DNA of 39,318 nt, taken from positions 1-39,318 of the forward strand of contig CALUTU010000005.1 in the NCBI GenBank assembly GCA_944323785.1. The letters are read 5' to 3'. The stretch is from an uncultured Bacteroidales bacterium (lineage in GTDB: Bacteria; Bacteroidota; Bacteroidia; Bacteroidales; UBA932). Made by a program: the position numbers and the translations under genes. Shown piece by piece: positions 1-39,318 of the stretch (its first letter is position 1; each line of letters begins with the position of its first letter). The notes beneath the pieces were generated by a model. The model saw only the letters and a list, made by a program, of their open reading frames with translations, did not search any database and was not told the DNA's origin.

Positions 1-257
1 AACACATCGGTCATGCTTTCAGGGAAAGACACTACGTCACTCTGGTATGTGGCCTGTCCGGACAGGGATATCTGCGGTGCCCATGCGGAAGAGGCATCGG
101 CAAGGGAGAAATCCGCGATCCTGTCTATCAGTTCGAACTGGCGGATGGCCGGGTTATTGACACGGGCCAGCTGCTGGATGCCGTCGAGAGTATATTCCTC
201 GGCCGAGGCATACATCCAGGAAGACAGTACCGTTAAGAGAATTACCAGCTTTTTCAT
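1..257 (-). CDS. TolC-family outer membrane efflux protein, N-terminal part (runs off window)
   Basis: The first 85 codons of a gene that continues beyond the left edge are visible. They begin MKKLVILL with a signal peptide (residues about 1-19, cleavage plausible after YASA). Next comes a helix with the phrase LDGIQQLARVNNPAI, then a P-Q-I-S-L-S-G-Q-A strand; this is the usual start of TolC-type outer membrane factors. Such proteins form the outer-membrane exit duct of tripartite RND or ABC exporters. Its ATG overlaps the TGA of the upstream TetR gene (ATGA), so the two are probably translationally coupled and pump genes likely follow outside the window. The family call rests on a short N-terminus only. 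Confidence 0.75.
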   Translation of the reverse strand, partial: MKKLVILLTVLSSWMYASAEEYTLDGIQQLARVNNPAIRQFELIDRIADFSLADASSAWAPQISLSGQATYQSDVVSFPESMTDV

Positions 258-874
258 TTTCCCAGCATTTTCAGAATCCGCTCTGTATTTTCCGCCTTGC
301 GCTCCTCTATCATGGCCGCGACGGCCTCATCGGACACACCGAAGCAGGAACTATGGATGTCAGCGGAAATGAATGCCGATATATTGAACAGGGCCATTTC
401 AATTATGATCGTCCGGATGTCGAATCCGATGCTTAGACCTTCTTTCTCCGCCGCCTTTTTAAGGCTCGCCGCCACATCCATTATGTTTCCGTCCTGCAGT
501 GCGACAGCCGCGAACATAGCCATCCTGTCGCGATTGAAACAGATCTCCCGGAGCATGAATTTCGGCAGTTCCGGATGCCTAAGGAGGAAATCCATGTGGT
601 GGCCGACGATGTAGCGGACCTGATCCTCAAGATTCCCAGGAGCAGCGGCTCTCGCAGGAAGGCATATCGCCTCCTTGACAAATGCCATTTTCCCCTGGAT
701 GAACATCTCGAAAAGGTTCTCCTTCGTCTGAAAATAGTAATGCAGCATGGCATGTGTCACCTTCGCCCTGGCGGCTATGCTTGCCGTGGTCGTGCCGTCA
801 TACCCTTTCTCAAGAAACTCTGCATCAGCGGCTTCCAGTATCATTTGCCGTGTACTTTTCTTCTCTTCTCCCAT
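254..874 (-). CDS. TetR/AcrR-family transcriptional regulator
   Basis: This 206-residue protein has the normal size for a TetR repressor. The N-terminal helix-turn-helix covers about residues 8-55, with the typical pattern ILEAADAEFLEKGYDGTTT, then IAARAKVTHAMLHYYF and TKENLF. The remaining helices form a divergent ligand-binding and dimerisation domain, so the inducer cannot be read. It is the first gene of an operon with a TolC-like gene, which suggests control of an efflux pump. A good promoter (920-950) and a near-palindrome (889-904) lie just upstream, consistent with autoregulation. Regulation of the pump is inferred from gene order. Confidence 0.9.
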   Translation of the reverse strand: MGEEKKSTRQMILEAADAEFLEKGYDGTTTASIAARAKVTHAMLHYYFQTKENLFEMFIQGKMAFVKEAICLPARAAAPGNLEDQVRYIVGHHMDFLLRHPELPKFMLREICFNRDRMAMFAAVALQDGNIMDVAASLKKAAEKEGLSIGFDIRTIIIEMALFNISAFISADIHSSCFGVSDEAVAAMIEERKAENTERILKMLGK

Positions 875-888
875 ATTTATTAATTTTA

Positions 889-904
889 ACTAACAAGTTG
901 GTTT
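889..904. promoter_or_regulatory. Candidate TetR operator (inverted repeat)
   Basis: AACTAAC-AA-GTTGGTT is an inverted repeat of two 7-base arms with one mismatch. It lies between the predicted transcription start and the tetR start codon. Its size and position fit a TetR operator that blocks transcription of the regulator and efflux operon. A second GTTAAC-rich stretch follows at about 904-920. Confidence 0.5.
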
Positions 905-919
905 AACAATTCAGTTAAC

Positions 920-950
920 AAAAGTACGAATAATATCGATAAAACCAAAT
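920..950 (-). promoter_or_regulatory. Bacteroidales-type promoter of the tetR-efflux operon
   Basis: Read on the minus strand, TTTG (947-950) and TACTTTTG (920-927) are separated by 19 bases. This matches the phylum's -33 and -7 (TAnnTTTG) boxes. Transcription would start near 914 and read into the TetR gene through the inverted repeat. Confidence 0.75.
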
Positions 951-1291
951 TTAGGTTACAGTACCTAGAATCTTTTTGAGCAAAACATTGCGAATCTGCT
1001 GTTGCTGTTTTCGCGCACCTTCTCCGCTCACTCTCAGAAATTGATACGACGGGTGCAGTACGGGAACGGTAAGCAGAGAAGCACCCTATAAATGTAACAT
1101 CCTGAATATGTGATAGTTGCGATTTAAGCGCGAGATTTTGGCGATACCCGAGGGTACGGTAGGAACACCGTGTTTTTACAAGTTTTTGATTATTAGCTTT
1201 TTATAAAATCACACTGCTTCCATAATTACCGTTGTGTCTGCTTTTCAAGAAACATTTCGCTCTGACCACCCAAGGCGACATTTTGCAGGTG

Positions 1292-1322
1292 CTCCGGTGC
1301 TTACAGATACCGGAGTTGTAAG
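1292..1322. other. Two mutually exclusive small hairpins in the gap before tRNA-Asp
   Basis: CTCCGGT (1292-1298) can pair with ACCGGAG (1309-1315), and CTTAC (1300-1304) can pair with GTAAG (1318-1322). The two stems overlap, so only one can form at a time. No promoter or gene was found to which an attenuator could belong. Apart from this and the open stretch at 887-1189, I see nothing in the 1190-1336 gap. Confidence 0.2.
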
Positions 1323-1336
1323 GTCAGTGCATGAAA

Positions 1337-1362
1337 AAAGCCCCGATGATTTTCGGGGCTTT
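1337..1362 (-). terminator. Intrinsic terminator after tRNA-Asp
   Basis: A 10-base stem, AAAGCCCCGA with TCGGGGCTTT, is followed on the minus strand by a T-run. It lies directly downstream of the tRNA-Asp 3' end. Confidence 0.85.
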
Positions 1363-1365
1363 CTG

Positions 1366-1440
1366 CGGTGCGGACGGGGCTCGAACCCGCGACCTCCGGC
1401 GTGACAGGCCGGCATTCTAACCAGGCTGAACTACCGCACC
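1366..1440 (-). tRNA. tRNA-Asp (anticodon GTC)
   Basis: The acceptor arms GGTGCGG and CCGCACC pair. The anticodon stem CCGGC/GCCGG encloses loop CTGTCAC, giving anticodon GTC (Asp). The T-arm has GGTTCGAGCCC. No CCA is encoded after the discriminator G. A promoter lies upstream and a terminator directly downstream, so this is a single-gene unit. Confidence 0.95.
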
Positions 1441-1476
1441 GTTTCTGTTTGTTTCCTTCGTTTCCGAAAGGGACTG

Positions 1477-1507
1477 CAAAGATATAGCGTTTTTACTTAT
1501 TTGCAAA
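1477..1507 (-). promoter_or_regulatory. Promoter of tRNA-Asp
   Basis: On the minus strand, TTTG (1504-1507) is followed after 19 bases by TATCTTTG (1477-1484), an exact TAnnTTTG match. The predicted start is about 30 bases upstream of the mature tRNA. Confidence 0.75.
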
Positions 1508-1521
1508 TTTTTTTGCAAAAA

Positions 1522-2076
1522 TCACTGCACTTTTTTGAAAAATGAAAAATGGACGTTCCCGTACTTGCGTTCCCTGTCAAAATGGGGATGAGTGGTAAAG
1601 GAATAAGTTCCAGGATGTTCCAGTATCAGCAGGCCGCCTTTCCGGAGCAGGCCGCCGGGAACTTCAGGAGCATTGAAGACTTTGTCGGGGATAGTGTCCA
1701 GCCCGTCAATATCGTATGGAGGATCCGCAAACACAATATCGAAATCCAACTTGCAGATATTCAGGAAATCGAACACATTGTGACGGACCACATGCATTCC
1801 CTTTATATTAAATGATGCGGCCGTCCTCTTTATAAACGCAACGTGAAGCGGGTTCATCTCCACTGAATATATCTCCTGCACTCCTCTGGAGGCAAATTCG
1901 TAGGAAATGCTGCCTGTGCCTGAAAAAAGATCCAGCACACGCATGGTCGAAAGGTCATAGGCATTGTCAAGCATATTGAAAAGTCCTTCCTTGGCGAAGT
2001 CGGTCGTCGGCCTTGCCTTGAACCCGGACGGAGGAAATATCGCCCTGCCCTTCAGACTGCCCCCTATTATTCTCAT
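1522..2076 (-). CDS. rsmD: 16S rRNA (guanine-966-N2)-methyltransferase RsmD
   Basis: This 184-residue protein begins MRIIGGSLKGR, the hallmark RsmD start. It has the SAM-binding loop LDLFSGTGSISYE at about residues 49-61 and the catalytic motif FADPPYD near residue 115. RsmD methylates G966 of 16S rRNA during assembly of the small ribosomal subunit, using S-adenosylmethionine. It is the last gene of a three-gene minus-strand operon. Its start overlaps the end of the DUF3822-like gene by four bases, a pairing I recall as common in Bacteroidetes. Length and motifs are normal. Confidence 0.96.
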   Translation of the reverse strand: MRIIGGSLKGRAIFPPSGFKARPTTDFAKEGLFNMLDNAYDLSTMRVLDLFSGTGSISYEFASRGVQEIYSVEMNPLHVAFIKRTAASFNIKGMHVVRHNVFDFLNICKLDFDIVFADPPYDIDGLDTIPDKVFNAPEVPGGLLRKGGLLILEHPGTYSFTTHPHFDRERKYGNVHFSFFKKVQ

Positions 2077-2750
2077 GATATGAAAGCTAATCTTGCAAAA
2101 TATTTACACAGTTCATCCCGCACCTTGTCCGACACCTTTCCAAATATGTGCAGACAAGTATGCTCAGGATTGAACATTACCTCCTTCGTAACCGAGAATA
2201 TAAAATATTCAGCCGTAGCTATATCCCCTGCAGGGAAACTATTGGCAAAAAGCAGACGGTCCCTCTCCGCTGCAGCTATATGCAGCATCCCCTCTGTGAA
2301 GGATACCAGAAGACGGTTATTGTCGGTGATGGATGATATACGGTCGATCAGCATATAGGCGGTGGGATAGAACCTGACATTCTTATTCAGTGCTGTCAGT
2401 CCGCTGTATATGCTTTCAGGGACAGCGAACACCATAACCGCCTTGCGCGAAGGCATGTCCAGGGTAAGAATCCTGTCATCCGGCTGAATGTCCCGCACTG
2501 AACGCAGATACATTCCAGGACTCTCTTTTGAATAATGAGAAACTGGCACCAGTGTGTATTTCCACGTAGTGAAATACACCGAGACTGCTGAAAATTGTCT
2601 GCCTAGTACCTGAGCCAACTCATTTACAGACAAATCGACCGGACACGGATGACTCTCCTGTGCGGTCTGAGTCCCGTTCCGGTCATATATGGTAAAAGAA
2701 TAACCACTCAAGTCTAGTTGAATGGTTATCCTGTGCTGTGAGCCGGACAT
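2073..2750 (-). CDS. DUF3822-like protein
   Basis: This 225-residue soluble protein has no signal peptide. It has alternating strands typical of an actin-like or ASKHA fold, for example LSGYSFTIYDRNG near the N-terminus and LLVSFTEGMLHIAAAERDRLLFANSF in the middle (about residues 147-172). In Bacteroidetes, DUF3822 family members usually sit immediately upstream of rsmD, as here with a 4-base overlap. The assignment uses that context plus general resemblance. Biochemical function is unknown. Confidence 0.7.
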   Translation of the reverse strand: MSGSQHRITIQLDLSGYSFTIYDRNGTQTAQESHPCPVDLSVNELAQVLGRQFSAVSVYFTTWKYTLVPVSHYSKESPGMYLRSVRDIQPDDRILTLDMPSRKAVMVFAVPESIYSGLTALNKNVRFYPTAYMLIDRISSITDNNRLLVSFTEGMLHIAAAERDRLLFANSFPAGDIATAEYFIFSVTKEVMFNPEHTCLHIFGKVSDKVRDELCKYFARLAFIS

Positions 2751-2755
2751 CTGAA

Positions 2756-3370
2756 TTACTCCCAGTTACCGGCGTTGTTGTTGGGATTGTTGATATCTCC
2801 GACTTTCAGACCGGGATACTGTCCCATATCCTCTTTTTCCGCTTTAAGATTGACAACCAACTGTCTGTCCAGACCTCTAAGCAGATCATCATAAGACATA
2901 GTAGCCTCAAACAGGGGAATCTCAATACCGGAAACCTTTCTGATTACGGACTCCATATGTATACGCTTACCGCCGGAGAAAGGAATAAAGCTGATGGAAT
3001 CAATCATTGCGCCCTTGCCTTTGAGCAGCGTATCTCTTACCATAATCTCGATACTGTCGCGGCTTACTCTTCCCTCAGCGACTGCGACAGAGTCATCCAT
3101 GGAACCGATCTGTCTGACGATGGTGATCTTGCCGTTCTTATAGAAGTCTATCAGAGAGTCAGTAGTTGAAAGGAATCTACGGTTGGACTCCTTGTAAACC
3201 TCCTGCAACGTTCTGATACTCATCAGCCTGTCAATAGCGACAGCTTCTCTTCTATCTACCTCTTTCTGGAATCTGACAGGCTGCATCACGCTGTCATACA
3301 CAAGATATACCAAAAGAATAATCAACAGAGGAAAGACTACATAAGTCAAAACCTTAAAGAGTGTTTTCAT
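2756..3370 (-). CDS. Membrane-anchored conserved hypothetical protein
   Basis: The protein has 204 residues. One hydrophobic helix (residues about 8-26, TYVVFPLLIILLVYLVY) is followed by a charged region of about 175 residues, probably extracytoplasmic or a cytoplasmic tail. I see no catalytic motif. The region after the helix (QPVRFQKEVDRREAVAIDRL) looks helical. The C-terminus has an asparagine-rich tract (NNPNNNAGN). It is the promoter-proximal gene of the operon that continues into the DUF3822-like gene (5-base gap) and rsmD. I do not recognise the family beyond a general impression that Bacteroidales conserve it at this place. Confidence 0.75.
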   Translation of the reverse strand: MKTLFKVLTYVVFPLLIILLVYLVYDSVMQPVRFQKEVDRREAVAIDRLMSIRTLQEVYKESNRRFLSTTDSLIDFYKNGKITIVRQIGSMDDSVAVAEGRVSRDSIEIMVRDTLLKGKGAMIDSISFIPFSGGKRIHMESVIRKVSGIEIPLFEATMSYDDLLRGLDRQLVVNLKAEKEDMGQYPGLKVGDINNPNNNAGNWE

Positions 3371-3414
3371 TGTCAGTATAAAAATTTAATTCGTTTTACT
3401 ATTCAATATGCCGA

Positions 3415-3445
3415 CAAAAGTAAAAATAATAATTAGGACTTGCAA
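3415..3445 (-). promoter_or_regulatory. Promoter of the rsmD operon
   Basis: On the minus strand, TTG (3443-3445) and TACTTTTG (3415-3422) are separated by 20 bases. The box lies 45 bases upstream of the first gene's ATG. Confidence 0.6.
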
Positions 3446-3453
3446 TATATTTT

Positions 3454-3461
3454 TAATTTTG
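3454..3461 (+). promoter_or_regulatory. -7 box (TAATTTTG) for the DHH phosphoesterase operon
   Basis: TAATTTTG matches TAnnTTTG and lies 20 bases before the chosen ATG at 3482. I find no clear -33 box at the right distance. Its position supports the start at 3482 over an in-frame ATG at 3440, which lies upstream of the box. Confidence 0.5.
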
Positions 3462-3481
3462 CAACCATAAAATTTATCCGT

Positions 3482-4507
3482 ATGACTGTAGAAGAACTGG
3501 CCCTGGGTTTTGAAAAACTGCTGGACGGGAAAAAGAAAGTGACCATTATCAGCCACTTCAATCCTGACGGGGACGCTGTCGGCTCATCTGTCGGTCTGAA
3601 CTGGTTTCTTTTGGAGAGGGGATACAGTTCATGCATCGTGCTGCCCTCCGCCGCACCGCCATTTCTGGATTTTCTGGATCCGGAGCATTCCATTATATAT
3701 TATACCGAGGACAAGAAAAGGGCAAAGGATGCCGTCAATGGCTGCGATCTTATCGTATGCCTGGACTTCAACAAGCCGGGAAGGACAGAATGGATGTCTG
3801 ATCTTCTGACATCAGCCAAAGCCGACAAAGTCATGATAGACCATCATCCCAACGCTGTCCGCGAAGGATTCAATATAGTAATATCCGATGAAGATGCATC
3901 CTCGACATGCGAACTGCTCTTCAGAGTCCTCATGGCCTTCAGGCACACTGGTGGCAGGGCTTCCAGCCTGAGTATCAAGAGCCTCTCCGCCATCACGGCC
4001 GGCATTCTGACTGACACCAACAACTTCAACAACTCCGTCACTCCATATACGTTCAACGTCGCAGCCGAGATGCTGAAAGCCGGTGTTGATTTCGACTTCC
4101 TCAACAATATGCTGTTCAAGAGATTCTCGGAATCCAGGATGAGGCTGATGGGACATCTGCTGAAAGAGTCTATGGAACTGGACACCGGGACTGAGGCTTC
4201 ATGTATGGTGCTCACTATGGAGGATAAAAAGAATTATGGGATTCAGGACGGGGATTCAGAAGGATTTGTCAACCTTCCGCTTATGATAGGAAACATCGAA
4301 ATTTCAGCGTTCTTCAATGAGACAGAAGACTTTATCAAAGTGTCTCTCAGATCGAAAGGACGCATATCCGTCAACGCTCTCGCCAAGGCGTACTTCAACG
4401 GCGGAGGGCATGAGCGGGCCGCAGGCGGAAGACTGTATATCCCGATAGCTCAAGTCAGGGACTATTTCCGGCAGTCCTTGGAACAATTCTTGCTGAACAA
4501 CCGATGA
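3482..4507 (+). CDS. nrnA: DHH-family phosphoesterase (NrnA-like oligoribonuclease / pAp phosphatase)
   Basis: This 341-residue protein has the DHH motif set: HFNPDGDAVGSSVGL at about residues 22-36, CLDFN, and DHHPN at about 120-124, with a DHHA1-type C-terminus containing FNGGGHERAAGG. The aspartates and histidines bind two metal ions, usually manganese. NrnA-type enzymes degrade short RNA oligomers and 3'-phosphoadenosine-5'-phosphate; other bimetal DHH hydrolases look similar, so the substrate is inferred. It starts an operon: its TGA overlaps the next gene's ATG (ATGA). The start was chosen because MTVEELALGFEKLL is the natural family N-terminus and lies just after a -7 box. Confidence 0.85.
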   Translation: MTVEELALGFEKLLDGKKKVTIISHFNPDGDAVGSSVGLNWFLLERGYSSCIVLPSAAPPFLDFLDPEHSIIYYTEDKKRAKDAVNGCDLIVCLDFNKPGRTEWMSDLLTSAKADKVMIDHHPNAVREGFNIVISDEDASSTCELLFRVLMAFRHTGGRASSLSIKSLSAITAGILTDTNNFNNSVTPYTFNVAAEMLKAGVDFDFLNNMLFKRFSESRMRLMGHLLKESMELDTGTEASCMVLTMEDKKNYGIQDGDSEGFVNLPLMIGNIEISAFFNETEDFIKVSLRSKGRISVNALAKAYFNGGGHERAAGGRLYIPIAQVRDYFRQSLEQFLLNNR

Positions 4508-5055
4508 CCATGCGAACAATAAGACATATAATGATAGCCGTCACGGCAGCCGCCGGTCTGATCTCATGCGCGAATGAGGACAAAAAGCTCACCATAGCAG
4601 ACCAGGAGGCGGCTATAGACTCGTACATCACTCAGAATTATGCGAACAACACAGTGGTCCGCAGAAACGGCTCCAACCGCGTAATTCTGGACTCGACTTC
4701 TGTAAATATTCAGGACTCCCTGGAATACGGAGATTCCCTTTACTTCTACTATGCCGGATATATTTTCACCAGCTCTCCGTCCACACTTTTCAGCACAAAC
4801 AATTCCACTGTTGCCGAGCAACATGGATTCATCGTATCTGACCCAGACTATTCGGTACGGAAAATCTTGTTCAATGAAGGATGCCTTGTCAACGGACTGG
4901 AAAATGGGCTGTATGGAGTAAAAGACGGCGGACACTATTTGATTCTGTTTTCCGCCCAGTACGGATTTTACGACTCTTACGTATACAACATACCGAAACT
5001 GTCCGCCCTAGCTTACGAAATCTGGGTAGACAGAGTTATCAAAAAAGAAGAATGA
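4504..5055 (+). CDS. FKBP-like lipoprotein (first of two)
   Basis: The protein has 183 residues. A signal peptide with lipobox GLISC places the lipidated cysteine at about residue 19. After a linker the sequence resembles an FKBP-type peptidyl-prolyl isomerase domain. It has a central DSLYFYYAGYIF strand and a C-terminal half with LVNGLENGL, KDGGHYLILFSAQYGF, then IPKLSALAYEIWV. The aromatic active-site set is only partly recognisable, so isomerase activity is uncertain. It probably acts on the periplasmic face of a membrane. It overlaps both neighbours by four bases, so it is translationally coupled to the DHH gene and to the second lipoprotein. Confidence 0.8.
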   Translation: MTMRTIRHIMIAVTAAAGLISCANEDKKLTIADQEAAIDSYITQNYANNTVVRRNGSNRVILDSTSVNIQDSLEYGDSLYFYYAGYIFTSSPSTLFSTNNSTVAEQHGFIVSDPDYSVRKILFNEGCLVNGLENGLYGVKDGGHYLILFSAQYGFYDSYVYNIPKLSALAYEIWVDRVIKKEE

Positions 5056-6020
5056 CAATGAACATACTTAATAAAATATTACTGGCTTCAGCCACTGCAT
5101 TTCTGGCATTCTCCTGCGCGGAAGAGAAAGACGAATCATCCGAATCTGTTCAGAACCGTATTCTACAGGCATTTGTAGAGACACATTACCCCGATGCAAG
5201 GCAGACAGCCTCCGGTCTCTACATAATAGATTCCATTCCAGGCACAGGACGGGTCCTGGATGAAGATTCTTATGCATTAGTTGACTACACGATAACTTAC
5301 CTCGACGGCAGTTATTATTCATATACCAGTGACAGCATAGCTAGACAGCTTGGAGAGTATACTCCTTCTGGCTATTATCATCCGCGTATTCTGGATGTAG
5401 CCGAAAGCAACGCCGGTATAAAAGAGATTCTGACCGGAATGAAGGAAGGCGGAATGGTAAAGGCTATCATCCCGGCCACACTCCTGGACGGAGAAAGCGG
5501 CAGTGAGATAATTCACAGTGACGGTTCCTCCAGGATTTATGAATTTTATCTAAGAGAGGTCATAGGCAACGCATACGCTTACCAGGTCCAGCAATTGGAA
5601 GATTTCTCCGACAAGTCCTACAATCTTGATTCAACGGAATACGGATTTTATTTCACAAAGAATCTATATACCATAGACTCTTTGCAAAGCGGTGAAAGTG
5701 CAGATGTGCGTTACGTCGGCAAGTATCTGGACGGTACTGTTTTCGACACCAATATTGAGGATACTGCAAAAAAATACCGTATATATTCTTCTTCCAACGA
5801 ATATGACGCTATTTCCTTCAAATACCAGGACAGCGAGGAAGAAACTTTGTCTGCCAACTCATTTGTTGACGGATTCACAAAAGCTCTGTGGCGTATGGGT
5901 TATGGAGATCACGGTGTGGCATATTTCTATTCCGAGCTAGGATATGGGGACAACGGGAACAGCAATATTCCAGGATACGTACCTCTTTTCTTTGAGCTAT
6001 GGATTGAAGAGAAGGATTAA
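5052..6020 (+). CDS. FKBP-like lipoprotein with two tandem domains
   Basis: The protein has 322 residues. The signal peptide is MTMNILNKILLASATAFLAF, with the lipid cysteine at about residue 22 (AFSC). Two FKBP-like units follow. The first covers about residues 65-180 (ALVDYTITYLDG, then EILTGMKEGGMVKAIIP). The second covers about 210-320 (SADVRYVGKYLDGTVFDTN, then SFVDGFTKALWRMGYGD and IPGYVPLFFELWI). Periplasmic FKBPs assist folding of exported proteins. The catalytic pocket is not fully conserved by eye. The start at 5052 overlaps the previous stop; a second ATG six bases later is an equally plausible start. An in-frame ATG at 4881 lies inside the preceding gene and is rejected. Confidence 0.82.
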   Translation: MTMNILNKILLASATAFLAFSCAEEKDESSESVQNRILQAFVETHYPDARQTASGLYIIDSIPGTGRVLDEDSYALVDYTITYLDGSYYSYTSDSIARQLGEYTPSGYYHPRILDVAESNAGIKEILTGMKEGGMVKAIIPATLLDGESGSEIIHSDGSSRIYEFYLREVIGNAYAYQVQQLEDFSDKSYNLDSTEYGFYFTKNLYTIDSLQSGESADVRYVGKYLDGTVFDTNIEDTAKKYRIYSSSNEYDAISFKYQDSEEETLSANSFVDGFTKALWRMGYGDHGVAYFYSELGYGDNGNSNIPGYVPLFFELWIEEKD

Positions 6021-6030
6021 AATACCGGAT

Positions 6031-7491
6031 ATGACCAAAAAGAGAGTCTTTATCACCGGGGCCACCGGCAATATGGGCGGAGCGGCTCTCAAGGAACTGC
6101 TCGGACGCAGGGACAGATTCGACATAGTGCTGCTGGCACGTCCCGGTAAGAAAAATATCAAGAAGCTTAAATACCTTAAGGACGAACCCGGAGTCGATAT
6201 CATCTGGGGCGACCTGACCGACTATGACAGTGTGCTCAAAGGCGTTACCGGAGCGGACTACGTACTGCATATCGGAGGAATGGTTTCCCCTGCCGCAGAT
6301 ATGTATCCGGAGCGCACACTGAAAGTCAATGTTCAGGGTGCATGTAACGTTGTCAATGCCGTCAAGGCCCAGCCCAACCGGGATGACATCGGAGTCGTGT
6401 ACATCGGCTCCGTGGCTCAGGTCGGCAACCATCTGCCTCCAAGGCACTGGGGACGGACAGGAGACCCGATATACACCAGCATATTCGACTGGTACTCAGT
6501 GTCAAAATGCCTCGCAGAACTGATATTCACCGAGTCCGGCCTGAAAAAATGGGTGTCGATACGCCAGACGGGAATGCTCTACCCTGCCCTGCTGATGAAA
6601 GCCAACGACCCGATAGCCTGCCATGTACCCCTTAAGGGCGTGCTGGAATGGAGTACGCTGGAGGACTCAGGACGGGTCTGCGCCAATGTCTGCGAGGACT
6701 GGGTGCCTGATAGTTTCTGGAGAAGGTTCTACAACCTCAGCAGCGGCCCGTCGTTCCGTCTGACCAACTACGAATTCGAAAGTATGCTGCTCAAGGGCAT
6801 GGGCTGTCCTCCCGTAGAGAAGGTATTCGGTGCCGATTGGTTCGCGACCAAGAATTTTCACGGGGAATGGTATCTGGACTCGGACAGACTGGAGGAGATA
6901 CTTCACTTCCGCGAAGGCATAACTGCCGAAGAATATTTCAAACGCATGAAGAAGCAGCTTCCGTGGTTTTTCTCCCTTGCTCCGCTTGCTCCAGCCTTCG
7001 CTATCAAGGCGTTCATGAAGCATGTAGCAATATCCAATCCACTCGGAACGCTTTACTGGTTCAGACACGGAAACACTGAGCGTATCAAGGCGCACTTCGG
7101 CTCACTGGAGGAATGGAAAGCCATCCCGGACTGGAAACACCAGAACCTCAGCCGCCCCTCGGACGACCCGGAGAAAGCCGTCGTGCTGCATCACGGCTAC
7201 GATGAGACCAAGCCTGCCACAGAACTCGATATAGAGGATATGAAAGCTGCGGCCCGCTTCCGTGGCGGAGAATGCCTTTCGGCCTGCATGACAAAAGGAG
7301 ACCTGTTCACCCCGCTCAGATGGAAATGCCAGTTCGGCCACGAGTTCGAGATGACCCCCAACGCAGTCCTACGCGGCGGCCACTGGTGCCCGGACTGCCT
7401 GCCCAAATACGACCCGGCCAACCCCAACCCCTGGAACTTCGAGGCCATCGCCGCCGGCAATCCCTTCTTCGCCCAGGTCTACGATCACTAG
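6031..7491 (+). CDS. NAD(P)-dependent epimerase/dehydratase with C-terminal zinc ribbon
   Basis: The protein has 486 residues. Residues 1-200 are an extended short-chain dehydrogenase domain: GATGNMGG nucleotide loop (10-17), D61 after a strand, Ser127 in YIGSVAQVG, and catalytic YxxxK at 155-159 (YSVSK). A substrate region runs to about 350. The tail carries C433, H437, C453 and C456 in a WKC-x3-H ... WCPDC arrangement, which looks like a small zinc ribbon of the kind seen in nucleic-acid-associated proteins. Substrate is unknown. It follows the lipoprotein genes by 10 bases in the same operon. The family's usual size is about 300-350, so the tail is an added module. Confidence 0.85.
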   Translation: MTKKRVFITGATGNMGGAALKELLGRRDRFDIVLLARPGKKNIKKLKYLKDEPGVDIIWGDLTDYDSVLKGVTGADYVLHIGGMVSPAADMYPERTLKVNVQGACNVVNAVKAQPNRDDIGVVYIGSVAQVGNHLPPRHWGRTGDPIYTSIFDWYSVSKCLAELIFTESGLKKWVSIRQTGMLYPALLMKANDPIACHVPLKGVLEWSTLEDSGRVCANVCEDWVPDSFWRRFYNLSSGPSFRLTNYEFESMLLKGMGCPPVEKVFGADWFATKNFHGEWYLDSDRLEEILHFREGITAEEYFKRMKKQLPWFFSLAPLAPAFAIKAFMKHVAISNPLGTLYWFRHGNTERIKAHFGSLEEWKAIPDWKHQNLSRPSDDPEKAVVLHHGYDETKPATELDIEDMKAAARFRGGECLSACMTKGDLFTPLRWKCQFGHEFEMTPNAVLRGGHWCPDCLPKYDPANPNPWNFEAIAAGNPFFAQVYDH

Positions 7492-7502
7492 TCAGCCATT
7501 AA

Positions 7503-7596
7503 TTGCAATAATATAGTACTTCCGGAAATCCTCCCCGCAAGCGGGTCCCCTCCCTTTTCGGGAGCCAAAGTTTCCGGAAGTACTATATTATTGCGA
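7503..7596. repeat. 24-bp perfect inverted repeat enclosing two smaller hairpins (cloverleaf-like)
   Basis: The arms 7505-7528 and 7571-7594 are perfectly complementary over 24 bases and flank 42 bases. The pairing extends two more positions to 7503-7596 if a G-T wobble is allowed. Inside are CCCG-CAAG-CGGG (7534-7545) and CTCCC-TTTTC-GGGAG (7550-7564). The unit fills the gap between two convergent genes. A terminator would not need such a long stem and there is no T-run, so a palindromic or MITE-like repeat is more likely. A role in ending transcription from both sides is possible. Confidence 0.8.
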
Positions 7597-7612
7597 CAGC
7601 AAAACAAAGGAG

Positions 7613-8254
7613 TCAATCCTTCAGCAGCTTGTCACGGACGATGGAGACTATCAGGTCGGCCGTCTCCTCCTCGCCGAAGAGAGATGTGCTCAGACACAGC
7701 TGATACGAAGCCGCATCACCCCATTTCTTGAAAGTATAGTAGTTGTAGTACTCCGCCCTCTTGCGGTCGCACTCCTTAATCTGTGAGGCAGCCTCGTCGG
7801 CAGAGATGGAAAGCAGCTTGGAAAGCCGCTCTATACGGTCATCCAGGTCCGCGGTAATAAAGACCGTAAGCAGCCTGGGATGATCCCTGAGTATATAATC
7901 GGCGCAGCGGCCTACGAACACCCCCGGGCCCTTCTCGGCCAGCATCTCCACAGTCCGGCTCTGAATCTGGAACAAATTGTTGTTGCCGAGATAATAGTCG
8001 GTATTGAGAACACCGGTGGAATAAAAGGGAATATTAAGCCCGGCAAGACCGCCTACGATGGGAAACGACGGCTTCTCGTCCACCTTCTCGAAATACTCCG
8101 GTGCCAACCCGCTGTCCTTGGCTGCCTGAGTGATGATCTCCTTGTCATAGAAAGCGACATCCATCTTCCGGGCTATCGCCAGAGCGACGTTACGGCCGCC
8201 GCTTCCGAGCTGACGGCCCACACTGACTGCAAAGTTATGACTGTAGCTGTTCAT
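7613..8254 (-). CDS. Cytidylate kinase-like protein
   Basis: This 213-residue protein resembles the cytidylate-kinase-like family. The P-loop variant GRQLGSGGR is at about residues 13-21. The phrase VFVGRCADYIL near residue 114 and a helical lid region (DRIERLSKLLSIS, then IKECDRKRAEYYNYYT) follow. True CMP kinases have GxxGxGK; here GSGGRN replaces the lysine, which is usual for this subfamily, so the phosphoryl acceptor is unknown. Its start overlaps the end of the MATE gene by 20 bases, so the two are probably cotranscribed. No other upstream ATG fits better. Confidence 0.82.
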   Translation of the reverse strand: MNSYSHNFAVSVGRQLGSGGRNVALAIARKMDVAFYDKEIITQAAKDSGLAPEYFEKVDEKPSFPIVGGLAGLNIPFYSTGVLNTDYYLGNNNLFQIQSRTVEMLAEKGPGVFVGRCADYILRDHPRLLTVFITADLDDRIERLSKLLSISADEAASQIKECDRKRAEYYNYYTFKKWGDAASYQLCLSTSLFGEEETADLIVSIVRDKLLKD

Positions 8255-9593
8255 GAGGTCTGTTCTTTTTGATAAAGTTCAACAATAGGATGATAGCAAC
8301 GGCACTGGCCAGGAAGTCGGATACCATGAAGCTGACCCAGACTCCGGCTATGTCGAAAAACATAGGCAGAATCCACAACGAGGGTATCAGGAAGACCACC
8401 TGTCTGGACAGAGACAGGAAGATGGCCTGCTTGGGCTGGCCTATGCTTTGGAAAAAGTTGCCGATGACCATTGACAGGGACACCAGCGGGAACATGCCGA
8501 CCACCAGGCGCATACCCTTTATGGACTTTTCCATCAGCTCGGGATCGTCGGTAAATATGGCCACTACCAGACCGGGACACAGCTCCCCTATCAGGAAGCC
8601 GGCAGTCAGCACGACAGTCGCATACAGAAGGGTCTTCTTGAGTACTTCGTAGACACGGGACATCTGCCGCGCACCGTAGTTGTAGCCGGCGATAGGCTGC
8701 ATACCCTGTGTCAGACCTGAGACGATCATGATGAAGACGAAGGAGATACGGTTGACGATGCCGTAGGCTCCGATAGCCAGGTCTCCGCCGTAGGTCTTCA
8801 GCCTCATATTGATGATAATCACCACGAAGCAGGCCACGAAATTCATCAGGAACGGAGCAAGGCCGATGACTATCGAGTCCTTGACTATACGTCTCTCCAG
8901 CCGGAAGATACCGCGCTCAAAATGTATCAGTTCGCGCTTGTCGCAGAACCATACGACGACAAGTACCAGAGCCACTACCTGTGCCAGGATAGTCGCCACA
9001 GCCGCACCCCGGATGCCCATGTCGAAGGTGAAGATGAACAGCGGGTCCAGAATAGCGTTGAGCAGCACTGTCATGATGGTGGCGGCCATGGCTTTCTTGG
9101 GATGGCCGGCCGAGCGCAGCAGGGAGTTGAGGCCGAAATAGACATGGGTAATCACATTACCGGCCAGGATTATCTGCATGTACTCACGGGCATACGAGAT
9201 GGTATTCTCGCTGGCCCCGAAAAAATAGAGTATCGGATCCAGAAAGACCAGCGCCACTATCGTGAACAGCAGACCTATAATAAAATTGAGCACTACGACA
9301 TTGCCCAGCACTTTCCTAGCTATGTCATAGTTCTTCTGCCCGAGCAGCATGGATGCCATGGTGGAGGCTCCGACACCGACAAGGGTACCGAAAGCCGCGG
9401 CCAGGTTCATGAACGGGAACGTCAGTGCCAGACCGGATATGGCGTAAGGGCCGACACCGTGTCCGATGAAGATGGCATCGACCATATTGTAGAGCGAGGA
9501 GGCCGTCATCGCGATAATCGCAGGCACGGCATACTGTTTCAGAAGCTTGGGGATCCGCTCGGTCCCCAACTCGGTAGGAACTCTTGCATTCAT
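8235..9593 (-). CDS. MATE-family efflux transporter
   Basis: This 452-residue membrane protein has about 12 hydrophobic helices in two similar halves, as in MATE exporters. The start PTELGTERIPKLLKQYAVPAII leads into ASSLYNMVDAIFIGHGVG, a typical first MATE helix pair, and the second half has PIAGYNYGAR. MATE proteins expel organic cations, drugs or metabolites using a Na+ or H+ gradient. The substrate cannot be read. It is the first gene of a two-gene minus-strand unit with the cytidylate-kinase-like gene, and is divergent from cstA with 66 bases between start codons. A -7 box sits unusually close to its ATG. Confidence 0.92.
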   Translation of the reverse strand: MNARVPTELGTERIPKLLKQYAVPAIIAMTASSLYNMVDAIFIGHGVGPYAISGLALTFPFMNLAAAFGTLVGVGASTMASMLLGQKNYDIARKVLGNVVVLNFIIGLLFTIVALVFLDPILYFFGASENTISYAREYMQIILAGNVITHVYFGLNSLLRSAGHPKKAMAATIMTVLLNAILDPLFIFTFDMGIRGAAVATILAQVVALVLVVVWFCDKRELIHFERGIFRLERRIVKDSIVIGLAPFLMNFVACFVVIIINMRLKTYGGDLAIGAYGIVNRISFVFIMIVSGLTQGMQPIAGYNYGARQMSRVYEVLKKTLLYATVVLTAGFLIGELCPGLVVAIFTDDPELMEKSIKGMRLVVGMFPLVSLSMVIGNFFQSIGQPKQAIFLSLSRQVVFLIPSLWILPMFFDIAGVWVSFMVSDFLASAVAIILLLNFIKKNRPHEQLQS

Positions 9594-9597
9594 GCCG

Positions 9598-9605
9598 CAA
9601 AATTA
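9598..9605 (-). promoter_or_regulatory. -7 box (TAATTTTG) close to the MATE start
   Basis: An exact TAnnTTTG match on the minus strand ends four bases before the ATG at 9593. If used, the transcript would be leaderless or nearly so. No -33 box is evident. Confidence 0.35.
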
Positions 9606-9627
9606 CACAAATGTCCACGAATAATTT

Positions 9628-9635
9628 TAATTTTG
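9628..9635 (+). promoter_or_regulatory. -7 box (TAATTTTG) for cstA
   Basis: An exact TAnnTTTG match lies 24 bases before the cstA ATG at 9660. The -33 box is not recognisable. Confidence 0.45.
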
Positions 9636-9659
9636 CTCCGTTTTTTAATTCCTCAACCG

Positions 9660-11105
9660 ATGATTACTTTTATCGCATGTCTCGCAGCCCTGATCATAGG
9701 CTACTTCACTTACGGAAAGTTCGTGGAAAGATTTTTCGGAGTCTCATCTGCCCGTCCCACCCCGGCCAAAAGGCTGGCCGACGGCGTGGACTACCAGGAA
9801 ATGAAGCCCTGGAGGATCTTCATCATACAGTTCCTCAACATAGCCGGCCTCGGTCCCATCTTCGGAGCCATCCTCGGCGCGGCCTACGGTCCGGTGGCCT
9901 ACATCTGGATAGTAGTAGGCTGTATATTCATGGGTGCTGCACACGACTTTTTCTCAGGTATGCTGTCGGTACGCAATGACGGCATGAGCCTGCCTGACAT
10001 GGTCGGCAAATACCTCGGTCCGGGCGTCAAGAAGTTTCTCGTTGTCTTCTCGGCCTTCATACTGATTGCCGTCGGAGTCTCTTTCGTCACCGGCCCGGCA
10101 GACCTGCTGCACACCCTCACCGGCTGGGACAAGCGCATCTGGCTCTACATCGTATTCGCGTACTACATAGTAGCGACCCTGCTCCCGGTGGACAAGATCA
10201 TCGGCAAGCTCTATCCCATATTCGGAGCCGTCCTGCTCTTCATGGCCATAGCCATAGCCGGAGCCCTGCTCGTAAAGGGATTCTCCGGCGACCTGCAGCT
10301 GACTGAGCTGACAGCGGACAGTTTCCGGAACTTCCACACCAACCCGGAGACCAACATCCTCATCCCGATGCTCTTTGTAGTCATCTCGTGCGGAGCCATC
10401 TCAGGCTTCCACTCCACCCAGAGTCCCATCATGGCCCGCTGTATCACTGACGAGAAATACGGCAGGCCCATATTCTACGGAGCGATGATAGCCGAAGGCA
10501 TAGTGGCCATGATATGGGCTACAGCCGCCATAGCCTACTTCGGAGGACCCGATGGCCTCAACGCCGCAGCCGACGCGGGCAAGACTCCGGCCATCATGGT
10601 AGACGAGATCTGCCAGTCGTGGCTGGGTCAGGTCGGAGCCGTCATAGCGATTCTCGGCGTAGTCGTATGCCCCATCACCTCAGGCGACACTGCGTTCCGC
10701 AGCCTGAGACTCACCATCGGCGACGCACTGAAGTTCAACCAGAAACCCATGCGCAACCGCCTCATCATAGCCGTTCCCATCTTCGTAGTGGCATTTATCC
10801 TCTGCAAGGTGGATTTCTCCACCATATGGAAATACGTCGGCATAGGCAACCAGGTGCTGGCCACAGTCGTGCTGTGGACTGCAGCGGCCTACTTGGTCCA
10901 CAACCGCAAGAACCACCTTATCATGTCCATTCCGGCCACCTTCCTGACATTTGTCTGCGTATGCTACTTCATGATAGCCCCCTATAATGTAGGAGGGCTG
11001 TTCTTGCCGGCAACTGTAAGTTACCTGACAGGAACAGCCGCTGCCTTAGGTCTGTTTATATTCTTCCTTATAAGGGCCCGGAAGATACGCCCCGGAAGAG
11101 CTTAG
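9660..11105 (+). CDS. cstA: Carbon starvation protein CstA (peptide/pyruvate transporter family)
   Basis: This 481-residue polytopic membrane protein begins MITFIACLAALIIGY. It contains the CstA signature stretch QFLNIAGLGPIFGAILGAAYG at about residues 54-74 and DFFSGMLSVRNDGMSLPDM soon after. Roughly 13 membrane helices are visible. CstA proteins import peptides or pyruvate when carbon is scarce. At 481 residues it is the short form, lacking the C-terminal extension of the E. coli protein (about 700). The ATG at 9660 was chosen because the frame upstream overlaps the divergent MATE gene. The last codons overlap the convergent buk stop by four bases. Confidence 0.93.
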   Translation: MITFIACLAALIIGYFTYGKFVERFFGVSSARPTPAKRLADGVDYQEMKPWRIFIIQFLNIAGLGPIFGAILGAAYGPVAYIWIVVGCIFMGAAHDFFSGMLSVRNDGMSLPDMVGKYLGPGVKKFLVVFSAFILIAVGVSFVTGPADLLHTLTGWDKRIWLYIVFAYYIVATLLPVDKIIGKLYPIFGAVLLFMAIAIAGALLVKGFSGDLQLTELTADSFRNFHTNPETNILIPMLFVVISCGAISGFHSTQSPIMARCITDEKYGRPIFYGAMIAEGIVAMIWATAAIAYFGGPDGLNAAADAGKTPAIMVDEICQSWLGQVGAVIAILGVVVCPITSGDTAFRSLRLTIGDALKFNQKPMRNRLIIAVPIFVVAFILCKVDFSTIWKYVGIGNQVLATVVLWTAAAYLVHNRKNHLIMSIPATFLTFVCVCYFMIAPYNVGGLFLPATVSYLTGTAAALGLFIFFLIRARKIRPGRA

Positions 11106-12169
11106 TATGTCTTGACTTCCTCGTGTCCTTCCATCACGGCGAGGGCATTGCCGGCAAGCGCAGCCATCTCATCCTCTCCGGGATATACCTTCACCGGAGC
11201 GATGAACGACACCATGTCGGCCAGCTGCTGCATCATCTCCTTGCCGTAAGCGATGCCACCTGTAAGCAGGATGGCGTCCACCTTTCCGGAAAGGGCCGCT
11301 GCCATACCGCCGATAGCCTTGGCCACGTTGTATATGAATGCGTCGGCTATGAGCTTAGCTTCCTTGTCACCTGCCGCCACACGGTCCTCGACCTCCTTGA
11401 AGGAATTGGTACCGAGGTGGGCCACCACACCGCCTTTGCCGGAGATGATCTTCTTCATCTCGGCCAGCGTATACTTGCCGCTATAGCAGGCATCAGCCAG
11501 CTGCATGGCCGCGATACCGCCTGTACGCTCGGGGCTGAAAGGACCTTCTCCGTAGAGGGCATTGTTCACGTCCACCACCTTGCCCTTGCTGTGAGCCGCA
11601 ACGGACACGCCGCCGCCCATGTGGACTACGACCAGGTTGAGATCACCGTACTCCTTTCCGATCTCCCTGGCATACATCTTCGCGATGGCCTTATGGTTCA
11701 GGGCATGGAAGATGGATATCCTGGGAAACATGGGATGACCGCCGATACGCGCAACGTCGCAGAGCTCGTCCACCACCACAGGGTCGGCGATATACGCCTT
11801 GCAACCCTTGATTCTGGAAGCAAGCTCGTTGGCTATGATACCGCCGAGGTTGCTGGCGTGCTCGCCGTAGCAGGCAGAGCTGAGATCCTTCAGCATAGCC
11901 TCATTGACCTCATAGACACCCGAGGGAATAGGTCTGAGCAGACCGCCGCGGCCCACTATCACCTTGATGTCCTCAAGCTTTACGCCATTGTCCTCAAGAG
12001 CCTTGACGATGGTCTCCTCACGGAACTTGAACTGGTCGATGACGTTCTCGTACTTGGAGATTTCCTCCGCAGAGTGTCTGAGTGTCTTGGTAAATACTTC
12101 CTTGGCCCCGTCAAAGAGCGATATCTTGGTCGATGTCGAACCGGGGTTGATTGCCAATATATACGCCAT
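11102..12169 (-). CDS. buk: Butyrate kinase
   Basis: This 355-residue member of the acetokinase (ASKHA) family begins with a phosphate loop NPGSTSTKISLF. It has the Buk-specific GRGGLLRPIPSGVY at about residues 73-86 and HMGGGVSVAAH near 183. The reaction converts butyryl phosphate and ADP to butyrate and ATP; branched-chain acyl phosphates are also used by family members. It is the last gene of ackA-ptb-buk, eight bases after ptb. With Ptb it yields one ATP per acyl-CoA. Length and motifs are normal. Confidence 0.95.
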   Translation of the reverse strand: MAYILAINPGSTSTKISLFDGAKEVFTKTLRHSAEEISKYENVIDQFKFREETIVKALEDNGVKLEDIKVIVGRGGLLRPIPSGVYEVNEAMLKDLSSACYGEHASNLGGIIANELASRIKGCKAYIADPVVVDELCDVARIGGHPMFPRISIFHALNHKAIAKMYAREIGKEYGDLNLVVVHMGGGVSVAAHSKGKVVDVNNALYGEGPFSPERTGGIAAMQLADACYSGKYTLAEMKKIISGKGGVVAHLGTNSFKEVEDRVAAGDKEAKLIADAFIYNVAKAIGGMAAALSGKVDAILLTGGIAYGKEMMQQLADMVSFIAPVKVYPGEDEMAALAGNALAVMEGHEEVKTY

Positions 12170-12177
12170 GCCCGGGA

Positions 12178-13083
12178 CTATTTAGCTGTTAAGGCCGCGA
12201 GGGCGATGGAGTTCAACTTGGTCTCTATGCTGTCGGCACGGCTTGAGAGCACGCAGGGAGCCATGGCTCCGGCTACGATGGCAGCCTGTTTCACGCCCTT
12301 GCAGAGCTGAGAGTTGACCTTGTAGAATGTGTTGGCTGATTCGATGTTGGGGAAGAGGAGACAGTCTGCGTCGCCGGCCACGGGGCTGACGAGCTTCTTG
12401 ATCTCGACGGCCTCCTTGGAGATGGCCACGTCGAGGGCGAGAGGGCCGTCGCCTACGCATCCGGGAATCTGTCCGCGGTCAATCATCTTTGAGATGATGG
12501 CTGCATCCACGCAGGCCTGCATACCGGGTAGCATCTGCTCGGTAGCTGCGAGCAGGGCAACCTTCGGTTTCTCGATCTGAAGAGCCTTGGCGGTGTTGAC
12601 CAGATATTTTACGATAGCGACTTTCTGATTGAGATCAGGAAGAGGTATCACGGCCATGTCACCGAGGATAACGAGCTTGTGGTAATTGGGGTTGGACAGC
12701 ACGCACACGTGGCTGAGAACGGCCTTGGGAGGAAGCAGACCTTTTTCCTTGTTGAGGATACCCCTCATGTACTTGTCAGTAGAGCAGAGACCCTTCATCA
12801 GGATGTCGCCCTGTCCCTCACGTACCATAAGGACTGCCTGTGCGATGGAGGCCAGTTCATTGTCATTGTTGATGATGGTAAATACGGTGGGGTCTATCTT
12901 CTCGGCCTCGCATACTTTCTTAATCATGTTCACATCACCTACGAGGGTTGCATCTACGATACCGAGCTGCACTGCCTTGTAGGCTGCTGTGATAGTGTGG
13001 TCATCTACGGCCCAGGCCGCAATCAGACGCTTTCTGGTCTTCGAACGAAGAAGTTCGTAAATCTGTTCAAAATTTGTAATCAT
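12178..13083 (-). CDS. ptb: Phosphate butyryltransferase
   Basis: This 301-residue protein of the phosphate acyltransferase (Pta/Ptb) family shows AAWAVDDHTITAAYKAV early, GQGDILMKGLCSTDKYMRGIL at about residues 109-129, and the C-terminal substrate-site region DGPLALDVAISKEA. It converts butyryl-CoA plus phosphate to butyryl phosphate and CoA. It lies between ackA (23-base gap) and buk (8-base gap) in one operon, so it supplies acyl phosphate for the kinase. Related proteins can act on isobutyryl-CoA or isovaleryl-CoA, so the physiological acid is not certain. Confidence 0.93.
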   Translation of the reverse strand: MITNFEQIYELLRSKTRKRLIAAWAVDDHTITAAYKAVQLGIVDATLVGDVNMIKKVCEAEKIDPTVFTIINNDNELASIAQAVLMVREGQGDILMKGLCSTDKYMRGILNKEKGLLPPKAVLSHVCVLSNPNYHKLVILGDMAVIPLPDLNQKVAIVKYLVNTAKALQIEKPKVALLAATEQMLPGMQACVDAAIISKMIDRGQIPGCVGDGPLALDVAISKEAVEIKKLVSPVAGDADCLLFPNIESANTFYKVNSQLCKGVKQAAIVAGAMAPCVLSSRADSIETKLNSIALAALTAK

Positions 13084-13106
13084 GATTTTATAAGGTTGAT
13101 ATTTTG

Positions 13107-14315
13107 TTATTTGCGTGTAAGATTCATGGTATCACGGGCTATCACCAGCTCCTCATTGGTGGAGAGAGTCAGTACCTTCACCCTGGAGTCCGCCTTGGTA
13201 AGGAGCTTGTCCTCTCCGCGCACACCCTTGTTGGCAGCCTCGTCGAAATCCACTCCGAGGAAGCCGAGGGTCGAGCATATCTCCTTACGGGCCTCGCAGT
13301 CATTCTCACCGATGCCGCCGGTAAAGACGATAACGTCCAGGCCGCCCATGACGGCGCTGTAGGCACCGATATATTTGCGGACGCTGTGATAGAACATATT
13401 GAGAGAAAGTCCAGCTCTGTAGTTGCCGTTCTCATAGGCGCTTACTATGTCACGGCAGTCCGAGGAGACTCCGGACACACCCAGAAAGCCGCTCTTCTTG
13501 TTCAGCAGCTTGGTGATGCCGTCCACGTCGAGGCCCAGTTTATCCTGCAGGTAAGTCACCGCACCGGCATCGATGTTGCCGCAGCGGGTACCCATGACAA
13601 CACCCTCTACGGGAGTAAAGCCCATGGAGGTGTCCACAGACTTGCCGTTGAGCACAGCGGTCACCGAGCCACCGTTACCGAGATGGCAGGTCACTATCCT
13701 AGAATCATTGATATCCATACCGAGGAACTCACATGCCCTGTGAGCCACGAACTTGTGGCTCGTTCCGTGGAATCCGTAACGGCGCACATGAAGTTTCTCA
13801 TAGCACTCATACGGGATAGCGTACATATATGCATAGTCAGGCATGGTCTGATGGAACGATGTATCGAACACCGCCACCTGAGGCACCTGTGGCAGCAATT
13901 TCTTCACTGCCTCTATGCCGAGCAGATTGGCGGGATTGTGCAGGGGGGCCAGTTCGCACAGGCTCCTGATGCCCTCCATCACCTTGTCGTCTACCACGCA
14001 GGATTCCGGGAACAGCTCGCCGCCGTGGGCGACCCTGTGACCTACGGCCTCTATCTGGTCGAGAGACTTCAGAACTCCGTGCCCGGGATCCGTCAGAAGC
14101 CCCAGGACTGACTTGATACCTTCCGTATGATCGGGGACAGGCTTGGAGATGACCAGTTTGTCCTTGCCTGAAGGGCGGTGTGTCACCTCACCCATTTCCA
14201 GTCCTATTCTCTCCACAAGGCCCTTGGCCAGAAGAGTGTAGTCGTTGTCGCTCCTCATGTCGAGGACCTGATACTTCAGCGATGAGCTTCCGCAGTTGAT
14301 TACCAATACTATCAT
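13107..14315 (-). CDS. ackA: Acetate kinase
   Basis: This 402-residue protein has the family start VLVINCGSSSLKYQVLD. The motifs HRVAHGGE, FDTSFHQTMP and GTSHKFVA appear in the expected order, then VVMGTRCGNIDAG and VFTGGIGEN near the C-terminus. It converts acetyl phosphate and ADP to acetate and ATP in overflow or fermentative metabolism. It is the first gene of the ackA-ptb-buk operon, under a TAACTTTG promoter box. No pta gene is present in the window; acetyl phosphate would need to come from a Pta elsewhere or from relaxed Ptb specificity. Confidence 0.97.
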   Translation of the reverse strand: MIVLVINCGSSSLKYQVLDMRSDNDYTLLAKGLVERIGLEMGEVTHRPSGKDKLVISKPVPDHTEGIKSVLGLLTDPGHGVLKSLDQIEAVGHRVAHGGELFPESCVVDDKVMEGIRSLCELAPLHNPANLLGIEAVKKLLPQVPQVAVFDTSFHQTMPDYAYMYAIPYECYEKLHVRRYGFHGTSHKFVAHRACEFLGMDINDSRIVTCHLGNGGSVTAVLNGKSVDTSMGFTPVEGVVMGTRCGNIDAGAVTYLQDKLGLDVDGITKLLNKKSGFLGVSGVSSDCRDIVSAYENGNYRAGLSLNMFYHSVRKYIGAYSAVMGGLDVIVFTGGIGENDCEARKEICSTLGFLGVDFDEAANKGVRGEDKLLTKADSRVKVLTLSTNEELVIARDTMNLTRK

Positions 14316-14352
14316 AATATTTTTATTTGTTAAAATTATTCCAACAATCCTG

Positions 14353-14360
14353 CAAAGTTA
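14353..14360 (-). promoter_or_regulatory. -7 box (TAACTTTG) of the ackA-ptb-buk operon
   Basis: An exact TAnnTTTG match on the minus strand, 37 bases upstream of the ackA ATG. A weak TTTA lies about 21 bases further upstream. A small inverted repeat GGAA-T-TTCC (about 14373-14381) sits between the boxes and could bind a regulator. Confidence 0.6.
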
Positions 14361-14428
14361 TACATAAAATAGGAATTTCCCTAAACAATTATTACCTTGC
14401 AGTCAAATACTGAAAATGTGCAGAAAGC

Positions 14429-15811
14429 ATGAGGAGGGAGATGTTTCTTTTTACGGCTGCGACGCTCTTCGTCGCAGGCAATCTGACGGCGGTCCGTCTA
14501 TGCAGCGGCTGCCCTGCCGGCTCATGGATACCGGCGGCCATAGTTCACTCCACGACAGCACTTTCAGCCGTAATGCTGCTTCCCTGCATAAAATATCCCC
14601 GGCTGAGCATCCTGGTTTTCTATATGCTGGGAGTCTCGGGATACTCCTGCATGGAGACAATGCGCCCCGACGTGCGGAGCTCGCGACTGAGAGACTGCCG
14701 GAGCATCCGCATCCGGGGCATCATCACCGACGGAGGGCGGTCCTCATCCGGCAGACCATTTCTGGAATTGTCCCTGGGAAACGAGAACACCATTATATAT
14801 AATATCCCGGACACGACGGTATGGATGCCCGGAGACACTGTGAATGCCACCGTAAGATGTTCCAGGGTGGAAAATTTCACCGGGGATTTCGATTACCGGA
14901 GATATATGGAAGAGAGGGGTGTCTTCTACACCTGCTTTTTCGGAAGAAACTCCTCCCTAGAAGTTCTGAAGAACGGCACTCCCCCTCTGCGGACGCTTCC
15001 GGCAAGGCTGAGATGGAAATTCTCCGCTGCCGTTGACTCCGCCATGCCTTCAGAAGATATGGCCCGGATACGCGCTGTAGTGAAAGCCCTGGCATACGGA
15101 TATCAGGACGAGATACCACCCGGAATAGAGGAAAGTTTCCGGCAGAGCGGTGCAATTCATCTGCTGGCCCTGTCAGGGATGCATCTGGGACTGTTCTACG
15201 GCCTGCTGCTGAAGCTGCTTGCACTGGTCGGGAACTCCCCGACGGTCAAACGCATCCGTTCCACTGTCATCATCGCGGCCTTATGGGCCTTCACCATTTT
15301 CACCGGCTGCGGAGTATCGATATTAAGAGCGGCCGTGATGTTCAGCATCTATGAGGCCGGAGTCCTGGCAGGCAGACGGCGCAACGGTCTGAATGCGCTG
15401 TCACTAAGCGCAATCATAATAACAATTGCAGATCCGTCCGCTCCGTCCGGAATAAGTTTCCAGCTCTCCTATGCGGCGATGACCGCGATCTTCCTGATAT
15501 TTCCCCACCTCCGGGCCATAGTAAAGACCCGGAACAGAATATCGGGACGGATTGCCGACGCCTGCGCCATGACCATCGCCTGCCAGGCGACCACCGCTCC
15601 CATAATTCTGCTGCACTTCGGGACATTCGCGTTCTACTCCCTGCTGGCCAACCTGCTCTGTTCCCCGATAGTGAGCATCGCGATGCTGCTCATACCCGCA
15701 GTCCTGATTATTCAGGATACCGCCAACGTCATACTCGCACTTCCAGGCCGTCTCCTGGAGCTGGCCATAGAGCTTTTCATACGCATAAACGCCACTATCA
15801 GCAACTTATAA
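14429..15811 (+). CDS. comEC: ComEC/Rec2-family competence membrane protein (no metallo-beta-lactamase domain)
   Basis: The protein has 460 residues. The N-terminal 170 residues contain membrane helices and a soluble OB-like region (GIITDGGRSSSGRPFLELSL, then FDYRRYMEERGVFYTCFF), matching DUF4131 of ComEC. The competence domain follows, with the diagnostic HLLALSGMHLGLFYGLL at about residues 245-261 and FQLSYAAMTAIFL near 347. ComEC forms the channel that passes single-stranded DNA across the inner membrane. The protein stops before any metallo-beta-lactamase domain, as in many Bacteroidetes homologues. An ATG at 14441, preceded by GAGGAGGGAG, is an alternative start. Confidence 0.9.
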   Translation: MRREMFLFTAATLFVAGNLTAVRLCSGCPAGSWIPAAIVHSTTALSAVMLLPCIKYPRLSILVFYMLGVSGYSCMETMRPDVRSSRLRDCRSIRIRGIITDGGRSSSGRPFLELSLGNENTIIYNIPDTTVWMPGDTVNATVRCSRVENFTGDFDYRRYMEERGVFYTCFFGRNSSLEVLKNGTPPLRTLPARLRWKFSAAVDSAMPSEDMARIRAVVKALAYGYQDEIPPGIEESFRQSGAIHLLALSGMHLGLFYGLLLKLLALVGNSPTVKRIRSTVIIAALWAFTIFTGCGVSILRAAVMFSIYEAGVLAGRRRNGLNALSLSAIIITIADPSAPSGISFQLSYAAMTAIFLIFPHLRAIVKTRNRISGRIADACAMTIACQATTAPIILLHFGTFAFYSLLANLLCSPIVSIAMLLIPAVLIIQDTANVILALPGRLLELAIELFIRINATISNL

Positions 15812-15837
15812 TGCGGATTCCAAAAAACATAAATTTT

Positions 15838-15870
15838 ATTGCACAAAGTCACGGAAACGCGGTATATTTG
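15838..15870 (+). promoter_or_regulatory. Promoter of the PurF-like gene
   Basis: ATTG (15838-15841) and TATATTTG (15863-15870) are separated by 21 bases. The -7 box is 26 bases before the ATG at 15897. Confidence 0.55.
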
Positions 15871-15896
15871 CGGGCATAATTTAACGACACACATCT

Positions 15897-17336
15897 ATGG
15901 GAGGAATTTTCGGAGTCATCTCCACAAAAAAATGCAGAAACGACCTCTTCTACGGAGTAGACTATCACTCGCATCTCGGTACCCGCAGGGGCGGTATGGC
16001 GGTCTACAACGGTGACGGCATCTTCGCCAGGGACATCCATTCTTTGGAAAACTCTTATTTTAGAGTGAAATTTGAGGACGATCTTTCCAAATATACCGGA
16101 AATATCGGCATAGGTGTCATCAGCGACACTGACGCCCAGCCTATTGTTGTCAACTCGCATCTGGGACGGTTCGCCATCGTCACCGTCGGCAAGATATGCA
16201 ACATAGACTCTCTGGAGAAAGAAATGCTCTCCCAGAACAAGAACTTTACCGAACTGAGTTCCGGAAAGACCAATCCCACTGAACTGATAGCCCAGATCAT
16301 CACTTGCTCGGCCTCGTTCGAGGAGGGCATAGAGTCCGTACAGCAGAAGATCAAAGGCTCATGCTCCTTCCTCATCATGACCGAGAACTGCATCATCGCC
16401 AGCAGAGACCTTTATGGAAGGACACCGCTTATTATCGGGAAGAAGGAAGCCGTGGACGACAACGGAGAGAAAGAATTGGCGCATGCCGTGACCTCAGAGA
16501 CCTGCGCGTTCCCCAATCTTGGCTATAAGGAAGAATACATACTCGGACCGGGAGAGGCTGTCAGGATGACAGCGGACGGCTATGAGCAGATAGTCAAGCC
16601 CAAGAAGAAGATGCAGATATGCTCTTTCCTGTGGATTTACTACGGCTATCCAGCAAGCTCCTACGAGGGTATAAACGTGGACGAGGTACGCTACAAACTC
16701 GGTTACAAACTGGCTAAAGAGGATGACTCGGAAATGGATACAGTATGCTCTATACCTGATTCCGGCACCTGCATGGCCATAGGATACTCCGACGGGAAGG
16801 GAGTGCCTTTCCGCAACGGCTATGTCAAATACACCCCCACCTGGCCCCGTAGTTTCACACCCACCAGCCAGGAGAGAAGGAACCTGGTAGCCAAGATGAA
16901 ACTGATACCCAACGGAGCAATACTCAAGAACCACAAACCGGTCTTCTGCGACGACTCCATCGTCCGAGGCACCCAGCTGCGCAACAATGTCCGCAACCTC
17001 TATGACTACGGAGCAAAGGAAGTTCATGTGCGCATAAGCTGTCCTCCTCTGGTATATCCCTGCGAGTTCATCAACTTCTCCGAGTCCAGGACACCGCTGG
17101 AACTGATAGCCCGCCGCTTCATACTCAAGAACGAGGGCGCTCACGACAAAAATCTAGGCAAATACGTCCGCAACGACACTCCGGAATATGCCGCCATGGT
17201 AGACTACATCAAGAAGGAAGTCAATGTGGCGTCCCTGAAATTCAACTCCATAGAGAATCTTGTCTCCGCGATAGGGCTCCCCAAGGAGATGATATGCACG
17301 CACTGCTTTGACGGCAGCAGCTACGGGCACGAATAA
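15897..17336 (+). CDS. PurF-like amidophosphoribosyltransferase paralogue lacking the catalytic cysteine
   Basis: The protein has 479 residues. PurF makes phosphoribosylamine from PRPP and glutamine, the first step of purine synthesis. Here the N-terminus is MGGIFGVIS, so the nucleophilic Cys that should follow Met is Gly (codon GGA). The glutamine-site phrase normally HNGN is replaced in GRFAIVTVGKICN. The phosphoribosyltransferase half is intact: VFCDDSIVRGTQ near residue 360, GAKEVHVRISCPPLVYPC, and a C-terminal CTHCFDG. It may therefore use ammonia, another amine donor, or be regulatory. I recall similar MGG-starting paralogues elsewhere in Bacteroidetes. It stands alone between ComEC and the RRM gene with its own promoter. 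Confidence 0.88.
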   Translation: MGGIFGVISTKKCRNDLFYGVDYHSHLGTRRGGMAVYNGDGIFARDIHSLENSYFRVKFEDDLSKYTGNIGIGVISDTDAQPIVVNSHLGRFAIVTVGKICNIDSLEKEMLSQNKNFTELSSGKTNPTELIAQIITCSASFEEGIESVQQKIKGSCSFLIMTENCIIASRDLYGRTPLIIGKKEAVDDNGEKELAHAVTSETCAFPNLGYKEEYILGPGEAVRMTADGYEQIVKPKKKMQICSFLWIYYGYPASSYEGINVDEVRYKLGYKLAKEDDSEMDTVCSIPDSGTCMAIGYSDGKGVPFRNGYVKYTPTWPRSFTPTSQERRNLVAKMKLIPNGAILKNHKPVFCDDSIVRGTQLRNNVRNLYDYGAKEVHVRISCPPLVYPCEFINFSESRTPLELIARRFILKNEGAHDKNLGKYVRNDTPEYAAMVDYIKKEVNVASLKFNSIENLVSAIGLPKEMICTHCFDGSSYGHE

Positions 17337-17365
17337 GATACAGATGCGCTGTTTGTTACATTTTC

Positions 17366-17396
17366 TTTGCATTGAGGATTAATTTTAATAACTTTG
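17366..17396 (+). promoter_or_regulatory. Promoter of the RRM protein gene
   Basis: TTTG (17366-17369) and TAACTTTG (17389-17396) are 19 bases apart, a full match to the phylum promoter. The start codon follows at 17423. Confidence 0.75.
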
Positions 17397-17422
17397 CAAA
17401 GAATTATAACCAAACTGCACAC

Positions 17423-17701
17423 ATGAATATCTTTGTATCTAACCTGAACTACAGAGTCAGGAAAGAGGATTTGACTTCGCTGTTCGCTCCTTTTGGGGAA
17501 GTATCCTCAGCAAGAATCATCGTCAATAAGGAAACCAGAAGGTCGAGAGGCTATGGTTTTGTCGAGATGTCTGAAGAAGACGGTATGAAAGCCATAGAGG
17601 CCCTGAACGGAACTGAATACATGGGCCGTACTTTAAATGTAGCCGTTGGAAACGAGAGGCCTCAACCCAAACCTGAAGCGACAGAGACTACAGCAGAATA
17701 A
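17423..17701 (+). CDS. RNA-binding protein with one RRM domain
   Basis: This 92-residue protein is a single RNA recognition motif. RNP2 is IFVSNL at residues 2-7 and RNP1 is RGYGFVEM at about 43-50. A short tail rich in Pro, Glu and Thr (QPKPEATETTAE) follows. Such small RRM proteins are common in Bacteroidetes and bind single-stranded RNA; roles in translation or RNA stability are likely but the targets are unknown. The ATG at 17423 was chosen because it starts the RRM fold; an in-frame ATG at 17372 lies upstream of the -7 box. Confidence 0.93.
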   Translation: MNIFVSNLNYRVRKEDLTSLFAPFGEVSSARIIVNKETRRSRGYGFVEMSEEDGMKAIEALNGTEYMGRTLNVAVGNERPQPKPEATETTAE

Positions 17702-17715
17702 ATCCTTACCGGTTG

Positions 17716-17755
17716 AAAAAGTTCCGACAGACTTGAATTCTGCCGGAACTTTTTT
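17716..17755 (+). terminator. Intrinsic terminator of the RRM gene
   Basis: The stem AAAAAGTTCCG with CGGAACTTTTT, plus an inner CAGA/TCTG pairing, ends in a T-run. The 3' part overlaps the promoter of the next gene. Confidence 0.85.
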
Positions 17756-17762
17756 ATTTTTG
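17733..17762 (+). promoter_or_regulatory. Promoter of the AI-2E family gene, embedded in the terminator
   Basis: TTG (17733-17735, in the hairpin loop) and TATTTTTG (17755-17762) are 19 bases apart. The box begins at the terminator T-run, and the ATG follows at 17782. Confidence 0.55.
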
Positions 17763-17781
17763 TAACGACATACACTCTGAT

Positions 17782-18897
17782 ATGGACAAATTGGCAAAAT
17801 ATCTCATCATAGCCGGAGCAACGGCTATCATACTGTTTCTGGGCTGGTATTTCCGGACAGTGCTGCTTTATATAGCTGTCGCCGTAGTGGTAGCCCTCAT
17901 CGGCAAGCCTGTAGTAAAAGCATTGTGCCGGATACAGATAAAGGGCTTTCATTTCCCCAGATGGCTGGCCTCAGGCCTTACACTGGCTCTGATTATCTGC
18001 ATCTGCCTGTCTCTGTTCCTGCTGCTGGCCCCTATGATAGGTGAGTTCGTGCATCTTGTCAACAACATGAGCCTCAGCTCTCTGGGCTCACAGGTACACG
18101 GTCCGCTTGAGAAGATCAACGAATTTATCATAAAGTCCATACCCTCAGTAGAGCCGGATTTCAGGCTGGAAGTATACTTGTTCAACTACATCAAGGAATT
18201 CATAAACATCAACACCTTCTCCAACATCATAGTCTCGCTGGCGTCATTCATAGCCAATTTCGGCATAGCCGTATTCTCAGTGGTGTTCATAGCATTCTTC
18301 CTGCTGATGGAGAACGGCCTGATAACCGATACTCTGTCCTCCATTGTCCCGGACAAATATGAAGAAAAAACCCGCCGGGCCGTAAAGTCCATAAACAATC
18401 TGCTATCCCGCTACTTCGTCGGTATCTCTCTCGAATCCCTGTTCGTCGCAGCACTCAACAGCATAGGTCTTGTATTCATCGCAAAGATAGACCCCAGACT
18501 GGCCATAGTCGTGGCTTTTGCCTCTGGTATACTAAATATTATACCCTACCTGGGGCCTCTCATCGGAGACATCCTGGCCGTACTGATGGGACTCATATAC
18601 CATATCAACAACGGCGTGGAGATGCCTCTGCTGCTCTTCCTGATTATCATCCTGGCCATCTTCATCGTCACACAGTTCATAGACAACTACGTATTCCAGC
18701 CGCTGATCTATTCCAACAGCGTAAAGGCCCACCCGCTGGAGATATTCATCGTCATCCTGCTTGCAGGACAGATCAGCGGTATCTTCGGCATCCTGATAGC
18801 CGTACCCGCATACACGGTTCTAAGGGTCATCGCCAGCGAATTTATCTCCGGCTCAAAACTGGTCCAGCGACTTACCAGGAACATCAAACAGGAATAA
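17782..18897 (+). CDS. AI-2E family transporter (PerM/YdiK-like membrane protein)
   Basis: This 371-residue integral membrane protein has paired helices at about residues 7-25 and 27-45, another helix near 63-85, a soluble stretch, and four or more C-terminal helices. The C-terminal half carries NIIPYLGPLIGDILAVLMG at about residues 253-271 and DNYVFQPLIYSNSVKAHPLEIF, both characteristic of the family. Family members have been linked to export of autoinducer-2, sodium/proton exchange or general permease roles; the substrate here is unknown. It forms a single-gene unit between two terminators. Confidence 0.92.
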   Translation: MDKLAKYLIIAGATAIILFLGWYFRTVLLYIAVAVVVALIGKPVVKALCRIQIKGFHFPRWLASGLTLALIICICLSLFLLLAPMIGEFVHLVNNMSLSSLGSQVHGPLEKINEFIIKSIPSVEPDFRLEVYLFNYIKEFININTFSNIIVSLASFIANFGIAVFSVVFIAFFLLMENGLITDTLSSIVPDKYEEKTRRAVKSINNLLSRYFVGISLESLFVAALNSIGLVFIAKIDPRLAIVVAFASGILNIIPYLGPLIGDILAVLMGLIYHINNGVEMPLLLFLIIILAIFIVTQFIDNYVFQPLIYSNSVKAHPLEIFIVILLAGQISGIFGILIAVPAYTVLRVIASEFISGSKLVQRLTRNIKQE

Positions 18898-18898
18898 T

Positions 18899-18930
18899 AA
18901 AAAACTCCGGTGGGCAACCGGAGTTTTTAT
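18899..18930. terminator. Bidirectional intrinsic terminator
   Basis: An 11-base perfect stem, AAAACTCCGGT with ACCGGAGTTTT, encloses loop GGGCA. A/T runs on both sides let it serve the AI-2E gene (plus) and the TPR gene (minus). Confidence 0.85.
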
Positions 18931-18947
18931 TTGATTATCTCAACTTA

Positions 18948-20267
18948 TTAGAAACCTGCTTCCTTTAAGAATTGCTCGTACTTGGCATGTTGTTCTGCGA
19001 AGCCGGGTTTGTCGCGGAAACGGAAATACACCTCTTTCAACATCAATGCAGCGTTATTCTTGACATCCTGATCGACAGTCATCTCAAAAGCTTTTTCCAG
19101 AGGTTCTATCGCACTCATCAGATCCTGCTCGAACTCAGCCAGAAGCTTCTCATAGCCCTCGACATCGCGGAGATCCAGCTTGTCCATATCATCCTGAACG
19201 TCCAAAGCCATCTCGTAATAAGCACTTCCCACAGCATACACACCGTAAACATATGTCGAATCCATCTCGTAAGACTTTCTATAATACTTTATAGCCTCAT
19301 CATAATCCCCGGTATTGAAGTAGACATTGCCCTCTGCGTATACCAGTGTAGGATTGGTAGGCTCATTGGCCTGAGCTGCATGGATAAGGTCCAGTATCTT
19401 CTGGGGATCGTCGTTGGATTCAATGTAGAGGTTGATGAGGGCCACCAGCACGGACTGACTTGCGGGATATTTCTGGAAAGCGGCATTGAGGCAGGCCTTA
19501 GCACCCTCGATGTCGCCTTCAGCCATAAGTATCGATGCGAGCGATGAGGAGACCTCTCCGTTGGCATCATAGCCGAGTTCTATGCACTGTGCGTAATATT
19601 TCTTAGCCTTGGCATTATCTCCTACCGCATTGTACATCAGGCCGGTATTGTAGACCATCATAGTATCCACCCTGTTTACTACAGGATTGTCTACACATGA
19701 CAGAGAGTTCTCGAAGTTCTCGGCCGCCACTTCATAATTACCCAAAGCGTAATTCCCGGAAGCATACTCAATAAAACGGCCCTGCACATTCATAAGCTTC
19801 TCAGTAATTGACTTTGTCTTAGAACCTTTTGCATCCAGTTCCGCAGCCTTGAGATAGGCATCACGGGCATCTGCGAGAAGATTCTCTTCAGAGATAGGCT
19901 GAGTAATGATAATGGCATCCAGTATCTGAGTATTGAGATTATAGTAGAGATCACGTAAAGCATAATGCTCAATATAGTACTGAACACCGTTTATCTCTTT
20001 CTGCTCATTGGACAACGGCATCTGCGTATTGAACATGGCCACCTCAGTAGCGCTCCAGCCTACTCTGTAATCAGGGCTTACCATAGCCTCATAAGCCTTG
20101 TACAGCGCGTCTCCGTACTTAATCCATGTATTGGGATTCGATGCTTTCTTCTCATTCCTGGTAGCCATTTCAGTTTTTTCGATAGAAGAAAGCAGTTGAT
20201 CTTTGTTCTGTGCCCCGGCAGCAACAGCGACTGCCAGCATAGCAACGGTCAATAAAATCTGTTTCAT
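18948..20267 (-). CDS. Exported tetratricopeptide-repeat protein
   Basis: This 439-residue protein has a Sec signal peptide (MKQILLTVAMLAVAVAAGAQ), so it is periplasmic. Several TPR-like helix pairs follow. The clearest are ASGNYALGNYEVAAENFENSL (about residues 169-189), YNTGLMYNAVGDNAKAKKYY (about 206-225) and GNVYFNTGDYDEAIKYYRKSY. TPR arrays bind partner proteins; no enzyme domain is present. It starts 36 bases after the gyrA stop and no separate promoter is visible, so it is likely cotranscribed with gyrA. The partner is unknown. Confidence 0.88.
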   Translation of the reverse strand: MKQILLTVAMLAVAVAAGAQNKDQLLSSIEKTEMATRNEKKASNPNTWIKYGDALYKAYEAMVSPDYRVGWSATEVAMFNTQMPLSNEQKEINGVQYYIEHYALRDLYYNLNTQILDAIIITQPISEENLLADARDAYLKAAELDAKGSKTKSITEKLMNVQGRFIEYASGNYALGNYEVAAENFENSLSCVDNPVVNRVDTMMVYNTGLMYNAVGDNAKAKKYYAQCIELGYDANGEVSSSLASILMAEGDIEGAKACLNAAFQKYPASQSVLVALINLYIESNDDPQKILDLIHAAQANEPTNPTLVYAEGNVYFNTGDYDEAIKYYRKSYEMDSTYVYGVYAVGSAYYEMALDVQDDMDKLDLRDVEGYEKLLAEFEQDLMSAIEPLEKAFEMTVDQDVKNNAALMLKEVYFRFRDKPGFAEQHAKYEQFLKEAGF

Positions 20268-20303
20268 GACTTTGTTAAAATTGCAGTTTATTTGTTTGGT
20301 TGA

Positions 20304-22823
20304 TTATAATTCCTCTCCATTTTCCTGTACCTTCTCCTCGCTCTTGTTCACGACACAGACAGCAGCAATGACATCGCCCTCACGGAGGTTGATAAGCTTA
20401 ACCCCCTGAGTAGCCCTGCCGGCCACCCTTATGTCGGATGCGGGAACGCGGATAGTAATACCTGACTTATTGATAATCATAAGGTCATTGTCATCAGACA
20501 CCATCTTGACGGCTATAAGTTCACCTGTCTTGTCTGTGATATTGATGGTCTTGACTCCCTTGGCACCACGGCTGGTAATCCTGTAGTCCTCCAGAGGAGA
20601 GCGTTTGCCGAATCCGTTCTCGCTGACCACCAGTATGTCACCGAGAGCAGTCTCCCCTTCCTTTACATTCCTGGCGCAGACCATACCTATCACCTCATCG
20701 TCATCCTCGATGCTTATGCCGCGCACACCGGCCGCCGTACGGCCGATGGAACGGGCCTGAGACTCATGGAAGCGCACGCACTTGCCCTTTCTGGCCGCCA
20801 GCAGGATATCATTGTCTCCGTCGGTCAGCACAGCCTCAAGCAGTCCGTCACCTTCCTTTATGGTAATAGCATTGACTCCTTTCTGACGGGGACGGGAGTA
20901 TGCCTCCAGCAGGGTTTTCTTTATCGTACCGCGCTTGGTAGCGAGCACGATATAATGGCTGTTGATATACTCCTCATCATTCAGGTTGCCGACATTGAGG
21001 TAAGCGCAGACGTGATCATCCGGCTCAATATTGATCACATTCTGTATAGCGCGGCCTTTCGATGTCTTGGCCCCCTCGGGTATCTCGTACACCTTCAGCC
21101 AGTAGCACTTGCCCTTATCGGTAAAGAACAGCATGGTGCTGTGGGTATTGGCCACATAGATATGCTCTATGAAGTCCTCATCCTTGGTAGTGCTGCCCTT
21201 GGAGCCCACACCTCCGCGGTTCTGCAGACGGTACTCGGCCAGAGGTGTTCTCTTTATGTAGCCAGAATGGGAAATGGTGATGACCACATCCTCGTCGGCG
21301 TAGAAGTCCTCGGGATTGAACTCATCGGCCGAAGGCACTATCTCTGTACGTCTCGGATCGCCGTATTTCTCCTTGAGTTCCTGAGTCTCCTTCTTAATCA
21401 GCGCATACTGGAGCGACTCATCCGCCAGGAATGCCGTCAGTTCCTGAATAAGGGCCACCACTGCGTCATAATCAGCCCGGAGCTTTTCCCGGTCCATGCC
21501 GGTAAGCTGACCAAGTCTCATCTCGACAATGGCTCCGGCCTGTATCTCGGAGAAACCGAACTTCTCACACAGACCGTCACGGGCATCCTGACGGCTTCTA
21601 GACGCACGTATCAGGGCTATCACCTCGTCTATGATATCAATCGCCTTAAGCAGACCGGCCAGTATATGCTCGCGCTTGCGGGCCTCCGCCAGATTGAACT
21701 GTGCCCTGCGCACTACCACATTGTGGCGGTGACGTACAAAGTACTTTATCAGCTGCTTGAGATTGAGCAGTCTGGGACGTCCGTCCACAAGAGCGATATT
21801 GTTTACCGAGAAACTGGACTGAAGCGAGGTGAGCTTGAAGAGAGTATTCAGCACCACATTGGCCACCGCCCCCATCTTCAGCTTGATGACCACGCGCATA
21901 CCCTTATGGTCACTCTCGTCGTTGATGTAGGCGATACCGTCTATCTTCTTCTCCTCCACCAGTCTGGCTATATTCTCTATCATCTCCCTCTTATTCACCA
22001 TATAGGGAATCTCTGTCACCACTATCACCTCACGGCCTGACGGCTGCACCTCTATCTCCGTCTTGGAGCGCACCACTATGCGCCCGCGTCCGGTCTCAAA
22101 GGCATCCCTTATGCCGGATATACCCTGAATAATGCCTCCGGTCGGGAAGTCAGGCCCCTTTATATAATGCATAAGCTCGTCCACGGTGATGTCGTTGTTG
22201 TCTATATATGCGCAGATGGCATCGGCGACCTCACCCAGATTGTGCGGAGCCATATTGGTCGCCATTCCGACAGCGATACCGGACGAGCCGTTGAGCAGCA
22301 GCAGCGGAGCCTTGGAAGGCAGCACTACCGGCTCTTTCAAAGTCTCGTCAAAGTTGGGTGTGAAATCCACGGTATCCTTGTCCAGATCCTCCAGGCATTC
22401 CTCCGCCAGCCTGCGGAAACGTGCCTCCGTATAACGCATGGCCGCAGCCGAGTCCCCGTCTATCGAGCCGAAGTTACCCTGACCGTCCACCAGCATATAT
22501 CTCATGCTCCAGTCCTGAGCCATCCGGACCATAGCGTCATAGACACTCGAGTCTCCATGAGGATGGTATTTACCCAGTACCTCACCGACTATACGGGCCG
22601 ACTTCTTATGCTGGCCTCCGGATGTCAGGCCAAGTTCGTTCATTCCATACAATACTCTCCTATGGACCGGCTTGAGACCGTCCCGCACATCAGGCAGGGC
22701 ACGCGCCACGATAACGGACATCGAATAGTCGATATACGCTGTCTTCATCTCCGTCTCGATATCCACCTGCACTATCCTGCCCTGATTTATTTCTTCATTT
22801 TCCATCTTATCATGTATTTCCAA
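20304..22823 (-). CDS. gyrA: DNA gyrase subunit A
   Basis: The protein has 839 residues. The breakage-reunion domain has [27 protein letters not shown] near the start and [20 protein letters not shown], and the catalytic tyrosine lies in [11 protein letters not shown]. The quinolone-determining positions equivalent to E. coli Ser83 and Asp87 are Ser and Asp, so no common resistance change is seen. The C-terminal beta-pinwheel has a GyrA-box-like QNRGGVG. The enzyme introduces negative supercoils into DNA together with GyrB. A start at the seventh residue ([11 protein letters not shown], 22805) is equally possible. It is divergent from clpC. Confidence 0.97.
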
Positions 22824-22892
22824 AACAAAACGCTAAAATACGAAATATTTTTCAAATATTGATTATTTTAGGGCCTTGAAATTTAAAAGCAC

Positions 22893-25382
22893 ATGAACGA
22901 GGTCGAGAAAGTAAACGCCATCTTCAGGTATGCCGGCGAAGAAGCCGTAAAGACAGGCTGGACAACCATCACCGTAGAGCACTTCATACTCGGGATGATA
23001 CGGCAGGAGGACAATGAGGCATGCCGCTTCCTGGAAGAGAACGGACTGTCCCTTCAACGCATCAAGGCCATGATTCTGGACCGTCTGGACAAAGGGTACT
23101 CCATCCCCTACAATGTATCCGAAGATGTAAGCGTCAGCCCCGAGCTCCGGCATGTCGCCGACACTGCCGCGTCCATAATCAGGATGCCAGAGGCCGGGCA
23201 CATTCCCGACACCATGGTGTTTTTAAGCGTCATACTCAAGGAAGGCACATCCTTATTCTCCCGCATAGCGCACGATCTGGGACTTGATTTCAGCAGGATG
23301 AGCCGATACGCCAAAGATGCGCCGGAAGCCGGGGAGAGCGGATACGGTGACATGGATACAGACGATCTGGAAGACGGGTTACCGGAGCCCGAAGGAGATA
23401 TTCTGGACCGGTTCGGATACGACCTGACAGCCGCTGCGGAGGATGGGCTGCTGGATCCTGTCATTGGAAGGGACAGAGAGATAGACAGGGCCATAAGCGT
23501 ACTCTGCAGAAGAAAGAAAAACAACCCACTGATAGTCGGAGAGCCGGGTGTCGGCAAGACCGCGATAGCCGAGGGCATCTCCATGCGCATCGCCGACAGA
23601 AATGTCCCGGTATGTATGCTCCGCAAAAGGATAATCTCCCTGGATATGGGAGCTATAGTCGCCGGCACTAAATTCCGTGGGGACTTTGAGGAAAGACTGA
23701 AGAGGATTCTGGACTCCGCACGCAGCAACCCGGACATCATCCTGTTCATAGACGAGATCCACAATATCGTGGGCGCAGGAGGCGGAGGGGGCACTATGGA
23801 CGCGGCGGCGATCATGAAGCCGGCCCTTTCCAGAGGAGAGTTCCAGTGCATCGGAACCACAACCTCGGATGAGTACCGTAAGATCATCGAGAAAGACGGA
23901 GCGCTGGCCAGAAGATTTCAGAAAATATCCGTGGAGCAACCGTCGGAGAGCATGACGCTGCAGATACTCAATAGCCTGAAAACACATTACGAGCAATATC
24001 ACAACGTAATCTACACTCCCGAGGCTGTCAGGGCCTGCATCACTCTGTCCGGAAGATACATCACGGACAGAAACCAGCCGGACAAGGCCATCGATGTAAT
24101 GGACGAGGCAGGAGCGGCAGCCTATCTGGGGCACAGCATGCCACCGGCGAAACTGAGAGCTATAGGAGACAGCCTTAAGGACATACGTGACATGAAAAAA
24201 GACTGTCTCAGGAGCAGTGATTTCGACATGGGAGTGAAGCTTCTGAGAATGGAGCAGGAACACGAGAGCGAGATGGACCGCATCACGGACAACGCTGTCA
24301 GGAATCATTCCAAGAGTCCTGTATCCGTCAAAGAATCCGACATCCTGAGGACTGTCTCCAATATGACCGGGATACCTATTAATAAGATGTCCTTATCAGG
24401 CGTATCCAGACTCCACGGACTCCGGCCGGCCCTGTTCAGAAGCGTCATAGGCCAGGAAAAGGCAGTAGAGCTGGTCGTCAAAGCCATCCAGCGCAACAGC
24501 GCGGGGCTGAAAGACCCCGACAGACCCATAGGCTCTTTCCTGTTTCTGGGCCCTACAGGAGTCGGAAAGACCCACTTGGCCAAGACGCTTGCGGAACTGC
24601 TATTCGGCAGTAAGGATGCCATTATACGCCTGGACATGAGCGAATATATGGAAAAGATATCCGTCAGCCGGCTTCTCGGGGCTCCTCCGGGATACGTCGG
24701 GTACGACGACGGGGGACAGCTGAGCGAGAGAGTGCGGCAGAAACCATACTCGGTAGTGCTGCTGGACGAGATCGAGAAAGCCCACCCCGACATCTTCAAC
24801 ATCCTGCTCCAGATACTGGACGAGGGACGGCTCACCGACAGCAACGGGCATCTTGTGGACTTCCGCAACACGGTCATCATACTGACTTCCAACATAGGCA
24901 GCCGCGATATAAAGGATTTCGGCAGGGGCATCGGATACAGCGGCAGCGGTGACGACCCCGAGCGGCTGCACAAGACTCTGATTGACAAGGCTCTGGGAAG
25001 AACCTTCACTCCGGAGTTCCTCAACAGGCTGGACGAGACCGTATACTTCAACAGTCTGTCCCGCAGCGACATGGCCGCAATCCTGAAACTGGAGCTGGCC
25101 GGACTGTACAGGAAGGTATCAGAAGCCGGATACAGCATAAGCCTGACACGCATGGCCAAGGAGTTCCTGTGCGACAAAGGCTATGACCCGGCTTACGGAG
25201 CCCGGCCGCTCAAAAGAGCACTGAGGAAATACCTTGAAGACCCCTTGGCCGAGCTCATACTGTCCGGCATCAAGAAAGGCGACAGAATAAAAGTGGACGT
25301 TGACAGCAGCGGAGACTCACTGTCAGTCTATGTCCCTGCCGCGAAACCGGCTGTCAGAATTTATCAGGACAGTCGGTTATAA
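22893..25382 (+). CDS. clpC: ClpC-type AAA+ unfoldase (ATP-dependent Clp protease ATP-binding subunit)
   Basis: The protein has 829 residues. An N-terminal Clp repeat domain (about 1-140) is followed by an acidic linker. The first AAA+ module has Walker A GEPGVGKT (216-223) and Walker B ILFIDE. A middle segment (about 415-470) follows. The second module has Walker A GPTGVGKT (553-560) and Walker B VVLLDE (621-626). The ring-shaped hexamer unfolds proteins and feeds them to ClpP. The ClpP-docking tripeptide, usually VGF or IGF/L, appears here as IGY (about 680-682). The last 29 bases overlap the convergent phosphodiesterase gene. Confidence 0.92.
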   Translation: MNEVEKVNAIFRYAGEEAVKTGWTTITVEHFILGMIRQEDNEACRFLEENGLSLQRIKAMILDRLDKGYSIPYNVSEDVSVSPELRHVADTAASIIRMPEAGHIPDTMVFLSVILKEGTSLFSRIAHDLGLDFSRMSRYAKDAPEAGESGYGDMDTDDLEDGLPEPEGDILDRFGYDLTAAAEDGLLDPVIGRDREIDRAISVLCRRKKNNPLIVGEPGVGKTAIAEGISMRIADRNVPVCMLRKRIISLDMGAIVAGTKFRGDFEERLKRILDSARSNPDIILFIDEIHNIVGAGGGGGTMDAAAIMKPALSRGEFQCIGTTTSDEYRKIIEKDGALARRFQKISVEQPSESMTLQILNSLKTHYEQYHNVIYTPEAVRACITLSGRYITDRNQPDKAIDVMDEAGAAAYLGHSMPPAKLRAIGDSLKDIRDMKKDCLRSSDFDMGVKLLRMEQEHESEMDRITDNAVRNHSKSPVSVKESDILRTVSNMTGIPINKMSLSGVSRLHGLRPALFRSVIGQEKAVELVVKAIQRNSAGLKDPDRPIGSFLFLGPTGVGKTHLAKTLAELLFGSKDAIIRLDMSEYMEKISVSRLLGAPPGYVGYDDGGQLSERVRQKPYSVVLLDEIEKAHPDIFNILLQILDEGRLTDSNGHLVDFRNTVIILTSNIGSRDIKDFGRGIGYSGSGDDPERLHKTLIDKALGRTFTPEFLNRLDETVYFNSLSRSDMAAILKLELAGLYRKVSEAGYSISLTRMAKEFLCDKGYDPAYGARPLKRALRKYLEDPLAELILSGIKKGDRIKVDVDSSGDSLSVYVPAAKPAVRIYQDSRL

Positions 25383-26163
25383 CTCCGTCCACAGGTAGCT
25401 TCGGGAACGACCTCTCATCATTGACCGTCCACACTTTCACTTCCTTGCCGCGCTCATGAATCTCATCGAGCAGCCTGCGGTTTATAAAACTGTGATAGAA
25501 ATTGAATGAAGCGACATATCCGTATTTATCCCAACTGAAAGACGTGAACGTGCCGTCAAATATCAGAGGCAGGCCAAGTACACGGCAGAACAGAAGCTTT
25601 TCCACCCGTATCTCAGGGTTAAGCCGATGGACTGTCTCTATCACACGGTCATTGAAAGACTGCACTACTGTATATCCTACGGAATTGTGCCTTTCCAGGG
25701 CCTCCACCACACGCTCCTCTATCCCCTCATACTGATGCTTGCGGCGCTTCACCTCCAGCAGAAGGCCGCATCTGCCGTCTATGAGGTCCAGCACCTCTTC
25801 CAGCGTAGGGATATGCTCGTCCGTCAGGGAACCGTCCTCACCGACAATCCTCAGCGAGCGTATCTGCGCCAATGTCAGGTCCTCTATACGGCCCTTACCG
25901 TCAGTTGTACGGTCAACTGTCATATCATGACACACCACCAGCGCGCTGTCAGCCGTCTGATGCACATCTATCTCCACCATATCGGCTCCGGCGGCCATAC
26001 CAGCCGCTATACATGACAAAGTATTCTCGTTTCCTAAGGAGGAGCCACCTCTATGAGCTATTATCTTCATATTCCTAACCTCATTTTCCGACAGACCCTC
26101 TGCGGAGCAGGCCGCACCCGTAAGCACGAGTGCGAGACACACCGATATCATTACATTTCTCAT
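25354..26163 (-). CDS. Glycerophosphodiester phosphodiesterase lipoprotein
   Basis: This 269-residue protein has a lipoprotein signal (LTGAAC, lipid cysteine at 19). The catalytic set of the GDPD family is complete: HRGG with His37 and Arg38, Glu46 in NENT, Glu64 and Asp66 in EIDVH, and His79. The C-terminal VKVWTVND and DGVITDCP complete the TIM barrel. It hydrolyses glycerophosphodiesters to glycerol-3-phosphate and an alcohol, here outside the cytoplasm. Its ATG overlaps the TGA of the large upstream NTPase gene (ATGA), so the two are coupled. Whether it serves lipid turnover or works with the NTPase is open. Confidence 0.9.
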   Translation of the reverse strand: MRNVMISVCLALVLTGAACSAEGLSENEVRNMKIIAHRGGSSLGNENTLSCIAAGMAAGADMVEIDVHQTADSALVVCHDMTVDRTTDGKGRIEDLTLAQIRSLRIVGEDGSLTDEHIPTLEEVLDLIDGRCGLLLEVKRRKHQYEGIEERVVEALERHNSVGYTVVQSFNDRVIETVHRLNPEIRVEKLLFCRVLGLPLIFDGTFTSFSWDKYGYVASFNFYHSFINRRLLDEIHERGKEVKVWTVNDERSFPKLPVDGVITDCPDKF

Positions 26164-29100
26164 ATTCTCACTTTAAACAGATGCCTGAACAATATCCGTA
26201 CCACCTGATTGAACCAATTGATACAGTCCGGAGCATCCGTGGCGGCGCACATCGCCTCATAGGCAAATTCATCCACGGCCTCCTCATTGACCAAGGACCA
26301 TATCAGGAAGTTGCCGAACTTGTGCGTGAACAGGTCGGACAGGGTCTCCCCACCCGGATTGTAGTTGAGTATGTCCTCACGGTATCTGCTTATTCCGGGG
26401 AACTTCAGGCCCACTATATCCTTCTTCAGGAAACTGTCCACCTCCGCAGGGAAATAATTTTTCGCCGTTCCGAGCAGCTTGCCCACGAGCGACACTATAT
26501 CCTCCGACGTGGACGGATACCTGAGGTCGGCACGGTTGTCCATCTCCTCCATTATCTTCACGGAATCTATACGCACGAGTATGTACCGGAGCAGTTCGAG
26601 GGCAGTATCAATATAGCCTGAGTCGGACACCAGTTCAGATATGTTGTCTATAAGATGCACCAGCAGCTCTTTGTCCCTGTTGTCTATCGCCTCATCCAGA
26701 AGTTCATAGAACAAAGGTATACCTGCACGTATGTCCTCTGCGGAACAGCCAGGGTGACGCGCACTGAAAATCATCGCATACCAGGTCATCACGTTCCGCT
26801 TATACAACTGCATGGGATTGGCCTTATAACTGTTGCGTGCCTTGAAATATCCCCGGCACCGTCTGGTCCACTCCACGCACCACCGGCCGGTCACCTCCCA
26901 CAGAGCGTCCGGGAATACCTCCGACTTCAAGCCCAGCTGATAGAGTACATAGATCATGGACATACGGGAATAGTCGTACCACTGGGTCTGTGCGAACTCC
27001 GGGGTAGACATCGCTTCCGTTACAGGATACATTATCCCGATGTCACAGAGCCCGTTGACGACAAGCAGCCTTTCCAGAGCCAGATACGTAAAACTGTCTC
27101 CGGTACGGTATGCGGCTATTATCTTCGGCAGATGGACGCCGAAGTCCGGGACCGGCAATCCCTTGCTGTAATACCGCGAATAATTGAACAGAGTACCGAG
27201 CACATCCTTCAGGTCCTCGCGGCTCCACTCCGACGAGACACTGCGGAGCGGCACCACGCTGTCATCCCAAAAAGACTGATACTCTATGACATTGTTGACA
27301 TAAGCCGCCTGGAACGTAAGCTGCCGCCTCAGTATCACCGAGAAAAACGGCATCAGGACTTTCACCAGCCGAAAATTCCACGTCATATAACGGAATATGC
27401 CGACTGTCCGGTCAAGCATAGGCGCCACCTCCGCACGTCTTCCGGCATCACCTGAAAGCAGGGCATCTATGATAAGCAGGACATTGAGCCTGGTGCCGAC
27501 CTCCAGAAATGTAACTGTTCTGGAACGCACGTCCTTTCCGGTCACACCGCCGATCAATGACCTGGAACGGATCTCACCATACATCCTATCCACTATCACA
27601 GACGAGATGTTCTCACGCAGCTGCGTATTGTTCAATGTCTTGTCTTTTCTTGATATATAGTAGGAGTACATGCAGGCGTCATTGCGCACTTCGGACACCG
27701 GGTCATCCAGAAGCCGCCACAGAAGGGAGAAGGGATCACGGCTGTACACCGCCTCGTTGTAGTAGTCCGTCAGGAATATACCGTTAAGCAGGGTGACAGC
27801 GGCCAGCTGACGCAGTTTCAGAGTCGGTGCCAGGACAGCCGATAGTTCCCGGTAACGCGCTATCGTTTCTTCCGTAGCCTTATTACCCTGTATAGCCTTA
27901 CTCAGCGCATTGAACTCCATCACATGCGTTTTTGTACAGTCGGGTGAGCCGGAGAGCAAATCCTCCTCCAGGCTGAAGAGTTCTTCCTCATAATTTTCTC
28001 CAACAAGCACGCTGACGGCATCATTGACTATGGCCGTTATATTGTAATCCTCTCCATAATGCGCGGCTAGATCAAGCAGCGTATCACTGCTCCCGGTCTT
28101 GACATAGTCCATTATCAGCACATTGCGCATGGCTCCCATAAAGACCTCATTGGTATGCGCCCTGGACACAGTCTCCACCAGTCTGCCTACCGGCAATGCC
28201 TTCCCGCCTGATTGTTCCGTTTCGGCCCTGTAATACACCAGAGCCAGCATATATTCCAGAAACCTCTCGTAGATAAACTGTATCCTGCCTCCCTGGTCAT
28301 CATGTTCATTCTCGACATACCTAAGGACAGGACGCTCGGGCTTGTTGAGAAGTTCTCCATAGGCAACGGATGTCCCGTCTTCCTTGAATATAAGTTCCGA
28401 CAGACGCGCCAGAGGGCCGTCTTCAGCGTGACGCAGCTCCTTGAAAGATATAGAGTCAACCGGAACTCCACTCTCATAGCTCTTAAGAAAATACTCGGCC
28501 ATGACGAGCAGTATCTCCTTCTGACGATTTCCGGCATAGGACGAGGCTATGTCCTCGAACATCCTGTGAAACAGGCTCAGGGAACTGTAATCGTGCATCT
28601 TCTCCGGCAGCCTCCGGCCCAGATAGTCCGTACAGGCTATCTTCAGCACCAGCGGATCCCTCAGACGGATAATGCTGCCTTTGGACAGCTCTCTGTACGG
28701 AGTACGCATCTGATACAGCTCGCCATAAATGGCATAAGCCCTCTCCGCCTCTTCCTGAGTGAATCCCCTGACGGCAGTATCGCTGTCCTCGCCACGGTCA
28801 TGGAAAAGTCCGGCCGGCTGCCTGGATGCCACCGGATAGATCACATTCTTCCACGTATAGCTGCGGCATGTGAACAGCACCTTGAACTGAGTATATCCAC
28901 CGGCACAGAATACCGAGCACAGGCTGTTGTACAGATCCAACGGCCCGTTTTCCTCTGAATCAGAGCCGCTGTAGCGCAGACATTCGTTGACAGCGTCTAT
29001 GAACACCGTAACGGTTCTGCCTTTCTCCAAGGCGCACTTGTGCAGCGCGTCCATTATCTTGGATACGGGTTTGCGCGGAGAAGCCCCGGCCACCCTGCGC

Positions 29101-30293
29101 ATCTTGTCCTCCAGACTGACCATAGAGAAATCCGAACCGCTCATGATCAACACGGCCTCTCCCCTCTGCATCAGAGTCTCTGTCCAGTGGCACAACTGAT
29201 TAGTCTTACCCTGTCCGGCCTCGCCCAACAAAGGGAACAGCACGGCTTCCCCTCCTTGAAATCTCTCCAGCTCCGCCGTCAGCTGCATTCTCTCCACAAA
29301 AAGTTCCTTGTTGTATTTCTTCTCATTGTACACTCTGCGGAGAAAACCGGCCGACTCGGCGTGCAGAAGGGCCACCCACTCATCCCAGTTCAGCGTATCA
29401 GATATGTCAAACGACGGCGACACAGCCTGCATATAGGCATCAAACTCATCATTGAAGACATCCGTAACCTTTCTAACAGCACTCTCGTTGGTGGATATGT
29501 GGGAGGTCTCCTCGTTGATGAGCGACTGGAATACGTATATAAAGCCGTTCTCATCGCAATATATTAAAGGGAACAGGTCCAAAAAAAGTTCTCCACCGGT
29601 ATAAATACAGTAATGTCCGGCAGGAATCCCTGGAGAATGCTCGGAAACCGCAGGAACATCACCCTTAAGACTGATGACCTCCCCACCGCCCCATGGAGCC
29701 GCGAAATATTCCGCGGAAGCCAATGGGGAAAGGGCCTCCAGCAACTCTATCAGCCGTGGTTCCATGGTATAGACCACTCCTTTGTATATCTCCTCCGACA
29801 AAGTGGTGCTGTGCCCCTTGTACTCATTACGTATCTGTACGATACCCGGAGCCGACTTTCCTCCGAGAAACACATTGTGCTTAGGACGCAGCACATTCCA
29901 CAGCGATGCGCACAGCGGATTGTCCGCCAGCAGTTTGGATGCAGCAGAAGCCAGCGGTGCCAGGATATCGTTGCACCAGTCTCCGAACGAGAGGGGCCGC
30001 TTGTCATCTATCTTCCTGATCACTTTGAGCAGCGACTCGTCCACTGTCCCGCTCTCCAGAGCCCGCTTGCGGAGCATCCCGAACAGGATGACGGATATGT
30101 ACTGGGATGCCGTCTCAAAGAAATCCAGGGTATAGTTCATCGCCTTGGAATAATGCTCCAGGGACATCTCGCGGACTATACCGGTCACAGCATGAGCAAG
30201 TGTATACGGATATCCGGCACAGGCCCTGTCAAACACACTCTCTATCCGCTGACGGTCCTCCCGGGTATATTGATGCAGTAAAAAATCTTTCAT
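26160..30293 (-). CDS. Large STAND-like NTPase with HEPN-like motif in its N-terminal region
   Basis: The protein has 1,377 residues. The helical N-terminus contains RNEYKGH at 155-161, which fits the Rx4-6H motif of HEPN ribonuclease domains. A beta-rich segment follows (about 205-265: GHYCIYTGGELFLDLFPLIY, then GFIYVFQSL). The NTPase core has Walker A GEAGQGKT (357-364), Walker B VTVFIDAVNE (428-437) and a VLFTCRS strand (472-478) like sensor 1 of STAND/NACHT proteins. The last 800 residues are helical, probably a HEAT- or TPR-like sensor. No membrane helix or signal is seen. Many STAND proteins of this layout are anti-phage sensors. The HEPN call rests on one motif and helix content only. 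Confidence 0.75.
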   Translation of the reverse strand: MKDFLLHQYTREDRQRIESVFDRACAGYPYTLAHAVTGIVREMSLEHYSKAMNYTLDFFETASQYISVILFGMLRKRALESGTVDESLLKVIRKIDDKRPLSFGDWCNDILAPLASAASKLLADNPLCASLWNVLRPKHNVFLGGKSAPGIVQIRNEYKGHSTTLSEEIYKGVVYTMEPRLIELLEALSPLASAEYFAAPWGGGEVISLKGDVPAVSEHSPGIPAGHYCIYTGGELFLDLFPLIYCDENGFIYVFQSLINEETSHISTNESAVRKVTDVFNDEFDAYMQAVSPSFDISDTLNWDEWVALLHAESAGFLRRVYNEKKYNKELFVERMQLTAELERFQGGEAVLFPLLGEAGQGKTNQLCHWTETLMQRGEAVLIMSGSDFSMVSLEDKMRRVAGASPRKPVSKIMDALHKCALEKGRTVTVFIDAVNECLRYSGSDSEENGPLDLYNSLCSVFCAGGYTQFKVLFTCRSYTWKNVIYPVASRQPAGLFHDRGEDSDTAVRGFTQEEAERAYAIYGELYQMRTPYRELSKGSIIRLRDPLVLKIACTDYLGRRLPEKMHDYSSLSLFHRMFEDIASSYAGNRQKEILLVMAEYFLKSYESGVPVDSISFKELRHAEDGPLARLSELIFKEDGTSVAYGELLNKPERPVLRYVENEHDDQGGRIQFIYERFLEYMLALVYYRAETEQSGGKALPVGRLVETVSRAHTNEVFMGAMRNVLIMDYVKTGSSDTLLDLAAHYGEDYNITAIVNDAVSVLVGENYEEELFSLEEDLLSGSPDCTKTHVMEFNALSKAIQGNKATEETIARYRELSAVLAPTLKLRQLAAVTLLNGIFLTDYYNEAVYSRDPFSLLWRLLDDPVSEVRNDACMYSYYISRKDKTLNNTQLRENISSVIVDRMYGEIRSRSLIGGVTGKDVRSRTVTFLEVGTRLNVLLIIDALLSGDAGRRAEVAPMLDRTVGIFRYMTWNFRLVKVLMPFFSVILRRQLTFQAAYVNNVIEYQSFWDDSVVPLRSVSSEWSREDLKDVLGTLFNYSRYYSKGLPVPDFGVHLPKIIAAYRTGDSFTYLALERLLVVNGLCDIGIMYPVTEAMSTPEFAQTQWYDYSRMSMIYVLYQLGLKSEVFPDALWEVTGRWCVEWTRRCRGYFKARNSYKANPMQLYKRNVMTWYAMIFSARHPGCSAEDIRAGIPLFYELLDEAIDNRDKELLVHLIDNISELVSDSGYIDTALELLRYILVRIDSVKIMEEMDNRADLRYPSTSEDIVSLVGKLLGTAKNYFPAEVDSFLKKDIVGLKFPGISRYREDILNYNPGGETLSDLFTHKFGNFLIWSLVNEEAVDEFAYEAMCAATDAPDCINWFNQVVRILFRHLFKVRI

Positions 30294-30300
30294 AGCCTTG

Positions 30301-30308
30301 CAAAGATA
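30301..30308 (-). promoter_or_regulatory. -7 box (TATCTTTG) of the STAND-like NTPase gene
   Basis: An exact TAnnTTTG match on the minus strand, seven bases before the ATG at 30293. It implies a very short leader. No -33 box is seen. Confidence 0.4.
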
Positions 30309-30355
30309 ATTAAAAAACTCTACTTTTATGCCCTTGTAGCACGATACAAACGACC

Positions 30356-31654
30356 ATGATTGTTTCAGAAAGCAGAGCGTTCCTGTGCGGGTTCTTCACA
30401 TCGGACAGGAGGTATGGAAAGAGATTGTCCCAGGACTGTCTTCCGGCAGGATGGAACGAAGCTGTATGCACCCGGGAAGAGACAGACGAGATGAAGGATT
30501 TTTATTACAGTGACTTCATCGATTTCATCTCAGGATGCGGAGACAGTAACGGGATACAGGTTTTCCGCAGAAGCCGCATGACAGGACTCACAATCCAGGT
30601 AAACGGTCACGAATACTCTTTCGAGGCAGGCGACCTGCATCTGTACATATTCCCTTTCAACATAGCTGTATTCTCGATAAAGACCGTCCACCGCAATGTT
30701 CAGTTCAGCGATCTTACCGCCGCCCTCGGTACTCTGCGGAACATCTGCTACTACAACCCTGACACTCTGGGCGGATTCACGGATGCCGTCATCCACCCGA
30801 TATGTGAGGTCTACGAGTGCCTGAGAGGGCCTTACTCCACTACATCCCGGGTATCTTACGACGGTACGGTCACAACGGGGTATCCGTTTCTTATGGAGAA
30901 CGGCAATAAATTCAAACTGTTCCACATTCTCGCCACTGACGAGTACCCATCCGGGGCAGACGAGCTGGACCGCAGGCTGTTCGAGGCAGGCACCCTGACC
31001 AGGGAAGGCTCTTACAACGGCGACGACTTCATGAGCAGTTCGAAAGAATATTTCGGCTCCACCATCCAGTCGTCCAAAATCTCGATTTTCAACAACTGGA
31101 CAGCCCTGGCCCTGTTCGACACCTTCACCATCCTCTCGGGATCCACTAAGGAATATCTGATCACAAACTGGGAGACAGACTACTTCGGAAAGATATACCT
31201 CTACTGCCTTTTCCGGAAATTCTACCTGTTCCGGCTCAACACCCTTTTCAGGAAAAAAGGCAGCAATCTGCACAATCTCAAGGATGAATTCATACAGTTT
31301 GAGAGAGAATACTGCTTCCCGAAAATATCATACAATTTCCTTCCGTGCGGAATGATGTCGCACATGGACGATGCCTTTGACATCGTCAGGGACAAAAACG
31401 AGATGCAGCACATGCTCCTTCAGGAGAACCAAAGACGCGAGGAGGCAGCGGACAAAAGAATGAACAATCTGCTGTTCTTCATGACGTGCCTTACGATATT
31501 CTCCGCAGTATGGGATCTCGGATGCCTCCTTGACTCCATGTATCCTTTTGAAATATCCATAGGCTCGACCATGATAGGCTTCCGCATCGTAACCACAGTG
31601 CTGCTGCTGATCACTGTACTGTTCGCACTTGTCAACAGATTCCGCAAGGGCTGA
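30356..31654 (+). CDS. Protein with CorA-like layout (cytoplasmic domain plus two C-terminal membrane helices)
   Basis: The protein has 432 residues. A soluble domain of about 360 residues includes NWETDYFGKIYLYCLFRKFYLF at about 266-287. A charged helix (NEMQHMLLQENQRREEAADKR, about 345-365) leads into two hydrophobic helices (about 367-388 and 400-427) and a short basic tail, FRKG. This resembles CorA-type channels in layout; the GMN motif is not seen. It diverges from the STAND-like NTPase gene with 62 bases between starts, so the two may form one module. An ATG at 30491 (MKDFYYSDFIDF) is an alternative start. No enzyme motif was found. Confidence 0.7.
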   Translation: MIVSESRAFLCGFFTSDRRYGKRLSQDCLPAGWNEAVCTREETDEMKDFYYSDFIDFISGCGDSNGIQVFRRSRMTGLTIQVNGHEYSFEAGDLHLYIFPFNIAVFSIKTVHRNVQFSDLTAALGTLRNICYYNPDTLGGFTDAVIHPICEVYECLRGPYSTTSRVSYDGTVTTGYPFLMENGNKFKLFHILATDEYPSGADELDRRLFEAGTLTREGSYNGDDFMSSSKEYFGSTIQSSKISIFNNWTALALFDTFTILSGSTKEYLITNWETDYFGKIYLYCLFRKFYLFRLNTLFRKKGSNLHNLKDEFIQFEREYCFPKISYNFLPCGMMSHMDDAFDIVRDKNEMQHMLLQENQRREEAADKRMNNLLFFMTCLTIFSAVWDLGCLLDSMYPFEISIGSTMIGFRIVTTVLLLITVLFALVNRFRKG

Positions 31655-31660
31655 GACTCC

Positions 31661-32503
31661 CTATCTGCCGCAAAGAACGTACTTCCGGCTGCCCAGATTG
31701 CATATCTTGACCCCGTCTACCTCATCCACTGCCGCTTCTGTACGGCATACCTGCCTCCCGGGGCATCCCGGACGGCACAGGAACCACACCGGAGCACGGT
31801 CTCCGCACGGTTTGAAGCCCAGCCTCAGATACGAGCGGCCGTCGTACCACTCCAGATCTGCATAGGTCATCACATCCATCGGGGTGCCGTCTCCGACTGT
31901 TGCGACAAAGGCATCAAGCAGCCGGCCCATCCCTCCGACCACCCTGACACCCTGAACCGAGGCATACCGCACCCATTCATACGAGACCGTACCGTCCTCC
32001 CTCCGTCTGCCGTCCGAAAAAGTAGCCACTGCCACCATCCCCGGAGTCTGATCCATCCCCGCCTCAGCATTTCCCGTAGACCTTATACGGAAAAGCCCCA
32101 GCCGGTACCGGGCCCGCGCCGAGCCATAGACATGATTGCGCTGGAGAAATGACGCAGCTGCTTCCGGGGTTACCGCACGCACCTCGCAGTTCCGAGCAAA
32201 CACCCTGAGTCCCTGCCCCATCCTCACCCTCATCATGGCCCTCACAGCCGGACCGCTGTTCCTCCAACGGTCCTCATACAGGAACATCCTGTCCGCAGCC
32301 GTCCATCCGGATATTGCAGCCCCCGCTGAGATCAAACGCTCTGCCGTACCTCCGCTACTGAAAAAGTCCAACGGAACGATGACCGCCGCCAGCCTTTCTT
32401 CCGCATCCACACATACGCCTGCACCGGACACGCATCTCCACAGCGGTTCCTTGCCCGTGCATTCCCGCATGAACGCCATCACCTCAGTACTAAATTCATC
32501 CAT
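31661..32503 (-). CDS. Conserved hypothetical protein, GNAT-like C-terminal half suspected
   Basis: The protein has 280 residues and no signal or membrane helix. Residues from about 115 resemble an acetyltransferase (GNAT)-like fold: FLQRNHVYGSARARYRLGLF, then MVAVATFSDGRR, SYEWVRYASVQGVRVVGGMGRLL, and MTYADLEWYDGRSYLRLGF. The phrase YAD-x-W-x-x-G-x-x-Y-x-x-LGF recalls phage-encoded and Mom-like proteins, from memory. The tail has several cysteines (FLCRPGCPGRQVC), perhaps metal-binding. It ends six bases from the convergent CorA-like gene and has no obvious operon partner. Substrate and role are unknown. Confidence 0.65.
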   Translation of the reverse strand: MDEFSTEVMAFMRECTGKEPLWRCVSGAGVCVDAEERLAAVIVPLDFFSSGGTAERLISAGAAISGWTAADRMFLYEDRWRNSGPAVRAMMRVRMGQGLRVFARNCEVRAVTPEAAASFLQRNHVYGSARARYRLGLFRIRSTGNAEAGMDQTPGMVAVATFSDGRRREDGTVSYEWVRYASVQGVRVVGGMGRLLDAFVATVGDGTPMDVMTYADLEWYDGRSYLRLGFKPCGDRAPVWFLCRPGCPGRQVCRTEAAVDEVDGVKICNLGSRKYVLCGR

Positions 32504-32516
32504 GCCGTAAAAATAT

Positions 32517-32547
32517 TTTGACTATTAAATCTTTTTACTTACTTTTG
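32517..32547 (+). promoter_or_regulatory. Promoter of tRNA-Lys
   Basis: TTTG (32517-32520) and TACTTTTG (32540-32547) are 19 bases apart, an exact match to both boxes. The tRNA begins 14 bases later. Confidence 0.8.
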
Positions 32548-32560
32548 CCGTCCAATTTCT

Positions 32561-32633
32561 GATCTGCTAGCTCAGTTGGTAGAGCACAACACTTTTAATG
32601 TTGGGGTCTTGGGTTCGAGCCCCAAGCAGATCA
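32561..32633 (+). tRNA. tRNA-Lys (anticodon TTT)
   Basis: The acceptor arms GATCTGC and GCAGATC pair. The anticodon stem CAACA/TGTTG encloses loop CTTTTAA (anticodon TTT). The D-arm has AGCTCAGTTGGTAGAGC and the T-arm GGTTCGAGCCC. CCA is not encoded. Confidence 0.96.
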
Positions 32634-32636
32634 CTC

Positions 32637-32673
32637 AAAGGCCTCCGGTGCCATACGGCGCCAGGGGCCTTTT
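32637..32673. terminator. Terminator between tRNA-Lys and priA
   Basis: A GC-rich hairpin runs from AAAGGCC to GGCCTTTT, with inner GGTGCC/GGCGCC pairing. It lies between the tRNA end and the convergent priA stop and can act in both directions. Confidence 0.75.
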
Positions 32674-32677
32674 AATT

Positions 32678-34687
32678 TCAATTGACCGGATCCACATCTA
32701 TTGTCAGGTCCGTGGACGGAATCCGGCGAAGCTCCCTGTACAGCCGTTCCTTCGCCTGCGCCCAGCTGTGAGCGCGGTCCGTCTTTACAAGGAACTGCAG
32801 CTGATATTCACCTCCAGCCTTTTCCTGAGGAGGTGCCGCGGGACCGCTGACATCCCGGAATCCAGAGCGGTCCAATACTGCGGAAACATTCTGTGCCATA
32901 GTCTCAAGCCGGTCCTGCTCTTTGGATCTGAGCAATATACGGATAAGCCTCGTAAACGGAGGATAACCGAATTCCCTGCGCTCATCCATCAGCCGGCGGA
33001 TATCCTCTCCTCCCGGACAAAGCAACATATTGAATACCGGATGCTCCGCCCGGAAGGTCTGCACTATCATCTCGCCGGCAGAGCTCCTGCGCCCGGCCCG
33101 CCCCATCAGCTGACGCAGGAGCTGGAGCGCCCGCTCGTCAGCCCTGAAATCAAACACCGAGGTCACCGTCTCGGCTTTCAGCACGGCCGTCAGCGTCAGC
33201 CGGCTGAAATCAAAGCCCTTGGTTATCATCTGCGTACCAACGAGAATATCTATTTTCCCCTCGGCGAACTGCTTCAGAATCCTGGCTTCCTCACGTTTGT
33301 CCCTGACAGTATCCGCATCAAAACGTCCTATCCTGGCTTCCGGGAAAAACTCCCGCAGGGCCTCCTCTATCTTCTCAGTACCGTCCCCGAGCATCCGCAA
33401 TGCGTCCTTGCCACATTCAGGACATACCGCAGGGAACGGTGTACTGTAACCGCAGTAATGACAGGACAGACTGTGATTGAACTTATGGTAGCTGAGCGGA
33501 ATATTGCATCCGGGACATCTGAGCACCGCCCCGCACTCACCACATTCGACCGCAGACGCATACGCCCTTCTGGAACGGAAAATCAGGACCTGCTCGTGTC
33601 TTTCCAGCCGTGCGGCCATAGCCTTCAGCAAGATCAGGGAAAACGGACCCTTCACCGCATTCTTTCGTCTTTCCTTTCTCATGTCCACCAGCACCACAGA
33701 ACTGTCTTCTCCTCCGAAATACCTGTGCATCAAGGACACAAGGCCCAATCTGCCGGTCTGCACATTGTAGAGGCTCTCAAACGACGGTGTCGCCGAGCCC
33801 AGCAGCACAGGGCAGCGCATAGTCCTGCCCAGCATCAGGGCGGTATCGCGGCCATGATATCGCGGAGCCTGGTCGGTCTGCTTATAAGACGTGTCGTGTT
33901 CCTCATCCACGATTATCAGTCCCAAGTCCCTGTAAGGCAGAAAGAGAGCCGAACGAAGGCCGAGTATGACATGAGGCGCCGGACAGGATGCCACCTGCTC
34001 ATAGACTTCTCTTTTGTGCGCAGCGGTCTGCCGGGAATGATATACCAGCAGCCTGCCCGGAAAATGCTCTTCGAGCCGCTTCTGTATCTGACGGCTGAGG
34101 GCGACCTCCGGAACAAGATACAGGACACTCCGCCCTTTTCGGAGACATTCATCCGCCAAAGTGATGTATATCTCAGTCTTGCCGGAGCCTGTGACCCCGT
34201 GCAGCAGGACATTTTTCCCGGACGAGAACAGATTCCTGATACTGTCCGCTGCCTTAGCCTGTTCCTCGGACAGCACCGGCAAAGCCGTCCCGGCCGGTTC
34301 CTGTCCGCCACTGCCGTTCCCGGCTGCTTCCTCAGCATCCGCCCCCTTTGCTCTGTCACGCTTAAGTGCCTTGACCGTAGACGGAGCCGCAAACCTGAAC
34401 GCTTCTCCGAGCGAGCACATATAATAAGAGGCCACCTGCCGCAGAAAATCCATGTTGGCCTGCGTTACCGGCGGGAAATTGACCACTTCCCTGAGCGGGA
34501 TAATCTTTGACGGGTCGAAGCCAGGCACATCCTTTACCCTCAGCACCACCGCCGTATACGACCGCCCCACGACCGTCACCTTCACGATGCTTCCGGGCAC
34601 AATGCTCCTCTCCAGGGACTCCGGCACCGAATAGGTCACGGAATCCCTGAACTTCAACGGTATGATCACATCCACGTATTTCATCAC
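32678..34687 (-). CDS. priA: Primosomal protein N' (replication-restart helicase PriA)
   Basis: The protein has 669 residues. It has the N-terminal DNA-binding domain (VDVIIPLKFRDSVTYSVP), helicase motif GVTGSGKTEIY (164-174), DEEH (261-264) and GSATPS. Eight zinc-binding cysteines occur in four pairs (382/385, 391/394, 409/412, 422/425). GTQMITKGFDF and QLMGRAGR follow. PriA binds stalled forks and reloads the replisome with the DnaB helicase. It is shorter than E. coli PriA (732) and shorter than many Bacteroidetes copies (about 800), mainly in the linker after the N-terminal domain. An ATG one codon later is an alternative start. Confidence 0.96.
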   Translation of the reverse strand: MMKYVDVIIPLKFRDSVTYSVPESLERSIVPGSIVKVTVVGRSYTAVVLRVKDVPGFDPSKIIPLREVVNFPPVTQANMDFLRQVASYYMCSLGEAFRFAAPSTVKALKRDRAKGADAEEAAGNGSGGQEPAGTALPVLSEEQAKAADSIRNLFSSGKNVLLHGVTGSGKTEIYITLADECLRKGRSVLYLVPEVALSRQIQKRLEEHFPGRLLVYHSRQTAAHKREVYEQVASCPAPHVILGLRSALFLPYRDLGLIIVDEEHDTSYKQTDQAPRYHGRDTALMLGRTMRCPVLLGSATPSFESLYNVQTGRLGLVSLMHRYFGGEDSSVVLVDMRKERRKNAVKGPFSLILLKAMAARLERHEQVLIFRSRRAYASAVECGECGAVLRCPGCNIPLSYHKFNHSLSCHYCGYSTPFPAVCPECGKDALRMLGDGTEKIEEALREFFPEARIGRFDADTVRDKREEARILKQFAEGKIDILVGTQMITKGFDFSRLTLTAVLKAETVTSVFDFRADERALQLLRQLMGRAGRRSSAGEMIVQTFRAEHPVFNMLLCPGGEDIRRLMDERREFGYPPFTRLIRILLRSKEQDRLETMAQNVSAVLDRSGFRDVSGPAAPPQEKAGGEYQLQFLVKTDRAHSWAQAKERLYRELRRIPSTDLTIDVDPVN

Positions 34688-34795
34688 TCGTATAATTTGT
34701 CATCTCATGCCCGCGCTTCGGACGGACACCTCACCCTGCCGGTGCAACCGCTAAGGTAAGCATTTCTGCGATTTTCCCCGATTTTTGCATAAAAT

Positions 34796-34826
34796 TTTGC
34801 AAAATCCAAAATAACTCTTACTTTTG
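34796..34826 (+). promoter_or_regulatory. Promoter of tRNA-Phe
   Basis: TTTG (34796-34799) and TACTTTTG (34819-34826) are 19 bases apart. The tRNA begins at 34845. Confidence 0.8.
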
Positions 34827-34844
34827 CACTCCCAAACCAAACAC

Positions 34845-34917
34845 GGTGCCATAGCTCAGTTGGTAGAGCAAAGGACTGAAAATCCTTGTGTCCCTGGTTC
34901 GATTCCCGGTGGCACCA
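34845..34917 (+). tRNA. tRNA-Phe (anticodon GAA)
   Basis: The acceptor arms GGTGCCA and TGGCACC pair. The anticodon stem AAGGA/TCCTT encloses loop CTGAAAA (anticodon GAA). CCA is not encoded. Its 3' 57 bases are part of a 64-base direct repeat whose second copy lies 796 bases downstream. The intact gene is the copy adjacent to the promoter, as expected when an element integrates into a tRNA 3' end and restores it. Confidence 0.97.
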
Positions 34918-34924
34918 CTTTGAA
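34861..34924 (+). repeat. Left attachment-site copy (attL), within tRNA-Phe
   Basis: These 64 bases, from TGGTAGAGC in the D-arm to CACTTTGAA after the tRNA, are identical to 35657-35720. Sequence outside both copies differs at once on each side, so the repeat boundaries are sharp. Confidence 0.85.
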
Positions 34925-34927
34925 GCC

Positions 34928-34959
34928 AGAGAGTTACTGAAAAGCAACTCTCTTTTTTT
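34928..34959 (+). terminator. Terminator just after tRNA-Phe
   Basis: The stem AGAGAGTT with AACTCTCT is followed by a run of seven T. It would stop transcription from the tRNA-Phe promoter before the helix-turn-helix fragment. Confidence 0.8.
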
Positions 34960-34963
34960 ATGC

Positions 34964-35185
34964 CTGAAAACGGTCAAAATACAGGGCAAAACTGAATTCA
35001 ATGCCTCGGCTGTTGCAAGGAGAATGGGACTCTCGCAGAGCCTGTTTGCCCAGTACATCTGCGGAGCCAAGAAGCCCTCGGAGAAAAGATATCGTGAGAT
35101 TCTGGAGACTATTCATGACATCGGAAAGGAGCTGGCATCCATAAATGATATGTCAGGCAAGGTGGAGTATGCCCTGTCAGTGTGA
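34964..35185 (+). pseudogene. Helix-turn-helix fragment resembling the C-terminal domain of HicB antitoxins
   Basis: This frame encodes LKTVKIQGKTEFNASAVARR, then MGLSQSLFAQYICGAKKPSEK and RYREILETIHDIGKELASI. The pattern of NASAVARRMGLSQSLFAQY followed by IHDIGKEL matches the DNA-binding tail of Bacteroidetes HicB-type antitoxins. No ATG lies at the natural beginning: CTG occupies that place, and an ATG at 34960 is out of frame. The in-frame ATGs are inside the tRNA (34886) or at mid-domain (35024). I read it as a truncated or frameshifted remnant. Translation from CTG is possible but would need support. Confidence 0.55.
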
Positions 35186-35215
35186 TTGTTTCTCCATTAT
35201 GTTAGGATATTTTGT

Positions 35216-35223
35216 TAACTTTG
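35216..35223 (+). promoter_or_regulatory. -7 box (TAACTTTG) for the MNT gene
   Basis: An exact TAnnTTTG match 19 bases before the ATG at 35243. No -33 box at standard spacing. Confidence 0.5.
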
Positions 35224-35242
35224 CAGTATAGAAGCCGGCATT

Positions 35243-35533
35243 ATGCAGACAGAAGAGATTTTGGAAAAACTGAAGGAATACAAGGCTGAAAGAGGAGATG
35301 CCTATGGCATTGAGACTCTTGGGCTTTTCGGCAGCTGCGCCAGAGGTGAGCAGTTGCCTGACAGTGACATTGATGTCTGCGTGAAAATGAGAACTCCGTC
35401 TTTTTTCAGTATGGCTGGCATTCAGAATGAGTTGGAAGAGCTTTTCAAATGCAGGGTGGACTTGATTTCTCTTGGTGCCATTATGAGGCCGTTGTTCAGG
35501 AAAAACTTGGAAAGAGATGCAGTATATGTCTAA
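35243..35533 (+). CDS. MNT-type nucleotidyltransferase (orphan antitoxin of a HEPN/MNT pair)
   Basis: This 96-residue minimal nucleotidyltransferase has the motif GSCARGE followed by DSDIDV (residues about 30-46). The two aspartates bind metal, and a third acidic position is likely in RVDLISL. In HEPN/MNT toxin-antitoxin systems the MNT protein adds AMP groups to the HEPN ribonuclease and silences it. The usual HEPN partner should begin at the end of this gene. Here an overlapping ATG at 35526 opens a frame that closes after six codons. The gene is therefore an orphan inside the tRNA-Phe element remnant. The active-site motif looks intact. Confidence 0.88.
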   Translation: MQTEEILEKLKEYKAERGDAYGIETLGLFGSCARGEQLPDSDIDVCVKMRTPSFFSMAGIQNELEELFKCRVDLISLGAIMRPLFRKNLERDAVYV

Positions 35534-35546
35534 AGACATCATGTGA
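35526..35546 (+). pseudogene. Six-codon stub where the HEPN toxin gene would start
   Basis: ATGTCTAAAGACATCATG then TGA encodes MSKDIM and stops. It overlaps the end of the MNT gene in the usual antitoxin-toxin arrangement. I find no HEPN-like coding in the 110 bases that follow before the attachment-site copy, so the toxin seems deleted. The identification is positional only. Confidence 0.35.
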
Positions 35547-35656
35547 TAAATTAAAGAATAATGTTTAACCCAGAAAGCATGTCCATGTTTTCCAAAATGT
35601 TTTGACTATAGACAGAAAAAGATTGTTAAAACAGTAACTCTTAGAGAGATACATAG

Positions 35657-35720
35657 TGGTAGAGCAAAGGACTGAAAATCCTTGTGTCCCTGGTTCGATT
35701 CCCGGTGGCACCACTTTGAA
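35657..35720 (+). repeat. Right attachment-site copy (attR): partial tRNA-Phe
   Basis: This copy is identical to 34861-34924. It contains the anticodon and T-arms and the 3' acceptor strand but lacks the 5' acceptor strand and most of the D-arm, so it cannot form a tRNA. The stretch 35547-35656 to its left is A+T-rich with no gene that I can see. Confidence 0.85.
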
Positions 35721-35767
35721 ATAATTTCGGACAGTGTTTTTAGGCCGGTTTGGCCGGATATTGTTGA

Positions 35768-35801
35768 AAAATGCCGCACCCGGTAATGGGCACGGCATTT
35801 T
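35768..35801. terminator. Bidirectional terminator
   Basis: The stem AAAATGCCG with CGGCATTTT has an inner CCC/GGG pairing. It separates the tRNA-Phe scar from the convergent membrane-protein gene. Between 35721 and 35767 only a GGCCGG/TTT/GGCCGG repeat is visible. Confidence 0.75.
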
Positions 35802-35846
35802 CGTGAAGTTTTCACAGTTTTACATTCCAGGATTCGCAGCCGGGTT

Positions 35847-37124
35847 CTATACGTTATTGTTATTGCTGTTTGTTTTCATCTTGTCAATCCCAGACGATAC
35901 TGTACCGCGTACCTTACTGAGCAGCGGAGCCCAATTGTAGTTGCGTCTGAGGCCCTGGATGGTCATATATAGCATGAGCAGGCAGGACACTATGCAGACC
36001 AGGGCAAATGCGGCTATATAAAGAGCGACTTTCAGTGCTACTACAGGTGCATTGGTTCCGGCATCTGATGTCCTCTCCACTCTGCCGTCTCTGTACTTTA
36101 TAATCGTGTCAATATACGGAATTGAAAGGGCACTTCCGGCCAGCATGGCCGACACAGCATAAGTCCACTTGCTTATACCCTTGAGGGTGCTTGACTCCGC
36201 CCTGGTCCTGGTAATCGTATATCCATAAGGACGCTGAGAAAATATATAGACAGGTATAAGCAGGATGAAGAAGATATTCCAGGCCCTCACAGCCCGTTTA
36301 TCTGCCTTGGAGCTCTTCAGCCATGAACCGTACTCGTCCAGAGCCATTTTCTGAATTTTCTTGAAACCCATAGCGTTGATCTCATCGAACTCCTTTCGGT
36401 AATCTTCAGCCGCAGAGGCATACTCCTTAGACTGCTTCTCCAAGCTCCTGCGTGTCTCCTTTGACCGGGCCGTATCAGCTTTTGCGGCATACTCCTCGGA
36501 GGACTTCATATATCTTGTATAGGATATTTTCTTATCACAGAGTGTCAGGTACTTGTACATTACCGGACCCTGATGCCCGTACTTTGCAAGTTCAAACCCG
36601 GCATCTCCCTGGTCCGGTGTACTTTCCCAGACAAGCACGGTATCAGCTTCTTCCCAGTTTTCTACCGCTGCGACCACGGCCTGCCTGTCTTCCACATCTT
36701 CCTGCTTCTTGTCCACCCTCCAGGAAAGGAAGATCACCGTCAGAATCACACCTATGATAACCGGCCACATGATAGTCCAGTGCCTGCGGCCTGACCAGTC
36801 AAGTATATCTTCAAGATCAATCAGGCAACACTTTATATAGGTATCACTCTCATCTATGATGGCCTTGTCAGCCTTGTCCACCAGTTCGCGCATCCGGGCC
36901 ATCTCCTCCGCCGACTCAGGATAGACATCATCAATATCACTCTTGGTACCTGGAGACGTACTCACTGCCTGATACAGGAAGCCGTATGCCTCGGCATTGG
37001 GGTCATCGCTTTCAGACAGTCTTTTCACTTCCTGGATATCAAAACCCACTAAGCCCTCCCGTCTTGCTTTCTTTTTATTCTTAGGAGTCTTACTGTTCTC
37101 CTGTTGATTCTGTTTTTCCGCCAT
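35847..37124 (-). CDS. Multi-pass membrane protein of unknown function
   Basis: The protein has 425 residues. A charged, lysine-rich N-terminus precedes an acidic cytoplasmic region to about 110 (DDPNAEAYGFLYQAV, ESAEEMARMRELVDKAD). Membrane helices are at about 117-135, 280-297, 321-339 and 361-389. Between the first and second lies a long helical domain (about 205-250, KSSEEYAAKADTARSKETRR) that could form a coiled coil. The tail is asparagine-rich (TNSNNNN). I do not recognise the family. It follows an AraC regulator gene on the same strand, after a gap containing its -7 box and AraC-style direct repeats. Confidence 0.8.
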   Translation of the reverse strand: MAEKQNQQENSKTPKNKKKARREGLVGFDIQEVKRLSESDDPNAEAYGFLYQAVSTSPGTKSDIDDVYPESAEEMARMRELVDKADKAIIDESDTYIKCCLIDLEDILDWSGRRHWTIMWPVIIGVILTVIFLSWRVDKKQEDVEDRQAVVAAVENWEEADTVLVWESTPDQGDAGFELAKYGHQGPVMYKYLTLCDKKISYTRYMKSSEEYAAKADTARSKETRRSLEKQSKEYASAAEDYRKEFDEINAMGFKKIQKMALDEYGSWLKSSKADKRAVRAWNIFFILLIPVYIFSQRPYGYTITRTRAESSTLKGISKWTYAVSAMLAGSALSIPYIDTIIKYRDGRVERTSDAGTNAPVVALKVALYIAAFALVCIVSCLLMLYMTIQGLRRNYNWAPLLSKVRGTVSSGIDKMKTNSNNNNV

Positions 37125-37153
37125 ACTATTAAGTTTAAAGTTAACAACTATTC

Positions 37154-37161
37154 AAAGATAA
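37154..37161 (-). promoter_or_regulatory. -7 box (TATCTTTG) of the membrane-protein gene
   Basis: An exact TAnnTTTG match on the minus strand, 29 bases upstream of the ATG. It lacks a recognisable -33 box, which fits a promoter needing an activator. Confidence 0.5.
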
Positions 37162-37239
37162 GGCAGAATTCACCAGAAGAAGCGCCAATACGTCAATTGC
37201 TACGTATCATTCGCACAAAACCGTCCGGAACCAATGATG

Positions 37240-37267
37240 TCAAAGCGTAAATATCGATTCAAAGCGT
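37240..37267. promoter_or_regulatory. Direct repeat TCAAAGCGT, candidate AraC-family binding sites
   Basis: TCAAAGCGT occurs at 37240-37248 and 37259-37267, 19 bases apart, close to two helical turns. Both lie on one face of the DNA upstream of the 35847-37124 gene, 80-105 bases from its -7 box, and directly behind the AraC gene. A further TACGT pair is at about 37187-37205. Confidence 0.45.
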
Positions 37268-37270
37268 CAA

Positions 37271-38311
37271 TCAACGCCTTTCCAGCACCCTCTCACGGTA
37301 CTGCTGAGGAGACATGCCGTATTTCTTGCCGAAAGCACGGCGGAAGGTGGAAAGAGAATTGAAGCCGGACAATTCGGCCAGCTGCTCCACTGAATACTTC
37401 GCATCCGGATCCGACAGCAATTTTTCTGTGTACTCCAGGCGGCTGCTGTTGACATAGTCGTAGAATGTAGTGCCAAGACTGTTGTTGATGTAGGACGAAA
37501 GCGTCGTCCTGTTGGTTCCCAGCTCTGCGGCCAGCTCCGCCAGGGTAAGGTGCGGGGTCCGGACAAAATATCCGTCAGCGGCAAGCCGGGCCAACTTCTC
37601 GGAGAAATGAGAGGGCACGGGCACTGTCACTGCATGACCGTCCCCGGACATCAGGTCTGAAGCGGACGGATACTTGTAATAATATGTTTTATAAGCGATG
37701 ATACCCCAGGTCACCGACAGGGAAAGATAGTAGACGGCATCCAGCAGATTGTCGGTCCTGGAGGAGACAAATGCCCAGAGTATCAGATTCGGCAGAAGCA
37801 GCGCAATGGTAACCCAAAGCCATTTCACATCCATATGAGTTATGTCTGAGAGACTGCTCTTGAGCATCCTGCGGTATAAAAGCGTCTTGTGCAGGACTAT
37901 ACATATGCATACTCCGGAAAATACAGCCGCATAGACCGTCATAAGGCTATAAACCCAGTCATAGGGATACAGCACATAAAGCAACGTAAAAAGAGGAAAG
38001 GAACCGAACAGCAGAAGATCCTTCCGAAGTGTCATCTTGCCAGGGTAAAGAAATTCGAATGCAAACATGACGTACAATGGCACCGCCCAGGTATCTATAG
38101 ACAGCAACAGCTTGTAAATAAACGGATTGTCCGCCACACCCTCTTGAAGATACAGCAGGTCCTTAAGCAGATACAGCGCGTATACGGCCAGAATCACGCC
38201 CAGCACCAGCCTTATTCGGCTGTGTTCGAAGACAAACAGATACAGTACCGCGACAAGCCCGAAAAGACCTGTCACCAATCCGAGAATGAATATGGTCAGT
38301 TCCTGGAACAT
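37271..38311 (-). CDS. AraC-family regulator with N-terminal membrane domain
   Basis: The protein has 346 residues. Residues 1-210 contain about seven hydrophobic helices (first FILGLVTGLFGLVAVLYLF). A cytoplasmic AraC-type DNA-binding domain covers about 240-346: LTLAELAAELGTNRTTLSSYINNSLG as the first helix-turn-helix and SVEQLAELSGFNSLSTFRRAFGKKYGMSPQQYRE as the second. Such proteins sense a membrane or external signal and regulate nearby genes from the membrane. Its start overlaps the upstream lipid-kinase gene by 16 bases, so the two are cotranscribed. The membrane-protein gene downstream, with direct repeats before it, is the likely target. Confidence 0.9.
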   Translation of the reverse strand: MFQELTIFILGLVTGLFGLVAVLYLFVFEHSRIRLVLGVILAVYALYLLKDLLYLQEGVADNPFIYKLLLSIDTWAVPLYVMFAFEFLYPGKMTLRKDLLLFGSFPLFTLLYVLYPYDWVYSLMTVYAAVFSGVCICIVLHKTLLYRRMLKSSLSDITHMDVKWLWVTIALLLPNLILWAFVSSRTDNLLDAVYYLSLSVTWGIIAYKTYYYKYPSASDLMSGDGHAVTVPVPSHFSEKLARLAADGYFVRTPHLTLAELAAELGTNRTTLSSYINNSLGTTFYDYVNSSRLEYTEKLLSDPDAKYSVEQLAELSGFNSLSTFRRAFGKKYGMSPQQYRERVLERR

Positions 38312-39252
38312 GGCTCAAAATCCCTGCCCACTATCACACGGAGTGCCTGCGGCAGTACATCCATGGTCATGGGTGTACTGCCTACCACCTCTCCGTCTAT
38401 CTCGACTCTGTCCGGATGCCTGGTTATAACGGACACCTTCCGTATCATCTTATGGGACACTTCTTTAACACTGTATATCGTACCTTTGAAAAGTCTCTTG
38501 AACAGAAACAGAAACTTCAATTTGGAGATCTTGCGGGCCAGCATCAGGTTAATCAGTCCGTCATCGGCCACTGCATCAGGCACTTGCATCATACCTCCAC
38601 CGCTGTATTTCCCGATTCCGAATCCGACCGAGAAAATCCTGCCGGTAAAGAAGTTCTTGCCGTCAGCCACCACCTTCCCTCTTTTGGAACGACGGCCGAG
38701 CAACGCCTTGAATGCCGCCTTCACATAGGCCATATCTCCACTGCGTCCCTTGTTCTTCGCGGCGTTGCAGTACCAGCATATATTGGCGTCAAGCCCTATT
38801 CCCGCCACATTGACCATATAACGGACATTCCTAACCCCTGCCTGGACATATTCCACCCTTCCAACATCCTGAAGCACGGTCCTTCCGTCTATTATTGTAT
38901 CTATCGCCTTGTCGTAATCCCTGGGAATCCGGTACATCCTGGTCCAGTCATTTGCCGAGCCGGCCGGAAGAACGGCCAGAGTCACATCACTGACCGGCAC
39001 CTCCTGCTGGTAAAACAGGCCGTTTACTATCTCATGGAGAGTACCGTCCCCACCCACCGATATTATCTTCCTGAACCCGCGTTTTAGAGCGTATATTACC
39101 AGTTCCACCGCATGATACCGATGCGTCGTGAACACCTCCTCAAACACAAAGCCCCTGCTTTTCAACTTATTGGACAGCACGGGCCACTCCGTGGCGACCC
39201 GTCCTCCCCCGGCATTGGGGTTCACAACCGCTATCCATGTACTGCCATTCAT
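38296..39252 (-). CDS. Diacylglycerol kinase-like lipid kinase (DagK/YegS/LCB5 family)
   Basis: The protein has 318 residues. The start WIAVVNPNAGGGR and the nucleotide motif SVGGDGTLHEIVNG (GGDGT at 67-71) are characteristic, followed by LAVLPAGSANDWTR near 92-105. The C-terminal half has GGGMMQVPDAVADDGLINLMLA and DGEVVGSTPM. The enzyme phosphorylates diacylglycerol or a related lipid, including sphingosine-like bases that many Bacteroidales make, using ATP at the inner membrane. The exact lipid is unknown. It is the first gene of the operon with the AraC regulator. Confidence 0.92.
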   Translation of the reverse strand: MNGSTWIAVVNPNAGGGRVATEWPVLSNKLKSRGFVFEEVFTTHRYHAVELVIYALKRGFRKIISVGGDGTLHEIVNGLFYQQEVPVSDVTLAVLPAGSANDWTRMYRIPRDYDKAIDTIIDGRTVLQDVGRVEYVQAGVRNVRYMVNVAGIGLDANICWYCNAAKNKGRSGDMAYVKAAFKALLGRRSKRGKVVADGKNFFTGRIFSVGFGIGKYSGGGMMQVPDAVADDGLINLMLARKISKLKFLFLFKRLFKGTIYSVKEVSHKMIRKVSVITRHPDRVEIDGEVVGSTPMTMDVLPQALRVIVGRDFEPCSRN

Positions 39253-39272
39253 CTGTTTTGTAAAAATTTTCG

Positions 39273-39280
39273 CAAAACTA
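39273..39280 (-). promoter_or_regulatory. -7 box (TAGTTTTG) of the lipid-kinase/AraC operon
   Basis: An exact TAnnTTTG match on the minus strand, 20 bases before the ATG at 39252. No clear -33 box at standard spacing. Confidence 0.5.
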
Positions 39281-39318
39281 ATATTAATTATCGGTTGGAT
39301 GAAAAGAATTTCTAATTT

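Follow-up and report, generated by a model that had tools for sequence, protein, structure and literature searches.

The locus

The window analysed here is a stretch of 39,318 bp (C5:1-39318) from the genome of an uncultured Bacteroidales bacterium, an assembly of 1.97 Mb in 36 contigs that is 87% complete. It contains a putative HEPN-STAND NTPase gene, an uninterrupted ORF of 1377 codons with an ATG start on the minus strand (26160..30293); the plus-strand frame across the same interval is broken by stops. An earlier, sequence-only reading of the window had picked out this ORF as a candidate immune sensor, and the gene is real. It is followed on the same strand by a gene for a GDPD-family glycerophosphodiester phosphodiesterase of 269 aa (25354..26163; PF03009, 134.3 bits against a cut-off of 23.6), the ATG of which overlaps the STAND stop codon (ATGA). 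On the other side, a CorA-like membrane protein of 432 aa (30356..31654, plus strand; PADLOC CorA-like, E 9.9e-7) is encoded divergently from the STAND gene. The CorA-like gene and the STAND-GDPD operon share the 62 bp that separate them (30294..30355). There, on the minus strand at 30300-30308 and immediately before the STAND gene begins, TATCTTTG resembles the Bacteroidetes -7 element, the consensus of which is TAnnTTTG. A scan with the sigma-70 consensus, which is ill-suited to Bacteroidales, gave 6 promoters against 6.2 in shuffles, i.e. no excess.

Three genes travel together

Eleven distinct STAND loci, all in Bacteroidales, came out of a scan of genome contigs based on GTDB; three of them are 99–100% identical to the window and eight 43–53% identical over the best segment. 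Thirteen loci were compared in all, of which the window and L002-L004 form one near-identical group at a single site; each contig stretch that recurs under two handles (L013 and L004, L014 and L002, L015 and L003) entered the counts once. When 15 window ORFs (15897 to 39252) were compared with the homologue loci by tblastn, the same two were found to accompany the STAND gene in L005-L012, namely those at 30356-31654 (432 aa) and 25354-26163 (GDPD). Beyond these two, only L007 gave a match, to an AraC-type gene (29% identical). The CorA-like gene lies beside a full-length STAND gene in all 13 loci (with one small ORF between them in genome G255), divergently in ten and co-directionally in L006, L010 and G255, and the GDPD gene lies beside the STAND gene in 12 of the 13, L007 being without it. 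STAND and GDPD genes share a 4-bp in-frame overlap in ten of these 12 loci, one of them with GTG as the start. The ATG at the overlap in L011 opens a frame that soon ends in a stop, and the GDPD of this locus starts downstream. The three proteins also have correlated distance matrices (0.79–0.91), a correlation to which shared host ancestry could contribute. A stand-alone sensor, which is how the sequence-only reading had framed the protein, can be rejected because partner genes accompany it in 13 of 13 loci: the STAND gene lies in the middle of a cassette of three genes.

The dN/dS ratio is about 0.07–0.14 for the STAND gene (5 of 7 pairs computable) and below about 0.22 for both the CorA-like gene and the GDPD in the computable pairs; pairs with saturated dS were excluded (2 of 7, 1 of 7 and 2 of 6 for STAND, CorA-like and GDPD, respectively). 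L003, which is 99% identical to the window, was left out of the conservation and Mantel counts.

Distribution and chromosomal site

The STAND gene is rare and patchy in the sampled genomes. The protein was found in 4 of 99 relatives' genomes and in 2 of 295 genomes of the order, the source genome included both times; the other member of the latter pair is G255, at about 30% identity. An alignment search scored 4 of 395 genomes of the phylum, again including the source genome, the match in three being confined to the NTPase core, and the same kind of search among 149 relatives of G255 recovered G255 alone. Alignments of the CorA-like protein picked out 4 of 249 family genomes, identical to the four STAND carriers; across the phylum they picked out 2 of 395, one being the source genome. 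Plasmid sequences gave no match, and among viral contigs 57 stretches fitted the search pattern, none of them confirmed as a relative.

Within the genus, 4 of 19 genomes have the order GyrA-ClpC-(GDPD-STAND-CorA-like)-n31661, with the STAND gene open and free of stops in each, while in 12 of the 15 non-carriers ClpC and n31661 are joined directly in the order GyrA-ClpC-n31661. At this empty site ClpC and n31661 are convergent; in 10 genomes their ends overlap by 4–65 bp, and in the other 2 a gap of 5 or 15 bp is left between them. Among the remaining non-carriers, n31661 was not seen in G008, and only a ClpB-like paralogue was matched in G001 and G004. In the window the last 29 bp of the GDPD gene overlap the end of ClpC, and n31661 lies 6 bp beyond the CorA-like stop. 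The segment present in the four carriers and absent from 12 relatives spans approximately 25383..31660. ClpC and n31661 are joined in these 12 non-carriers and have three genes between them in carriers; the unit gained or lost is therefore these three genes, and the comparison shows that this happened as one unit at one chromosomal site. The sequence-only reading would have been undermined by homologues that always sit in core, non-variable positions; the location proves to be variable.

The neighbouring genes do not belong to the system. No match to n31661, ClpC, GyrA or PriA was found in the flanks compared around L005-L012, and GyrA, ClpC and n31661 adjoin one another without the cassette in the 12 non-carriers. 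The product of n31661 itself (31661-32503) is a conserved protein of 280 aa that has no Pfam or NCBIfam match. A tRNA-Lys gene (32561-32634) lies beyond it, about 0.9 kb outside the end of the CorA-like gene, and is not the insertion point. No direct repeats or att-like ends were found to frame the cassette; the repeats that the search brought up are all short and imperfect. Some 21 kb from the cassette, the window also encodes a DHH/DHHA1 phosphodiesterase-type protein (3440-4507), of the domain family to which we take NrN to belong; no link with the cassette is shown.

Other carriers have the cassette at different sites. In L007 it adjoins a class-I tRNA synthetase gene (PF00579), a 92%-identical counterpart of which is found two ORFs past the GDPD gene in L005, and in L009 and L012 it adjoins FAD-binding genes, that of L012 being a 74%-identical counterpart of that in L009; further neighbours are PMSR, epimerase, PHP, histidine phosphatase or ABC genes. 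A Pfam scan of 14 flanking genes detected no integrase and no known defence gene, most of them being housekeeping-like; the carriers do not lie in recognisable defence islands, for which the sequence-only reading had proposed a survey. In L008 one neighbour (12901-13467) falls slightly short of the LPD3 cut-off (25.3 against 27); LPD3 is a domain found in large polyvalent proteins, and the match could reflect a mobile element there. L009 has, some 4.7 kb away from its STAND gene, a pair of small ORFs that resembles HigB/HigA.

The STAND protein

The predicted architecture comprises a HEPN-like bundle (residues 26–194, structure prediction), a beta segment with strands at 195–277 in the model and a linker after it, a STAND/NACHT-like core (about 346–560, from motifs and profiles) and a slowly evolving C-terminal region (about 560–1377), which the sequence-only reading describes as helical. 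The motif RNEYKGH (HEPN Rx4-6H; residues 155–161) maps to 29811..29831 and GEAGQGKT (Walker A; 357–364) to 29202..29225, both on the minus strand and computed as 30293-3(n-1); FIDAVNE is at residues 431–437 and FTCRS at 474–478. All four had been placed correctly in the sequence-only reading, and the beta-rich segment described there corresponds to the strands at 195–277. A sequence search found no solved relatives of the protein.

HEPN domains were defined here by Rx4-6H with a polar residue after the arginine, as in the available portions of a survey of the superfamily (PMC3710099). R155, N156 and H161 provide such a motif, and together with Y158 and G160 they are invariant in 10 distinct sequences, i.e. 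the window and nine homologues that are 29–50% identical to it over residues 1–345. By composition, RNxxxxH would be expected 0.06 times in the protein and the looser R-x4-6-H 4.8 times, with 8 start positions observed for the latter; RNEYKGH is considered to be above chance because it is conserved across the 10 sequences. The most conserved stretch of the domain is residues 95–106, not the motif. In the model, RNEYKGH occupies the end of a predicted helix (151–158) and the loop preceding the next (167–187), which agrees with where HEPN domains carry Rx4-6H. The invariant E60 is in the model helix 48–81 and is taken, by position, to be the acidic residue of helix 2 in the helix numbering of the present assignment. 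Pfam HEPN models gave no match to the protein at E up to 1. The predicted structure of residues 26–194 has a HEPN-like fold, on modest evidence. The structure prediction that the sequence-only reading had called for agrees with its HEPN assignment, as do the position and the conservation of the motif, and fold, motif position and conservation together support a predicted HEPN + STAND identity.

The core of the 1377-aa protein is STAND/NACHT-like as judged from its motifs and profile matches. Walker A, Walker B and a downstream conserved arginine are all present, and G357, G360, G362, K363, T364, D433, N436, E437 and R477 are invariant in the 10 sequences. With E up to 1 allowed, the NACHT profile matches 6 of 11 family members, the best at 1.2e-10, and nSTAND3 matches one member at E 1.7e-9; the window protein itself matches only NPHP3_N (E 0.0097), under the cut-off. 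The profile search that had been proposed for the core thus points to STAND/NACHT, not to Avs2. The PADLOC Avs2 model does match the window protein at E 2.1e-7; the match is confined to residues 354–437 in the NTPase core, and the score of 20.1 bits against an NCBIfam equivalog cut-off of 1000 rules out membership. Avs2 (AVAST type 2) shares a related NTPase core and a similar protein length, but the protein described here differs in its HEPN-like N-terminus and two conserved partner genes. The closest cores outside the family (E 8e-25 to 2e-18, profile search of 395 phylum genomes) belong to HSDR_N-STAND proteins of about 950–980 aa in other Bacteroidota genomes (L076, L077 and L078), which have a restriction-enzyme-type N-terminus in place of the HEPN-like domain; the cassette partners have no match within their 11-kb loci.

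The CorA-like protein and the GDPD

The model of the CorA-like protein has an N-terminal alpha/beta domain followed by helices at 344–395 and 405–431, with low confidence at the C-terminus. This is the CorA layout of two C-terminal TM helices after a long stalk helix, and two C-terminal hydrophobic peaks are found in 9 of 10 aligned sequences (one peak in L006). Foldseek places CorA in the top ranks with weak E values, and a sequence search of solved chains returned a single one at E 0.51. The GMN motif after TM1, which is the signature of Mg2+ CorA transporters, is absent from 10 of 10 aligned sequences, and a true Mg2+-transporting CorA can be rejected on that count. Two small proteins are encoded next to CorA-like genes, one of 191 aa between the CorA-like and STAND genes of G255 (L079 = G255 C37, 5134-5709) and one of 173 aa adjoining a CorA-like gene of G390 (L075 = G390 C1, 8337-8858). 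They are 27% identical (E 3e-17) and have no Pfam match; the 20-kb locus of G390 has no STAND, GDPD or other cassette match.

The conserved residues of the GDPD are H37, R38, E64, D66, H79 and E137, with H37, E64, D66, H79 and E137 invariant in 9 of 9 aligned copies; the active site of the family consists of a catalytic His pair and metal-binding acidic residues. The cassette enzyme resembles ordinary GDPD/GlpQ-type enzymes in its PF03009 score, well over the cut-off, and in its His and metal-ligand residues, but differs in being encoded within a STAND operon. Its closest solved relative is 2pz0 (E 2e-54, profile). The GDPD-containing solved chains 9eul and 9euf, presumably phage virion proteins and for that reason not counted as evidence of defence, also matched the window GDPD. 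The string 9euf occurs in a paper on a Streptococcus thermophilus phage receptor. By eye and hydropathy, 6 of 9 copies look exported and one TM-anchored, while L005 and L011 have no signal sequence; the window copy has a lipoprotein-like N-terminus (by eye). In signal-bearing copies there is often a Met inside the ORF, immediately ahead of (I/V)AHRGG and at the point where L005 and L011 begin; a second, cytosolic start at this Met is possible. In 8 of 9 genomes searched, no GDPD other than that of the cassette scores at E under 1e-100; the genome of L007 has distant GDPDs only. Directly after the GDPD gene of G255 is a gene for a calcineurin-like phosphoesterase with an N-terminal hydrophobic stretch, by eye (L079, 11062-12315).

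Relation to known systems

In the available portions of PMC3710099, bacterial HEPN-STAND proteins are already listed, with an N-terminal HEPN domain carrying Rx4-6H and a STAND/NACHT NTPase, as here; these portions name TPR and cold-shock/S1 partners, but mention neither CorA-like proteins nor GDPD. CorA effectors of type III CRISPR have also been published. In the SAM-AMP pathway, known from Bacteroides fragilis, a CorA-like membrane protein is encoded beside a phosphodiesterase gene, as here, according to the portions of PMC12255297 consulted. The cassette differs from that system in that its sensor is a STAND protein and its phosphodiesterase a GDPD rather than NrN. The Cas10 models TIGR02577 and TIGR02578, which matched 4 and 7 of 14 known genomes as controls, were found in none of the 13 carrier genomes at E up to 0.001 (completeness is given for five, 83–95%), which argues against a type III CRISPR link in these partly incomplete genomes.

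No paper was found that joins a GDPD or CorA-like protein with a STAND/NACHT sensor, in a search from which most subscription journals were out of scope. In the parts seen of the nearest hits, PMC10975372 combines GDPD with anti-phage terms but has gdpD solely as an antibiotic-resistance-associated gene, and PMC10910872 names CorA and NACHT together in a figure legend only. The word CorA is absent from the main text of PMC12839542, a candidate for CorA with a STAND NTPase, and a hit for CorA with Avs is a mass-spectrometry paper on an unrelated subject. The HEPN-STAND fusion and the CorA effectors of type III CRISPR are thus known, and the combination of STAND, CorA-like and GDPD genes is probably undescribed.

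Proposed function

What might such a cassette do? It is a three-gene unit with a predicted HEPN-like fold carrying a conserved motif, intact NTPase motifs and a conserved GDPD active site. From this we infer an immune role, along with a trigger, an order of events and activities for the CorA-like protein and the GDPD. A trigger would bind the STAND sensor, and the NACHT-like NTPase core would then drive ATP-dependent assembly into an oligomer, allowing the N-terminal HEPN domains to pair and to cut RNA via R155 and H161. The two-TM CorA-like protein and the GDPD would constitute a second, membrane-directed response, through leakage of the membrane and hydrolysis of phosphodiesters or phospholipids (the GDPD being lipoprotein-like in most copies). 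The cassette is probably a rare, undescribed anti-phage suicide system, and there is about an even chance that it is specifically a mobile, STAND-centred immune cassette of three genes that acts by abortive infection. Of the immune sensor proposed in the sequence-only reading, the HEPN/STAND architecture and the variable location stand, the stand-alone protein and the defence island do not, and the immune function itself is putative.

The SAM-AMP system, as far as the consulted portions of PMC12255297 go, likewise pairs a CorA-family effector with a phosphodiesterase, and a second-messenger circuit is therefore another reading. In it, a nucleotide signal from the cassette or the cell would act on the CorA-like protein as membrane receptor-effector and be removed by the GDPD, as by NrN. 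The match of the CorA-like protein to PADLOC CorA models would suit such a circuit, as would the signal-less GDPDs of L005 and L011, which would be cytosolic. It is nevertheless ranked low, as very unlikely, because Cas10 was not found in the 13 carriers and the GDPD is apparently exported in most copies; furthermore, none of the cassette genes showed a recognisable cyclase domain. The STAND-HEPN protein could instead be the immune effector by itself, with the CorA-like protein and the GDPD as regulators or antitoxin-like partners. This would accommodate L007, which is without GDPD, and the divergent CorA-like gene of 10 of the 13 loci, which allows separate regulation, but it is distinctly unlikely in light of the retention of both partners (13 of 13 and 12 of 13 loci) and the conserved active-site residues of the nine aligned GDPDs.

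A role outside defence, as a regulator of membrane lipids or of envelope stress, would make the STAND protein a sensor of envelope damage, with the CorA-like protein handling cations and the GDPD scavenging phospholipid head groups. The housekeeping-like flanks, the slowly evolving C-terminal region of the STAND protein, the low dN/dS and the ordinary-looking catalytic core of the GDPD are all in keeping with such a regulator. However, it would hardly be expected to be so rare and patchy (STAND in 4 of 99 relatives, CorA-like in 4 of 249 family genomes) or to be either complete or wholly missing at a single site, and a HEPN RNase motif is a poor fit to lipid housekeeping, all of which makes this reading unlikely.

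STAND proteins are the bacterial relatives of the NLR immune sensors of animals and plants. A tentative extension of the three-gene immune cassette is an NLR-like system in which one STAND sensor commands three effectors, namely a HEPN RNase, a CorA-like channel and a GDPD acting on membrane-derived phosphodiesters, mostly on the periplasmic or outer-membrane side; this is possible, if rather doubtful. Since the cassette is bounded closely by the empty-site comparison, it can be cloned and tested whole. Should the cassette indeed couple its STAND sensor to both partner proteins, the CorA-like one and the lipid-type phosphodiesterase, two effector classes would be added to the STAND group, among them a first lipid-type effector of the GDPD family, and CorA-like effectors would be placed outside type III CRISPR.
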